A stretch of DNA of 64,000 bases, taken from Botryococcus braunii (taxonomy: Eukaryota > Chlorophyta > Trebouxiophyceae). The stretch is from NCBI GenBank assembly GCA_002005505.1, contig MVGU01001442.1, positions 26,001-90,000 on the forward strand, given 5' to 3'. Of this stretch, positions 1 through 64,000 are shown one piece after another (position 1 is the first letter of the stretch; each line of letters begins with the position of its first letter). The translations under genes were made by a program, and so were the position numbers. A model generated the notes under the pieces. That model saw nothing but the letters and a program-made list of their open reading frames with translations. It did no database searches and had not been told where the DNA came from.

Positions 1-22
1 TGCACAGAGGCACCACTATCTA

Positions 23-727
23 TTAACCAAGATGTGCTGCTAGCTCCATGCGAAGTTGGGGCAAGCACATTGAGAGAGATAAACATCGCCTCACCAGAAG
101 GAGGGGGTGGAGGTGGTAAATGCCACCCCGGAAACGTGTGTTGACTTGTTGGATAGTTATATGCTGAAGGTGGTCCAGGGCTGGAAGCGGATGAAGGCGT
201 GCCACCCCGGCCAGATCCATCATTCTGTAGAGGTAGACCTTGAGTGTCTCCCCTGTCTTGATGCCCTGCTCCATTTCCTTGTACCACTCAAGGTTGATGT
301 CTTGGTTGCTCCCTCCAGTGTGACTGTTCTTCACCCACGCGATGAAGTCGAACGCTGCTTTGTGGCATGAAATCTGAGAATGCCAGATGACTGGAACTGA
401 CTGGATCAGCCACTGCTTGATGGCTGAGTTCTCCACCGACCCTGGCATTGGCCTCTCCAAAGCCGCTCTGACCCCCTTGGTGTTTGCGCACGCCTCCAAA
501 GCTTCATACCAAAATTCAAAATTGCGCCCTCCATCATCAAGCATGACAGTCATCTTTGGATTAGAGGTATTGGGGATGTAGGCTGCCTTGTCAATCTCCA
601 CCTTTGGTTCTGCAGTGGCTGATTGTGTCCCGGTCATAGACTGCCCTGGAGTGGCCCCACTGACTTCTCCAGGTTGAGACATTGCTGTTTCACTGCTACT
701 TTCCTTTTCTTTGCCCCTTTTTGTCAT
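23..727 (-). pseudogene. Copia gag fragment (element B)
   Basis: The 234-residue frame opens with a Ser/Glu/Lys-rich segment. Residues from about 60 to 170 align by eye with the gag of element A: both have a short F-x-W-x-(E/N)A motif, an RPMPG/SAMPG segment, an E/QSVP segment, and a W-x-KEM…G(I/M)…GET run. Gag forms the particle that packages element RNA. After about residue 175 the similarity to A stops and the frame ends, with no zinc knuckle seen, so a frameshift or decay is likely. The start at 727 is the first ATG after the primer site and leaves a 374-base leader. Confidence 0.6.
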
Positions 728-1101
728 ACTATTGTCACTTCACCAGCCAAACTTACTCATAAACTTCTGGAATGCAGCAATACCCTACAATTCCCTCCAT
801 GTCATGGAAATTTACCAGCCAGTCTTGCACAGTAGTAGCAGATATGTTCCCCTCAGAAGTTTGCGCCGGAGTCCGGCCCGACTCACTCAGTGCTTCTAGA
901 CAACGTCTATGAATGATAAAGCACAGCTAAAACTTCAATTATGAATTTCCCAGAAAGGTAAACTGTGAGTAAGATAATGGTCCTGGTACACTCGAGTTCC
1001 CTTGCGCCGCTGCGCCATGCTCGAGCTCCTTTGTTGACGCTTACGTCTGACCCATCCGTAGACGACCTTCACTCCTGCTTTTACTTGGCTCAGCTGGAAG
1101 G
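728..1101 (-). other. leader of element B
   Basis: Non-coding stretch between the primer site and gag. Elements A and C carry ORF1 here; no equivalent frame is visible in B. I see no other structure. Confidence 0.5.
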
Positions 1102-1117
1102 GTGTGGGCCCATAACC
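1102..1117 (-). promoter_or_regulatory. primer binding site, half initiator-tRNA-Met type (element B)
   Basis: On the minus strand GGTTATGGGCCCACAC directly follows the LTR end. It complements the anticodon stem-loop of initiator tRNA-Met (…GGGCCCAUAACC) rather than the tRNA 3' end. One internal mismatch relative to the element C site. Confidence 0.75.
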
Positions 1118-1811
1118 TGTGAAAGGTTATGGGCAATCGGCTTTCCCTGTACAAAGCAGACAGGTCGTCAATAGACGAAGTTACTCCAGCTACAGTCCGT
1201 ACGACTGTCTGCTGAGTGCCACACACAACTGTCGGACAAGACTAGCATCTGGTGATGCCCAGCATCTTTCACAACCAGTTCCGTTACATCATTATCTTGT
1301 ACACAAGCACCGATCAAGCAATCACTAGATAAGGCTCTAGACGGCTACGTTCAAGTACATGCCTATACTCCCTGAAGTCACTGTCCCTTATCTGTTTGAG
1401 TGACTACAGGGTACACTAAGCTTGTTCACTCTCACAATAGCAACAATGATACAACACACACTGCCGCACCGTACCTGTACAAAGCAGACAGGTCGTCAAT
1501 AGACGAAGTTACTCCAGCTACAGTCCGTACGACTGTCTGCTGAGTGCCACACACAACTGTCGGACAAGACTAGCATCTGGTGATGCCCAGCATCTTTCAC
1601 AACCAGTTGGTATTCACTCCGGTGGGGCAGCCTTAAGAGTTCATCCGACAAACGTGTGATCTAGATAGGATTGTACCTTATGTTCGAAAACGTCCAGAAT
1701 CTGCCGTGTCTTAAGGTACCTTATGTTCTCAATGGACCCATATCCTAATAGTGCACACATGAAGATCACTTAAAGCACAAGGCATTCAATAATAATGTTC
1801 AGAACTCAACA
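1118..1811 (-). repeat. LTR, Y type, shared by elements B and A
   Basis: The 694-bp LTR reads TGTTGAG…TTTCACA on the minus strand, with canonical TG…CA ends. A primer site lies to its left (element B) and a polypurine tract to its right (element A side), so it works as 5' LTR for one and 3' LTR for the other. It contains a 134-bp direct repeat at 1147-1280 and 1475-1608. Near its 3' end it holds GCCCATAACC, which is complementary to the adjacent primer site. It is related to the 368-bp LTR of M, which has a single copy of the repeat. Confidence 0.8.
1147..1608 (-). repeat. duplicated block inside Y-type LTR (2 x 134 bp, period 328)
   Basis: Copies at 1475-1608 (first in transcription sense) and 1147-1280 look identical by eye. 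On the minus strand both end in GTACAG; the first is followed by GTACGG and the second by GGAAAG, so the 328 bases between are bounded by GT and AG. Confidence 0.85.
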
Positions 1812-4809
1812 CTTCCCCTGGTCCCTGTGACTCTGTGTCACCTTCAGTCATCCCCTCTCGCTCACAGCTCTCTCCCTTATCCTGTGCCAGCAGGATATCT
1901 CGAGCCGCAGTTCGTTGCTCATAGCGTTGAGCCCGCGACAGTCCGTCCGGAGGCGGGATGGTAGTAGCCGGATGCGTGTTACGCAGTGATTGCTGTACTC
2001 GCTCTAATATCTGATGGTGTTGTCCTTTGTCCGCACTTCCTCGCGCCAGTCGTTGAATAGCGTCCAGAGCCCCGGACTGATCCAGGTCCGGCTGCTGCTC
2101 TCCCGTGCTTGCTTCGGGAGACACACTGAGAATGCCCTCCTCTTGAGAAGGCTTCCCCTGACTATCAGGCTCAGTTGCAGCCTGGTCAGGGGGTACCGGG
2201 AAGGAGCTGTCAGGTCTACTGCTGGAGCATGGGCTGCTGACAGTCTGATTCTGCATACTGCGCTGTGACAATGGCACCACTGGGTTGCTGCTGTGCAATG
2301 GCTCTGCTAAGTCTTCAGGGTACGAGAACTGCTGAGGCTGGTCAGGGAGAACAGCCATTCCCACCCGAGTAGCTCCTCGAATGTGTTCCACAAATTGAAC
2401 ATCTCTGCTCTCTCTCCAGATCCCCCCTCCCATATAGATACGATATGCCTTTGATACTGGAGAGTAACCAGTGAACATCCCAGCCACAGCCTTTGGTGCA
2501 AAGGCTCCCCTCTGCTGGTCAGGAACGTGCACAAATGCAAGGCATCCCCATGTGCGCAGCAAGGATACATCTGGTTTATATCCCATGAACATTTCGCAGG
2601 GAGATAGGGGCCTGCCTGTGCTGGGTCCCATGTTTAGGAGGGTGCAGGCTGTCTCCAGGGCTTCCTTCCACATAACAGGGCTTGCTGCAGCAAAATTGAG
2701 GAGGGTCCTGGTGCGCTCCTTGAGGGTTCTGTTGGCTCTCTCAGCAACTCCATTCTGCTGAGGGGTATATGGGGCAGATGTCTCCAGCTTAGTGCCCTGG
2801 GATGCACAAAATTCTTTGAACTTGGCATTTAAGAACTCTGTCCCTCTGTCACTGCGGATGCACTTCACTGTAGTTTCCTTCTCAGTTTGCCAATACAGAA
2901 TTAGGTCTCTGACAACAGCTCCAATTACATCTTTTGACTTCACTGGCAGCACTGCCTTCCACCCAGATGCCTCATCAGTTACAGTTACCCAAAAGCGTTC
3001 CCCAGTAATGGCTGCTGGTGATATGGGACCCACAGTGTCAATGTGGATTCTGTCAAGGGGTTTCTCAGCAGGTCTAGAGCTTTCTCCAAATGGGGGACGT
3101 GCATGCTTCCCCTCAATGCATGCTTCACAGTACTTAGGACACTTTTCACAGGGGGACATCAAGGTGTCTAGGCCAGTAACCAGTTGCTCACTGCTCAGGC
3201 GTTTCATCCAGGGGTCTCCTGGGTGTCCCAATCTGCTGTGCCACAGGGAACGTTTGGCACAGTCGTGGCTTAGACCTTTGGAGCATTTCTTCTTCAAGGC
3301 AGCTGTCACTGAATAATGAACCTTCACTGGTGCTACTGGGAGACAGTTGTGGATATAATAGAGACCATTCTCTGGTTTCACAGGCATCTGCCAACCACTC
3401 GGTCCTGAGACAGCAGTGAAGGCTCCCAGTCTATCTGTACTGAACCAGATTCCATCACGCAGAGCAGCAGATACTGAGAGAATATTGGTGGTGGCTGAGG
3501 GAACACACTGGACATGATGCAGCCACACTGGAATATGCTGAGAGGACATGAGACACACTGACCCAGTAGCAACAATACCCCCAGTGGCATCAGAGGTAGC
3601 AAGCAGCAGTGGAATAGGATGGTCATGTACTGTAGGGGCATGCAGCAGGGAAAGGTTGTTCACGAGATGTACAGACGCTCCACTGTCCACAAGCCACGAC
3701 TGTTTGGACAGTTGGTGTTTACTGCCATCCAGCACATTATAAGATACCACGTATGGCATACCTTCTGAGGGAGGAGAAGGTGGGCCTGGAGGAGGGTGCA
3801 GTAGTGGGAACGCTCCAGTGCCTGGGAATGCATGCTGTACGCTTGGAGGTGGCTGGGGTGCACCAGGCAACGGTCCTTGGGGCCACATGGCAGCAAGTTG
3901 CTGTACAGCTGCCACCACATTGCGTTGTGTCTCTGCATCCCTTTTACGTTTGCGGCAGTCTCTCCAAAAATGGCCTTTCCTGTGGCAGTAGTTGCACGTG
4001 CCTCTCACTTCTCCCCTTGATTCTGAGTCTGCTGGCTGTTTGGAGGGATTGGCCCCGCTAGTGGACAGGGCTGGAGCAGTCTCTCGTAGATCAGGCATTG
4101 CCTTCATCACCATGGCAGGCTGTTCTCCATCATCATTGTAGCCAGAGGCCTCTGCAGTGGTGGAAATGAGAGCTGCCAGATCATCCAGGGGGTAAGCTAC
4201 TGCAGTGGGCAACAGCCCGGGAGGATTAGCTGCTGCTGGCAGTCCCTGCACGATCTGGGTGGCCACATGACCATCCAAGAGGTCATGTCCATTGCGTTTC
4301 AGGCAGCCTTTGAGATTTATCATTCTAGACACATACTGAGAGATCGTTTCTCCACGTCTCATCCCTTTTGACATTTCCTTCAGCCAGTCTGCATTCGCTT
4401 GAGTGTTGTAACCACCAACAAATTTCTTGCAAATAAACAGATATGCATCATATGCTGACGGCTTACTTGACACTTCTCCTAACCATTCCTCTGGAACTGA
4501 CTCATACAGCAGAAGCATTGCAGCCGCATTATGGATAGTTCCAGGCATGGCTGACTGAATGGCAGGAAAGGAACCCTTGGCACTATTGGCAGCAGTGAAA
4601 GCATTGTCCCATACCACAAAATTTGTGCCATGACGGTCCAGTTTAATATGCACTTTGACTTGAGTGGCTATGACCTTGGGAAGTACGTCTCCCTCGCCCT
4701 TTGATGTGCTGGGTGTACACGGCTGTCGTGTGGGAGACGATGTAGATGCTTCCTCTGTTGTGGGCTCCTCCTCAGATGGCTCTCTTGATTTAGATCTCTT
4801 TCTCGCCAT
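1786..4809 (-). CDS. Copia gag-protease-integrase polyprotein, lacking RT/RNase H (element A)
   Basis: A 1007-residue open frame. In order: charged Ser/Glu N-terminus; gag (about residues 50-250); CCHC zinc knuckle CNYCHRKGHFWRDC near 273; aspartic protease with WLVDSGASVHLV near 375; GAG-pre-integrase HHCC region (LWHSRLGHPG … CEACIEGKH) near 530-570; integrase core with HIDTVGP, SDRGTEF and the catalytic Glu in the NGVAERANRT region; then a Ser/Pro/Gln-rich linker. The element C protein continues from that linker to RT and RNase H, but here it ends about 10 codons after a GGACCAGGGGA sequence that merges with the polypurine tract. The stop lies in the LTR. No internal stop is seen, so gag-PR-IN could still be made, but the element cannot reverse-transcribe itself. 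Confidence 0.85.
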   Translation of the reverse strand: MARKRSKSREPSEEEPTTEEASTSSPTRQPCTPSTSKGEGDVLPKVIATQVKVHIKLDRHGTNFVVWDNAFTAANSAKGSFPAIQSAMPGTIHNAAAMLLLYESVPEEWLGEVSSKPSAYDAYLFICKKFVGGYNTQANADWLKEMSKGMRRGETISQYVSRMINLKGCLKRNGHDLLDGHVATQIVQGLPAAANPPGLLPTAVAYPLDDLAALISTTAEASGYNDDGEQPAMVMKAMPDLRETAPALSTSGANPSKQPADSESRGEVRGTCNYCHRKGHFWRDCRKRKRDAETQRNVVAAVQQLAAMWPQGPLPGAPQPPPSVQHAFPGTGAFPLLHPPPGPPSPPSEGMPYVVSYNVLDGSKHQLSKQSWLVDSGASVHLVNNLSLLHAPTVHDHPIPLLLATSDATGGIVATGSVCLMSSQHIPVWLHHVQCVPSATTNILSVSAALRDGIWFSTDRLGAFTAVSGPSGWQMPVKPENGLYYIHNCLPVAPVKVHYSVTAALKKKCSKGLSHDCAKRSLWHSRLGHPGDPWMKRLSSEQLVTGLDTLMSPCEKCPKYCEACIEGKHARPPFGESSRPAEKPLDRIHIDTVGPISPAAITGERFWVTVTDEASGWKAVLPVKSKDVIGAVVRDLILYWQTEKETTVKCIRSDRGTEFLNAKFKEFCASQGTKLETSAPYTPQQNGVAERANRTLKERTRTLLNFAAASPVMWKEALETACTLLNMGPSTGRPLSPCEMFMGYKPDVSLLRTWGCLAFVHVPDQQRGAFAPKAVAGMFTGYSPVSKAYRIYMGGGIWRESRDVQFVEHIRGATRVGMAVLPDQPQQFSYPEDLAEPLHSSNPVVPLSQRSMQNQTVSSPCSSSRPDSSFPVPPDQAATEPDSQGKPSQEEGILSVSPEASTGEQQPDLDQSGALDAIQRLARGSADKGQHHQILERVQQSLRNTHPATTIPPPDGLSRAQRYEQRTAARDILLAQDKGESCEREGMTEGDTESQGPGEVLSSEHYY

Positions 4810-4820
4810 GCTGATGTTAC

Positions 4821-5345
4821 TCAGTCTGCGTTAGGTTCTGACCGCTGCGAGTCCCCGTCCTCGTCTCCGTTGTCTGTGTCCGTGCACCACTCCTCTGGGC
4901 TGAATCCTTTTCTGCTGCCCAGAAAGGAAAGTAGGAAGTCCTCGTCAAGAGTGGCGAAAGCACACTCCACTGCTGTGTAGGCTGCCCTTTCTTCCCAATA
5001 CTCGGGTTTGCTGGGTCCTCCGAGCTGTTGTAGGTGTCGTTCAAATAATGCTCGCGTGACGAAGCCTGGGTCCGCGTTGATGAATGAACACTCCCACGCA
5101 GTTACTTTGTAGGCTGGGTAAACAGAGAATCGTCGTCTGAACCACAGAGGCTGTTCGACTTTGCCCAGTCCGTACGCGCGGCTGACAAAATCCTTCACTA
5201 GAAATGCTCGTTCTTCTGGTGTCCTCGGTCCCGTATCTCCTCCAGCTCTCCTCAGGCTATCATATGTAGGTGGTGAAGGAGTTGGGGGAATAAAAGGTCT
5301 TTTACTGCCGGTCAACATCCTCCCGCTCTGCTTCGTTCGTCCCAT
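4821..5345 (-). CDS. ORF1, conserved 174-residue protein upstream of Copia gag (element A)
   Basis: This 174-residue frame lies between the primer site and gag and ends 11 bases before the gag ATG, in a different frame. I do not recognise the family. It has a basic N-terminus, a Pro-rich stretch (PPTPSPPTY), a middle block shared with the same-length ORF1 of element C (32830-33354), including PRTxEERAFLVKDFV, YPAYK, SFIN, FERxLQQ and GGPS, and an acidic C-terminus. Equal length and conserved core in two elements of opposite orientation argue that it is a genuine element-encoded protein. Function unknown; a particle or RNA-binding role is only speculation. Confidence 0.75.
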   Translation of the reverse strand: MGRTKQSGRMLTGSKRPFIPPTPSPPTYDSLRRAGGDTGPRTPEERAFLVKDFVSRAYGLGKVEQPLWFRRRFSVYPAYKVTAWECSFINADPGFVTRALFERHLQQLGGPSKPEYWEERAAYTAVECAFATLDEDFLLSFLGSRKGFSPEEWCTDTDNGDEDGDSQRSEPNAD

Positions 5346-5386
5346 CGTAGGCTCGGAACATACTTTCAGTTGCCCAGCTCAAGAGT

Positions 5387-5402
5387 TGGTGGGCCCATAA
5401 CC
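5387..5402 (-). promoter_or_regulatory. primer binding site, half initiator-tRNA-Met type (element A)
   Basis: Minus strand GGTTATGGGCCCACCA directly follows the LTR terminus …GTTCA. It complements the anticodon arm of plant initiator tRNA-Met. GCCCAG in the LTR and CTGGGC downstream could pair and enclose the site. Confidence 0.8.
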
Positions 5403-6144
5403 TGAACAATTCTGGGCGTAATGTTCCCTGTATGTCCCGGCACGAAGGGTGTTAAGCTCGGTCGGGTCTCTTGCTGTGTGTCGGAGAGCAAGCAGAGCCC
5501 GACTGTGTGTTGGCACTTGTGGCAACTGATCAGAGATAAGCACCCGGAGTGCTCTTTCAGTCCCAAACAAGTCATTACATTGCTTCTTGCTCTCTCTCAA
5601 CGCCAAGGAATTCAAACTACCTCTTCTAAGCATTGACAGATAGTTCGCATTACCATTGTTCGATGAGCCAAGCATTAGCAACATTCTAATACTCTTATCT
5701 AGACCTCTTCCTAATCAATTTGTCCATGCAAGTTACACTAAGATGCAGCACTTCACCTGTATGTCCCGGCACGAAGGGTGTTAAGCTCGGTCGGGTCTCT
5801 TGCTGTGTGTCGGAGAGCAAGCAGAGCCCGACTGTGTGTTGGCACTTGTGGCAACTGATCAGAGATAAGCACCCGGAGTGCTCTTTCAGTCCCAAACAAG
5901 TGCCGTGCCCTTCATGCCTGCTGCCTATATCCTTTCTCGCAAGGACGCGTCAAATTGCATTACTCTCTCTCTCCAAAATGGAATCGGTCCAGATCAATTA
6001 TGGCAGAACTCTAGAGTTCTGCCATCCATTACTCTACCTCTAAGATTGTTCACATTGATTGCTATAGGGAAGCCTAGCCACTATTACTCTTCTGAGGGAA
6101 AGTCACTAATTTGTTCCTTCACTATTATAACAAGGACCCTAACA
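5403..6144 (-). repeat. 5' LTR of element A, X type (742 bp)
   Basis: Reads TGTTAGGG…GTTCA on the minus strand. It is clearly related to the LTR of element C (shared TGTTATAATAGTGAA-like start region, AGAAGAGTAATAGTGG block and internal repeat). It holds a 145-bp block at 5757-5901 and again at 5428-5572. A TATA-like GGATATAGG at 5924-5932 sits about 29 nt upstream of the first block. The first block ends CATACAG then GTGAAG; the second ends CATACAG then GGAACA. Confidence 0.8.
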
Positions 6145-6322
6145 CTTCTTCTGCTTTACCAGGGGACACAATTACAAAAGAGGGTTTAGAAGTGCCATCT
6201 TCAAGCACTACATCTCCTTCCTCCCTTGCAAATTGACAATTAAGCAAGGTTTCTAGTGTTTTCTGTTGTTCGGAATAAAATTTGTCGAGACGAGTAAAAT
6301 TTGGGGAATGTGGGTTAGCCAT
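6145..6322 (-). pseudogene. start of pol of element F, truncated by insertion
   Basis: An ATG lies directly after the gag stop (TAAATGG), opening a frame beginning MANPHSPNFTRLDKF. It runs 59 codons before the element A LTR begins at 6144; the remaining codons and the stop come from that LTR. No catalytic motif is reached. The stop-then-ATG arrangement matches the separate gag and pol frames of G and N. Confidence 0.5.
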
Positions 6323-7777
6323 TTAATATCTCCCTCTTCCCCTTCTTCCTCCTCCTCCTCTGCCTCTGCCCCTGCCTCTGCCCCAGCCCCATCCTCTGCC
6401 CCTGCCCCTGCCTTGTCCAAAGCCCTGTACCATCCCTGCCCCTGCTGGCAGAGCCTGTGGGGCAGGGAGACCATGAATGGCCCCCCTACCCCTCCCCTGT
6501 GTCATGTAAATGTGTGGGGGGACTCTGTTCTCCATCGCACACTGTTGTAAGCACAACTCAATCGTGAGTTGGTCAAACGATGTGAGGGGTATATTATTCT
6601 GGAGTTTCCTGAAGGGGCACATATGAAACTCGTGGCCCCTACAATGGCACGCATGACAACGCCTATCCGGGGGTATCGCAACCCGAGTGTCTACTCGGAG
6701 ATGCGGGGCCGCACCATCCCTTCTATGTGGAAGCGGGATGAATGGTGGGGCCCCTCCCCAAGCTTGTCCAGCTGCCATACCAGCCATGCCAGCTACTCCA
6801 GCTTGCTCCTGAAGCGCTGGTGGGTGAAACACCAATGGCTGCTGCCAGTCCCATTGCCCCAGTCCTGGTCCTTGTCCTTGGGGTTGCACAGCTGCCGCTT
6901 GCCCACTTGGGGCCCCCATCCTGGTCCTCTTATAGTGTCTCTGCCCTCCCCCCATGGCAGCCTCATATTTTGTCAGTGCATTGATCATTACATCTATGTC
7001 ATTATAGGGCAAACCAGTCCCCGGGTCAATGATTGCTTTGTCTTGCAATTCTTCTCGCAGGCCCTTTTTAAAGCGATGCAACTTTTCACCCATAGACAAA
7101 GTTTCATGTGCTTCAACCTCTCCAAACAAAGTAGTGATTCTTTTTACATATTTTGACAAAGGCTCATTGCCTTGATACACAATATCAAGTTTATTACGGG
7201 CTGTGGTAGCTCTATCTTTGCTATCATACACACTTTGCATCAATTCGTTCATAATATCCAACGTTACCTCTTCATTAGGATTTGCTCTTTCAAAAGCAGC
7301 TCTTTTGGACAGCCATACCTTCCTAGGTAGTTTTCCTAAGCACCTGTACGCATAATCCACTCGCAAAGCTTGTGGCACCTTCGTTAGTACGCAATACGAA
7401 CGGACATCAGCCATGAATTGTTGCCAATCATCTTTTCGACCTTCAAACTTTTCTGGTAAATGAGCCCTTATGGCAACGGGACGAACCTCTGCTTCGCCTT
7501 CTCTAGCTTGTTGTCGTTCTTCTTCCCGATGGAGCAGATCGTCGAGTTGGCCTCGCAAGACATCCATGCGCTCGTTCATAGCGGCATTGTCCGCCTGTAT
7601 TGCTGCTATTATTTGTTGTCTTTGAGCCATTTTTACTGCTCGTGCGAAGGAATGAGACCGTGTTAACCCAGGCGGAGGCCCCAACGGGGCGCCGAGTGAA
7701 ACCCGCGCTAACGCACCACAGATACCGCAAAGCTCGTCCTCACTTGATGTATAACTATTATTAGAACTACTATACAC
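6323..7777 (-). CDS. gag polyprotein (element F)
   Basis: The 484-residue frame has a Ser/Asn-rich start with a CGIC pair, a coiled, Glu/Arg/Gln-rich region near residues 50-95, and a retrotransposon gag domain near 100-260 (W-Q-x-F, YAYRCLGKLPRKVW, LDIVYQGNEPLSKYV, FKKGLREEL). A CCHC knuckle CHACHCRGHEFHMC follows near 370. The protein ends in about 40 residues of Arg-Gly repeats with Trp. Such RG-rich tails commonly bind RNA. No stop or frameshift is visible. It lies between the primer site (7809-7820) and the pol start, which it precedes by zero bases. Confidence 0.8.
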   Translation of the reverse strand: MYSSSNNSYTSSEDELCGICGALARVSLGAPLGPPPGLTRSHSFARAVKMAQRQQIIAAIQADNAAMNERMDVLRGQLDDLLHREEERQQAREGEAEVRPVAIRAHLPEKFEGRKDDWQQFMADVRSYCVLTKVPQALRVDYAYRCLGKLPRKVWLSKRAAFERANPNEEVTLDIMNELMQSVYDSKDRATTARNKLDIVYQGNEPLSKYVKRITTLFGEVEAHETLSMGEKLHRFKKGLREELQDKAIIDPGTGLPYNDIDVMINALTKYEAAMGGGQRHYKRTRMGAPSGQAAAVQPQGQGPGLGQWDWQQPLVFHPPALQEQAGVAGMAGMAAGQAWGGAPPFIPLPHRRDGAAPHLRVDTRVAIPPDRRCHACHCRGHEFHMCPFRKLQNNIPLTSFDQLTIELCLQQCAMENRVPPHIYMTQGRGRGAIHGLPAPQALPAGAGMVQGFGQGRGRGRGWGWGRGRGRGRGGGGRRGRGRY

Positions 7778-7778
7778 A

Positions 7779-7820
7779 CTCTCCGTGGCCGGAGAGGGGC
7801 CTAGCCCCTCGCCGATACCA
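7779..7820 (-). promoter_or_regulatory. primer binding site plus two hairpins (element F)
   Basis: Minus strand TGGTATCGGCGA at 7820-7809, then stem GAGGGGC-TAG-GCCCCTC (7810-7794) and a second stem CTCTCCG-GCCA-CGGAGAG (7796-7779). The first seven bases equal the usual plant initiator-Met site TGGTATC. Confidence 0.65.
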
Positions 7821-8038
7821 GCTGTTAGGGAGGATCCGGCGGAAGAGTTTAGGAAAGAAACGCAAGATAGTTACAAAGGAGCAACCGCCCAGACCACCTT
7901 CCACGTCCAAGTCCCTTTCCCATAATATATGCTATATTCTAGTCTAACTCTAATTAACACACGTAACACACTCCTCCCTACTCCACGGTGCTTCGTCCCA
8001 TAAGGGCGCGTCACGCCGCGACAGAGATCCGGCGTTAC
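7821..8038 (-). repeat. probable 5' LTR of element F (about 216 bp)
   Basis: Sequence between the primer site and the broken RNase H frame of H. On the minus strand it runs from about GTAACGCCGGATC to CCCTAACAGC. Its partner LTR is not in the window, so the ends are inferred from the primer site and from the point where the H reading frame stops making sense. Confidence 0.5.
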
Positions 8039-8719
8039 GACTGTACCGGAATCCCTCTAACAACACCTGCCTCAGCTGCAGCCTCAAACATCAGCCTTAG
8101 CTCTTTGAGGGTGTGAGTCTTACCATTCATGCTATTCACATTAGACACTGCACCCTGATTGTCACAGAATACCAACAGCACCGCCCCCCGCATCTTGTCC
8201 GTGTTGGCTCTAATGCATGTCCTGACCAGTAGGCATATATTCTTCACCTCCCTGTGACAAGAAGACAGTGTCCCCTTGCTCATGAGCTCCTGTTCCTCTT
8301 CTGTGAAACTCTCCTGCATGGGTTGCAGCAGCAGCTCTTCTGAGAATCCCCCATAACCCCTAGCAGATGCATCCCCATAGCACACGAAGACTGGTCCCTC
8401 CTGCCTCCATGGCTTGCCCTTCTGCCTTTCTAACGCCTCCACCCAATACAGCAAATCTTCTTCCGTTAACGCTGCTAACTCCTCTGTCAAGCTCTCCCCC
8501 CATTCCCGGAGCTCTTCCATGGCTTGAAACAACCTCCTAATGTACAAGGGGGTAGCCGTACTGCAGGGGCCACACTCACTAACATGCCTGCCAACCTTGC
8601 CATGTCCCTCTTGGTACCCCCAGCTGTCCTAACCTTGCCTATTTCCTCCAAAATGAAATCTGCTTTGTCCTGGGGCACGTGGAAAGCTTGTTCCTCTAAG
8701 TCCACTATCAAGCCAAGAT
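8039..8719 (-). pseudogene. RNase H domain of DIRS-like pol (element H), cut at both ends
   Basis: The frame continues exactly from the RT at 22458: removing element G and one copy of its target duplication restores an uninterrupted Q-Y-L-G-L-I-V-D junction. It contains a DIRS-type connection region, then an RNase H with Asp in YGDASARGYGG, Glu in SSCHREVKNI and Asp in FCDNQGAVSNVN, matching a D-E-D catalytic set. RNase H degrades the RNA strand during reverse transcription. The frame is lost at about 8039 where the LTR of element F begins, so the C-terminus is missing. Confidence 0.75.
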
Positions 8720-9196
8720 TGTAATAACTCGCGGAATTTATAAGGAAGTAAGGCAGGAAGGGAGCAAGGAACGAGGCGCGACACGAGGTCCGTCAGTTGG
8801 GGCAAGCAAGCGTTTACAAGAACCACCCCACCACACAGCTTACCCTTGTGGTTTCTCCAGTTCTGTCCTCTCGTGTTAATCTACTCGGCACGCGGGTTCC
8901 TAGCCAAGGGACGCCTATGATTCGAACTCGGCCCATGTACGACTTAACTCCCTCTATCCTTCGTGAGAGCCCTAGATCGTCCACTCGCTGGCGTGCTAAC
9001 GGTGACAACTATTGTCATCTAACACACGCAATGACGGAGTGCCAACTATGCATGGCGTAAGCAACCATCACCAACGGAAGGTGCTACTCTCGTTCGAGCG
9101 GCTAACCACGTGGCTCCCACGGGCGTGCAGTATGGCGCCAAAGGGCGTCTCCGGCAAATGTCCCGAAATGCTCGGAAATCCTCGCATTCCGTTACA
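8720..9196 (-). repeat. 3' LTR of element G (477 bp)
   Basis: Minus strand TGTAACGG…TTATTACA, canonical ends, matching 21980-22457, 27377-27854 and 41428-41905. It lacks one base near 8731 (CTCGCGG versus CTCAGCGG). Confidence 0.9.
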
Positions 9197-10249
9197 TTAT
9201 CCCCCCCTTAGTCCTTTGCATGTCCTCATGCAAACCCACTCGAGGATTTTCAAGAAGAACAAGAACAACCAGAGAAACCCGTAAACTGGACGGCCCAAAC
9301 CTCCAACTGCCGTCTGACCACTGCCGAATTGGTGGTTCATGGGGTCCCCACTTCCAATGTATAATATCTCCAAGTAAACACTTCCTTGCCATTTATTTTA
9401 TTTTTATAGCTTTTCTAGGACACTAGGTAGACTTGCGTCTAATCTTATTCGAAGAACAAACATGAAGAAATAAACGTTCAAACATGAAAAACAAGTGTCC
9501 CATTTCACAAGTCCAAGAGAACATAAAAATCTAATCCAAAAACATACAACACAAAAGAATGAATAAAGTGCTGAAGTCCAAAAAGTAGGGAACTTCCATG
9601 GAGAAGTTCCATGCTCCCAATGAGTCCCGTTCCCGTAATGGATGATCCCAAGTCAACATACTGTACAAATCCGCATAAGGTACATATTCCAGTTCATGCC
9701 GAACGAGTCGGGTTGCGTTGGCTCTGAACCATGATCCAAAAGGAAAAAACAAACAAACAAACAAACAAAGAAACAAAGTCCAACGTTCCCAAAAGTCCCA
9801 ACAACACAAACGTTCAAGGTCCAAGATTTCAAGAGAGTCCAAGTCCCCCCTATTGACATAGACTGTCCAAGACCTGCCAGTCACATAGAAGAATCCCCAA
9901 TCCCTCTCCAATTTCCAAGCCCCTTCTAGTCACATAGTCCACCAATCACCAGAAAAGTGCCCAGGATCCACAACTGATTGCTTGTGCTAGCAGGTGTACT
10001 CCCCCCCCCCCCCCCCCACCTATCCAAAGCGAGCAGACTCCGGGCTGCAACATGCCATGGTGTGTGACATCTGTCCACCCACACCGGAGTGGGCGACCCA
10101 CTCCCAATCCCATCCCGAGGGGGTGCACACATTTGCAATCCTACCACCGGCTTGTCTGTGCAGATCCTTGCGTACCCGACAAGGACTCCCTCCTAAAGAG
10201 AGCAAAGACAAGGTAACCGACCGGAGGAGCGGGCAGCAGGGGAAAGGCC
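9197..10249 (-). other. 3' untranslated region and polypurine tract of element G
   Basis: The tract AAGGGGGGGATAA (minus strand) abuts the LTR at 9197-9209. The rest is non-coding and closely matches 27855-28886 and 41906-42876. A run of 17 C lies at 10001-10017; the sister copies have 8 and 9. Confidence 0.8.
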
Positions 10250-10939
10250 TCAAACGGCCGTCTCGCCCCACTTGGGCGGGCCCAACTCCTGGTGACGGTG
10301 GTAGGCGTTGATGGTGTCCTTTGCGTGGTCGAACATGTCCAAGGGCTCCCAGTCGTCTCCGACGTCGTAACCTGACCACAGTACCCAGTACTGGTAGGCT
10401 GGGGTACCGTCCGGGAAGTGGAGGGCCCGGTTCCCCTTCATCAAGGGACGGTGACCGAGGATGCCGTCCACGCCGTACTCGGCATTCTCCGTGCCGTCAT
10501 CGCCCTTGACCATGCGTGGTCCTGGCTGGTATTTGTAAATGCTGAGGCGGTCTGGGTTACGTGGCCCCTTGTAGAGGTCCACATATTCCACGTTTATGCG
10601 TGGGTGAAACTTCAGGGCGGCGGGGACGTCCAGCTCAACAGAGCTGGGATGGACGGCAGTGACCCGGAAGGGTCCAATCCGGCGCCTGGCAAGCTTTATG
10701 TACTTCTGCGACGTCAGGGCGGCTGGGAACTTCGTCCGAAGGAGAACAAGGTCCCCCTTCTTATAGATAACAGCCCGGCGGTGGCGGTTCGCCTGGGCCG
10801 CCTGCCGCTCCTGAGCTGCAGCCAAAAACTTCCGTGCAAGGGTAAGGGAGTCTTGCATCTTCCGGAGGAAAAGATCTGCCCGATCTGCTTTACCCCCCTC
10901 CATGTGTCCCATAGCAAATGGAATGTTTGGGTCCTGTCC
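10250..10939 (-). pseudogene. integrase C-terminal and chromodomain part of pol (element G)
   Basis: The 220-residue frame carries the integrase C-terminal region (GDLVLLRTKFPAA…KLARRRIGPFRV) and, near residues 155-215, a chromodomain with YWVLWSGYDVGDDWEP. In chromoviruses this fused module directs integration toward particular chromatin. It is the downstream half of the integrase frame at 18532-18957, separated by Copia D. Element I has the two joined in one frame. The small tail HRHQELGPPKWGET ends the polyprotein. Confidence 0.85.
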
Positions 10940-10944
10940 ATATG

Positions 10945-11845
10945 TTTAGCATGATGGCATCATCAAAACAGAATTTGTAGAATTGGAATTGGTATAAAAA
11001 TCCCTGTGACTCACACTCTTCTGAGTAAGTGAACTGTGCCCAAGTGAAGCTTGTATAAGTGGACGAAACACGACCAAGCAAACGGGACAGGAGCTTGATA
11101 AGGGATACTCAAGACTGTTACAATAACAACTAATCTAATGATGTTGCAATTACCTGTGACTCACACTCTTCTGAGTAAGTGAACTGTGCCCAAGTGAAGC
11201 TTGTATAAGTGGACGAAACACGACCAAGCAAACGGGACAGGAGCTTGATAAGGGATACTCAAGACTGACTGATCCCTTTGGGCACTTCCTATTTATACTA
11301 ACTAAGAAGACTATTCATTTATTAGCCTCCTGACAGGTTTGCAACTCCAGATCTTAAAAGAGTACGGGCACGATCAAGTTTGCATGCCTCAGTACTATGC
11401 ACTGGAATTTCAATGTACCTCATGACTCGACATGGTCGTCGATGAATAGTGCGAATCTCGGTCGATGCTAATCTCGAATCTAAGTGACTCGGAACTTTAA
11501 CTCACGACCGATACGAGGCTCGGATCAAGCACCAAGAGCCGCAAGGCTAAAGTCTCACGATCGATGAGATCCGGGCCGAGTGTACCTTACTCGAAACTTG
11601 GCAGAAAACAGGCCGATTTTGTACCATGGCCCCTATAAAACGCTATGAGTGTCTTTTATCATTTAAGTACCATACAGTACGAACACACCCAAGTGAGATA
11701 TGACTGTACCTTATTGTTTATATGTATTATAAGTATTATAAAGCCTTTAAATGATAGATGTGGCTCACAAACATGCTAATATGAAATGACCCAACATGTT
11801 GCACAAATACCTAAGGTATACATGTTAGTGTCCATTTTTCCAACA
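10945..11845 (-). repeat. 3' LTR of element D (901 bp)
   Basis: Minus strand TGTTGGAAAAATGG…CATGCTAAA. The 3' end is AAA, not CA, as fixed by the flanking duplication. It holds the 113-bp duplicated block at 11154-11266 and 11004-11116 and a TATA box TATAAATAGG at 11297-11288. Confidence 0.9.
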
Positions 11846-11860
11846 CCTCCCCTCATGTGT
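11846..11860 (-). promoter_or_regulatory. polypurine tract of element D
   Basis: Minus strand ACATGAGGGGAGG directly upstream of the 3' LTR. It would prime plus-strand DNA synthesis. Element E has the same tract. Confidence 0.75.
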
Positions 11861-11904
11861 AGGGAGAAACATCTCTAAAATTGTTTGAAAATTAGGTCAC
11901 AAAT

Positions 11905-14900
11905 TTATTTAAGACCTGCCATTGCTCTAAGCTTGGCAAAGGTGACCTTTGAAAGTACCTTGGTGAAGAAATCAGCAATATTCTCACTGGTAGCCACATA
12001 CTTTGGCTCAATTGCTCCATTCTCCACCTCATCTCTGACCCTGTGGTACCTTACAGCAATGTGTTTAGTCCTGGATGAGATGGGAATCCCCTTCACATTA
12101 GCAAGGGCCCCAGTATTGTCAGTGTAAACCACAATACTACCAGGATTTTCACCAAAGTCAGTAATCAACTTGGTGAACCACAGTGCCTCCTGAACTCCAG
12201 TGCACAAGGAGATAAACTCAGCTTCAACAGTAGACAAAGCAACTATTGGTTGCAACTTGCTACCCCATGAAACTGCAGCTGACCCAGACATGAAAACAAA
12301 ACCAGAGGTGGACTTCCTACCATCCAAATCCCCTGCATAGTCTGAGTCAACAAAGGCAATAAAACCTTTGTCACTCTTCTCCCACACAAGCCCCAAATTC
12401 TTAGTACTAGCAAGATATTTTAAGACATGCATGCCAGCACTGAGATGTGTATTTGAAGGGGCATTTGCAAAACGTGCAAGGACACCAGTAGCATATGACA
12501 GATCAGGCCTAATTGTGTTGGCCAAATATAAAATGCCCCCCACAAGTTCCCTGTACCTGTTGTCTTTAGGCAAGGGATCCCCTGAATTCTTCTGCAACTT
12601 GAATGAATTATCCAGGGGTGTAGCCTTGGGGTTGCAGCCTGTCATGCCAAAGCTGTCCAAAATGTCAGTGATTAGCTTCTCATTTGATAACTTCACTGAC
12701 TTTAGACTACCATCTAAATACCTTTCAAAGGTAATCTGCATGCCCAGAAAGTGTCGGGCCTCCCCTAAATCCTTCACTGCAAACTTACTTGCAAGGAGAG
12801 ACTTCACTTCAGAGATACATTTGGGGTCCTGAGAAACAATGAGAATATCATCCACATATAAAAGTAGATAAACAGTCTCAGAACTATCTCTCTGCAGTAT
12901 AAATAAAGATGGGTCTGCATCAGAAATGACAAAACCAGCAGATTTTAGAAAACTGCTGATAGTGACATACCAGGCCCTAGGAGCCTGTTTAAGCCCATAC
13001 AAGGCTTTGTGCAACCTGCAGACAGTGTTAGGCCCACCAATGTGAAACCCCTCTGGCTGCTGAATGAAGACCTTCTCTTCAAGGTCTCCATGCAAAAATG
13101 CAGTGCTCACATCCATTTGATGGACCTGCATGTTTCTCTCAACTGCTTTAGACAACACATATCTTAGAGTTGAGTGCTTGGAAACTGGTGCATACACTTC
13201 AGTGTAATCAACACCATAAATTTGTTTAAAGCCTTTGGCCACAAGCCTAGCCTTAAACCTCTCAATCTCTCCAGTTTCAGAAAGTTTTACTTTGTAAACC
13301 CACTTAACTGGAAGAGCCTTCTTCTTGGTTTTGTCATCAACCACAACATATGACCAAGTGCCTAGTGCTTTTAATGAATTCATCTCATCTTGCATTGCAC
13401 TGACCCACTTGTCACTTTCAGGTGAATTTATTGCATCTATATACTTTGCTGGCTCAATTATCAGTGTGTCCTTTTGCACTTGCACATAACCACTGACAAT
13501 TTCAACTGAATTTGTTTCATTTTGGAGTACTGTGTTCTTAACTCTGTCAGGATATCTACCCCCAAAGAGACCAGCAGGTGAGTGTGAGATCCCAGCACCT
13601 AGAAAATCAAACTCAACAGGCTCAAGTTGGACATCAGGAGCCTCATTAACTATACCTTGTTGGAGGACCACTTGTGGAACATCCTGAACGGGACGCGGGT
13701 CCGAGCCATGGGATTCAGGATCTGCAGTGTCCTGATTTTCCCCAAGGTTAGTGTTTTCTTGACTTGTAAACTTAGCCCTTTCAAGGTTTAGATGATCAAA
13801 CCTTATGACACTTGGATCAGTGCCCAAAGGGTCTAAAGAAACAGGAGACAAGTCTTCAGAAGTTTCATGCACATCTTCCCCAATGATTGCAGTTTCAGAA
13901 TCTTCAGGAGAATCCTCTTCATCATTCACCACATCAAGGAGATCAGGCATTTCATCATCATCAGACAAGGCCTCCTCAAAATTGACAAATTGTCTTGCAC
14001 ACACTGTGACTTTGGAATCCATGAGGACACGATAATTCTTGCTGTGCCCATCATAGCCCAAGAAAATACCCTCCTTACTGACAGGGCTAAATTTACCATC
14101 CCTTTTGGACTTTTCAATCATGACATGACACTTGCTCCCAAAAACACGTAAGTGACTGACATCAGGAACAGTGCCAAACCACATCTCAAATGGGGTCTTA
14201 TCATGATTTGAAACTGCAGACAAATTTCTAACATAGTTTGCAGTTAAGAGAGAGTCACCCCAATATTCTGGAGGTAGGCTCGAGGCAGTCAGCATGGCTC
14301 TGGCTTTCTCCTGCAGAGTCCTGTTCAGCCTCTCAATTTTCCCATTTTGTTGATGTGCATATGGTGCAGTCTTTTGGTGGACTGCACCATTTTTCCTGCA
14401 GAACTTTTCTAAACCAGAAAATTCAGTACCAGTGTCGGTCCTGATAAACTTAACCTTGCACTCGTGCTGGGTCTGCCACTCAGTCAATAAATTAACTGCC
14501 TCTCTTGATGCATCTGCCTTTGACTTGAGTAGAATGGTTGCTGACATCTCAGAAAACTCATCTAAGACATTAAGTGCATATTTCTCATCATCATAAGTTT
14601 CTGGTGAGACTGGACCCATAAGGTCCATATGCACAACTTCTAATTTACTAGTGCAAGCAGTGCCTGTTGGTTTAAAAGGCTGCACAGTTTGTTTCCCATG
14701 CAAGCAGGCACTGCAGACACCTCTCGTACCAATAGAACTTGAGAAATCAGAAGAGGGGAGTTTCATTCCCTTGACCATTTTTCCCTTCATCATTCTTACC
14801 ATGTAGGCTGGAGACAAGTGCCCCAGCCTCTGATGCCACAGGTCTGCATCCCTGTGAAGCACCTGAACATTGCATGCCTCCACAAACTTAGTTTCTGGAT

Positions 14901-17271
14901 GAAAAGAAACATGCTTGTCTGGTAGAGCTAAATCCACCAGCCACTGATAGGGGAAAGCATGCTCAGCATTTCCCAAATGGTACCCATTAGAATCTGTGAG
15001 ATAACACTCTATCCCCATGATATTAACATTAATACCATCTAAATATGCCTTGCCCACTGATAGAAGATACTTCTTGCTAGAGGGAACATGCTTGACATTA
15101 TGCAAGAACAAGGAACTGCCAGACTCGAGGAACACTTGCATGGAACCTTCTCCTACAATTTCCTCAGACTTGCCATTTGCCACAATCAAACGTTGTGGCA
15201 CATCAAACTTGACATAATTTATCATGTTTTCACTTGAAGGTGAAATGTGATCAGTTGACCCTGAATCTATAAGCCAAGCAGGAAGAGAAGGTTGGGAGAT
15301 TACTGTATCCCTTTGCACACAATTGGTTTGTGCCCTCCTCTCCTGTGCTGCAAGCTTAGGACACGTTGCTTTGATGTGTCCTTGATTCCTGCAGTACTGG
15401 CAAATTAGTACAGGCCTTCCCTGCTGTTGAAAAGCAGGTTGCCCTGTCCCTGAATTTTCACGGTTAGTATTTTTAGGCACTTCTGCCTGGTGAGCACCTG
15501 GACCAGCCCCACCTGAACCACCTTGCCTGCCTGCAGGCTGACCACCCCCACCTTGATTCCTATAAGGTTTGGGATTTGAGGTGTTTGGAGGATTATATGG
15601 CTTCTTTGCTTGAAGATCCATATATGTTAACTCAAGAACATGCTGGAGTTGGTGCACATTTGGATAGTTGTTGCACACAGACAGCTGTAAACGTCTATCT
15701 ACCTCATACTCTTCAGTGAGGCCTTCAATGATCATAGAGCACTGGCAAACCTCAGAACACTGCTCTCCTAGTGATTTGAGGTTGTTTGCAATTTTTCTGC
15801 ACCTTAACACGTAGTCAGATGGTTTTTCACCTGGCTTCATGGCAAATAACTTTTGCTCCCTGTGGAGGCTCGTCAGCCTAGCTGCTGCTCTAGCGTTAAA
15901 CACCTGCAGCAGCTTATTCCACATATGGTAAGCACTTGTCAAGTCAGTAATCTGAACAGAATACTGCTCAGTACATGCTTGAGTGATGATTGTTTGGGCC
16001 TTGAAATCATCATAAGCTCCCTGATAATCATCATGAACACAGTAATTGACATTCATTTCCCACAACATAGCATACACTTGCTTTGTCCATGTCAACCAAT
16101 TGGTATCATTCAACTTGACTAACTCTATCTTTGGAGTTAACTTCTGATGAGACGAGAACGAAGGGCCAGTGGTTGGATTTATATTGGGCAGACCAGGAAT
16201 ACCTACGTTTGGAAATTGACCTTGTCCAACACTATATGGTGGCCCCTGACTATAAGGAGGACCACCCCAACCACCACCACCTGGTCCACCAGGACCGCCT
16301 GGACCACCAGGACCGCCTGGTCCTCCAGGACCACCAGGACCACCCCCACCAAAGCCACCAGGAACATTCCCACCAGAGCCCGGATAAACAGGGTATTGCG
16401 GGTAGTTGCCTGAGACTGGTGGAGGATGCCAAATCGAGCTTGCTCCTCCAGGGGGACCCCCACTGTATGGTGGCCCACCTCCAGGAGGACCACTGCCTGA
16501 GCTGTATGGGTAGCCACCACCAGGAGGGCCTCCAGCTGGAATTGCTGAAGCTGACGTTGACACTCCAAAGTTGGATGGTACCTGCACACTAGCTGGCTGC
16601 ACCAAGGTTGGATTAGAAATTTGGTTCAGCGTTGAGGCAGGTAGTGAAATGGGGATCATGCCCCCAGTAGCCAGTGGTAAATAAACAGTTGCCTGTGCAC
16701 TAGCTACTGATGTTGCTGGAACCATTGCGCCACTAGTAATGACTGGAACGCTAGCTGGCTGGACTGTCACAGCAGGATATTGCGAAACGGGTACTTGTAA
16801 AGGACCACTGGTAAGTGTCCTTGACCCTGAAACTGCAGACTGTGAAGGTCTGCGCAAAACCCTAGGTGCGCTTGAAACAGGCACAGGATTAATCCTGACT
16901 GCTCTTCTGACACTGCTAGGATCTAAAGGAAGGTTGGAAGGCATACCACTAGGAGGAGAGATGCCTGAGCTTACAGCAGGAGCAGCTACAGCTAGAGGTT
17001 GACCAGCAGGATCAGCAGGAAGAGACTCAGAGTGATCATAATCCCCGTATAGAACCTCATCACTTACCTCCCCTGCGTGGCGCCCCTCAGCTTCACTGTC
17101 CTCCGTTGAGCTGTTGGCACCTGCACATGCACTAGAGGTGTAGCCCCTTGAGTAAGATTGTTCAAAGCTCTCATTATTGTAAACAGTTGAGGGATCATCC
17201 TCAATCATAATTGGTACTTCATATGATTCTTCAGGATTGGCATAGGGTGGCACAGTATATGTACCACTCAT
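11905..17271 (-). CDS. complete Copia polyprotein gag-PR-IN-RT-RNase H (element D)
   Basis: A 1788-residue open frame from ATG at 17271. Residues 1 to about 375 are a low-complexity Ser/Pro/Gly/Val region with a collagen-like run of GGP repeats near 300-340. Then UBN2-type gag (about 380-560), CCHC knuckle CQYCRNQGHIKATC near 630, protease WLIDSGSTDHIS near 668, GAG-pre-integrase LWHQRLGHLS…CSACLHGKQ, integrase core (HMDLMGP, RTDTGTEF, Glu in the NGKIERLNRT region), a Ser/Asp/Glu linker, RT (VDVSTAFLHGDL, LLYVDDILIV) and RNase H (FVDSDYAGDLDGRKSTSG, STVEAEFISL). All catalytic motifs are present, so this is the one plausible autonomous element here. The long N-terminal extension is unusual for Copia gag. 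Confidence 0.95.
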   Translation of the reverse strand: MSGTYTVPPYANPEESYEVPIMIEDDPSTVYNNESFEQSYSRGYTSSACAGANSSTEDSEAEGRHAGEVSDEVLYGDYDHSESLPADPAGQPLAVAAPAVSSGISPPSGMPSNLPLDPSSVRRAVRINPVPVSSAPRVLRRPSQSAVSGSRTLTSGPLQVPVSQYPAVTVQPASVPVITSGAMVPATSVASAQATVYLPLATGGMIPISLPASTLNQISNPTLVQPASVQVPSNFGVSTSASAIPAGGPPGGGYPYSSGSGPPGGGPPYSGGPPGGASSIWHPPPVSGNYPQYPVYPGSGGNVPGGFGGGGPGGPGGPGGPGGPGGPGGPGGGGWGGPPYSQGPPYSVGQGQFPNVGIPGLPNINPTTGPSFSSHQKLTPKIELVKLNDTNWLTWTKQVYAMLWEMNVNYCVHDDYQGAYDDFKAQTIITQACTEQYSVQITDLTSAYHMWNKLLQVFNARAAARLTSLHREQKLFAMKPGEKPSDYVLRCRKIANNLKSLGEQCSEVCQCSMIIEGLTEEYEVDRRLQLSVCNNYPNVHQLQHVLELTYMDLQAKKPYNPPNTSNPKPYRNQGGGGQPAGRQGGSGGAGPGAHQAEVPKNTNRENSGTGQPAFQQQGRPVLICQYCRNQGHIKATCPKLAAQERRAQTNCVQRDTVISQPSLPAWLIDSGSTDHISPSSENMINYVKFDVPQRLIVANGKSEEIVGEGSMQVFLESGSSLFLHNVKHVPSSKKYLLSVGKAYLDGINVNIMGIECYLTDSNGYHLGNAEHAFPYQWLVDLALPDKHVSFHPETKFVEACNVQVLHRDADLWHQRLGHLSPAYMVRMMKGKMVKGMKLPSSDFSSSIGTRGVCSACLHGKQTVQPFKPTGTACTSKLEVVHMDLMGPVSPETYDDEKYALNVLDEFSEMSATILLKSKADASREAVNLLTEWQTQHECKVKFIRTDTGTEFSGLEKFCRKNGAVHQKTAPYAHQQNGKIERLNRTLQEKARAMLTASSLPPEYWGDSLLTANYVRNLSAVSNHDKTPFEMWFGTVPDVSHLRVFGSKCHVMIEKSKRDGKFSPVSKEGIFLGYDGHSKNYRVLMDSKVTVCARQFVNFEEALSDDDEMPDLLDVVNDEEDSPEDSETAIIGEDVHETSEDLSPVSLDPLGTDPSVIRFDHLNLERAKFTSQENTNLGENQDTADPESHGSDPRPVQDVPQVVLQQGIVNEAPDVQLEPVEFDFLGAGISHSPAGLFGGRYPDRVKNTVLQNETNSVEIVSGYVQVQKDTLIIEPAKYIDAINSPESDKWVSAMQDEMNSLKALGTWSYVVVDDKTKKKALPVKWVYKVKLSETGEIERFKARLVAKGFKQIYGVDYTEVYAPVSKHSTLRYVLSKAVERNMQVHQMDVSTAFLHGDLEEKVFIQQPEGFHIGGPNTVCRLHKALYGLKQAPRAWYVTISSFLKSAGFVISDADPSLFILQRDSSETVYLLLYVDDILIVSQDPKCISEVKSLLASKFAVKDLGEARHFLGMQITFERYLDGSLKSVKLSNEKLITDILDSFGMTGCNPKATPLDNSFKLQKNSGDPLPKDNRYRELVGGILYLANTIRPDLSYATGVLARFANAPSNTHLSAGMHVLKYLASTKNLGLVWEKSDKGFIAFVDSDYAGDLDGRKSTSGFVFMSGSAAVSWGSKLQPIVALSTVEAEFISLCTGVQEALWFTKLITDFGENPGSIVVYTDNTGALANVKGIPISSRTKHIAVRYHRVRDEVENGAIEPKYVATSENIADFFTKVLSKVTFAKLRAMAGLK

Positions 17272-17625
17272 TGCATGAAAATAACGTAGTCAGCACAAAC
17301 TCTAACAAGTAGAGCTCTCCAGCGACCACCCCAGCCTTCCCAAAGGAAAGCTGCCTTCACCAATAACCAACTTCTCTCCCACTGCCTTAACCACAAGGGC
17401 TTAGGCAATCGAGAAGTCCAACCAGAGTAACCCACCAGAAGACAACAAGAGTCCTTCTACCTGACACGGTGGTCTGCGTAGACCCCGTGCTGGCTTAGGT
17501 GCTCTTTAGTCTTTAAAAGAGTGCTATGAAAAGCAGAACGTAGAAAGCTGCGAGGCTTCTTTACGTAGAAAGATCCCGTGCGCCGGGAGACGATAATACC
17601 ATAAGCGATTTAATCGCCGATACCA
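17272..17625 (-). promoter_or_regulatory. primer binding site and leader of element D
   Basis: Minus strand TGGTATCGGCGA (17625-17614) follows the LTR with no spacer. A perfect hairpin GCGATT-A-AATCGC overlaps its end. The remaining 340 bases to the ATG are non-coding leader, closely similar to the leader of element E. Confidence 0.75.
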
Positions 17626-17684
17626 TTTAGCATGATGGCATCATCAAAACAGAATTTGTAGAATTGGAATTGGTATAAAAATCC

Positions 17685-17947
17685 CTGTGACTCACACTCT
17701 TCTGAGTAAGTGAACTGTGCCCAAGTGAAGCTTGTATAAGTGGACGAAACACGACCAAGCAAACGGGACAGGAGCTTGATAAGGGATACTCAAGACTGTT
17801 ACAATAACAACTAATCTAATGATGTTGCAATTACCTGTGACTCACACTCTTCTGAGTAAGTGAACTGTGCCCAAGTGAAGCTTGTATAAGTGGACGAAAC
17901 ACGACCAAGCAAACGGGACAGGAGCTTGATAAGGGATACTCAAGACT
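17685..17947 (-). repeat. duplicated 113-bp block in LTR of element D (period 150)
   Basis: Copies at 17835-17947 (first in sense) and 17685-17797. On the minus strand the first is followed by GTAATTGC and the second by GGATTTTT, each block ending CACAG. The first copy begins about 31 nt downstream of the TATA box at 17978-17969. Confidence 0.9.
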
Positions 17948-17968
17948 GACTGATCCCTTTGGGCACTT

Positions 17969-17978
17969 CCTATTTATA
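17969..17978 (-). promoter_or_regulatory. TATA box in 5' LTR of element D
   Basis: TATAAATAGG on the minus strand, a close match to the plant TATA consensus, about 31 nt upstream of the duplicated block. The same box is in all four D and E LTRs. Confidence 0.7.
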
Positions 17979-18531
17979 CTAACTAAGAAGACTATTCATT
18001 TATTAGCCTCCTGACAGGTTTGCAACTCCAGATCTTAAAAGAGTACGGGCACGATCAAGTTTGCATGCCTGAGTACTATGCACTGGAATTTCAATGTACC
18101 TCATGACTCGACATGGTCGTCGATGAATAGTGCGAATCTCGGTCGATGCTAATCTCGAATCTAAGTGACTCGGAACTTTAACTCACGACCGATACGAGGC
18201 TCGGATCAAGCACCAAGAGCCGCAAGGCTAAAGTCTCACGATCGATGAGATCCGGGCCGAGTGTACCTTACTCGAAACTTGGCAGAAAACAGGCCGATTT
18301 TGTACCATGGCCCCTATAAAACGCTATGAGTGTCTTTTATCATTTAAGTACCATACAGTACGAACACACCCAAGTGAGATATGACTGTACCTTATTGTTT
18401 ATATGTATTATAAGTATTATAAAGCCTTTAAATGATAGATGTGGCTCACAAACATGCTAATATGAAATGACCCAACATGTTGCACAAATACCTAAGGTAT
18501 ACATGTTAGTGTCCATTTTTCTAACAATATG

Positions 18532-18957
18532 TCAAGCGGAACGGTGTGGTGTTGATCGAGGCTTGCCAGGTATTGTTATAGGCAAACTCTGCAACAGCCA
18601 GATGGTTTTCCCATTCTTTAGGCTTATCCCAAACATAATGTTTGAGGTAGTCCTCAAGAATCCTGTTAATCCGTTCCGTTTGTCCATCAGATTGTGGGTG
18701 ATAGGCTGTAGACCGTGCAGGTTTGCAGCCTGTTAAATTTAGGAGTATATCCATAAATTTACTCACAAACTTAGGATCCCTATCCGACACAAGTTCCTCT
18801 GGAAATCCGTGGTATCTCCAGACTTTATCCCTTAGCAAAACTGCTACATCATATGAGTCAGCTTTTGTGGTGGTGGGCACAAAGTGAGCACACTTACTTA
18901 ACCGGTCCACCACAACCCATATGGCATCATTCCCGTTTGCAATCCGTGGCAACCCCG
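18532..18957 (-). pseudogene. integrase core fragment of element G
   Basis: Integrase catalytic core running from GLPR and [17 protein letters not shown] to the NNTWQASINTTPFRLTY region. SDRDPKF supplies the second Asp and SDGQTERINRILEDYL the Glu region. The zinc-binding N-terminus and the MDFIT segment with the first Asp are missing, because a deletion joins this directly to RT at about 18958. Copia D interrupts it at 18527. Confidence 0.8.
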
Positions 18958-19817
18958 TAATCATCCAAATAGACAACGACAAATCCCTCCCGAATGAAAT
19001 CATGGAAGATTTCATTCATCAGCCGCTGAAAAGTGGCCGGAGCATTCGTTAAACCAAAGGGGAGCACCAGAAACTCGTACAACCCAAATGGTGTTCTAAA
19101 TGCTGTCATTGGGATATCTTCTTCTTTAAGCCGGACCTGATGGTATCCGCTCTATAAGTCCAGGCTTGAGAAGACCTTTGCTCCTTTGAGCCTATCAAGC
19201 AAATCATCAATCCGGGGCAAGGGGTACCTATCCGGAATGGTAATCTGGTTGACAGCTCTATAATCAATTACCATCCTATAAGTTCCTTCCTTCTTTTTAA
19301 CAAAAAGAACAGGAGATGCATAAGGTGAGTGACTGGGCCGGATGTGCCTTAATGCGAGAAGCTCATCCACTTTTTTAGTACACTCTTCCATTTCTAGAGA
19401 AGATAAACGATAAGCAGGCTTATTAGGAGGTACAGAGCCAGGTTGTATCCTGATGGTGTGATACACCTGTCTATGCGGTGGCAATCATGGCAAACCTTGA
19501 GGAAACAAATCACTGTACTCCCTAAGGAGCACCCCCAATTGTTCCGGTTTGCCCTTCAACACCTCCTCCAGTCCCAAGGATCCCGTGAGCTTACCCGACG
19601 ACGACATTGGCTTCTCCTCCTCCCCCTCCACTAGGGGTTCCGAGAATAATTCCGGGACCGGCCCGCCCTGGGTACCCGGTCCCCTGGAGTTGGTTGATGA
19701 GGTGCGTGATTCGTCGTCGGAGGGATTTAGCTCGTTTCCCTCCTGGGATGATTCCCCCTCCTGCTCATCCCATGCATACTCTTCAGGTCTCATGACAACA
19801 TTCAACAGACAAAGTCT
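18958..19817 (-). pseudogene. reverse transcriptase fragment and upstream spacer (element G)
   Basis: The frame begins with an acidic Ser/Glu/Gly/Pro spacer (about 19805-19485) and enters RT with [32 protein letters not shown] and [29 protein letters not shown] then replaces the Leu codon at 19153-19151. The same frame resumes with [35 protein letters not shown] and the catalytic VVVYLDD, where it is cut. The thumb, RNase H and integrase N-terminus, all present in element I, are absent. The element cannot make a working RT. Confidence 0.85.
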
Positions 19818-20599
19818 TCATTGATCTACTTTGTTCTTCCCCTTCCTCACTATGTTCATACCCCATTGCAACGTGCAGGGTAAGACTTTCCTGTGAGGGT
19901 CCAACGTTACCCACTTCCCTTGATGTTTTATTTGTGCTTTCCCAACCCCAACACTGACTGTGGCTTCCCTTGGAGACATCCAGTCTTGACCCAAAATGAG
20001 ATCCACTCCCTCCATGATAGAATCACATACAAAGAAAGTATGGCGGGTGACTACCGAAGGGGTGAACCTAACACTAAGGTCAACCTTCCCCTTGGTTTTA
20101 GACAAGGTCCCATCTGCAAGGACTACTGTTGTTGCTTCCTTGTGATACCTAAGCCCTTGTAAACTTTGCCTCGGACAAAGGAATGGGTAGCCCCAGTGTC
20201 CATGAGTGCACGAAAGTCCATGCCTCGAACAGTAACGGCAAAAGTCAGGTTGAGTGGTGAGAGATTTCCCACATGCCCTACATGACAAGATGGTTGTGGC
20301 ATGACACATGCAAGCACAAATGCAAAAGGAAATATTCCTGCCTTGCCCGAGAACATAAATTGTTCTCCCCTACATCCCCGAGCAAGAACTTTTAGTTTGG
20401 CCTTTGTCCTGTACTCTAAGAAAAACCTCCTGCTTTTCCAGACTTTTTGACTAATAACAAAGCAGGCACCAAGGCTGGGATCATGTTTTCTCTTTGCAAA
20501 GAAATCATGCAAGCAAGCCTCTGCACAATTTTTCTTAGGTACTACCAACTCAAAGGGTTCAGAGAGTGAAGACAAATAGGCCAAACAATGGGGATCCAT
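19818..20599 (-). pseudogene. aspartic protease region of pol (element G)
   Basis: The pol ATG at 20599 lies 12 bases after the gag stop. The first frame (20599-20123) begins MDPHCLAYLSSL and reaches the protease site ALMDTGATHSFV near residue 138. A frame change near 20160 moves to the 20309-19818 frame, which carries the rest of the protease (VVLADG…LILGQDWM). Element I has a different base pattern at this spot (GTACTTTGCC versus AAACTTTGCC). The protease would process the polyproteins. Confidence 0.8.
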
Positions 20600-20611
20600 G
20601 ACCCTTGCGAG

Positions 20612-21873
20612 TCAAGTTTTGGGTTTCCGCTTCCCTTCCCCCTTCCACTTCCCTCTTCCCTTTCCTTTCCCTTGCCAATTACCTTGCCCTCCTTGAGGTG
20701 GTGGAAGCCCTCCTTGCACTGGTGCCACCACTGGTGGGGCCTGTGGTGCAGAGGGAAAGTAACCCGGTTGAAAAACTGGTGGTTGGAACCCTCCCGCTTT
20801 AGCTTTAGCAGCCAACCACTCCCTTTTCAACTGACATTGCCATGCTTCATGGCCCAACTGTTTGCAAAAGTAACACTCCCTATTAGCGGGGATGACCTTC
20901 CGAGAGTCCAACTTTCCTCCCTTCCCTGGTGCACCTGGGGGTCCTCCAACAGCTCCCCAGAAGGGTGGTGACCCTTGAACTTCCTCTGGGATATGAGCTG
21001 CACCAAGATTGGTGTGGAAGTTTGATAGTGTCCTCCTCTTGGGGGGACCTCCCTGTGCATCCCCATGGGCACTTTTGAAACCACCTTCATGACCACAAAG
21101 GTGCACAAGTCATCCAGGTCTGTGAAGGGTTTCCCTGTCCCGGGGTTGATGGTACTGGCCAATCTTAACTGCACATTAAGACCCTTCATGAACAAGTGCA
21201 ACTTATCCTGCTCTACCATTTCATATTCCACCTCAATATCCGAAAGCAAAGCAACAAATCTTTCAATGTACCTCTCCACACTTTCATTCCCTTGGTATAC
21301 TTTGTCAAGCTTTTGTCTTGCTATTGCTACTGTGTCAGTGGCATCATATCTTTTGGACACAAAAGCTTTAAAGTCTTCCCACTCTATGGCATCTTCCTCT
21401 CCTCCCTCTTTGTCCCACTTACGCACAAAAGCATCCCACACTTTAAGTGGCCTTTCCTCTAAGTGTTGAACTGCAAGAGCAACCCACTTAGCATTAGGCA
21501 CGTTAGTGAGTTTAGCATATGATGCCAATTTCCGTGCAAAAAATATGAAACTCCCTCTTTTTCCATTAAACAGAGAAGGAGGGGCAGCACGCACTTGCAC
21601 CGGTTTGAGGATCGGTGCTTGGGCCTCAGCCTGCCGAGCCTCCAACTTTTGTTCGACTAACGTGTTAATGTATTCTTCAATTTCCTCCTTTGACAAGGGG
21701 CGTTTCTTCCTTCTGCCTTCCGATCCCTCGGTTGTAGGGGCGATCGGGTTCATGGAATCGACGTCCTCCTCTAACAAATCCGTAACCTCGAAGCCTTCCC
21801 GCAAAGAACCTTCCAAAAGGCTTCGGTCGTCCTCAGAAAGGTTTTTAAACCTATCTGATGTCACCGAGCTCAT
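20612..21873 (-). pseudogene. gag (element G), frameshifted
   Basis: The frame starts MSSVTSDRFKNLSEDDRSLL with an acidic N-terminus, then a retrotransposon gag domain (FARKLASYAKLTNVPNAKW, LDKVYQGNESVERYIERF, LHLFMKGLNVQLRLA). Near 21090 the sequence lacks ACTT present in element I, which shifts the frame. The correct continuation is in another frame at 21106-20612, with CCHC knuckle CYFCKQLGHEAWQC and a Gly/Lys-rich tail GKGKGRGKWKGEGKRK. Confidence 0.85.
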
Positions 21874-21965
21874 CTACGAGGGGCATCCCAAAGTTAGATC
21901 CTTGCATCGGCATCTGCCAACTTCCAACAACTTGATCGAAAACCCCAAAGGATTGATAACGGCTT

Positions 21966-21977
21966 TCGCCGATACCA
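21966..21977 (-). promoter_or_regulatory. primer binding site with hairpin (element G)
   Basis: Minus strand TGGTATCGGCGA two bases after the LTR end. CGGC-GAAA-GCCG, a stem capped by a GNRA tetraloop, overlaps its 3' half. The bases down to the gag ATG form an unremarkable leader. Confidence 0.7.
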
Positions 21978-21979
21978 AA

Positions 21980-22457
21980 TGTAATAACTCAGCGGAATTT
22001 ATAAGGAAGTAAGGCAGGAAGGGAGCAAGGAACGAGGCGCGACACGAGGTCCGTCACTTGGGGCAAGCAAGCGTTTACAAGAACCACCCCACCACACAGC
22101 TTACCCTTGTGGTTTCTCCAGTTCTGTCCTCTCGTGTTAATCTACTCGGCACGCAGGTTCCTAGCCAAGGGACGCCTATGATTCGAACTCGGCCCATGTA
22201 CGACTTATGTCCCTCTATCCTTCGTGAGAGCCCTAGATCGTCCACTCGCTGGCGTGCTAACGGTGACAACTATTGTCATCAAACACACGCAATGACGGAG
22301 TGCCAACTATGCATGGCGTAAGCAACCATCACCGACGGAAGGTGCTACTCTCGTTCGAGCGGCTAACCACGTGGCTCCCACGGGCGTGCAGTATGGCGCC
22401 AAAGGGCGTCTCCCGCAAATGTCCCGAAATGCTCGGAAATCCTCGCATTCCGTTACA
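21980..22457 (-). repeat. 5' LTR of element G (478 bp)
   Basis: Minus strand TGTAACGG…TTATTACA. Adjacent to the primer site on its left and to the broken RT of H on its right. Confidence 0.92.
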
Positions 22458-23156
22458 CAGATACTGCCCTTTCTTGGCTGGTTCTGACACACACTTGCCC
22501 CTGGACAAGCAAAAACCCAGATACGTTAACAGCAACAGCAGTGCCCTCATGCCCATCCACCCCTGCATGCGACTAGCAGCCAGGAAAATCGCATCATCCA
22601 CAAACGTGGTCATCCTTAGGCCTCTCTCCCTGAGAGGAGTATACACCTGTAGCATGAACCTTGTGTAGGTTCTGCATGCAGAGGACAAACCAAATGGTAA
22701 CACAGTAAACACAAAAAATTTTCCTTGAAAACTCAAACCCAGGTACTTCTGATCCTCCTTGTGCACCCGAAAATGATGGTAACCTGCTTTAAAATCTGTG
22801 AGACACAGCCAGTCTCCTGGCCTGGCATACTGTGGCACGTCAGTCAGTTTTTCATACGTGAAACTGACATATTTATCAAACAGGTTAATATACCTAGCGT
22901 CCAGAATAAGCCGCAACTTGCCCTTTCTATTTGCCACCACCCCCAGCCCACTGCACACCTGTACCTTGTCGCCTGTGACTTCCATTAATGCCCCTGTGTG
23001 CAGTAAGTCTTCTAAAGACGTCCTGACAAACTCTGCATGCAGCTCAACCGATTTTTTATTGGCAAACTGTACCTTCCCAGGCCTGTCTCCCTTCAGCAGC
23101 TCTCGGACCCTTTGCCCTTGCCCTGGCAGCGTGGTCTTTAGTAATTCTACCACTTG
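22458..23156 (-). pseudogene. DIRS-like reverse transcriptase (element H), cut by G
   Basis: RT domain with KGKLRLILDARYIN, DWLCLTDFKAGYHH, FTVLPFGLSSACRTYTRFM and the catalytic FVDDAIFLAA, followed by the start of the connection region at KKGQYL. Arrangement and wording fit DIRS-type RTs rather than Gypsy (YLDD) or Copia (YVDD). The frame opens after an in-frame TAG at 23159-23157 and may be continuous with the frame upstream by readthrough or before a mutation. G is inserted at 22457/22458; the coding sequence resumes at 8719 without loss of frame. Confidence 0.8.
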
Positions 23157-23654
23157 CTATTTCCTATCTTGATACCTTGGATGTTCCGACTGTGTCTTGG
23201 AGTCTGCCCCTACCCATTCCAGCTTGACCCCATGCCTTAGCCAGTTCAGCACTTTCTGCTGTTCAGCAGTCAAAGGCGCCTGCCCTTGTGCCCACACGAA
23301 ATACCTCTCCCAGGCCTTTAGCCGACTATTGGGTACCCCTGCCACAAACTCTTCGTCTTTTAAAGCCCTGTCCCACTCCTGCGCTAGTAGGCGTGGAGTT
23401 CCTAGCTCAGGCCCTTCACCTGCAGTCACGCCTTCCTCCTGCCACGCCCTTAACGCATGCTGCACCTCTTCCCATTCAACATCTATCTTTGGTAGGCCCC
23501 TGTTAAGCCCTTTTGTGCATCTGGCAACTTGTGGCGCATGGCCCTGCTCTCCGCCAGTCCCAGCATGCTGCCCTGCTGCTTCTGCCCAGCCTGCCTCCCT
23601 CCAACCAGGTTCTCCAACCTCTAAATCTCCCATTGACACCCCCTCACCTGTCAT
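23157..23654 (-). CDS. ORF2 N-terminal part upstream of RT (element H)
   Basis: A 165-residue frame beginning MTGEGVSMGDLEVGEPGW. Its ATG overlaps the stop of the preceding frame as ATGA. It is acidic and Gly/Trp-rich, then has an Arg/Trp-rich helical segment ending before the RT. It ends at TAG (23159-23157) in the same frame as the RT. I do not recognise a domain. It is most simply the N-terminus of the pol protein. Confidence 0.55.
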   Translation of the reverse strand: MTGEGVSMGDLEVGEPGWREAGWAEAAGQHAGTGGEQGHAPQVARCTKGLNRGLPKIDVEWEEVQHALRAWQEEGVTAGEGPELGTPRLLAQEWDRALKDEEFVAGVPNSRLKAWERYFVWAQGQAPLTAEQQKVLNWLRHGVKLEWVGADSKTQSEHPRYQDRK

Positions 23655-24124
23655 AGCCTTGGCTGGGCACTTGTGGATGCCATCCCCTGACCTCTGTGGG
23701 CAGGGGCATGTTGAAATTTGCAGCCATCCATCCCTGCAGTGGCATTACACTCTCCATCCAGCCACCAGCCCCTGCAGCAGTGCGTGGGCTCCGGTTTGGC
23801 ATTGGGATAATGGGTAAGGTCGTACCCTCCTTTAAATAATTCCTTCCGTGCTCTTCCACCCGCCGGGAATCCACGGCCTCTCCCTGCCGGTGGCCTGTAG
23901 TTGGGTACGTAGCTTGGCACGGGTGCGGCACGTTGAACGTTTACCGCCCGCAGTTGAGTTGCAAACTGTTCCCTCCCAGCTTCGGATGCCAGCTTTCTTA
24001 ACTGGGCGCAGTGCAGCTCCCAGTGTTCGGCGAACAAGTAGTCCAGCAAGCCGATTATCTCTCCAGCCTGCGTCCCGTGCCATTCTTGTACCATATTTCT
24101 CTCCTTAGCCTTGCATCCTTGCAC
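23651..24124 (-). CDS. gag-like ORF1 C-terminal part with CCCH-type cysteine cluster (element H)
   Basis: A 157-residue stretch; the frame is open upstream to about 24181 with no ATG, consistent with being a downstream exon. It contains a Tyr/Pro/Arg/Gly segment (YVPNYRPPAGRGRGF) and, near residues 115-136, C-x8-C-x8-C-x3-H (CRGWWLDGEC…CKFQH), resembling a CCCH zinc finger that could bind RNA. The stop overlaps the next start (ATGA at 23654-23651). Its position before an RT suggests a gag-like role; that is inference. Confidence 0.55.
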   Translation of the reverse strand: MQGCKAKERNMVQEWHGTQAGEIIGLLDYLFAEHWELHCAQLRKLASEAGREQFATQLRAVNVQRAAPVPSYVPNYRPPAGRGRGFPAGGRARKELFKGGYDLTHYPNAKPEPTHCCRGWWLDGECNATAGMDGCKFQHAPAHRGQGMASTSAQPRL

Positions 24125-24974
<850 letters not shown>

Positions 24975-25176
24975 TATAGTGGCAAAGGAAGAGAGAGAGA
25001 GACGAGACACCAGTCAGGTTAGAGCATTCAGCGGAATCTGTTACAAGCCGGTCAGCACCGGGACTTCCTTCGACGCCAAGACGCGTGCCACTTTCCAGAA
25101 CCTTCATTTCAGGACCCGGCAGCTTCCTGCCCAAAATCCTACACATTTCAGGACCTGGCAGCTTCCTGCCGTTACA
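24975..25176 (-). repeat. 3' LTR of element L (202 bp)
   Basis: Minus strand TGTAACGGCAGG…CCACTATA. Matches 49651-49854. With the 5-bp duplication the 3' end is TATA, not CA. Confidence 0.85.
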
Positions 25177-25447
25177 ACTTCCCCCTCCCCTACATGGGAG
25201 CGTCCTCGCTCACATCAGAGCAGTCATCACGAGCAAGACTCTGTAAGGTAAGAGTTCTTCAAGCAGTGTACATGCCGTCTACACTCAAGCAACAATATTT
25301 TTTTACACACATAGCTTAGGCGACAATTTTGTTGAGCCTCCAATGGTGAGGTACGCCAGGGTACGTCAGTGAGCTTTGTTCATCATCATTCATTGCTTGA
25401 AATTGTCATGGCGGGCTTCAAAGTGGATCGATGATCTACACTTAACA
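25177..25447 (-). other. polypurine tract and 3' untranslated region of element L
   Basis: TAGGGGAGGGGGAAGT (minus strand, 25192-25177) abuts the 3' LTR. The remainder to the pol stop is non-coding. Confidence 0.75.
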
Positions 25448-27340
25448 TCATGCGCGCGCTATACAGCTCACCGTACTGAACTTCCCACTTGTATAACAAC
25501 GGGGTGACACGCGGGGAGCAACTAAGCCCTTCTCCCTCCCCCCGGCGGGCAGCCATGCTGTACCCGCAACAAACAAGTGCAGGAAAAGATCGCCTCTCCG
25601 TGTCAAAGTCCGCCTCTTCTTAGGCGCAGTATTCGTAGTTGCTGAGGCACGCGCATTACTTCGCTTCTTAGTACCGTTGCCTGCAGCCGCGACACCTTGC
25701 GTGCGCTTCCTTGTTCCCACCTTCTCATTGAGAGCGCGACCAGCCCAGTACTCCTGGACAACCTCTTGGGCATGTTCTATTAATCCTGGTTCCGGTTCCC
25801 ATGAGTTACGCTCAGGCCCGTAGCCTTTCCATTTTACCAAGTATTCTTTCTTCGGCGCATGGTGCGCAGCCTTCTTCTCTCGATGCATCAAAATACACTC
25901 CACCTCGTATTCCCAATCACCATCAATCCAATCTGGCGGAGGTGAGGGAGCCACATTGACACCCTTATGATATGGCTTCAACAGCGACACATGAAACACA
26001 TTGTGAATGGTGCACTCATCAGGCAACTCCAGCCTATATGCAACAGCGCCAATCCTAGCCAAAATCTTGAATGGCCCAATGAAACGAGGCAAAAACTTCT
26101 TGGTGCCAGGATGCTTCCAACGAATATTCTTAGTGGACAAGAGTACTTCTTGCCCAACTTCATACTCAACATGTCTGCGCCCCTGGTTAGCATAAGTGCG
26201 CTGCCTATCTTGTGCCTCAATCAGGTTACGCTTCGCTAACGCGAGATCATCATGCAACTCTATAGCAAATCTTTTAGCCGACGGAAAAGTGGTCCCAGAA
26301 ATCACTGCAAACGGCTCAATAGGATCCTCCCCATACACCAACCGGAATGGAGTTGTGCGAACGGATTCTTGATAAGCATTGTTATAAGCGAATTGTGCGG
26401 CTGGCACATGCACATCCCAATCATGTTGTGTAGGACTAACATAATGCCGCAACATGTCTTCCACAATGCGATTCACACGCTCAGTTTGGCCATCAGTCTG
26501 TGGATGATAAGCCGTTGAAAAGACAGACCTCGTGCCCAAAATTTTAAACAACGCTTTAGTGAAGGCACTCGTGAACACCGTTCCGCGATCAGTCAACACC
26601 TCTTTAGGCATACCGTGCAGCTTAAACACACGATCCACAAACACATCAGCAAGACCTTCAGCAGACAGCTGATCAGTTGTTGGGATGAAATGCGCATATT
26701 TAGACAGTCGGTCCACAACCACAAGGATAGCATCATTCCCGTTCACCGTTTTGGGTAAGTCAGTAATAAAATCCATGGAGATGCTTTCCCACCTTCGTGA
26801 AGGAATTGGTAGAGGCTGCAGCAGACCAGCTGGCAGTGAGGTATCCACCTTGTTGCGCTGGCACGCATCGCAAACGCGAAGAAAATCTTCAACACCTTCC
26901 CTCAGCTTCGGCCACCAAAAATACCGTTGTATTTTCTCCAACATTTTAGTCCGGCCCACATGGCCTGCCTGTGGCACTTCATGGTTTTCTTTGAGAATGG
27001 CTTCTTTGAGCTCTTTATCTTTACCATCTGCCATTTCGGGAACATACATTGCTTTTCCACGGAACCAGTAACCATCTTTAGCGACCAACTTCGCTCTTTG
27101 TCTTTTACGCCCATCCCTTAGAAGATGATCCTTCTCATACGCGGTCCGTATGCGGTGCAACCAGTCTTCCCCCTCGGGGCACCACATGGTGAACCCATCC
27201 GGGCACGCGTCGCCCGAGTCACTCGCTGCTCCAGGGACCACCCCACCTAATGGCGGGGCCGTACCGCCTCCAGTGGAACGCGCCCCCTTGCGCGTAAGTA
27301 CAGCACACCTAATACGATGACCTATGCCGCGCCCCCCCAT
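25448..27340 (-). CDS. integrase with chromodomain (element L), N-terminally truncated pol
   Basis: A 630-residue open frame that starts inside the former pol, after RNase H. Residues 1-90 are a linker with VLTRKGA. The zinc-binding H-H-C-C follows (KENHEVPQAGHVG … VCDACQRNK), then the integrase core with MDFITDLPK, LTDRGTVFTS and the NRIVEDML Glu region, an SH3-like C-terminal domain (GQEVLLSTKNIRWK, FIGPFKILARIG), and a chromodomain with EYLVKWKGYGPERNSWEP near 520. A basic tail ends the protein. No stop interrupts the domains. The first ATG is unlikely to be native, because the upstream part was lost where element I begins (27377). Confidence 0.88.
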   Translation of the reverse strand: MGGRGIGHRIRCAVLTRKGARSTGGGTAPPLGGVVPGAASDSGDACPDGFTMWCPEGEDWLHRIRTAYEKDHLLRDGRKRQRAKLVAKDGYWFRGKAMYVPEMADGKDKELKEAILKENHEVPQAGHVGRTKMLEKIQRYFWWPKLREGVEDFLRVCDACQRNKVDTSLPAGLLQPLPIPSRRWESISMDFITDLPKTVNGNDAILVVVDRLSKYAHFIPTTDQLSAEGLADVFVDRVFKLHGMPKEVLTDRGTVFTSAFTKALFKILGTRSVFSTAYHPQTDGQTERVNRIVEDMLRHYVSPTQHDWDVHVPAAQFAYNNAYQESVRTTPFRLVYGEDPIEPFAVISGTTFPSAKRFAIELHDDLALAKRNLIEAQDRQRTYANQGRRHVEYEVGQEVLLSTKNIRWKHPGTKKFLPRFIGPFKILARIGAVAYRLELPDECTIHNVFHVSLLKPYHKGVNVAPSPPPDWIDGDWEYEVECILMHREKKAAHHAPKKEYLVKWKGYGPERNSWEPEPGLIEHAQEVVQEYWAGRALNEKVGTRKRTQGVAAAGNGTKKRSNARASATTNTAPKKRRTLTRRGDLFLHLFVAGTAWLPAGGREKGLVAPRVSPRCYTSGKFSTVSCIARA

Positions 27341-27376
27341 CGCGGCCCTACGCTGAACAGAGCCCCTAGGAGTGTG

Positions 27377-27854
27377 TGTAATAACTCAGCGGAATTTATA
27401 AGGAAGTAAGGCAGGAAGGGAGCAAGGAACGAGGCGCGACACGAGGTCCGTCACTTGGGGCAAGCAAGCGTTTACAAGAACCACCCCACCACACAGCTTA
27501 CCCTTGTGGTTTCTCCAGTTCTGTTCTCTCGTGTTAATCTACTCGGCACGCGGGTTCCTAGCCAGGGGACGCCTATGATTCGGACTCGGCCCATGTACGA
27601 CTTATGTCCCTCTATCCTTCGTGAGAGCCCTAGATCGTCCACTCGTTGGCGTGCTAACGGTGAAAACTATTGTCATCAAACACACGCAATCACGGAGCGC
27701 CAACTATGCATGGCGTAAGCAACCATCACCGATGGAAGGTGCTACTCTCGTTCGAGCGGCTAACCACGTGGCTCCCACGGGCGTGCAGTATGGCGCCAAA
27801 GGGCGTCTCCCGCAAATGTCCCAAAATGCTCGGAAATCCTCGCATTCCGTTACA
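27377..27854 (-). repeat. 3' LTR of element I (478 bp)
   Basis: Same family as 8720-9196. Its left flank is the L integrase frame (…AGGAGTGTG). Confidence 0.92.
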
Positions 27855-28886
27855 TTATCCCCCCCTTAGTCCTTTGCATGTCCTCATGCAAACCCACTCG
27901 AGGATTTTCACTGAGAAGAACAACCAGAGAAACCGGTAAACTGGACGGCCCAAACCTCCAACTGCCGTCTGACCACTGCCGAATTGGTGGTTCATGGGGT
28001 CCCCACTTCCAATGTATAATATCTCCAAGTAAACACTTCCTTGCCATTTATTTTATTTTTATAGCTTTTCTAGGACACTAGGTAGACTTGCGTCTAATCT
28101 TATTCGAAGAACAAACATGAAGAAATAAACGTTCAAACATGAAACACAAGTGTCCCATTTCCCAAGTCCAAGAGAACATAAAAATCTAATTGAAAAACAT
28201 ACAACACAAAAGAATAATTAAAGTGCTGAAGTCCAAAAAGTAGGGAACTTCCATGGAGAAGTTCCATGCTCCCAATGAGTCCCGTTCCCGTAATGGATGA
28301 TCCCAAGTCAACATACTGTAAAAATCCACATAAGGTACACATTCCAGTTCATGCCGAACGACTCGGGTTGCGTTGGCTCTGAACCATGATCCACAAGGAA
28401 CAAACAAGCAAACAAAGAAACAAAGTCCGACGTTCCCAAAAGTCCCAACAACACAAACTTTCAAAGTCCAAGATTTCAAGAGAGTCCAAGTCCCCCTATT
28501 GACATAGACAGTCCAAGACCTGCCAGTCACATAGAAGAATCCCCAATCCCTCTCCAATTTCCAAGTCCCTTCTAGTCACATAGTCCACCAATCACCTAAA
28601 AAGTGCCCAGGATCCACAACTGATTGCTTGTGCTAGCAAGTGTACTCCCCCCCCACCTATCCAAAGCGTGCAGACTCCGGGCTGCAACATGCCATGGTGT
28701 GTGACATCTGTCCACCCACACCGGAGTGGGCGACCCACTCCCAATCCCATCCCGAGGGGGTGCACACATTTGCAATCCTACCACCGGCTTGTCTGTGCAG
28801 ATCCTTGCGTACCCGACAAGGACTCCCTCCTAAAGAGAGCAAAGACAAGGTAACCGACCGGAGGAGCGGGCAGCAGGGGAAAGGCC
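27855..28886 (-). other. polypurine tract and 3' untranslated region of element I
   Basis: Non-coding, matches 9197-10249. The C run at 28647-28654 has 8 C. CTCCC at 28823-28827 is the uninterrupted counterpart of the element E insertion site. Confidence 0.8.
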
Positions 28887-31315
28887 TCAAACGACCGTCT
28901 CGCCCCACTTGGGCGGGCCCAACTCCTGGTGATGGTGGTAGGCGTTGATGGTGTCCTTTGCGTGGTCGAACATGTCCAAGGGCTCCCAGTCGTCTCCGAC
29001 GTCGTAACCTGACCACAGTACCCAGTACTGGTAGGCCGGGGTACCGTCCGGGAAGTGGAGGGCCCGGTTCCCCTTCATCAAGGGACGGTGACCGAGGATG
29101 CCGTCCACGACGTACTCGGCATTCTCCGTGCCGTCATCGCCCTTGACCATGCGTGGTCCCGGCTGGTATTTGTAAATGCTGAGGCGGTCTGGGTTACGTG
29201 GCCCCTTGTAGAGGTCCACATATTCCACGTTTATGCGTGGGTGAAACTTCAGGGCGGCGGGGACGTCCAGCTCAACAGAGTTGGGATGGACGGCAGTGAC
29301 CCGGAAGGGTCCAATCCGGCGCCTGGCAAGCTTTATGTACTTCTGCGACGTCAGGGCGGCTGGGAACTTCGTCCGAAGGAGAACAAGGTCCCCCTCCTTA
29401 TAGATCACAGCCCGGCGGTGGCGGTTCGCCTGGGCCGCCTGCCGCTCCTGAGCTGCAGCCAAAAACTTCCGTGCAAGAGTAAGGGAGTCTTGCATCTTCC
29501 GGAGGAAAAGATCTGCCCGATCTGCTTTCCCCCCCTCCATGTGTCCCATAGCAAATGGAATGTTTGGATCCTGTCCATATGTCAAGCGGAACGGTGTGGT
29601 GTTGATCGAGGCTTGCCATGTATTGTTATAGGCAAACTCTGCAACAGCCAGATGGTTTTCCCATTCTTTAGGCTTATCCCAAACATAATGTTTGAGGTAG
29701 TCCTCAAGAATCCTGTTAACCCGTTCCGTTTGTCCATCAGATTGTGGGTGATAGACTGTAGACCATGCAGGTTTGCAGCCTGTCAAATTTAGGAGTATAT
29801 CCATAAATTTACTCACAAACTTAGGATCCTTATCCGACACAAGTTCCTCTGGAAATCCGTGGTATCTCCAGACTTTATCCCTTAGCAAAACTGCTACATC
29901 ATATGAGTCAGCTTTTGTGGTGGTGGGCACAAAGTGAGCACACTTACTTAACCGGTCCACCACAACCCATATGGCATCATTCCCGTTTGCACTCCGTGGC
30001 AACCCTGTTATGAAATCCATGGAAATGCTTTGCCATTTCCTAGTCGGGATTTGCAAGGGGTGAAGGAGGCCTGCGGGCAACTTGTTTGAAGCTTTGACCC
30101 TTTGACAAGAATCACAGTAGGCAACATATTCCCGCACGTCCTCTGTCATTCCCGGCCACCACCATTCCCGTTTCACCAGTTCATACATCTTGGCAAAACC
30201 AGGGTGTCCCACACACAAAGGTTCATGCAATGCCTTGAGTATATCTTGTCTTAGGTTTCTCCCCACGACTCCTTCCCCATCCTTCACCTCATAATGCCCT
30301 GGGACATACTTCCGTCCCTCCTTCCCATATTCCCATATCCCATTCCTGAAATGCACCTTCCTTCTGTTCGACCTCTTTCCCAACCACTCATCATCCATGT
30401 AAGCCCTCTTTACTAACTCCAGGAAGGGTTCACACGTGTCAAGCTGCTGGGTGACTCCGCTCGGGCGGGCCCTCCCGCCGGAGTCCATTGCGACCCGGGG
30501 CTTGACACTCCTGAGCTCGGGCTCCGCTGGCTCGACGTTGCGTCGGAGCTGCCTGGCCGCGAGGATTGGGACCCTGGACAAGGCATCTGCGACGTTAGTC
30601 TTGCCTGGCTCCCAAACCCAGAGTATGTCAAACTCCTGCAATCGCTCAGCCCACCTAGCTCTTCTCGGGCTAAGTCCTGCCTGTTGTTGCAAAATGGTAT
30701 TACACTTATGGTCAGTAGTTACAGTGACTGGTTTTCCTAACACATAACATCTCCATTCCTGTAGAGCATACACTACAGCCAGCAATTCCCTTTCCGTAGC
30801 AGAATAGTTACGATCTGCACTATTCAACTTTTTGCTATAGTATGCTACTACTTTCCCGTCCTGCATAAGAACTGCTCCCACCCCAAAATCACTTGCATCA
30901 CATGTCACTTGGAATGGTTTCCGAAGATCAGGTAGTGATAAGATAGAGGCCTCTACCAAAGCAGTCTTCAATGCTGAAAAAGATTCCTTCTGTTCCAATT
31001 CCCATTCCCATGCCCTCTTGCTGCTTGACAACTTTGTTAAAGGAGCAGCGATGGCACTAAAGTCCCTGATAAACTTCCTGAAGTAGTTTGCAAGGCCCAG
31101 AAACCTACGGACATCCGTGGTGTTTTTGGGTACGGGCCATTCCTTGACTACTTCCACCTTTTGTGGGTCCACCTTTAATCCATCCCTTCCAATGATATGC
31201 CCCAAGTATCGAAGTTCAGAACGCATGAACTCACACTTGGGTAGCTTGGCAAAGAGTTGCTTCTCTCGCAAGCGAGCGAAGACATTTTCCAAATGAACAT
31301 AGTGCATGTTTTCAT

Positions 31316-31353
<38 letters not shown>

Positions 31354-31787
31354 ACATCATCCAAATAGACAACGCCAAATCCCTCCCGAATGAAATCATG
31401 GAAGATTTCATTCATCAGCCTCTGAAAAGTGGCCGGAGCATTCGTTAAACCAAAGGGGAGCACCAGAATCTCGTACAACCCAAATGGTGTTCTAAATGAT
31501 GTCTTTGGGATATCTTCTTCTTTAAGCCGGACCTGATGGTATCCGCTCAATAAGTCCAGGCTTGAGAAGACCTTTGCTCCTTTGAGCCTATCAAGCAAAT
31601 CATCAATCCGGGGCAAGGGGTACCTATCCGGAATGGTAATCTGGTTGACAGCTCTATAATCAATTACCATCCTATAAGTTCCTTCCTTCTTTTTAACAAA
31701 AAGAACAGGAGATGCATAAGGTGAGTGACTAGCCCGGATGTGCCCTAATGCAAGGAGCTCATCCACTGTTTTAGTACACTCTTCCAT
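28887..31787 (-). CDS. RT-RNase H-integrase-chromodomain polyprotein (element I)
   Basis: A 966-residue open frame. RT motifs: [61 protein letters not shown] near 142. RNase H near 270-400 (FQVTCDASDFGVGAVL, SATERELLAVVYAL, TTDHKCN, the last with an Asp). Integrase zinc region H…H…YCDSCQRVK near 550, core with MDFITGLPR, SDKDPKF and NRILEDYL, SH3-like part, chromodomain YWVLWSGYDVGDDWEP near 930. Directly after YLDDV the frame reads 12 Phe from a 36-base homopolymer, replacing the LIYSK-like segment. A one-base insertion at about 31800 separates it from the upstream pol frame. Confidence 0.9.
31317..31352. repeat. homopolymer of 36 A inside the RT of element I
   Basis: Thirty-six A on the + strand, read as 12 Phe codons on the minus strand, immediately after the catalytic YLDDV. 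It replaces about 7 codons of conserved sequence and keeps frame. The length could be an assembly or sequencing artefact. Confidence 0.9.
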
Positions 31788-32358
31788 TTCTAGAGAAGAT
31801 TAAACGATAAGCAGGCTTATTAGGAGGTACAGAGCCAGGGTGTATCCTGATGGTGTGATACACCTGTCTGTGCGGTGGCAATCCTGGCAAACCTTGAGGA
31901 AACAAATCACTGTACTCCCTAAGGAGCACCCCCAATTGTTCCGGTTTGCCCTTCAACACCTCCTCAAGTCCCAAGGATCCCGTGAGCTTACCCGACGACG
32001 ACGTTGGCTTCTCCTCCTCCCCCTCCATTATTCCCTCTTCCTCCCCCTCCACTAGGGGTTCCGAGAATGATTCCGGGACCGGCCCGCCCTGGGTACCCGG
32101 TCCCCTGGAGTTGGTTGATGAGGTGCCTGATTCGTCGACGGAGGGATTTAGCTCGTTTCCTTCCTGGGATGATTCCCCCTCCTGCTCATCCCATGCATAC
32201 TCTTCAGGTCTCATGACAACATTCAACAGACAAAGTCTCCATTGATCTAATTTGTTCTTCCCCTTCCTCACTATGTTCATACCCCATTGCAACGTGAAGG
32301 GTAAGACTTTCCTGTGAGGGTCCAACGTTACCCACTTCCCTTGATGTTTTATCTGTGC
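31788..32358 (-). pseudogene. pol spacer and start of RT (element I)
   Basis: Continuation of pol from the protease side: KAQIKHQGKWVTLDPHRKVLP, an acidic Ser/Glu/Gly spacer with a duplicated EGEEE motif absent from G, then the [10 protein letters not shown] region. The frame ends wrongly at about 31800 because the sequence has one extra T/A compared with G, so the RT proper is in another frame. The upstream end is broken by Copia C. Confidence 0.8.
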
Positions 32359-32363
32359 CTTTC

Positions 32364-32763
32364 TGTTATAATAGTGAAAGAACATTTTGGTGCCTTTCCC
32401 TCAGAAGAGTAATAGTGGCCAGATCAGCTCCAATTACCAGTGAGAACATTCATTAGAATGAGTAATAGGTGGCAGAACCTAGGAGTTCTGCCAGAACCAA
32501 TCTAGACCAATTTTACGTTGATGAGGGAGGATGAGGTAATCAGACACGCTTTGCTCGAAAGGTTATATGCTCCTGGCTCGAAGGAATGAGGCACTTGATT
32601 GGGACATCAAAAACACTTCGGGTGTTTGTCGTTTAACTGTTGCCAGTCAAGTCACCTCACTCACAGTCGCCACTGCTTGTTAACCGACATACAACAAGAG
32701 TGTCGCCGGGCTAAACACCCTCGTGCCGGGTCATACAGGAAACGCCGAACTCAGAAGTTTACA
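32364..32763 (+). repeat. 5' LTR of element C (400 bp, single block)
   Basis: TGTTATAATAG…AGTTTACA. It has one 146-bp block (32593-32738) followed by GAAACG. A TATATG box lies about 29 nt upstream of the block. Confidence 0.92.
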
Positions 32764-32780
32764 GGTTATGGGCCCACCAC
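32764..32780 (+). promoter_or_regulatory. primer binding site, half initiator-tRNA-Met type (element C)
   Basis: GGTTATGGGCCCACCAC directly follows the LTR. All 17 bases complement the anticodon arm of plant initiator tRNA-Met. CAGAAG in the LTR end and CTTCTG just downstream could pair around it. Confidence 0.85.
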
Positions 32781-32829
32781 TCTTCTGCGGGGGCATGTAA
32801 AATGTATGACTCGGGCAAAGTATTCTGCT

Positions 32830-33354
32830 ATGGCGCGAAAGAGACCAACCGGACGCATGAGCACGGGCGGACGTAGACCTCCTCCGCCTCCAACTCCTCC
32901 TCCAACATACAACGAGCGAAGAAAGGCAGGAGGAGAGAAAGGACCACGAACGATCGAAGAACGAGCATTCCTGGTAAAGGACTTTGTCAACGAAGCTCAC
33001 GGACGGGGAGCACTCACGCCTCCTCGGTGGTTCCAAGAACGCTTCCCGATATATCCAGCCTATAAATTCACTCTGTGGGAAGTCTCATTCATCAACGGAG
33101 AGCCTGGATATCTAACACGTGCAATCTTTGAGAGGTGCCTACAGCAAACGGGAGGACCGTCACACGAATCTTATTGGACAGAGAAGGCAGCCTACGCAGC
33201 CATTGAGCTAGCTTTGAGCAGTCTGGGAGACGACTTCATTGACAGACTAATTCTCTACGGCGAGGGCGAGTTCCACGTGGACGAGTGGGTCACAGAGGAC
33301 GACAGTGAGGACGAGGACGGAGACTCCAGACTGTCAGACAGGAGCAACGACTGA
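32830..33354 (+). CDS. ORF1, conserved 174-residue protein upstream of Copia gag (element C)
   Basis: Counterpart of the element A frame at 4821-5345 and of the same length. Start chosen at the ATG beginning MARKRPTGRM; the frame is open further upstream into the LTR, but A starts at the equivalent ATG. It has Pro-rich PPPPPTPPPTY, the shared block (PRTIEERAFLVKDFV, YPAYKFTLWEVSFIN, GYLTRAIFERCLQQ, GGPS) and an acidic end (EDDSEDEDGD). Unknown family. It remains open here although the rest of C is badly damaged. Confidence 0.75.
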   Translation: MARKRPTGRMSTGGRRPPPPPTPPPTYNERRKAGGEKGPRTIEERAFLVKDFVNEAHGRGALTPPRWFQERFPIYPAYKFTLWEVSFINGEPGYLTRAIFERCLQQTGGPSHESYWTEKAAYAAIELALSSLGDDFIDRLILYGEGEFHVDEWVTEDDSEDEDGDSRLSDRSND

Positions 33355-36300
33355 CCAGGACCAAACAGCATGAAGAAGAAGGGTAGGTAAGTACCAGCAC
33401 CAGCTCTGAATCCAAGTCAGCTGGTGAGGAGTCTACATCAACTCCTACCAGGGAACCATGCACTCCCAGTACCTCAAAGGGGGAAGGAGACACCCTTCCC
33501 AAGGTCATTGCCACACAGGTCAAAGTCCATATAAAACTGCAGCGTAAAGGCCAGAACTTTGTGGTGTGGGACAACGCGTTCACAGCAGCCAATGATGCAA
33601 AGGGTTCTTTGCCTGCCATCCAAGAAGCTATGCCCGGGACTACTCATAATGCTGCAGCATTGTTGTTACTGTATGAATCAGTTCCTGAAGACTAGTTGGG
33701 GGAGCTGTCAAGTAAACCATCGGCATATGATGCATATGTGCATATTTGTAGGAAGTTTGTGGGAGGCTACAATCCTCAGGCTAATGCTGACTGGCTAAAG
33801 GAGATGTCCCGTGGCATGAAACAAGGTGAAACAATTTCCCAGTACGTCAATAGAATGATCAATCTGAAAGGTTGCTTGAAGAGAAATGGTCATGATCTCC
33901 TGGATGGGCACGTGGCCACACAGATTGTGCAGGGCCTGCCTGCAGCTGCCAACTCCCCTGGACTACTGCCTACAGCCGTGGCTTATCCCCTGAACCAGCT
34001 GGCAGACCTCATCTCCACCACAGCAGAAGCAACGGGCTATAATGATGACCCAGATCTGCCTGCAGCGGTCATGACAGCACAGCCAATGCTGGCTGCAGCA
34101 GTCCCTGCCCCTACTGCATGTGCTGTGACTCAGACCAGACAGCCTGCAGACACAGAGGCCAAGGTGGAGGTACGTGGTACGTGCAACTACTGCCACAAAA
34201 AGGGGCACTTCTGGAGAGACTGCCGCAAGAGACAGAGGGACGCAGAAACACAGAGGAATGTGGTAGCAGCAGTGCAGCAACTGGCAGGCATGTGGCCCCA
34301 AGGTCAGTTCCCTGGAGGACCCCAGCCCCCACCAACAGTCCAGCATGTCTTCCCTGCAGCGGGAGCGTTCCCACTGCTGCATCCACCACCTGGTCCACCT
34401 TCTCCCCCGCCAGAAGGTATGCCACACGTGGTATCCTATAATGTTCTCAAACCATGCAAGGGGAGAATATCCAAACAGTCCTGGTTGGTAGACAGTGGAG
34501 CGTCAGTCCATCTTGTCAATGATATGTCACTACTGCATGCTCCCACAGTACATGCTGCTCCCATCCCTCTGCAGCTGGCCACGTCTGATGCAACAGGAGG
34601 AATTACTGCCACTGGATCAATCTGTCTATTGAATCAGCAATCTATCCCGCTGTGGCTGCATCATGTTCAGTGTGTTCCCTCTGCAACGATGAACATCTTG
34701 TCTGTTTCTGCTGCCCTTCGTGATGGAGCCAGCTTTGCCACAGACAGCATGGGTGCATTTACCACAGTCTCTGGCCCGAATGGCTGGAAGATGCCCATCA
34801 GAGCAGAAAAAGGCCTTTATTATGTACATGACTGCCTATCTGTTCCCCCAGTGCAACGTTTGTTACCAGTGGCAGCTGCAATGAAGAACAAATCCAAGAA
34901 AAACCTGCAGCATGACTGTGCGAAACGATTTCTGTGGCACAGCAGAATGGGTCATCCGGGTGAACCATGGATGCAGCGCCTGAGCAACGAACAGCTGGTC
35001 ACAGGCATTGATACTTCCCTGTCAACATGTGAGAACTGTCCAAAGTATTGTGAAGCGTGTATTGAGGGGAAGCACACCCGTCCTCCCTTTGGTGAAAGTT
35101 CTAGGCCTGCAATAAATCCCCTTGACAGAATCCATATTGACACTGTGGGCCCCATTTCACCAGCAGCAATCTCTGGGGAACGCTTTTGGGTGACTGTAGC
35201 TGATGAGGCGTCTGGATGGAAAGCTGTCCTACCAGTAAAGTCAAAGGATGTAATTGCCTCAGTTGTCCGGGACCTGATTCTATTTTGGCAGACTGAAAGA
35301 GGGACCACTGTCAAGTGCATTCGGTGTGACAGAGGCACAGACTTTATTTATTCCAGATTCAAGGAGTTCTGTGCGTCTCAGGGCACTAAGCTGGAGATGT
35401 CTGCACCCTACACTCCCCAGCAGAACGGGATAGCAGAGCGAGCCAACAGGACCTTGAAGGAGCGAACCAGAACCCTCCTCAATTTTGCATGTGCCAGTCC
35501 AGTTATGTGGAAAGAGGCCCTAGAAACAGCCTGCATCCTCCTGAACATGGGACCCAGTACAGGCAGGCCTCTCACTCCTTGTGAATTATTCATGGGATAC
35601 AAGCCAGATGTATCACTTCTTCGTACTTGGGGATGCCTGGCATTTGTGCATGTGCCTGATCAGCAGAGGGGGGTATTTGCACCAAAGGCTGTGCTTGGCA
35701 TGTTCACTGGTTATTCCCCAGTGTCCAAGGCATATCGTATTTATCTGGGAGGGGGAGTCTGGAGAGAGAGCAGAGATGTCCAATTTGTGGAACACATCCG
35801 AGGAGCCTCTCGGGTGGGAATGTCCACTCTCCTGGACCAGCCACTGCAGTTCTCATATCCGGAAGTTTTGCCAGCCCAACAGCACCTCAGCAACCCGGCA
35901 GCTTCCTTACCTCAGTGCAGCACTCGGAATCAGGCTGTCAGCGCTCCCTGCCCCAGCAGCAGACCTGACAGCACCCTCCCAGGACCCCCTGATCAGGCTG
36001 CAACCGAGCCTGCTTGTCAGGGGAAGCCTTCCCAAGAGGAGGACACCCCAGAAATTGTTCCGGGACCAAGTGAGGAACCACTCCAGCTAGATCTGGACCA
36101 GTCCGGGGTACTGGATACACTTCAGCAACTTGCGCGAGGAAGCTCTGACAGTGGGCAGCATCAACGGACCTTGGAGCGAGCACAGCAGTCACTCCGGAAT
36201 ACTCCTCCCGCTACTGCAAATCCTCCTCTGGATGGACTGTCTCGAGCTCAAAGCTGTGAGCAACGAGCTGCTGCTCGGGAAATCCTGCTGGCACAGGATA

Positions 36301-36713
36301 GGGGAGAGAGTTGTGAGAGAGAGGGGCTGACTGATGGTGACACTAAGTCACAGGGACCAGGGGATGTGCAGGATTTGAGTCAGGTGCAAGAGAGACCTGT
36401 TTCAATTGTGAGTGAAGAGAGGGGGACCGTCTCTGATCAGACTGAAAATGGTCCAAGTGAGCTGAGATGCATGGGTGGGACCTGTTCAGTGCCTGAGGGA
36501 ACTGTTAGAGATGTGAGTTCTATCTGTGATGCCCAAAGACAATGTGGTGCCAGCCACACAAGTGTGGGCTATGCTTGTGAGCGTGCTGCAGGGCCTGCGC
36601 CCCAGCGCTCATGTTTGGTGGGGAGCAGACAGAGAGAGAGAGAGAGAGACATGGGCACAACACCAAGACAGACCAAGTGTCCAAGCTGTGCAGAGTGGGT
36701 CAATTGCTTGTGA
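33355..36713 (+). pseudogene. gag-protease-integrase region (element C), broken
   Basis: The frame is disrupted near the gag start (a stop precedes the Ser/Thr-rich N-terminus) and by TAG at 33693-33695, where A has Trp. From 33696 it is open: gag, CCHC knuckle CNYCHKKGHFWRDC, protease SWLVDSGASVHLV (about 34480), HHCC region LWHSRMGHPG…CEACIEGKH, integrase core HIDTVGP, CDRGTDF and the NGIAERANRT region, then a long Ser/Pro/Gln/Glu linker. It runs out of frame at a GA microsatellite near 36640. Confidence 0.85.
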
Positions 36714-37770
36714 GAGCTCTGACGAGGCTGAAGCACGTCAGTCATGTAAGAGTGTGGATGAGGAGGTGAATCGGAAGCTTGGACAGTGTGAGAATTTGCC
36801 CAATTACAAGAGCTTTCCGAGAGATACCTGTGTCTGGGAGGATGATGTGAGAGTGCGAAGCAGTAAGCTCGAAAGGGCAAACTGTGAGTCTCAGAGAGAG
36901 AGAGAGAGAGTAGAGCGAGGAAAGTCGGAATCCTCGCAAACTGCACCCATGTGCAGTGCGGCGACATTCAGCGAAAGAGTAGTGGGTGAAAGAGAGAGTG
37001 AGAGCAAGCCAGATCAGGGGAAGCACACACGGGTGCGGTTTGGGAAAATTAGTGTGCCTTCCAGTTTGAAGGAGGCACAGAAGTCCCCTCAGTGGGAATA
37101 TTGGAAGGCTGCTATGCAAGAGGAGCAGAATTCTTTGGATGCCCACGAGGTCATGGAGTATGTCCCTAGACCTCGTGGCCATAAAGTAATTCAAGTTCAT
37201 TGGATCTTTTCAGTGAAAATGGATGCCCATGGTAATGTGCTGAGGTTCAAGGCTAGGCTGGTAGCTCAAGGATGCAGGCAAATTCCTGGAGTAGATGTCA
37301 TGGAAGTCTTTGCTCCAACTAGCAGTTATGGATCCAGGAGAGCCTTACTGTCAGTGGCTGCACAAGAGGGTCTTGAAATCCATCAGGTGGATGTCAAGAC
37401 TGCCTTCCTGAATGGAGAATTAGAGGAGGAGGTTTATGTCACACAACCTCCTGGGTTTGAAAATGGGGATGGTAACACAGTGTGTCGCTTGAAGAAGGCA
37501 TTGTATGGCCTGAAGCAAGCTCCAAGGGCATGGCATAAGACCCTTAATGAGAAGCTGCATACCATGGGCTATGAAGTGTGCAAGAGTGATGCTGGTGTCT
37601 ATGTGAAGTGTTCAGTAGATGGAGGAAAGTCATTTGTGTTGATTTATGTAGATGATCTGCTGATAGTTTCCAAAGGCATGGGAGAGATTGAGAGAGTGAA
37701 GGGTTTACTCAAGCAAGAGTTCACCATTCATGATTTAGGAGAGGTAAAGATTTTCTGGGCTGTCAAGTGA
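36526..37770 (+). pseudogene. reverse transcriptase region (element C)
   Basis: A 414-residue frame. It overlaps the previous frame across the (GA)n run, which marks the frameshift. RT motifs: KVIQVHWIFSVKMDAHGNV, RFKARLVAQGCRQ, VDVKTAFLNGELEEEVYV, LYGLKQAPRAWH and the catalytic LIYVDDLLIV. The frame fails at about 37755, where FFLGCQV should follow GEVK; a one-base loss explains it. A has no counterpart because its RT was deleted. Confidence 0.85.
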
Positions 37771-38630
37771 TGAGAGATAGGGATAAAGGGCTAACTTCGT
37801 TGAGCTGCATCCCTAAGATTGATGCACTGGTTGAGAAATTTGGGCTGGATCTGGAGTCTGTGGGGCCTGACACCCCTATGACTAAAGATTTTGTAGCCAC
37901 ACAGAGGCCTATGTCCAAGGACAACAGTGACAGCATTGGTGCTGGGAGCCCTCTGCCACCAGGACACAGGTACTGTGAACTGGTTGGGTCACTGTTGTAC
38001 ATTGCAAATACCACTAGGCCTGATATTTCACAGGCTGTGGGAGTGCTTTCCAGGTACAGGATTACCCCTACTACTGCTCACTGGAATGAAGCCATCAGAG
38101 TGCTGAAATATCTTAAGGCAACCAGAGATCTCGTTTTGGTCCTTGGAGGGAAGGACACAGAGCTTGAGGGTTTTGTTGATGCAGATTACGGTGGGGACCA
38201 AGATCAACGGTTTTCCACTACAGGGTATGTCATCCGAGTGTTTGGTGGAGCTGTAGTTTGGGGGAGCAAGAAGCAGTCTGCAGTTGCCACATCCACTGTA
38301 GAAGCTGAGTTCATGGCGGCAAGTGCAGCTGTCAAAGAGGCCAATTGGATGAAGGGATTCCTTGAAGAAATTGGGATTTCCCCATGGATTGTCAAGATTC
38401 ACTGTGATAATCAGGGATGCATCAATCATCTCAGAAATCCAGTGTTCTCTAAGCACACTAAGCATATTGCTATCAGCTTCCACTTTGCGCGGGAGGCTAT
38501 TGCACTGGGTCAAGTTGATGTGAAATACGTTCCTTCTGCAAGGAATGTGGCGGATATATTCACGAAGCCTTTAACAAGGCAAGTATTTCAAGGACATCGT
38601 GAGGCTCTGGGTTTGGCCAAGTTTTTGTGA
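37767..38630 (+). pseudogene. RNase H region (element C)
   Basis: A 287-residue frame with CELVGSLLYIANTTRPDIS, the RNase H site FVDADYGGDQDQRFSTTGYV, STVEAEFMAAS and HCDNQGCINH, ending DIFTKPLTRQVFQ. It continues the RT of C after a one-base frameshift. The stop is 11 bases before the polypurine tract GCAAGGGGAAG (38638-38648). Confidence 0.85.
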
Positions 38631-38648
38631 GGAAAAGGCAAGGGGAAG

Positions 38649-39378
38649 TGTTATAATAGTGAAAGAACATTTTGGTGCCTTTCCCTCAGAAGAGTAATAG
38701 TGGCCAGATCAGCTCCAATTACCAGTGAGAACATTCATTAGAATGAGTAATAGGTGGCAGAACCTAGGAGTTCTGCCAGAACCAATCTAGACCAATTTTA
38801 CGTTGATGAGGGAGGATGAGGTAATCAGACACGCTTTGCTCGAAAGGTTATATGCTCCTGGCTCGAAGGAATGAGGCACTTGATTGGGACATCAAAAGCA
38901 CTTCGGGTGTTTGTCGTTTAACTGTTGCCAGTCAAGTCACCTCACTCACAGTCGCCACTGCTTGTTAACCGACATACAACAAGAGTGTCGCCGGGCTAAA
39001 CACCCTCGTGCCGGGTCATACAGGTAAACTGTTGTCAGGACATTACGTGCACAAGAACAATGGATTAGGAAAGGGTCTAGATAATGTGTATTAGAAAGGT
39101 GCTAATGTTTTAGCTCATCGGACATCGGTAATGCAGACTATCAGTAACTTCGTAGATAGAGTAGTTTGAATTGCTGAGTGATGAGAGAGAGCAACAAGCA
39201 TTGTAAGACTTGATTGGGACATCAAAAGCACTTCGGGTGTTTGTCGTTTAACTGTTGCCAGTCAAGTCACCTCACTCACAGTCGCCACTGCTTGTTAACC
39301 GACATACAACAAGAGTGTCGCCGGGCTAAACACCCTCGTGCCGGGTCATACAGGAAACGCCGAACTCAGAAGTTTACA
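38649..39378 (+). repeat. 3' LTR of element C (730 bp, two blocks)
   Basis: Same ends as the 5' LTR. Blocks of 146 bp at 38878-39023 and 39208-39353. The first is followed by GTAAACTG and the second by GAAACG; both end CATACAG. TATATG at about 38849 is 29 nt upstream of block 1. Confidence 0.92.
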
Positions 39379-39383
39379 CTTTC

Positions 39384-40043
39384 CAACCCCAACACTGACT
39401 GTGGCCTCCCTTGGAGACATCCAGTCTTGTCCCAGAATGAGATCCACTCCCTCCATGATAGAATCACATACAAAGAAAGTATGGCGGGTGACTACCGAAG
39501 GGGTGAACCTAACACTAAGGTCAACCTTCCCCTTGGTTTCAGACAAGGACCCATCTGCAAGGACTACTGTTGTTTCTTCCTTGTGATACCTAAGCCCTTG
39601 TAGTACTTTGCCTCGGACAAAGGAATGGGTAGCCCCAGTGTCCATGAGTGCACGAAAGTCCATGCCTCGAACAGTAACGGCAAAAGTCAGGTTGAGTGGT
39701 GAGAGATTTCCCACATGCCCTACATGACAAGATGGTTGTGGCATGACACATGCAAGCACAAATGAAAAAGGAAATATTCCTGCCTTGCCCGAGAACATGA
39801 ATTGTTCTCCCCTACATCCCCGAGCAAGAACACTTTTAGGTTGGCCTTTGTCCTGTACTCTAAGAAAAACCTCCTGCTTTTCCAGACTTTTTGACTAATA
39901 ACAAAGCAGGCACTAAGGCTGGGATCATGTTTTCTCTTTGCAAAGAAATCATGCAAGCAAGCCTCTGCACAATTTTTCTTAGGTACTACCAACTCAAAGG
40001 GTTCAGAGAGTGAAGACAAATAGGCCAAACAATGGGGATCCAT
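39384..40043 (-). pseudogene. pol N-terminus and protease (element I)
   Basis: The pol start at 40043 (MDPHCLAYLSSLSEPFELVV) runs in frame to about 39830, then a frameshift passes to the frame of 39798-39384 with ALMDTGATHSFVRGKVLQGL, VVLADG and LILGQDWM. Here LQGL is intact where G is altered. It ends at the Copia C insertion (39379). Confidence 0.8.
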
Positions 40044-40055
40044 GACCCTTGCGAG

Positions 40056-41321
40056 TCAAGTTTTGGGTTTCCGCTTCCCTTCCCCCTTCCACTTCCCTCT
40101 TCCCTTTCCTTTCCCTTGCCAATTACCTTGCCCTCCTTGAGGTGGTGGAAGCCCTCCTTGCACTGGTGCCACCACTGGTGGGGCCTGTGGTGCAGAGGGA
40201 AAGTAACCCGGTTGAAAAACTGATGGTTGGAACCCTCCCGCTTTAGCTTTAGCAGCCAACCACTCCCTTTTCAACTGACATTTGCCATGCTTCATGGCCC
40301 AACTATTTGCAAAAGTAACACTCCCTATTAGCGGGGATGACCTTCCGAGAGTCCAACTTTCCTCCCTTCCCTGGTGCACCAGGGGGTCCTCCAACAGCTC
40401 CCCAGAAGGGTGGTGACCCTTGAACTTCCTCTGGGATATGAGCTGCACCAAGATTGGTGTGGAAGTTTGATAGTGTCCTCCTCTTGGGGGGACCTCCCTG
40501 TGCATCCCCATGGGCACTCTTGAAACCACCTTCATACTTGACCACAAAGGAGCACAAGTCATCCAGGTCTGTGAAGGGTTTCCCTGTCCCGGGGTTGATG
40601 GTACTGGCCAATCCTAACTGCACATTAAGACCCTTCATGAATAAGTGCAACTTCTCCTGCTCTACCATTTCATATTCCACCTCAATATCCGAAAGCAAAG
40701 CAACAAATCTTTCAATGTACCTCTCCACACTTTCATTCCCTTGGTATACTTTGTCAAGCTTTTGTCTTGCTATTGCTACTGTGTCAGTGGCATCATATCT
40801 TTTGGACATAAAAGCTTTAAAGTCTTCCCACTCTATGGCATCTTCCTCTCCTCCCTCTTTTTCCCACTTACGCACAAAACATCCCACACTTTAAGAGGTC
40901 TTTCTTCCAAGTGTTGAACTGCCAAAGCAACCCACTTAGCATCAGGCACGTTTGTGAGTTTAGCATATGATGCCAATTTCCGTGCAAAAAACATAAAACT
41001 TCCACGTTTTCCGTTAAAGAGAGAAGGAGGGGCAGCACGCACTTGCACCGGTTTGAGGATCGGTGCTTGGGCCTCAGCCTGCCGAGCCTCCAACTTTTGT
41101 TCGACTAACGTGTTAATGTATTCTTCAATTTCATCCTTTGACGAGGGGCGTTTCTTCCTTTTGCCTTCCGATCCATCGGTTGTAGGGGCGATCGGGTTCA
41201 TGGAATCGACGTCCTCCTCTAACAAATCCGTAACCTCGAAGCCTTCCCGCAAAGAACCTTCCAAAAGGCTTCGGTCGTCCTCAGAAAGGTTTTTAAACCT
41301 ATCTGATGTCACCGAGCTCAT
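40056..41321 (-). pseudogene. gag (element I), two frameshifts
   Basis: The start MSSVTSDRFKNLSEDD at 41321 matches G. A one-base deletion near 40879 and a one-base insertion near 40282 (inside the CCHC knuckle CYFCK…) split it into three frames: 41321-40833, 40887-40303 and 40562-40056. It retains the ACTT that G lost. The C-terminal Gly/Lys tail is intact. Confidence 0.85.
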
Positions 41322-41413
41322 CTACGAGGGGCATCCCAAAGTTAGATCCTTCCATCGGCATCTGCCAACTTCCAACAACTTGATCGAAAACCCCAAAGGA
41401 TTGATAACGGCTT

Positions 41414-41425
41414 TCGCCGATACCA
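41414..41425 (-). promoter_or_regulatory. primer binding site with hairpin (element I)
   Basis: TGGTATCGGCGA on the minus strand, followed by the CGGC-GAAA-GCCG stem, as in G. Confidence 0.7.
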
Positions 41426-41427
41426 AA

Positions 41428-41905
41428 TGTAATAACTCAGCGGAATTTATAAGGAAGTAAGGCAGGAAGGGAGCAAGGAACGAGGCGCGACACGAGGTCC
41501 GTCACTTGGGGCAAGCAAGCGTTTACAAGAACCACCCCACCACACAGCTTACCCTTGTGGTTTCTCCAGTTCTGTTCTCTCGTGTTAATCTACTCGGCAC
41601 GCGGGTTCCGAGCCAGGGGACGCCTATGATTCGGAATCGGCCCATGTACGACTTATGTCCCTCTATCCTTCGTGAGAGCCCTAGATCGTCCACTCGCTGG
41701 CGTGCTAACGGTGACAACTTTTGTCATCAAACACACGCAATGACGGAGTGCCAACTATGCATGGCGTAAGCAACCATCACCGACGGAAGGTGCTACTCTC
41801 GTTCGAGCGGCTAACCACGTGGCTCCCACGGGCGTGGAGTATGGCGCCAAAGGGCGTCTCCCGCAAATGTCCCGAAATGCTCGGAAATCCTCGCATTCCG
41901 TTACA
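41428..41905 (-). repeat. LTR shared by elements I and J (478 bp)
   Basis: A primer site lies on its left (5' LTR of I), while the polypurine tract and 3' untranslated region of the same family lie on its right (3' LTR of J). No duplication separates the two elements. Confidence 0.92.
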
Positions 41906-43424
41906 TTATCCCCCCCTTAGTCCTTTGCATGTCCTCATGCAAACCCACTCGAGGATTTTCACTGAGAAGAACAACCAGAGAAACCGGTAAACTGGACGGC
42001 CCAAACCTCCAACTGCCGTCTGACCCCTGCCGAATTGGTGGTTCATGGAGTCCCCACTTCCAATGTATAATATCTCCAAGTAACACTTCCTTGCCATTTA
42101 TTTTTTTTATGGCTTTTTTAGGACACTAGGTAGACTTGCGTCTAATCTTATTCGGAGAACAAACATGAAGAAATAAACGTTCAAACATGAAAAACAAGTG
42201 TCCCATTTCCCAAGTCCAAGAGAACATAAAAATCTAATCCAAAAACATACAACACAAAAGAATAATTAAAGTGCTTAAGTCCAGAAAGTAGGGAACTTCC
42301 ATGGAGAAGTTCCATGCTCCCAATGAGTCCCGTTCCCGTAATGGATGATCCCAAGTCAACATACTGTACAAATCCACATTAGGTACATATTCCAGTTAAT
42401 GATCAACGACTCGGGTTGCGTTGGCTCTGAACCATGATCCAAAAGGAACAAACAAACAGACAAAGAAACAAAGTCCAACGTTCCCAAAAGTCCCAACAAC
42501 ACAAACTTTCAAGGTCCAAGATTTCAAGAGAGTCCAAGTCCCCCTATTGACATAGACAGTCCAAGACCTGCCAGTCACATAGAAGAATCCCCAATCCCTC
42601 TCCAATTTCCAAGTCCCTTCCCGTCACATAGTCCACCAATCACCTAAAAAGTGCCCAGGATCCACAACTGATTCCTTGTGCTAGCAGGTGTACTCCCCCC
42701 CCCACCTATCCAAAGCGTGCAGACTCCGGGCTGCAACATGCCATGGTGTGTGACATCTGTCCACCCACACCGGAGTGGGCGACCCACTCCCAATCCCATC
42801 CCGAGGGGGTGCACACATTTGCAATCCTACCACCGGCTTGTCTGTGCAGATCCTTGCGTACCCGACAAGGACTCCCTGTTAGAAAAATGGACACTAACAT
42901 GTATACCTTAGGTATTTGTGCAACATGTTGGGTCATTTCATATTAGCATGTTTGTGAGCCACATCTATCATTAAAAGGCTTTATAATACTTATAATACAT
43001 ATAAACAATAAATTATAGTTGTTCTGTACTAGGCTACACTTGTGGTGTGTGGTGCTTCAATGATAAAAGACACTCATAGCGTTTTATAGGGGCCATGGTA
43101 CAAAATCGGCCTGTTTTCTGCCAAGTTTCGAGTAAGGTACACTCGGCCCGGATCTCATCGATCGTGAGACTTTAGCCTTGCGGCTCTTGGTGTTTGATCC
43201 GAGCCTCGTATCGGTCGTGAGTTAAAGTTCCGAGTCACTTAGATTCGAGACTATCTTCGACCGAGATCCGTACTATTCATCGACGACCATGTCGAGTCAT
43301 GAGGTACATTGAAATTCCAGTGCATAGTACTGAGGCATGCAAACTTGATCGTGCCCGTACTCTTTTAAGATCTGGAGTTGCAAACCTGTCAGGAGGCTAA
43401 TAAATGAATAGTCTTCTTAGTTAG

Positions 43425-43434
43425 TATAAATAGG
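43425..43434 (+). promoter_or_regulatory. TATA box in 5' LTR of element E
   Basis: TATAAATAGG, 31 nt upstream of the first duplicated block at 43456, where transcription would be expected to start. Confidence 0.7.
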
Positions 43435-43455
43435 AAGTGCCCAAAGGGATCAGTC

Positions 43456-43719
43456 AGTCTTGAGTATCCCTTATCAAGCTCCTGTCCCGTTTGCTTGGTC
43501 GTGTTTCGTCCACTTCTACAAGCTTCACTTGGGCACAGTTCACTTACTCAGAAGAGTGGGAGTTACAGGTAATTGCAACATCATTAGATTAGTTGTTATT
43601 GTAATAGTCTTGAGTATCCCTTATCAAGCTCCTGTCCCGTTTGCTTGGTCGTGTTTCGTCCACTTCTACAAGCTTCACTTGGGCACAGTTCACTTACTCG
43701 GAAGAGTGTGAAATTACAG
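43456..43719 (+). repeat. duplicated block in LTR of element E (113 and 114 bp, period 150)
   Basis: Copies at 43456-43568 and 43606-43719. The first is followed by GTAATTGC and the second ends ATTACAG then GGATTT, giving a GT…AG interval of 151 bases. The same pair is in the 3' LTR at 47825-47937 and 47975-48088. Confidence 0.9.
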
Positions 43720-43778
43720 GGATTTTTATACCAATTCCAATTCTGCAAATTCTGTTTTGATGATGCCATTATGCTAAA

Positions 43779-44132
43779 TGGTATCGGCGATTAAATCGCT
43801 TATGGTATTATCGTCTCCCGTCGCACGGGATCTTTCTACGTAAAGAAGCCTCGCAGCTTTCTACGTTCTGCTTTTCATAGCACTCTTTTAAAGACTAAAG
43901 AGCACCTAAGCCTGCACGGGGTCTACGCAGACCACCGTGTCAGGTAGAAGGACTCTTGTTGTCTTCTGGTGGGTTACTCTGGTTGGACTTCTCGATTGTC
44001 TAAGCCCTTGTGGCTAAGGCAGTGGGAGAGAAGTTGGCTATTGGTGAAGGCAGCTTTCCTTTGGGAAAGCTGGGGTGGTCGCTGGAGAGCTCTACCTATT
44101 AGAGCTTGTGCTGACTACGTTATTTTCAAGCA
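43779..44132 (+). promoter_or_regulatory. primer binding site, hairpin and leader of element E
   Basis: TGGTATCGGCGA (43779-43790) abuts the LTR. GCGATT-A-AATCGC follows. The leader closely matches D and ends at the ATG at 44133. Confidence 0.75.
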
Positions 44133-47100
44133 ATGAGTGGTACATATACTGTGCCACCCTATGCTAATCCTGAAGGATCTTTTGAAGTACCAATTGTTAT
44201 TGAGGATGATCCATCAAACGTTTATAACAATGACAGTTTCGAACAATCTTATTCTACTCAAGGAGACCCAAGGGGCTACACCTCTAGTGCAGGTGCAGGT
44301 GCCAACAGCTCAACGGAGGACAGTGAAGCTGAGGGGCGCCACGCAGGGGAGGTAAGTGATGAGTATCTATACGGGGATTATGATCACTCAGAGTCTCTTC
44401 CTGCTGATCCTGCTGGTCAACCTCTAGCTGTATCTGCTCCTGCTGTAAGCTCAGGCATCTCTCCTCCTAGTGGTATGCCTTCCAACCTTCCTTTAGATCC
44501 TAGCAGTGTCAGAAGAGCAGTCAGGATTAATCCTGTTCCTGTTTCAAGCGCACCTAGGGTTCTGCGCAGACCTTCACAGTCTGCAGTTTCAGGGTCCAGG
44601 ACACTTACCAGTGGTCCTTTACAAGTACCCGTTTCACAATATCCTGCTGTGACAGTCCAGCCAGCTAGCGTTCCAGTTATTACTAGTGGCGCAATAGTTC
44701 CAGCAACATCAGTAGCTAGTACACAGGCAACTGTTTATCTACCACTGGCTACTGGGGGCATGATCCCCATTACACTACCTGCCTCAACGCTGAACCAAAT
44801 TTCTAATCCAACCTTGGTTCAGCCAGCTAGTGTGCAGGTACCATCCAACTTTGGAGTGTCAACGTCAGCTTCAGCAATTCCAGCTGGAGGCCCTCCTGGT
44901 GGTGGCTACCCATACAGCTCAGGCAGTGGACCTCCTGGAGGTGGGCCACCATACAGTGGGGGTCCCCCTGGAGGAGCAAGCTCGATTTGGCATCCTCCAC
45001 CAGTCTCAGGCAACTACCCGCAATACCCTGTCTATCCGGGCTCTGGTGGGAATGTTCCTGGTGGCTTTGGTGGGGGTGGTCCTGGTGGTCCTGGAGGACC
45101 AGGCGGTCCTGGTGGTCCAGGCGGTCCTGGTGGACCAGGTGGTGGTGGTTGGGGTGGTCCTCCTCATAGTCAGGGGCCACCATATAGTACTGGGCAAGGT
45201 CAATTTCCAAACGTAAGTATTCCTGGTCTGCCCAACATAAATCCAACCACTGGTCCTTCGTTCTCTTCTCATCAGAAGTTAACTCCAAAGATAGAGTTAG
45301 TCAAGCTGAATGATACCAATTGGTTGACATGGACAAAGCAAGTGTATGCTATGCTGTGGGAAATGAATGTCAACTACTGTGTTCATGATGATTATCAGGG
45401 AGCTTATGATGATTTCAAAGCTCAAACCATTATCACTCAAGCATGTACTGAGCAATATTCTGTTCAGATTACTGACTTGACAAGTGCTTACCATATGTGG
45501 AACAAGCTGCTGCAGGTGTTTAACGCTAGAGCAGCAGCTAGGCTGATGAGCCTCCACAGGGAGCAAAAGTTATTTGCCATGAAGCCAGGTGAAAAACCAT
45601 CTGACTACGTGTTAAGGTGCAGGAAAATTGCAAACAACCTCAAATCACTAGGAGAGCAGTGTTCTGAGGTTTGCCAGTGCTCTATGATCATTGAAGGCCT
45701 CACTGAGGAGTATGAGGTAGATAGGCGGTTACAGCTATCTGTTTGCAATAATCTTCCCAATGTTCATCAGTTGCAGCATGTGTTGGAGTTGACATATATG
45801 GACCTTCAAGCCAAGAAACCATATAATACTCCAAATTCTCAACCCTCAAATCCCAAACCCTACAGGAATCAAGGTGGGGGTGACCAGCCTTTCGGTAGGC
45901 AAGGTTTAGGTGGGGCTGATTCTGGTGCCCACCAGGCAGAAGTGCCTCAAAATACTAAACTAGAAAATTCTGGTACAGGTCAACCTGCCTTTCAACAACA
46001 GGGCAGGCCTGTGCTAATTTGTGCCTACTGCAGGAACCCAGGGCACACAAAATCAACGTGCCCCAAGCTTGCAGCTCAGGATAGGAGAGCACATACCAAC
46101 TGTGTGCAGAGAGATACAGTAATCTCTCAACCCTCTCTTCCTGCTTGGCTTATAGATTCTGGTTCCACAGATCACATTTCTCCTACTAGTGATAACATGA
46201 CAGATTATGTCAAATTTGATGTGCCACAACGTGTAATTGTGGCAAATGGTAAATCAGAGGAGATTGTTGGTGAAGGCACTATGAGAGTGTTTCTTGAGTC
46301 AGGCAGCTCTTTGTTCTTGCACAATGTCAAGCATGTTCCTACTAGCAAGAAATATCTCCTTTCTGTGGGCAAGGCATATTTAGATGGTATTAATGTCAAT
46401 ATCATGGGGATAGAGTGTTATCTCACTGATTCAAATGGGTACCACTTAGGCAATGCTGAGCATGCTTTCCCTTATCAGTGGCTGGTGGATTTGGCTCTGC
46501 CAGACAAACAAGTCTCTTTTCATCCTGAGACTAAATTTGTGGAGGCATGCAGTGTTCAAGTTGTTCACAAGGATGTGTGTCTTCATGAAATTGCTGAAGA
46601 TTTGTCTCCTGTCTCTTTAGCCCCTTTGGGCACTGATCCAAGTGTCATTAGGTTTGATAAATTAAATCTTCAGAGGGCTAAGTCCATTGGTCTAGAAAAT
46701 ACTAACGTTGGAGATAAAGGGCTTGGGGCAAATCAGGGCACTGCAGATCCTGAACCTCATGGCCTGGACCCGCGTCCTGTTCAGGATGTTACACAAGTGG
46801 TCATCCAAGAAGGTATTCTATATTTGGCCAACACAGTTAGGCCTAATCTATCATATGCCACTGGTGTTCTCACACGTTTTGCAAATGCTCCTACAAATAC
46901 ACCCCTTGGTGCTGGCATGAATGCTTTGAAGTACCTTGCTGGCATTAAGAATCTGGGGCTTGTGTGGGAGAAAGTCAATAAAGGCTTTGTGGTCTTTGGT
47001 GACTCATACTATGCAGAGGATTCGGATGGGAGAAAGTCCACCTCTGAGGTCAGAGATGAGGTGGAGAATGGAGCAATGGAGCCAAGATATGTGGCTACCA

Positions 47101-47183
47101 GTGAAAATATTGCTGATTTCTTCACCAAGGTGCTTCCAAAAGTCATTTTTGCCAAGCTTAGAGAAATGGCTGGTATCAAATAA
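44133..47183 (+). CDS. gag-protease protein with fused remnants (element E)
   Basis: A 1016-residue open frame. It keeps the low-complexity N-terminus with the GGP run, UBN2 gag, CCHC knuckle CAYCRNPGHTKSTC, and protease WLIDSGSTDHIS near residue 676. Compared with D it has three deletions, near 46575 (integrase), 46815 (RT) and 47044 (RNase H catalytic part), every one in frame, so the same C-terminal residues (NIADFFTKVL) are retained. It can encode particle protein and protease but no polymerase or integrase, so it would depend on D-type elements for mobility. Confidence 0.92.
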   Translation: MSGTYTVPPYANPEGSFEVPIVIEDDPSNVYNNDSFEQSYSTQGDPRGYTSSAGAGANSSTEDSEAEGRHAGEVSDEYLYGDYDHSESLPADPAGQPLAVSAPAVSSGISPPSGMPSNLPLDPSSVRRAVRINPVPVSSAPRVLRRPSQSAVSGSRTLTSGPLQVPVSQYPAVTVQPASVPVITSGAIVPATSVASTQATVYLPLATGGMIPITLPASTLNQISNPTLVQPASVQVPSNFGVSTSASAIPAGGPPGGGYPYSSGSGPPGGGPPYSGGPPGGASSIWHPPPVSGNYPQYPVYPGSGGNVPGGFGGGGPGGPGGPGGPGGPGGPGGPGGGGWGGPPHSQGPPYSTGQGQFPNVSIPGLPNINPTTGPSFSSHQKLTPKIELVKLNDTNWLTWTKQVYAMLWEMNVNYCVHDDYQGAYDDFKAQTIITQACTEQYSVQITDLTSAYHMWNKLLQVFNARAAARLMSLHREQKLFAMKPGEKPSDYVLRCRKIANNLKSLGEQCSEVCQCSMIIEGLTEEYEVDRRLQLSVCNNLPNVHQLQHVLELTYMDLQAKKPYNTPNSQPSNPKPYRNQGGGDQPFGRQGLGGADSGAHQAEVPQNTKLENSGTGQPAFQQQGRPVLICAYCRNPGHTKSTCPKLAAQDRRAHTNCVQRDTVISQPSLPAWLIDSGSTDHISPTSDNMTDYVKFDVPQRVIVANGKSEEIVGEGTMRVFLESGSSLFLHNVKHVPTSKKYLLSVGKAYLDGINVNIMGIECYLTDSNGYHLGNAEHAFPYQWLVDLALPDKQVSFHPETKFVEACSVQVVHKDVCLHEIAEDLSPVSLAPLGTDPSVIRFDKLNLQRAKSIGLENTNVGDKGLGANQGTADPEPHGLDPRPVQDVTQVVIQEGILYLANTVRPNLSYATGVLTRFANAPTNTPLGAGMNALKYLAGIKNLGLVWEKVNKGFVVFGDSYYAEDSDGRKSTSEVRDEVENGAMEPRYVATSENIADFFTKVLPKVIFAKLREMAGIK

Positions 47184-47245
47184 ATTTGTGACTGACTTTC
47201 AAACAATGTTTCTTAGAGATGTTTCTCCCTACACATGAGGGGAGG

Positions 47246-48147
47246 TGTTAGAAAAATGGACACTAACATGTATACCTTAGGTATTTGTGCAACATGTTGG
47301 GTCATTTCATATTAGCATGTTTGTGAGCCACATCTATCATTAAAAGGCTTTATAATACTTATAATACATATAAACAATAAATTATAGTTGTTCTGTACTA
47401 GGCTACACTTGTGGTGTGTGGTGCTTCAATGATAAAAGACACTCATAGCGTTTTATAGGGGCCATGGTACAAAATCGGCCTGTTTTCTGCCAAGTTTCGA
47501 GTAAGGTACACTCGGCCCGGATCTCATCGATCGTGAGACTTTAGCCTTGCGGCTCTTGGTGTTTGATCCGAGCCTCGTATCGGTCGTGAGTTAAAGTTCC
47601 GAGTCACTTAGATTCGAGACTATCTTCGACCGAGATCCGTACTATTCATCGACGACCATGTCGAGTCATGAGGTACATTGAAATTCCAGTGCATAGTACT
47701 GAGGCATGCAAACTTGATCGTGCCCGTACTCTTTTAAGATCTGGAGTTGCAAACCTGTCAGGAGGCTAATAAATGAATAGTCTTCTTAGTTAGTATAAAT
47801 AGGAAGTGCCCAAAGGGATCAGTCAGTCTTGAGTATCCCTTATCAAGCTCCTGTCCCGTTTGCTTGGTCGTGTTTCGTCCACTTCTACAAGCTTCACTTG
47901 GGCACAGTTCACTTACTCAGAAGAGTGTGAGTTACAGGTAATTGCAACATCATTAGATTAGTTGTTATTGTAATAGTCTTGAGTATCCCTTATCAAGCTC
48001 CTGTCCCGTTTGCTTGGTCGTGTTTCGTCCACTTCTACAAGCTTCACTTGGGCACAGTTCACTTACTCGGAAGAGTGTGAAATTACAGGGATTTTTATAC
48101 CAATTCCAATTCTGCAAATTCTGTTTTGATGATGCCATTATGCTAAA
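47246..48147 (+). repeat. 3' LTR of element E (902 bp)
   Basis: Matches the 5' LTR. Preceded by the polypurine tract ATGAGGGGAGG (47235-47245). TATA box at 47794-47803. Confidence 0.92.
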
Positions 48148-48152
48148 CTCCC

Positions 48153-48298
48153 TCCTAAAGAGAGCAAAGACAAGGTAACCGACCGGAGGAGCGGGCAGCA
48201 GGGGAAAGGCCTCAAACGACCGTCTCGCCCCACTTGGGCGGGCCCAACTCCTGGTGACGGTGGTAGGCGTTGATGGTGTCCTTTGCGTGGTCGAACAT
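48153..48298 (-). pseudogene. chromodomain coding tail of element J
   Basis: Last codons of the G-family pol (MFDHAKDTINAYHRHQELGP near 48298-48212) and start of its 3' untranslated region. Upstream coding sequence is gone. The gag frame of L runs on across the junction into this DNA in another frame, adding about 50 unrelated residues. Confidence 0.8.
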
Positions 48299-49598
48299 GT
48301 TTTGAGAAAGATAAGTCTTCATACCAGCCAAAGCGTCCACGCCCACGAGATGATCCACGCCCACTCGGTGCATTGCCGCGACCAGAATTTGGGGGACCGG
48401 CGTGATGTGCTGGGGCTTGGGGTACCTGCGCAAATCCTTGCGAGAACCCGGGAGTCATAGGGCACTCGGACTGTTTGTGGCCAGGGAGGCCACACCCATA
48501 ACAAGTGAGCGGCATGGACTGGGATGGAAAAGACCCATGATGAAAACCGGGGACATGGCGATGATGCGAGCGATCACCGCGATCAAAACCGCGACCACGA
48601 GCACGAAACCCACGAGCCTTAAACACACCGCGCGGACGACCAAACCCACGATCGAAACGACCAAACCCACGATGAGCATGGTGATTCGAAGGAAACATAT
48701 CGGAACCGCGCGAACGAAACCCTTCAGCGACAGTATCATCGAGCCCATGAGCGATCTGGTAGAGCTCCATATACGAATCGAAAGCACGACCAGTTTTGTG
48801 GTTAATTCGACACTGAGAATGCAACGATGCACGCAACCCATTCAGAAAATTCGTAACCTTCTCATTCTCCGTGACCTCCCCACCAGGCATGGAATTCAGG
48901 TCGGCAAGAGCGGAGTTAAACGCCAAGGCATACTCCTGAACAGACTTCGAACCTTGACGAACCCCCTGCCAGTGGCGGCGGGCCTCCGTCACCCCTACAT
49001 TCTTGTCATAAAAATCAAACAGGAATTGCTGAAAATCTTCGAAAGTAGGGGAAGGATGGGTTACGACATACGAGGACCAGTGACCCTGAATGCTTGTAGA
49101 GAGAAATGAGACGCCAACGCGAAGCTTTTGCTGGTCATCGTTGATTCCCTGTGCCTCAACATAATTCTTAACAATAGCAACCCAGTGCCTAGTGTTATTT
49201 CCCGTGAACACCGGCGGCTTGCCTAACGCATTAGACGGAAGCTTGTGCGACACCGCAGGATCACGAGCAACCTCCGTCATAAAAACCTTTCGCGCATAAC
49301 TTGTAGCCCAGACAGGACGAAAAGCAGCAAGAGCACCTATCTTTAGAAATTTAACAGTAGCGACATAAAACTGGGCAATCGAACTAATGATCAGATCCGT
49401 ATGATCGCCGACATCGTAGTTATCGCGCGCCACCTCGACCTTACACTTCACCATCAGTTCATCAAAATCCTTCTTACGAAACCTTGGGTAGTCACTATCA
49501 AGCGTGAGATCCAGTGCATCAAGCTCGGCAACATCGCTGGCCGCCCCCAACTTCTCACAATACGACGTAACCAACGTGGTGAAAGTAGCTGCCGACAT
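48299..49598 (-). CDS. gag of element L, C-terminus fused to foreign sequence
   Basis: Start chosen at MSAATFTTLVTSYCEKLG (49598); the frame is open a little further upstream. Gag domain with FTGNNTRHWVAIVKNYVEAQ, GHWSSYVVTHPSPTFEDF, RRHWQGVRQGSKSVQEYALAF and FLNGLRASLHSQC. An Arg/Gly/Phe/His-rich region follows, then CCHC knuckle CYGCGLPGHKQSEC near residue 375 of this start. At 48298 the frame passes into element J and stops at 48138. Protease and RT that should follow are deleted. It pairs with the integrase at 25448-27340 as the two ends of L. Confidence 0.82.
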
Positions 49599-49635
49599 TA
49601 TACCCAACAGGTAGATTAGCAAAACCTTGCTTTAC

Positions 49636-49647
49636 TCGCCGATACCA
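49636..49647 (-). promoter_or_regulatory. primer binding site (element L)
   Basis: TGGTATCGGCGA on the minus strand, three bases after the LTR; the stem AGCAA-GGTT-TTGCT lies just downstream. Confidence 0.7.
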
Positions 49648-49650
49648 CCT

Positions 49651-49854
49651 TATAGTGGCAAAGGAAGAGAGAGAGAGAGACGAGACACCAGTCAGGTTAG
49701 AGCATTCAGCGGAATCTGTTACAAGCCGGTCAGCACCGGGACTTCCTTCGAGGCCAAGACGCGTGCCACTTTCCAGAACCTTCATTTCAGGACCCGGCAG
49801 CTTCCTGCCCAAAATCCTAAACATTTCAGGACCTGGCAGCTTCCTGCCGTTACA
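49651..49854 (-). repeat. 5' LTR of element L (204 bp)
   Basis: Matches 24975-25176. Its right flank CTTGT repeats the left flank of L. Confidence 0.88.
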
Positions 49855-49888
49855 CTTGTGTATTATCCCGTGGCTGGCTAATCACTTA

Positions 49889-50153
49889 CCTTTTCCTTAG
49901 CTTCAAGCTTCTTCATATCTGAAAACCAAGCCTCTATGGACAAGTCTGCATATTCTCCATTAACCAGGTTCTTGCCCTGCTTGAGCTCATCTGCAGCCAG
50001 TGCCAGTGCCTTCTTGTACAGGTCTGTCGCTCCCCTTTCCGTCTTTCTGTATGCCTTGCTGCAGTCCTGTCGCAGTTCTGCTGCCCTCCTGGCCAGCTCC
50101 CGCCATTTCTCTCTATTCTCGCTCTTTGTGGCTGGTGCCACCCTCTCCTCCAA
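49889..50153 (-). CDS. exon 1 of element H with 5' splice site
   Basis: An 88-codon stretch starting MEERVAPATKSENREKW, rich in Lys, Glu, Ala and Arg and probably helical, ending KKLEAKEK at AAG|GTAAGTGATTAG. The GTAAGT at 49889-49884 is a near-perfect donor, and the reading frame stops three codons into the putative intron. It may encode the N-terminus of a gag-like protein continued at about 24140. L is inserted about 34 bases downstream of the donor. I recognise no domain. Confidence 0.5.
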
Positions 50154-50979
50154 GGCCTTGATTTTGTCCCTGGCGCTGCCCTGCGCCCCTGGCTTACCTC
50201 AGCCTCCATTGCACCGCCATAGCAGATACCAGCACCTAGCTGGTCCCTTCTGCTATTCCTTGCCTTGTTACCATCTAACCTGCCCAACCCCTGGCAACCC
50301 TCCTAAGCTAGCGTTATTGAGGAATATGTGACTGTGTGATCTTCCACCACCCCTCTGTGTAATCCTGTACAGCACGTCTGTTTGTAATCTAGCATAGCAG
50401 TATCACTTACCTTCACTGTACCTTATTTTTTTTGTACCTTATGTCAGGTCCTTGTACTGACTGTCCTGCTGGTTAAACGACCGGATTTTACAAACAAAGT
50501 ATCAATAACTATATCCCTTATGTGGTTATGTGACTGCAAGTACATCTATGTGTGTTTAGAAACCAACCTCAATGTGCCTTAAATTTGCTGTACAGTTGTG
50601 TGCTAAGCCTACTTAGTTTTCACAAGGGCTGCTTTGTCTTAATCAACATCCCTGCTTCCGTTTGCCTTGCTGGTCAAATCCCATCCAGCTCCATCCTCTC
50701 TCCACGAGGATCCAGCCCCTTGGGCACCTTACCATCCAGTTCCATCCTCTCTCCACGAGGATCCCGCCCCCTTGGGCATCTCCTGCTGCCCCTACCTGGC
50801 AGCACCGTCTTATTCCTTTAGCCTCCAGGGTCACAGCCCACCCTTCCCAGCCTAAGTCCCCTGGCTGGTCTATGCCCTCCAGCCCCATCCTTTATGCAAG
50901 ATAATCCAATCCCTTTTTGGCACCTGCTGCTGCCCTGCCATCGCAGCACCGTTTTTCTTCCCCCCTCTCCAAGGGATAT
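50154..50979 (-). other. leader region of element H
   Basis: No convincing frame. It contains a tandem repeat of about 51 bp near 50680-50780 (ATCCAGTTCCATCCTCTCTCC core, with a degenerate third copy near 50875). The right boundary is the M1 LTR. Confidence 0.45.
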
Positions 50980-51347
50980 TGTTAGGTTATGGGCATTCGG
51001 CATCACCTGTAAGCAAGCAGACAGGTCGTAAGTTCGTGCCACTCCAGCTACCGTCCTTGACGACTGTGTGCTCTTTAGACACATGGAACTGCATGGACAA
51101 GACTGGCATCCTTATGTGCCCAGTATCTTTCCAAACCAGTTGCTCGACTATGCGGTGATCGCAGCTTTAATAGTCCTTTCACACTAACGCGTAATCTAGA
51201 TCAGATTGTACCTTATGTTCGAAATAGACCTCATCCGAACGTGTCTCGAGGTACCTTATGTGGATAGTGGACCCGTATCCTAATAATGTAAATTTGAAGA
51301 TCACCTAAAGCACAAGGCATTCTATAATGTATGTTCACAACTCAACA
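50980..51347 (-). repeat. 3' LTR of M1 (368 bp)
   Basis: Minus strand TGTTGAGTTGTG…CCTAACA. One block (51007-51142) homologous to the duplicated block of the Y-type LTR, followed by GTGATG. A TATTAAA box at 51172-51166 is about 28 nt upstream of the block. Confidence 0.9.
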
Positions 51348-51893
51348 CTTCCCCTTGCCTGCATGCTTTGTGTGTATCTTCTCAGTCCTAGTGAATCCCT
51401 ATGACTAACACCACGGACTTGTTAAGTGGTTTGGTCATAAACTCAGCCACATTGTGAGCAGATTCCACATAGGGGATATCTGCCAGTCCCTCTCCTATGG
51501 CCTCCCTAGCATAGTGGCATCCACAAAGCCTTCACGCTCGGGTACCTTCCCTCCAAGAGTTAAAGCTAACTCTTGGGTGTCCCTAAGATACTTCAGCACT
51601 CGAATGGCTTCACTCCAGTGCGAAGTGGTAGGGCTCATTCTGTACCTTGGCAACACACCAATTGCCTATGCAATTTCAGATCTGGTGGTGTTGGCAGTGT
51701 ACCGCAGTGACCCTTTAGGCTCACAATACCGATGGCCAGGAGTGCCTGACCCTACTGACTCCACATCCTTGGACTCGAGCCTGCTGCTAGCCACAAAGTC
51801 CTTGAACATTGGAGTATCAACTCCACGACCATCCTCACACACACCCTTTCCAACGTTTTGCAACGCTATTCTAAGTCCACAGACAACACTCAT
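51348..51893 (-). pseudogene. Copia RT-RNase H remnant (M1)
   Basis: Polypurine tract GCAAGGGGAAG abuts the LTR. Remnants in coding order: VDTPMFKDFVASSR, GHRYCEPKGSL…ANTTR, a piece with EGFVDAT (RNase H first Asp region) and VAEFMTKPLNK. They match element C (DTPMTKDFVAT, GHRYCELVGSLLYIANTTRPD, ADIFTKPLTR) and are joined with internal losses and stops. It cannot encode an active enzyme. Confidence 0.75.
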
Positions 51894-53228
51894 GTATACC
51901 GCAGTAATACCTCTGACAACAATTGAAGACTAGTCTCCTCGACATGTTCATATGAATTTAATACGTACCCGTCATGATGATCATGACAGCTAAACATACA
52001 TGTAAACTCAAAATCCATCCCCTCACTTTCAAAGCCCCCCATACATTTCAACTGACCCTTTAGTCCGCGGCGCGACATCGAAACTAGTTGCGACCGTGAT
52101 TTCCTGTGTGAGTTCCCTTTCTATCACCATATGGAGGCCAATACTTGCACAACCAACATGACCCAGGATTTACTGCATGAGTACTTTCAAGTTGTCTTGC
52201 CCTAACTCACATTGCTTCCCCTGGAGTGCTATTACATGTTTCACGGTCCGTCGATCAAATTATATTTCTCCAACCTCTATACTTTTATTTGGTTAAGTAT
52301 TTGAAGCATCAAGACTAAACAGACACCGTTACAAACGACCTGCACTCAAAAACGCATCTAACAACTATGTTTCATGTTATATAACCTAGAGTCTGGATAT
52401 CAACGACTTTCATCTGGAATTTTTCAAGATTTCTCACATATGGCCACAACTCCCAAACTTGGCTCTGTGGCTATCTGTAAGAACTCTCTCTAGCTTTCAT
52501 TGATTTTACTGGCTGTCCCGGTCTAGCTTTCTAACGTGAGGGTGCACCGATGCATCAAGGCCTTAGGATTAAATTGTCTGTAACTGACAATTCTACCACC
52601 CAAAGCTCACTTGTATTGGTCACAATGATGGTAGCTCACCTCTACCCTATTTATACACATAACCCTTAAAAAAGTCTCATCTATACACCATCAGTACTAT
52701 GATCAGTCTCTAAGGGCGTTGCTGCAACAATACACATGACTTACAAAGTCACCAACGCATACGTGTGTTGGGTCAAATATCACCATCCTCTGCTTGAGGA
52801 GCTAGGGTCATCACAGGTACCTATCAGTAACCTCATGTTGAGCACAATAGATCCTCTTCATCATCACTACTAGACATTAGGCTACTCAGCATCCCAATGC
52901 GCGAGAAACGCAACGCGCGCAACGATAACTGATGAGCTTCCCCTGACCACATTATGTCACAGATTAACCCAAAACTCTTCAAATTAATTCATTGTCCTCA
53001 GAAACCAATTCTTTTCCATGTCAATATCAGAATTAGCTTTACATGTTAGCAATTTTTGGTGTTCATAGTTTGGCCCATCTAACACTCATATCCTTTGTGT
53101 AGCCCGCACCATGGATTAAGACTAACTTGCAGCTATTTCTACCCCAACTGCACCTCTTTGCATTCCTAGAGTCATTCATGTATACACGTATATCACCTTA
53201 AACACTCTGGGTCAACTACCATGCATTG
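51894..53228. other. non-coding internal DNA of M1, first part
   Basis: No retroelement coding similarity and no convincing frame. It is AT-rich compared with neighbouring elements and repeated in M2 (55831-56739 and from 62925). CTGCT at 52790-52794 is the empty site for element N. Confidence 0.6.
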
Positions 53229-53660
53229 CAACGATAAAATTGTAATCTTCTGGTACCCACAACTCACTCCTGGTCAGCCCAAAACCTTTCAACACCAGGT
53301 CATTCATGTATATCACCTTAAACATTCTGGGTCAATTACCCTATGGTCCATGCCAGACTGTAGGTCAGGGCGTGAAGCGCATGCATTGCGCAACGATACA
53401 ATTGTAATCTTGTGGTACCCACAACTCACTCTTGGTCAGCCCAAAAACTTTCAACACCAGGTCATTGATGTATATCCCCTTAAACATTCTGGGTCAATTA
53501 CTCTATGGTCCATGCCAGACTGTAGGTCAGGGTGTGAAGCGCATGCATTGCGCAACGATAAAATTGTAATCTTCTGGTACCCACAACTCACTCCTGGTCA
53601 ATCCAAAAACTTTCAACACCAAGTCAAAAAAACCTCAGCATACCTTAGGGATTTTCACAA
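53229..53660. repeat. 162-bp tandem repeat, about 2.6 copies (M1)
   Basis: Units begin at 53229, 53391 and 53553 (CAACGATAMAATTGTAATCT…). The period is a multiple of three, so an open frame crosses it, but M2 breaks that frame with a one-base loss. Confidence 0.9.
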
Positions 53661-53970
53661 CACCACATACACAGACAGACATAGAGAGGTCTCACAAGCC
53701 ACACTGGACCCATATATGACCCTATGTAGGACCACTCAAGGTTTGAAAACCGCGTTGGCCACACAACATCAGCCACACATCGCATTGACTACACATCATT
53801 GACCAGACACAACCAGTCAATGTCTAGTTTCACACTCTGGAAAACATGGAAGGAATGCCAGGCACATAAGACAAGTCATGACATTGATTACACAGCAGTT
53901 CCGACAAGAGGTCTTGACTCCGCAAGTGCACGACAATTCAATGAGGCACACGACTCCCGATTTAGCATCT

Positions 53971-54132
53971 CTCACCCTCAACATTAGGGACTAGCCATCA
54001 GCGAGTCCAAACGCGACACCTGATCAGCCTTTCTCACCCTCAACATTAGGGACTAGCCATCAGCGAGTCCGAACGCGACACCTGATCAGCCTTTCTCACC
54101 CTTAACATTAGGGACTAGCCATCAGCGAGTAG
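53971..54132. repeat. 62-bp tandem repeat, about 2.6 copies (M1)
   Basis: CTCACCCTCAACATTAGGGA recurs at 53971, 54033 and 54095 with few changes. Confidence 0.9.
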
Positions 54133-54901
54133 CAGCGCAAACCACAATAAGAATGTGCTCAGTGGACTGGGGAACCAAAAGTCCCTTACCACCATATTGC
54201 ACCAACTCCTGGCTGTTTACACATACACAATCAATGTCTTTCAAGCCCCAGCTCATGGACATCTTTACACACGCTTACACATACAACACATATGTAAGCC
54301 CATCCCCATGCTGCAGTACCTGTACTGTTGCTCATGGTGTCTACCAATACCTGGATGGGGGCTCCCTAGGGTCCACCCACTTCTTCCCGCTGAGTATCAC
54401 ACTTGCTGTCAGTGGTTAGAGGTCATTCATAACTACTTTTGTTAATCTGACCCCCTTGATCTCCAGCCTTAAGAGGGTGCAGACTTAAAAAAAAGCCTTT
54501 CTATTGGTTCACCTCTCAACCAGTACACTTACTGTAACACAGGAGCATCACTTCCTCTCTCAACTCATTGAGCCACACACTCACAATTTCAGGACCCAAA
54601 TCATACACAACCTCCCATATGCACTCAAAATTTCACTCCTCCATCCCAAGGTGGTCTTCCGCCTCGTGCCCTTCCAACCGGGATTTCACCACCTCGCCTT
54701 GCGGATGAAACTGCCAAGATTTCTTGGCATTTCAGAATCAATTCGAATGGATTCTGAAGCATATACTGCGACATGAAGGCGGGGTAAAAACTGCGGGGCT
54801 GTCGCTCCCTGTGGGACTGGAGTAGACTTGTGTAGTGTCCGCTGGCCACCAGTGCCTTGCCCAAAAACCACATATCGGCTTGTCCTCAGCACCCAGAATT
54901 G
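54133..54901 (-). other. 5' internal region of M1
   Basis: Only a short open frame near 54873-54625 (minus) with no recognised domain. No ORF1 or gag like those of A or C is seen. CACCCA-ATTC-TGGGTG next to the primer site can form a hairpin. Confidence 0.5.
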
Positions 54902-54916
54902 GGTGGGCCCATAACC
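54902..54916 (-). promoter_or_regulatory. primer binding site, half initiator-tRNA-Met type (M1)
   Basis: GGTTATGGGCCCACC on the minus strand directly follows the LTR. GCCCATAACC in the LTR end is its exact complement with a 5-base loop TAACA. Confidence 0.8.
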
Positions 54917-55284
54917 TGTTAGGTTATGGGCATTCGGCATCACCTGTAAGCAAGCAGACAGGTCGTAAGTTCGTGCCACTCCAGCTACCGTCCTTGACGA
55001 CTGTGTGCTCTTTAGACACATGGAACTGCATGGACAAGACTGGCATCCTTATGTGCCCAGTATCTTTCCAAACAAGTTGCTCGACTATGCGGTGATCGCA
55101 GCTTTAATAGTCCGTTCACACTAACGCGTAATCTAGATCAGATTGTACCTTATGTTCGAAATAGACCTCATCCGAACGTGTCTCGAGGTACCTTATGTGG
55201 ATAGTGGACCCGTATCCTAATAATGTAAATTTGAAGATCACCTAAAGCACAAGGCATTCTATAATGTATGTTCACAACTCAACA
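54917..55284 (-). repeat. LTR shared by M1 and M2 (368 bp)
   Basis: Primer site at its left (5' LTR of M1), polypurine tract at its right (3' LTR of M2). Nearly identical to 50980-51347. Confidence 0.92.
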
Positions 55285-55830
55285 CTTCCCCTTGCCTGCA
55301 TGCTTTATGTGTATCTTCTCAGTCCTAGTGAATCCCTATGACTAACACCACGGACTTGTTAAGTGGTTTGGTCATAAACTCAGCCACATTGTGAGCAGAT
55401 TCCACATAGGGGATATCTGCCAGTCCCTCTCCTATGGCCTCCCTAGCATAGTGGCATCCACAAAGCCTTCACGCTCGGGTACCTTCCCTCCAAGAGTTAA
55501 AGCTAACTCTTGGGTGTCCCTAAGATACTTCAGCACTCGAATGGCTTCACTCCAGTGCGAAGTGGTAGGGCTCATTCTGTACCTTGGCAACACACCAATT
55601 GCCTATGCAATTTCAGATCTGGTGGTGTTGGCAATGTACCGCAGTGACCCTTTAGGCTCACAATACCGATGGCCAGGAGTGCCTGACCCTACTGACTCCA
55701 CATCCTTGGACTCGAGCCTGCTGCTAGCCACAAAGTCCTTGAACATTGGAGTATCAACTCCACGACCATCCTCACACACACCCTTTCCAACGTTTTGCAA
55801 CGCTATTCTAAGTCCACAGACAACACTCAT
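55285..55830 (-). pseudogene. Copia RT-RNase H remnant (M2)
   Basis: Copy of 51348-51893 with the same stops and deletions, so it decayed before the tandem array formed. Confidence 0.75.
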
Positions 55831-56739
55831 GTATACCGCAGTAATACCTCTGACAACAATTGAAGACTAGTCTCCTCGACGTGTTCAAATGACGACATGA
55901 ATTTAATACGTACCCGTCATGATGATCATGACAGCTAAACATACATGTAAACTCAAAATCCATCCCCTCACTTTCAAAGCCCCCCATACATTTCAACTGA
56001 CCCTTTAGTCCGCGGCGCGACATCGAAACTAGTTGCGACCGTGATATCCTGTGTGAGTTCCCTTTCTATCACCATATGGAGGCCAATACTTGCACAACCA
56101 ACATGACCCAGGATTTACTGCATGAGTACTTTCAAGTTGTCTTGCCCTAACTCACATTGCTTCCCCTGGAGTGCTATTACATGTTTCACGGTCCGTCGAT
56201 CAAATTATATTTCTCCAACCTCTATACTTTTATTTGGTTAAGTATTTGAAGCATCAAGACTAAACAGACACCGTTACAAACGACCTGCACTCAAAAACGC
56301 ATCTAACAACTATGTTTCATGTTATATAACCTAGAGTCTGGATATCAACGACTTTCATCTGGAATTTTTCAAGATTTCTCACATATGGCCACAACTCCCA
56401 AACTTGGCTCTGTGGCTATCTGTAAGAACTCTCTCTAGCTTTCATTGATTTTACTGGCTGTCCCGGTCTAGCTTTCTAACGTGAGGGTGCACCGATGCAT
56501 CAAGGCCTTAGGATTAAATTGTCTGTAACTGACAATTCTACCACCCAAAGCTCACTTGTATTGGTCACAATGATGGTAGCTCACCTCTACCCTATTTATA
56601 CACATAACCCTTAAAAAAGTCTTATCTATACACCATCAGTACTATGATCAGTCTCTAAGGGCGTTGCTGCAACAATATACATGACTTACAAAGTCACCAA
56701 CGCATACGTGTGTTGGGTCAAATATCACCATCCTCTGCT

Positions 56740-57188
56740 TGTAGTGAGATGCCGCGTCAGCGCGACGCGTCTCACGTAGGATGTGCGCGTAGTTCATGTT
56801 TCTTCGTGCCCTTTGGGATACGAGTAGATCTCGTTGTCCTTGTGTGTAGGAAAATGACTGTAATATCCTAGTGGGTCTCCTCTCGTCATCCATATCGTTA
56901 TGCTCGCGAGAGCATCTCGTAGAGGGACGACGTAGCCGGATCCGCGCATAGGTGGACTAGGAACTCGGGTGGTTATCATTGTCTTTGGGTTTTCTGTTAC
57001 AAGGGAGGCATCTAGAAATATCTTTATTGGTCATAATATATTGTTCTTTGGAGACTCGGACGACCTGCGTGAGGAGGGCTGCGAACTTGTAACGGATTGG
57101 AACTTCGATTTCTACCTTCGGTGTCACCCTTGCCTGATACCCTTGCTTAGCTTGTTATAAATCTTAGTTCACGTCTCACTTCGTTAAA
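56740..57188 (+). repeat. 5' LTR of element N (449 bp)
   Basis: TGTAGTGAGATGCC…TTCGTTAAA; ends in AAA as confirmed by the empty site. Confidence 0.92.
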
Positions 57189-57189
57189 T

Positions 57190-57201
57190 TGGTATCGGCG
57201 A
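57190..57201 (+). promoter_or_regulatory. primer binding site with hairpin (element N)
   Basis: TGGTATCGGCGA one base after the LTR; CGAGGC-GGTTAGA-GCCTCG overlaps its end. Confidence 0.72.
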
Positions 57202-57267
57202 GGCGGTTAGAGCCTCGAACCGAAGGGAGACGTAGGGAAGGTTGTAATTGCATTGTTCCATTGATAT

Positions 57268-58476
57268 GATGGCGGTTAAACGGAAAGGAAAAAAAAGTAC
57301 TCCGGTCTCCCCCTTAAAGAGAAAGAAATTTTGGAAGGTTTGGAAAAGGAAGGTATTGAAGTCGATGATCTTTTGGAAGAGTCCGAAACGGAATTGCATC
57401 TGGCCCCATCGCCCAAACCGACCACACCCAAAACGAAACCCAAACCCACTCCTTTGAAGACACCCTTGAAGAAAAATAAGACTAAATCCCTAATTCTACG
57501 GTTATTGAAGCGGATTGAGGCCTTGGAGGGAGAACGAGCATCCAAGCGGACGTCATCCACCACTAACGTCGTGCGTGTGCCTACACCAGCCATGTTTACA
57601 GGAAAAAGAGGAAGCTTCCAATTCTTTGCTAGTAAGGTGGAATCATATGTGAACATTTCAAATGTGTCAAGGGACAAGTGGGTGGCAGTCGCGCTGCAAT
57701 GTATGGAGGAGCGACCTACAAAGGTGTGGGGGACATACCTCAAAAGGAAGGAAAGGGAAGGAGGTCAAACAGAGCCAACATGGGAAGACTTTAAAAATTT
57801 TATGGGAAATCGATACGACTCTACAGATTTGGTTATGGCTGCCCGGCAGAAATTAGACCATGTTTATCAAGGGCAAGAAAGCGTTGAAAGATACATAGAA
57901 AGGTTTATTTCCTTGTTGAGTGATGTAGAAACCGAACATGACATCTGCGAAAATGATAAAATATATATGTTCCTCAAAGGCCTGAATGCTCCTATTAGAG
58001 TTGCTTGCACAGTTAACCCTCAAACTGGTGTCAGGTTCACAAGCCTCGACTCATTGTGCACTTATGTGGTGCAATATGAAAGCAACTTAAAATCAGGGGG
58101 GATGCTGAGGGGACAGGAAGGAAGGAAGGTTCTCAACGTTGTGAAGAGGACTCCAACAAGCACGCCGGCATACTTTCCGGGATTCACCCAGGTGCCTGTG
58201 CTTGGAGCCGTCGGACACAACGTTGGTGGGAAGTTAGATTCTCGGACAAGCGTCCCCTCCGAGCGCCAGTGTTATTTCTGCAAAAACTTTGGTCACGAGC
58301 AATGGCAATGTCAGGGCAAGCGGGACTACTTGCAAAGGAAGAGCAGGCGCGACAGTCAATTGCCCCCACCTCCTCCTTTCCCCTCTAATCAAGCTCGAGG
58401 TGGGCAGTGGAAGGGCCGTGGTGGCCGGGGAGCACATTGGAAGGGAAAAGGGCCGGGGCATAATCCTCAAAAGTAA
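57268..58476 (+). pseudogene. gag (element N), one frameshift near start
   Basis: The likely ATG is near 57268 (MMAVKRKGKKSTPVSP). One base is missing in a C or A run before 57320, so the main frame is open only from 57331. It contains EGLEKEGIEVDDLLEE (compare EGSLREGFEVTDLLEE in G), a gag domain with FFASKVESYVNISNV, LDHVYQGQESVERYIERF and FLKGLNAPIRV, CCHC knuckle CYFCKNFGHEQWQC near residue 315 and a Gly/Arg/Lys tail. It is followed 11 bases later by the pol ATG in another frame. Confidence 0.85.
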
Positions 58477-58487
58477 ATTCTGAAGCC

Positions 58488-61343
58488 ATGGATGCCACTT
58501 GCTTGCATGTTTTGCACTCTCTTGTGGCCTCCAATTTGGGAAAGGAAGGGGTGAACCTTGTGGTGCCAAATGTTAGGAAGGCTGAATCTGAGATTTCCAA
58601 GTTTTTATGGGAACAAAGGTGCAACCCGTCCCTCACTTGTTGTTTCATTGTGGGAAGGAAAACTTGGAAAAGTAAGAGTCTCTATGCTCACCGTATGCAA
58701 GGAAGGATTGTGGAAGTGTGTTCAGGAAGGAAGGGACAGGCGGTGGACATGAATGGTCAAACTAGTGTATACCCATTCTCTTTTGTATGTTGTGTGGTTC
58801 CCCCAAGACCCACACTCACCGTGGGAAGTGTTACTACTGACTCTCCGCTAGCTATGACCTTTCCGGCGAATGTTAAGGGGAAAATCCTTTCAGTGTTGTT
58901 TGATAGTGGGGCATCTCATTCGTTTATTAAAAGTGATACTTTGCAAGGGCTAGGGGTGCGATACAAACCCGCATGCATATCCGTGACTCTTGCTGATGGA
59001 AGTGTGTCCGATACGAAAGGAACGATAGATGTGTCGTTTACACTCAAGCCTGGTATAACTTCCCGTCACAACTTCATTGTAAGCCCTGCTATGATTGATG
59101 GGGTAGACATGATTTTGGGGCAGGACTGGATGGAAGAAAGAGGAGTCTCAATTGATTTTTGTGTGAAGGCTGCTCAATTTAGACATAATGGGAAGTGGGT
59201 CACCCTAAAACACGCAAATTCATCGTTACCAGTGGGGCCAAAACTTGTTTGGGGTTTACAAGCACAAGAGAGGAAGGAAGGAAGGAAGGATAGGAATGGA
59301 AAAGGATGGAAGGGTCAAGATGTTTGGAAGGTTTGTTTGTATACTGTGCTTGTGAATGAGCAGGCTGAACTGGTGGACATCACCGGGGAGGAAGCCTCAA
59401 GTGAGGCCGACCTGGCGGACACCGACAAACCTATGGACGACACCCCCGTCGTCACAAAACCCCCCAGTAGTACCGGTATGACTTTCACTCATCAAATAAA
59501 TGACATGTTGGAAGGCAAGCCACAGGCCCTGAAAGACTTGTTACTTGCAAATGAGGACTTGTTTGCAAAACAACTCCCGGGGTTACCCCCGGAGCGGGAA
59601 GTGTTTCACACAATAAATTTGGAACAAGGACATCGGCCCACCAATAGGCCCGCGTACCGTCTTGCTCCAAGTGAGCTTGCGGAATGCGAAAAAACGGTTG
59701 ATGAGTTGTTAAAATTGGGATTGATCAGGCCAAGTTGCTCACCATTTGCATCACCTGTTTTGTTTGTTAGAAAGAAGGATGGAAGTTTGCGTATGGTAAT
59801 AGACTACCGTCCCCTGAATAAAATTACCATCTCGGATAGGTACCCTCTCCCCAGAATTGACGATCTGTTGGATAGGCTTAAGGGAGCCAAGGTGTTTTCG
59901 AGCTTGGACTTGTTGTCTGGGTACCATCAAGTGCGACTTCGCAAGGAGGACGTGCCTAAAACTGCCTTCAGGACCCCTTTTGGCTTGTACGAATTTCTTG
60001 TACTTCCCTTTGGTTTGACCAACGCGCCCGCGACATTTCAACGGCTTATGAATGAGGTTTTTCACGACTTATTAAGGGAAGGCTTTGTGGTTGTATACTT
60101 GGATGATGTGCTCATTTATAGCAAAACGGAAGAGGAGCACCTTCTGCAGTTGGACAGAGTTTTCACCCGTCTACGCGAACACCAACTCCTGGCAAAACTT
60201 GTCAAATGCTCTTTCTTTGAGAAACAATTGAAATACTTGGGACACATCATTGGGGAAAATGGGTTGGAAGTGGATATGGATAAAGTCAAGGTGGTGCAGG
60301 AGTGGCCTACGCCCACAAACGTAACGGAAGTTAGGAGGTTTCTTGGGTTGTCTAATTACTTTCGAAAGTTTATTCAGAACTACAGTATCCTGGCAACCCC
60401 ATTGACAGCTCTCTCTAGGGCAAAAGCACCTTGGAAGTGGGGACAGGAACAACAGGAAGCATTTGACAACATAAAGGAAGCTTTGGTAAGTGCCCCTATC
60501 TTAACACTCCCGGACGTACGTCGGCCATTTAAGGTAGTGTGCGATGCATGCGATTACGGCGTGGGAGCTGTGCTATTTCAAGATGGGAAGGTTTGTGCGT
60601 ATTTCAGTAAAAAGTTGGGAGCAAGCGAGAGGAACTACAGTGCCACGGAACGGGAGTTATTGGCTGTAGTGTATGCTCTCACGGAATGGAGATGTTATTT
60701 GTTAGGTAAGCCAGTAACGGTGGTGACGGATCACAAGTGCAACACCTTCTTGGGTCAACAGGTGGGGCTTAGTCCTCGGAGGGCTCGGTGGGCCGAGCGC
60801 CTGCAGGAGTTTGAGATTGAATGGGTATGGGAACCGGGCAAGACCAACATTGCGGATCCGCTCTCCAGGTGTCACTTCACTCAACACCCTGGACCTGGGG
60901 GGAGGGACAATGGGGCTGCTGTGGCCGGGGCTGCCCTCCGGCGCAAGCGTCGGCGCACCAGTCCGGACTCCCTCACCCCCTCCAGCCGGGATGTCGAGGG
61001 TACCCTCACAGCTCGGGTCCGCAAGGTCCCCAAGGTCACGCTCCCGGGGCCCGCTCACGAGACCCCAAGCTCCCTCGGCACGATGGAGCAAATCGGGTTG
61101 GCCAGCCCGAGTGAGCTTACCCGCGAGACCGATGGGTACGAATCCCTACTTGGCAAACTTGAGAAGGCTTACACATACGATCCGTGGTTGGCAGCGCGTG
61201 CGAATAGAAGGAAGGTTAGTCTAAAGGGAGGCTTTTGGGAGAGGAATGGACGGAAATATGTTCCTGCATTGTTTGAGGAAAAGGAAAGATGGGGAACTTG
61301 TCGTGGAGAACCTACGACGTGGAATTTTGGAAGCTTTACATGA
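58488..61343 (+). pseudogene. pol: protease-RT-RNase H (element N)
   Basis: A 951-residue frame from MDATCLHVLHSL. Protease VLFDSGASHSFI near residue 137 with LILGQDWM following; acidic spacer; RT with [54 protein letters not shown] and VVYLDDVLIYS near 540; RNase H near 680 (FKVVCDACDYGVGAVLF, SATERELLAVVYAL, TDHKC). The frame fails at about 61290, where a one-base change moves the integrase into the next frame. RT and RNase H look complete. Confidence 0.9.
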
Positions 61344-61794
61344 TCCACCTCATGTTGGTCACCCTGGAGTAACTCGCATGTACGAGCTTGTAACAAGGGA
61401 ATGGTATTGGCCGGGAATGTATGAGGATGTCAAAGCCTATGTTGCTCATTGTGACTCTTGTCAACGAGTCAAGGCTCGGAATACTTTGCCTGCTGGTCTT
61501 CTTCACCCCTTACAAATACCAGCAAGGAAGTGGCAAAGTGTGTCTATGGACTTTATTACTAACCTCCCAAAGACCCCAAGTGGACATGATGCGATTTGGG
61601 TTGTTGTGGATAGGCTTAGCAAGTGTGCTCATTTTGCTGCTACAACCATGAATGCTGATGCTTATACTCTAGCACAATTGTTAAGGACATGGGTGTGGAT
61701 GTATCGTGGATCCCGGGTGTGGTGGCATTGTGGATCACAAGCCACTCACTGGCGAACGCGGCCGCACTCTGGACGATCCGAACGAGCCAAATGA
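61246..61794 (+). pseudogene. integrase fragment (element N)
   Basis: Continues the pol in the second frame: zinc-binding HDPPHVGHPG … HCDSCQRVK, core start MDFITNLPK and DAIWVVVDRLSKCAHF, up to YTLAQLLR near 61685. Then unrelated residues to a stop. The second Asp, the Glu and the chromodomain are deleted, so no integrase activity is possible. Confidence 0.88.
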
Positions 61795-62473
61795 GGATAG
61801 CTGGAAATAACTTGCACAGGTCACGCGTTGTTGCCACAAGAAAGTGGAAGAGTACAGAGAGAGTCACGGGCTCCCGCCATTGCCTCCCAAGGGCACGACT
61901 CCTAGGGTCCACCCTTAGGGTCCCGTCGACCGGTTGGCCCTCCTTGGAGGGGTCTCTCTGTATGGCCATATGGACTTTGGATAGGCTAGGGTAAGGCTGC
62001 CTTACCCGGTAGGGTTGACCATGGGTCCCTTACCTGGATAGATTTTTGTGCACATTAGGTGTATGGCCTTTTCACTTCACTACCACACCTGATCAATATG
62101 GTGCAATACTGGCGTAATACTGGACTATATGTGGAAATTGGACTCCCCTTGGACTCTGGACTTTTGGACATCTGGACTTTTAGCTCTGCCCTTGTGTCTC
62201 ATTTTGGCTGTTCATCATGTGGACTTTCGTTTTTCTCTCAGTGTTTTGTCTTTTGTTCTGTTAGTCATGCCTGATCCTTGTTCTTATTGCATTATGGTGG
62301 GGACCCCGATACGCAGCATTCGGCTGGGGTCTGGCAACACGGGAGGCGGGTTGCCCGTAGGTCTAAGTCTGAGTCTCCGCATGTTGGAAGGTCTTGTTCC
62401 TTTGTTTGTCTTGTCTGTTTGTTGTTGCGCTCTGCCTTCTGCGCGGGGACGCACAGGAATAAGGGGGGGAGTA
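61795..62473 (+). other. 3' untranslated region and polypurine tract of element N
   Basis: Non-coding, with a polypurine tract AATAAGGGGGGGAGTA (about 62458-62473) abutting the LTR. Confidence 0.75.
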
Positions 62474-62924
62474 TGTAGTGAGATGCCGCGTCAGCGCGAC
62501 GCGTCTCACGTAGGATGTGCGCGTAGTTCATGTTTCTTCGTGCCCTTTGGGATACGAGTAGATCTCGTTGTCCTTGTGTGTAGGAAAATGACTGTAATAT
62601 CCTAGTGGGTCTCCTCTCGTCATCCATATCGTTATGCTCGCGAGAGCATCTCGTAGAGGGACGACGTAGCCGGATCCGCGCATAGGTGGACTAGGAACTC
62701 GGGTGGTTATCATTGTCTTTGGGTTTTCTGTTACAAGGGAGGCATCTAGAAAATATCTTTATTGGTCATAATATATTGTTCTTTGGAGACTCGGACGACC
62801 TGCGTGAGGAGGGCTGCGAACTTGTAACGGATTGGAACTTCGATTTCTACCTTCGGTGTCACCCTTGCCTGATACCCTTGCTTAGCTTGTTAGAAATCTT
62901 AGTTACACGTCTCACTTCGTTAAA
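62474..62924 (+). repeat. 3' LTR of element N (451 bp)
   Basis: Matches the 5' LTR with a few indels near 62750 and 62905. Confidence 0.92.
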
Positions 62925-62929
62925 CTGCT

Positions 62930-64000
62930 TGAGGAGCTAGGGTCATCACAGGTACCTATCAGTAACCTCATGTTGAGCACAATAGATCCTCTTCATCATC
63001 ACTACTAGACATTAGGCTACTCAGCATCCAAATGCGCGAGAAACGCAACGCGCGCACGCGCGCAACGATAACTGATGAGCTTCCCCTGACCACATTATGT
63101 CACAGATTAACCCAAAACTCTTAAAATTAATTCATTGTCCTCAGAAACCAATTCTTTTCCATGTCAATATCAGAATTAGCTTTACATGTTAGCAATTTTT
63201 GGTGTTCATAGTTTGGCCCATCTAACACTCATATCCTTTGTGTAGCCCGCACCATGGATTAAGACTAACTTGCAGCTATTTCTACCCCAACTGCACCTCT
63301 TTGCATTCCTAGAGTCATTCATGTATATCACCTTAAACACTCTGGGTCAACTACCATGCATTGCAACGATAAAATTGTAATCTTCTGGTACCCACAACTC
63401 ACTCCTGGTCAGCCCAAAACCTTTCAACACCAGGTCATTCATGTATATCACCTTAAACATTCTGGGTCAATTACCCTATGGTCCATGCCAGACTGTAGGT
63501 CAGGGCGTGAAGCGCATGCATTGCGCAACGATACAATTGTAATCTTGTGGTACCCACAACTCACTCTTGGTCAGCCCAAAAACTTTCAACACCAGGTCAT
63601 TGATGTATATCCCTTAAACATTCTGGGTCAATTACTCTATGGTCCATGCCAGACTGTAGGTCAGGGTGTGAAGCGCATACATTGCGCAACGATAAAATTG
63701 TAATCTTCTGGTACCCACAACTCACTCCTGGTCAACCCAAAAACTTTCAACACCAAGTCAAAAAAACCTCAGCATACCTTAGGGATTTTCACAACACCAC
63801 ATACACAGACAGACATAGAGAGGTCTCACAAGCCACACTGGACCCATATATGACCCTATGTAGGACCACTCAAGGTTTGAAAACCGCGTTGGCCACACAA
63901 CATCAGCCACACATCGCATTGACTACACATCATTGACCAGACACAACCAGTCAATGTCTAGTTTCACACTCTGGAAAACATGGAAGGAATGCCAGGCACA
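62930..64000. other. M2 internal DNA after element N
   Basis: Copy of about 52795-53860, including the 162-bp tandem repeat (units near 63365, 63527 and 63688). A one-base loss near 63612 breaks the frame seen in M1. No coding function is supported. Confidence 0.75.

Follow-up and report, generated by a model that had tools for sequence, protein, structure and literature searches.

Copia-type retrotransposons of Botryococcus braunii very probably hold a spliceosomal intron within their LTRs, one that would be rebuilt in each cycle by reverse transcription of spliced RNA. The decisive evidence of the analysis, as read from genomic DNA, is the loss of introns from one of two repeated LTR blocks in two families, T and V.

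Results

Two-block LTRs in the window

The window, the whole stretch of 64,000 bp that was analyzed, corresponds to G000:C451:26001-90000 of a 176 Mb host genome in 989 contigs. It holds the copia-type elements D, E, C, A, and Y, whose LTRs have the order U3-block 1 (B1)-spacer (S)-block 2 (B2)-tail. The blocks were located by self-comparison of the window and direct reading of the letters, which recovered the duplications proposed for D/E, C, A, and Y by an earlier sequence-only reading of this DNA. The features are given below, with a slash at block borders.

42877..43778, plus strand: D 5' LTR, U3-B1-S-B2-tail, 99.9% identical to 47246-48147
43425..43432, plus strand: D TATA-like box TATAAATA, 31 nt upstream of block 1
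43456..43568, plus strand: D block 1, 113 bp, predicted exon 1; first base A after C; end TTACAG/GT
43569..43605, plus strand: D spacer, predicted intron start GTAATTG...; ends in TTGTAA plus T, poly(A)-signal-like
43606..43719, plus strand: D block 2, 114 bp, 3' part of the predicted intron; end TTACAG/GG
43779..43790, plus strand: D probable primer binding site
47246-48147, plus strand: D 3' LTR, B1-S-B2 at 47825..48088 (self-comparison)
17626-18526, minus strand: E 5' LTR; B1 17947-17835, S 17834-17798, B2 17797-17685
10945-11845, minus strand: E 3' LTR, B1-S-B2 at 11004..11266 (self-comparison)
32364..32763, plus strand: C 5' LTR, one block (32593-32738) joined straight to the tail
32764..32785, plus strand: C probable primer binding site
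38649..39378, plus strand: C 3' LTR; B1 38878-39023, S 39024-39207, B2 39208-39353 (146 bp), tail 39354-39378
38849, plus strand: box TATATG of the C 3' LTR, whose spacer reads GTAAAC...TTGTAAG
5402..6132, minus strand: A 5' LTR; B1 5901-5757, S 5756-5573 (GTGAAG...ATGTAATG), B2 5572-5428 (145 bp)
5930, minus strand: A box ATATAG
1118..1811, minus strand: Y 5' LTR, inserted in A; B1 1608-1475, S 1474-1281 (GTACGG...ATGTAACGG), B2 1280-1147; blocks 134 bp
50980..51347, minus strand: M LTR, one block (51141-51007), block edges read by eye
56740..57188, plus strand: 5' LTR of the Gypsy element W, without internal duplication (contrast case)

Several details of the earlier reading could be adjusted. 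The duplication ascribed to C is present in its 3' LTR, whereas its 5' LTR has a single block; the single block of M was found as described. Y has its two 134-bp blocks, but the weak box proposed for it was not recovered by our motif list. In D, C, and A, block 1 does start downstream of a TATA-like box, at 29-31 nt. As to the claim that D/E blocks are unrelated to those of the other families, A and C show no match to D/E or Y, but are related to each other (77%).

Element D (42877-48147) is seemingly an internally deleted derivative sharing LTRs with E, also seen on contigs C5 and C46. Judged by eye, its 1022-aa open frame is without most of the integrase and reverse transcriptase (RT). The LTR spacing of about 5.2 kb found in D recurs elsewhere, against 6.7 kb in others.

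Copia membership and primer binding sites

The Copia-type RT profile (RVT_2) matched C (3.6e-61) and E (1.1e-68), and the E, T, and F1805 elements were among the PF07727 places. Domains in E follow the order rve 883-977 (below the Pfam curated cut-off), SH3_retrovirus 1038-1106, and RVT_2 1314-1559, placing the integrase N-terminal to the RT. By RT sequence and domain order, the elements are assigned to Ty1/copia (Pseudoviridae). A protein search returned relatives without informative names.

The probable primer binding site of D complements the 3' end, plus CCA, of a host tRNA-Met with the arm GTGGGCCCATAACCCAC, presumably of the initiator type; eight gene letters of this D/E site were matched by script, and the rest, including CCA, was read by eye. 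In C, the 22 nt of the probable site would pair with that half of this tRNA which carries the anticodon side, resembling the site of copia, which uses a half-tRNA primer. Y has a 14-nt match to the host tRNA-Met. For A, no match to tRNA-Met was found in the slice compared; the motif is nonetheless readable in the A sequence. The elements depart from conventional LTR anatomy, in which U3, R, and U5 are contiguous and R runs from the transcription start: the distance between the putative start (block 1) and the border defined by reverse transcription (block 2) ranges from 150 nt in D to about 570 nt in V.

Occurrence of the layout

A survey of LTR families for internal duplications, as the earlier reading had proposed, showed two blocks in the majority of stretches, more often than by chance. 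Among the first eight stretches taken at a preset distance downstream of Copia RTs, seven had the layout and one had a single block. The layout was found in 20 of 21 stretches of the young family F1805 (the other, L089, being single-block), in 20 of 22 stretches of the A/C lineage (one single-block, L097, and one without the LTR), and in all six further stretches, two of which were chosen as relatives of a family already found. Most elements beyond D/E were chosen for long open frames, so the sample is skewed to young copies. The D/E copies were collected with a query holding both blocks, so single-block copies are not countable in that set. For Gypsy, no repeat of at least 40 bases was present in seven of eight stretches downstream of Gypsy RTs, whose LTRs possibly lie outside those stretches; the repeat in the eighth (L147) is the 5' LTR of a copia-type V element in the opposite orientation. 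The firm Gypsy negative for internal duplication is W in the window only.

The motif list found a TATA-like box around position -30 relative to block 1 in only 7 of the 11 representatives scanned, which counts against the cycle proposed below. Transcription might instead start from block 2 through a promoter in B1 or S, with block 1 a relic or promoter element. Such a start would agree with the position of the join scar described below, which sits at block 2, the site of the conventional U3/R border. The boxes, however, are placed before block 1, and in D, C, and F1805 reading by eye showed none similarly spaced from block 2; a start at block 2 would also leave the spliced-copy nature of block 2 and the within-copy identity of the blocks unexplained. 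We consider it extremely unlikely.

Intron-like borders and a candidate poly(A) signal

Borders were compared in 15 LTR representatives, 11 of one scan together with L122b, L123, T, and V, whose blocks form nine clusters without detectable mutual similarity. In 15 of 15, from all nine clusters, block 1 ends and the spacer starts as AG/GT, and block 2 ends in AG before the tail. TGTAA begins 6-10 nt upstream of block 2 in every representative. Spacer and block 2 together therefore read as a GT...AG intron holding a poly(A) site, and we infer that this segment is removed as an intron from the transcript of the 5' LTR. As points against the model, some donors of this intron are not strong by consensus, namely GTACGG (Y), GTATCC (L044 and L122b), and GTGTGT (L041), and in single copies the donor (L104, GG) or the acceptor (L080) has been lost.

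Accounts in PMC3946568 and PMC3439250 place TGTAA about 17 nt ahead of cleavage in Chlorella variabilis and about 14 nt ahead in Chlamydomonas, respectively. By analogy, the spacer TGTAA is a candidate green-algal poly(A) signal, its signal role being known from Chlorella and Chlamydomonas rather than from genes of this genome. Because of the position of TGTAA here and the distance of about 17 nt given for C. variabilis (PMC3946568), the true R is predicted to be just the first 7-11 nt or so of the block. The proposal that the repeated block is a duplicated R region was thus not borne out; it reads as the spliced 5' exon or exons of the transcript, as block 2 of T and V, lacking introns, indicates.

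The same borders bear on the idea that selection maintains the duplication as an RNA or DNA element (an enhancer, or a packaging or dimer signal), the intron-like borders being coincidental. Selection of this kind might be expected from a layout that occurs in unrelated families. Yet the block sequences themselves are unrelated across clusters, while the placement of AG/GT, AG, and TGTAA agrees in nine of nine; T and V also disfavor the idea, and we give it a nearly negligible probability. The earlier suggestions that unrelated families share the layout, that it begins at the expected transcription start, and that a shared mechanism underlies it are upheld.

Block 2 of families T and V as a spliced copy

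In family T (at C500), the two blocks do not align throughout, since block 1 contains two extra stretches of 105 and 109 bp that read GTAAG...CAG. Block 2 has the sequence of block 1 minus both stretches, cut at the exon junctions, in 23 of 23 LTRs; one of these, L144, has a single substitution at one block-2 junction. The block 1 introns begin with GT in 23/23 copies for both and end with AG in 22/23 and 23/23. Family V, unrelated to T, has one extra intron (GTACGT...AG) in block 1 of all 16 copies, with the terminal AG kept in 15, and joined exons in block 2 of all 16. The sequences thus show that the internal introns of T and V are spliced, being of the GT-AG spliceosomal type and precisely removed in the cDNA copy. 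As the introns are missing from block 2 only, and at exon junctions, block 2 is therefore a spliced cDNA copy of block 1.

A plain internal duplication would have R consist of B1-S-B2 or of B1 alone in an unspliced RNA, with block identity maintained by slippage or gene conversion. Single-block LTRs, as repeat slippage would yield, do exist: the C 5' LTR, M, L043, L089 (F1805), and L097/L170. Duplication, however, offers no means to delete GT-AG introns from block 2 only, at exon junctions, and does not predict a variable base before block 2 against a fixed base before block 1. A three-block LTR was found in none of 39 D/E LTRs, the stretches of the other sets being mostly too short to reveal one. 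This explanation is in our judgment very unlikely and was rejected, as were a duplicated R, a promoter located in the spacer, and a chance repeat.

T and V also supply a point that counts against reverse transcription of spliced RNA as the source of block 2. The model requires that, at the RNA 3' end, the internal introns of block 1 escape splicing. A possible ground for their retention is that block 1 would be part of a cap-proximal first exon at the 5' end, and that an over-long exon would precede the 3' copy.

Repeated rewriting of block 2

Sub-lineage variants occur in both blocks of the same copy. A one-time origin would let the blocks drift apart, and because the variants instead co-occur per copy, block 2 appears to have been rewritten repeatedly. 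Differences between a copy's own B1 and B2 were compared with those after shuffling of partners 5000 times. For D/E, they numbered 29 against a shuffled mean of 62.5 (0/5000 shuffles as low), and 29 against 56.2 among 33 distinct haplotypes (0/5000). The values were 72 against 366 for T (0/5000), 5 against 436 for the A/C lineage (0/5000), and 6 against 13.4 for F1805 (1/5000). L064, which contains N, was left out of the shuffles and of the column-diversity and base-before-block analyses below.

In diversity, the base just before block 2 ranks first among 374 columns in the 38 D/E copies and first among 876 columns in a ten-copy subgroup of T (the remaining 13 of 23 T copies being left out), and in a subset of 12 A/C copies it shares the top rank with two further columns. 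It was not top-ranked in the 14-copy A/C set or the 6-copy A set, it was missing from the top ten columns of the V subgroup (from which L158, L159, and L147 were left out), and in F1805 it varied in just 1 of 20 copies. The D/E letters after TTGTA are AT (12), AC (12), AA (10), ACA (4), and A (1). By contrast, block 1 is preceded by C in 38/38 D/E copies and 17/18 A/C copies. L104 and L111 were left out of one subset in the column-diversity and base-before-block analyses.

Where two LTRs could be assigned to one element by their spacing on the contig, the scar was alike in 12 of 13 pairs, compared with 0.27 expected per pair; two of the pairs share one LTR. This agreement indicates that the scar is set during copying of the element. 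A variable base before block 2 is as expected for the joining site of a cDNA end. Such a scar would arise if strong-stop DNA ended in non-templated or cap-derived bases, as is known of other reverse transcriptases. Three footprints, the spliced block 2, the within-copy identity, and the join scar, thus support the rewriting of block 2.

Three equally spaced LTRs in a row were seen at G000:C781 and C46 (L059, L069, L075, L065, and L066), where elements seem to share LTRs in tandem.

Single-block LTRs and misfits

L097 and L170 (G000:C162), paired by distance, are both single-block, and their element has an open frame of 1757 aa. As both LTRs are alike in this respect, single-block LTRs probably can arise at reverse transcription; transfer of strong-stop DNA to the longer match in block 1 would yield one. 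The C element, with one single-block and one two-block LTR, rather suggests a later deletion.

Both LTRs of the D copy in the window show 3-4 differences between their blocks, at the 3' end of the blocks. These are not expected if block 2 was copied strictly from the element's own block 1, and a second co-packaged RNA might account for them. Other misfits of block identity are L065/L066 and L136, with 30 differences in L136.

Discussion

Proposed replication cycle

Transcription would start at the first base of block 1, about 30 nt past the TATA-like box. From the 5' LTR transcript, S and block 2 would be spliced out between the GT at the start of S and the AG at the end of block 2, giving a leader in which block 1 is joined to the U5 tail and followed by the primer site; in T and V, the one or two extra introns inside block 1 would be removed as well. 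In the 3' LTR, the TGTAA at the end of S would direct cleavage of the RNA about 7-11 nt inside block 2. The 3' copy of the intron would survive, because this cut lies before the intron acceptor. The spliced leader would be copied into minus strong-stop DNA (tail-block), which would then pair through an R of about 10 nt at the RNA 3' end and be extended into S, block 1, and U3. This would yield an LTR that is once more U3-B1-S-B2-tail, with its block 2 freshly copied from a spliced block 1.

As a by-product, splicing would strip the 5' poly(A) signal from the genomic RNA, so that one and the same LTR could start transcripts as the 5' copy and stop them as the 3' copy. On balance, we favor regarding this as an undescribed mode of LTR replication, in which the genomic RNA must be spliced, the poly(A) site lies in a self-restoring intron that silences the 5' signal while the identical 3' one is used, and single-block LTRs, by transfer to block 1, are failures.

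Comparison with known systems

With Ty1/copia (Pseudoviridae) the elements share an RVT_2 RT, an integrase before the RT, LTRs, and tRNA-Met primer sites, including a copia-like half-tRNA site. They differ in that the LTR would contain an intron together with a copy of the spliced 5' exons, and in that the putative start is far upstream of the U3/R border defined by reverse transcription.

The closest precedents found are the foamy-virus donor in R and the introns of Ogre and EVADE. A splice donor is carried in R by HTLV and BLV. In foamy viruses likewise, a donor lies in R, inside the LTR near the start site, as it does here (PMC3185757). The account in PMC3185757 describes neither an acceptor within the LTR nor an intron returning in each cycle. 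The foamy-virus type pairs its donor in R with acceptors outside the LTR. In the present LTRs, an acceptor matching the block-1 donor is found within the same LTR, at the end of block 2, and acceptors elsewhere might be used too.

Retrotransposition is expected to erase introns. The genome analyzed here appears to record the opposite, an intron restored by a retrotransposon in each cycle and placed to avoid loss. The plant elements Ogre and EVADE are described in PMC12786077 as LTR retrotransposons with functional introns, in which alternative splicing gives subgenomic RNAs, while the present model casts the spliced RNA as the genome that is reverse transcribed; the account in PMC12786077 holds neither an LTR-contained intron nor renewal of one. 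In yeast TyH3 with an inserted intron, the RNA intermediate is spliced, as proposed here, and the intron disappears on retrotransposition (PMC12786077). Here it would return, since the RNA 3' end from which the LTR is rebuilt would still be unspliced.

An LTR-contained intron renewed in each cycle was not found in the literature searched, a scope outside which most subscription papers fall. The elements are copia by membership, and we could not match their LTR anatomy and replication step to any described system found. If correct, the cycle offers a natural answer to the old question of how two identical LTRs can serve, one for the initiation and the other for the termination of transcripts. 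First-strand transfer, normally invisible, would become legible in genomic DNA as join scars and spliced block 2 copies, and LTR-internal repeats could be fossils of spliced cDNA from which transcription starts and splice sites can be mapped with no need of RNA data.

Other features of the window and host genome

The host genome encodes light-harvesting proteins; one Lhca3 fragment is nearest to PDB 9kqp and 6zzx, the latter of which we take to be a Chlorella ohadii structure, so that the host looks trebouxiophyte-like. Within a duplicated stretch of the window, a tandem repeat of about 162 bp (2.5 copies) occurs at 53220-53626 and 63363-63760, and W interrupts the second copy of that stretch. 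A run of 36 A at 31317-31352 lies in a Gypsy pol frame and reads as poly-phenylalanine on the minus strand, and a (TC)67 microsatellite occupies 24815-24948.
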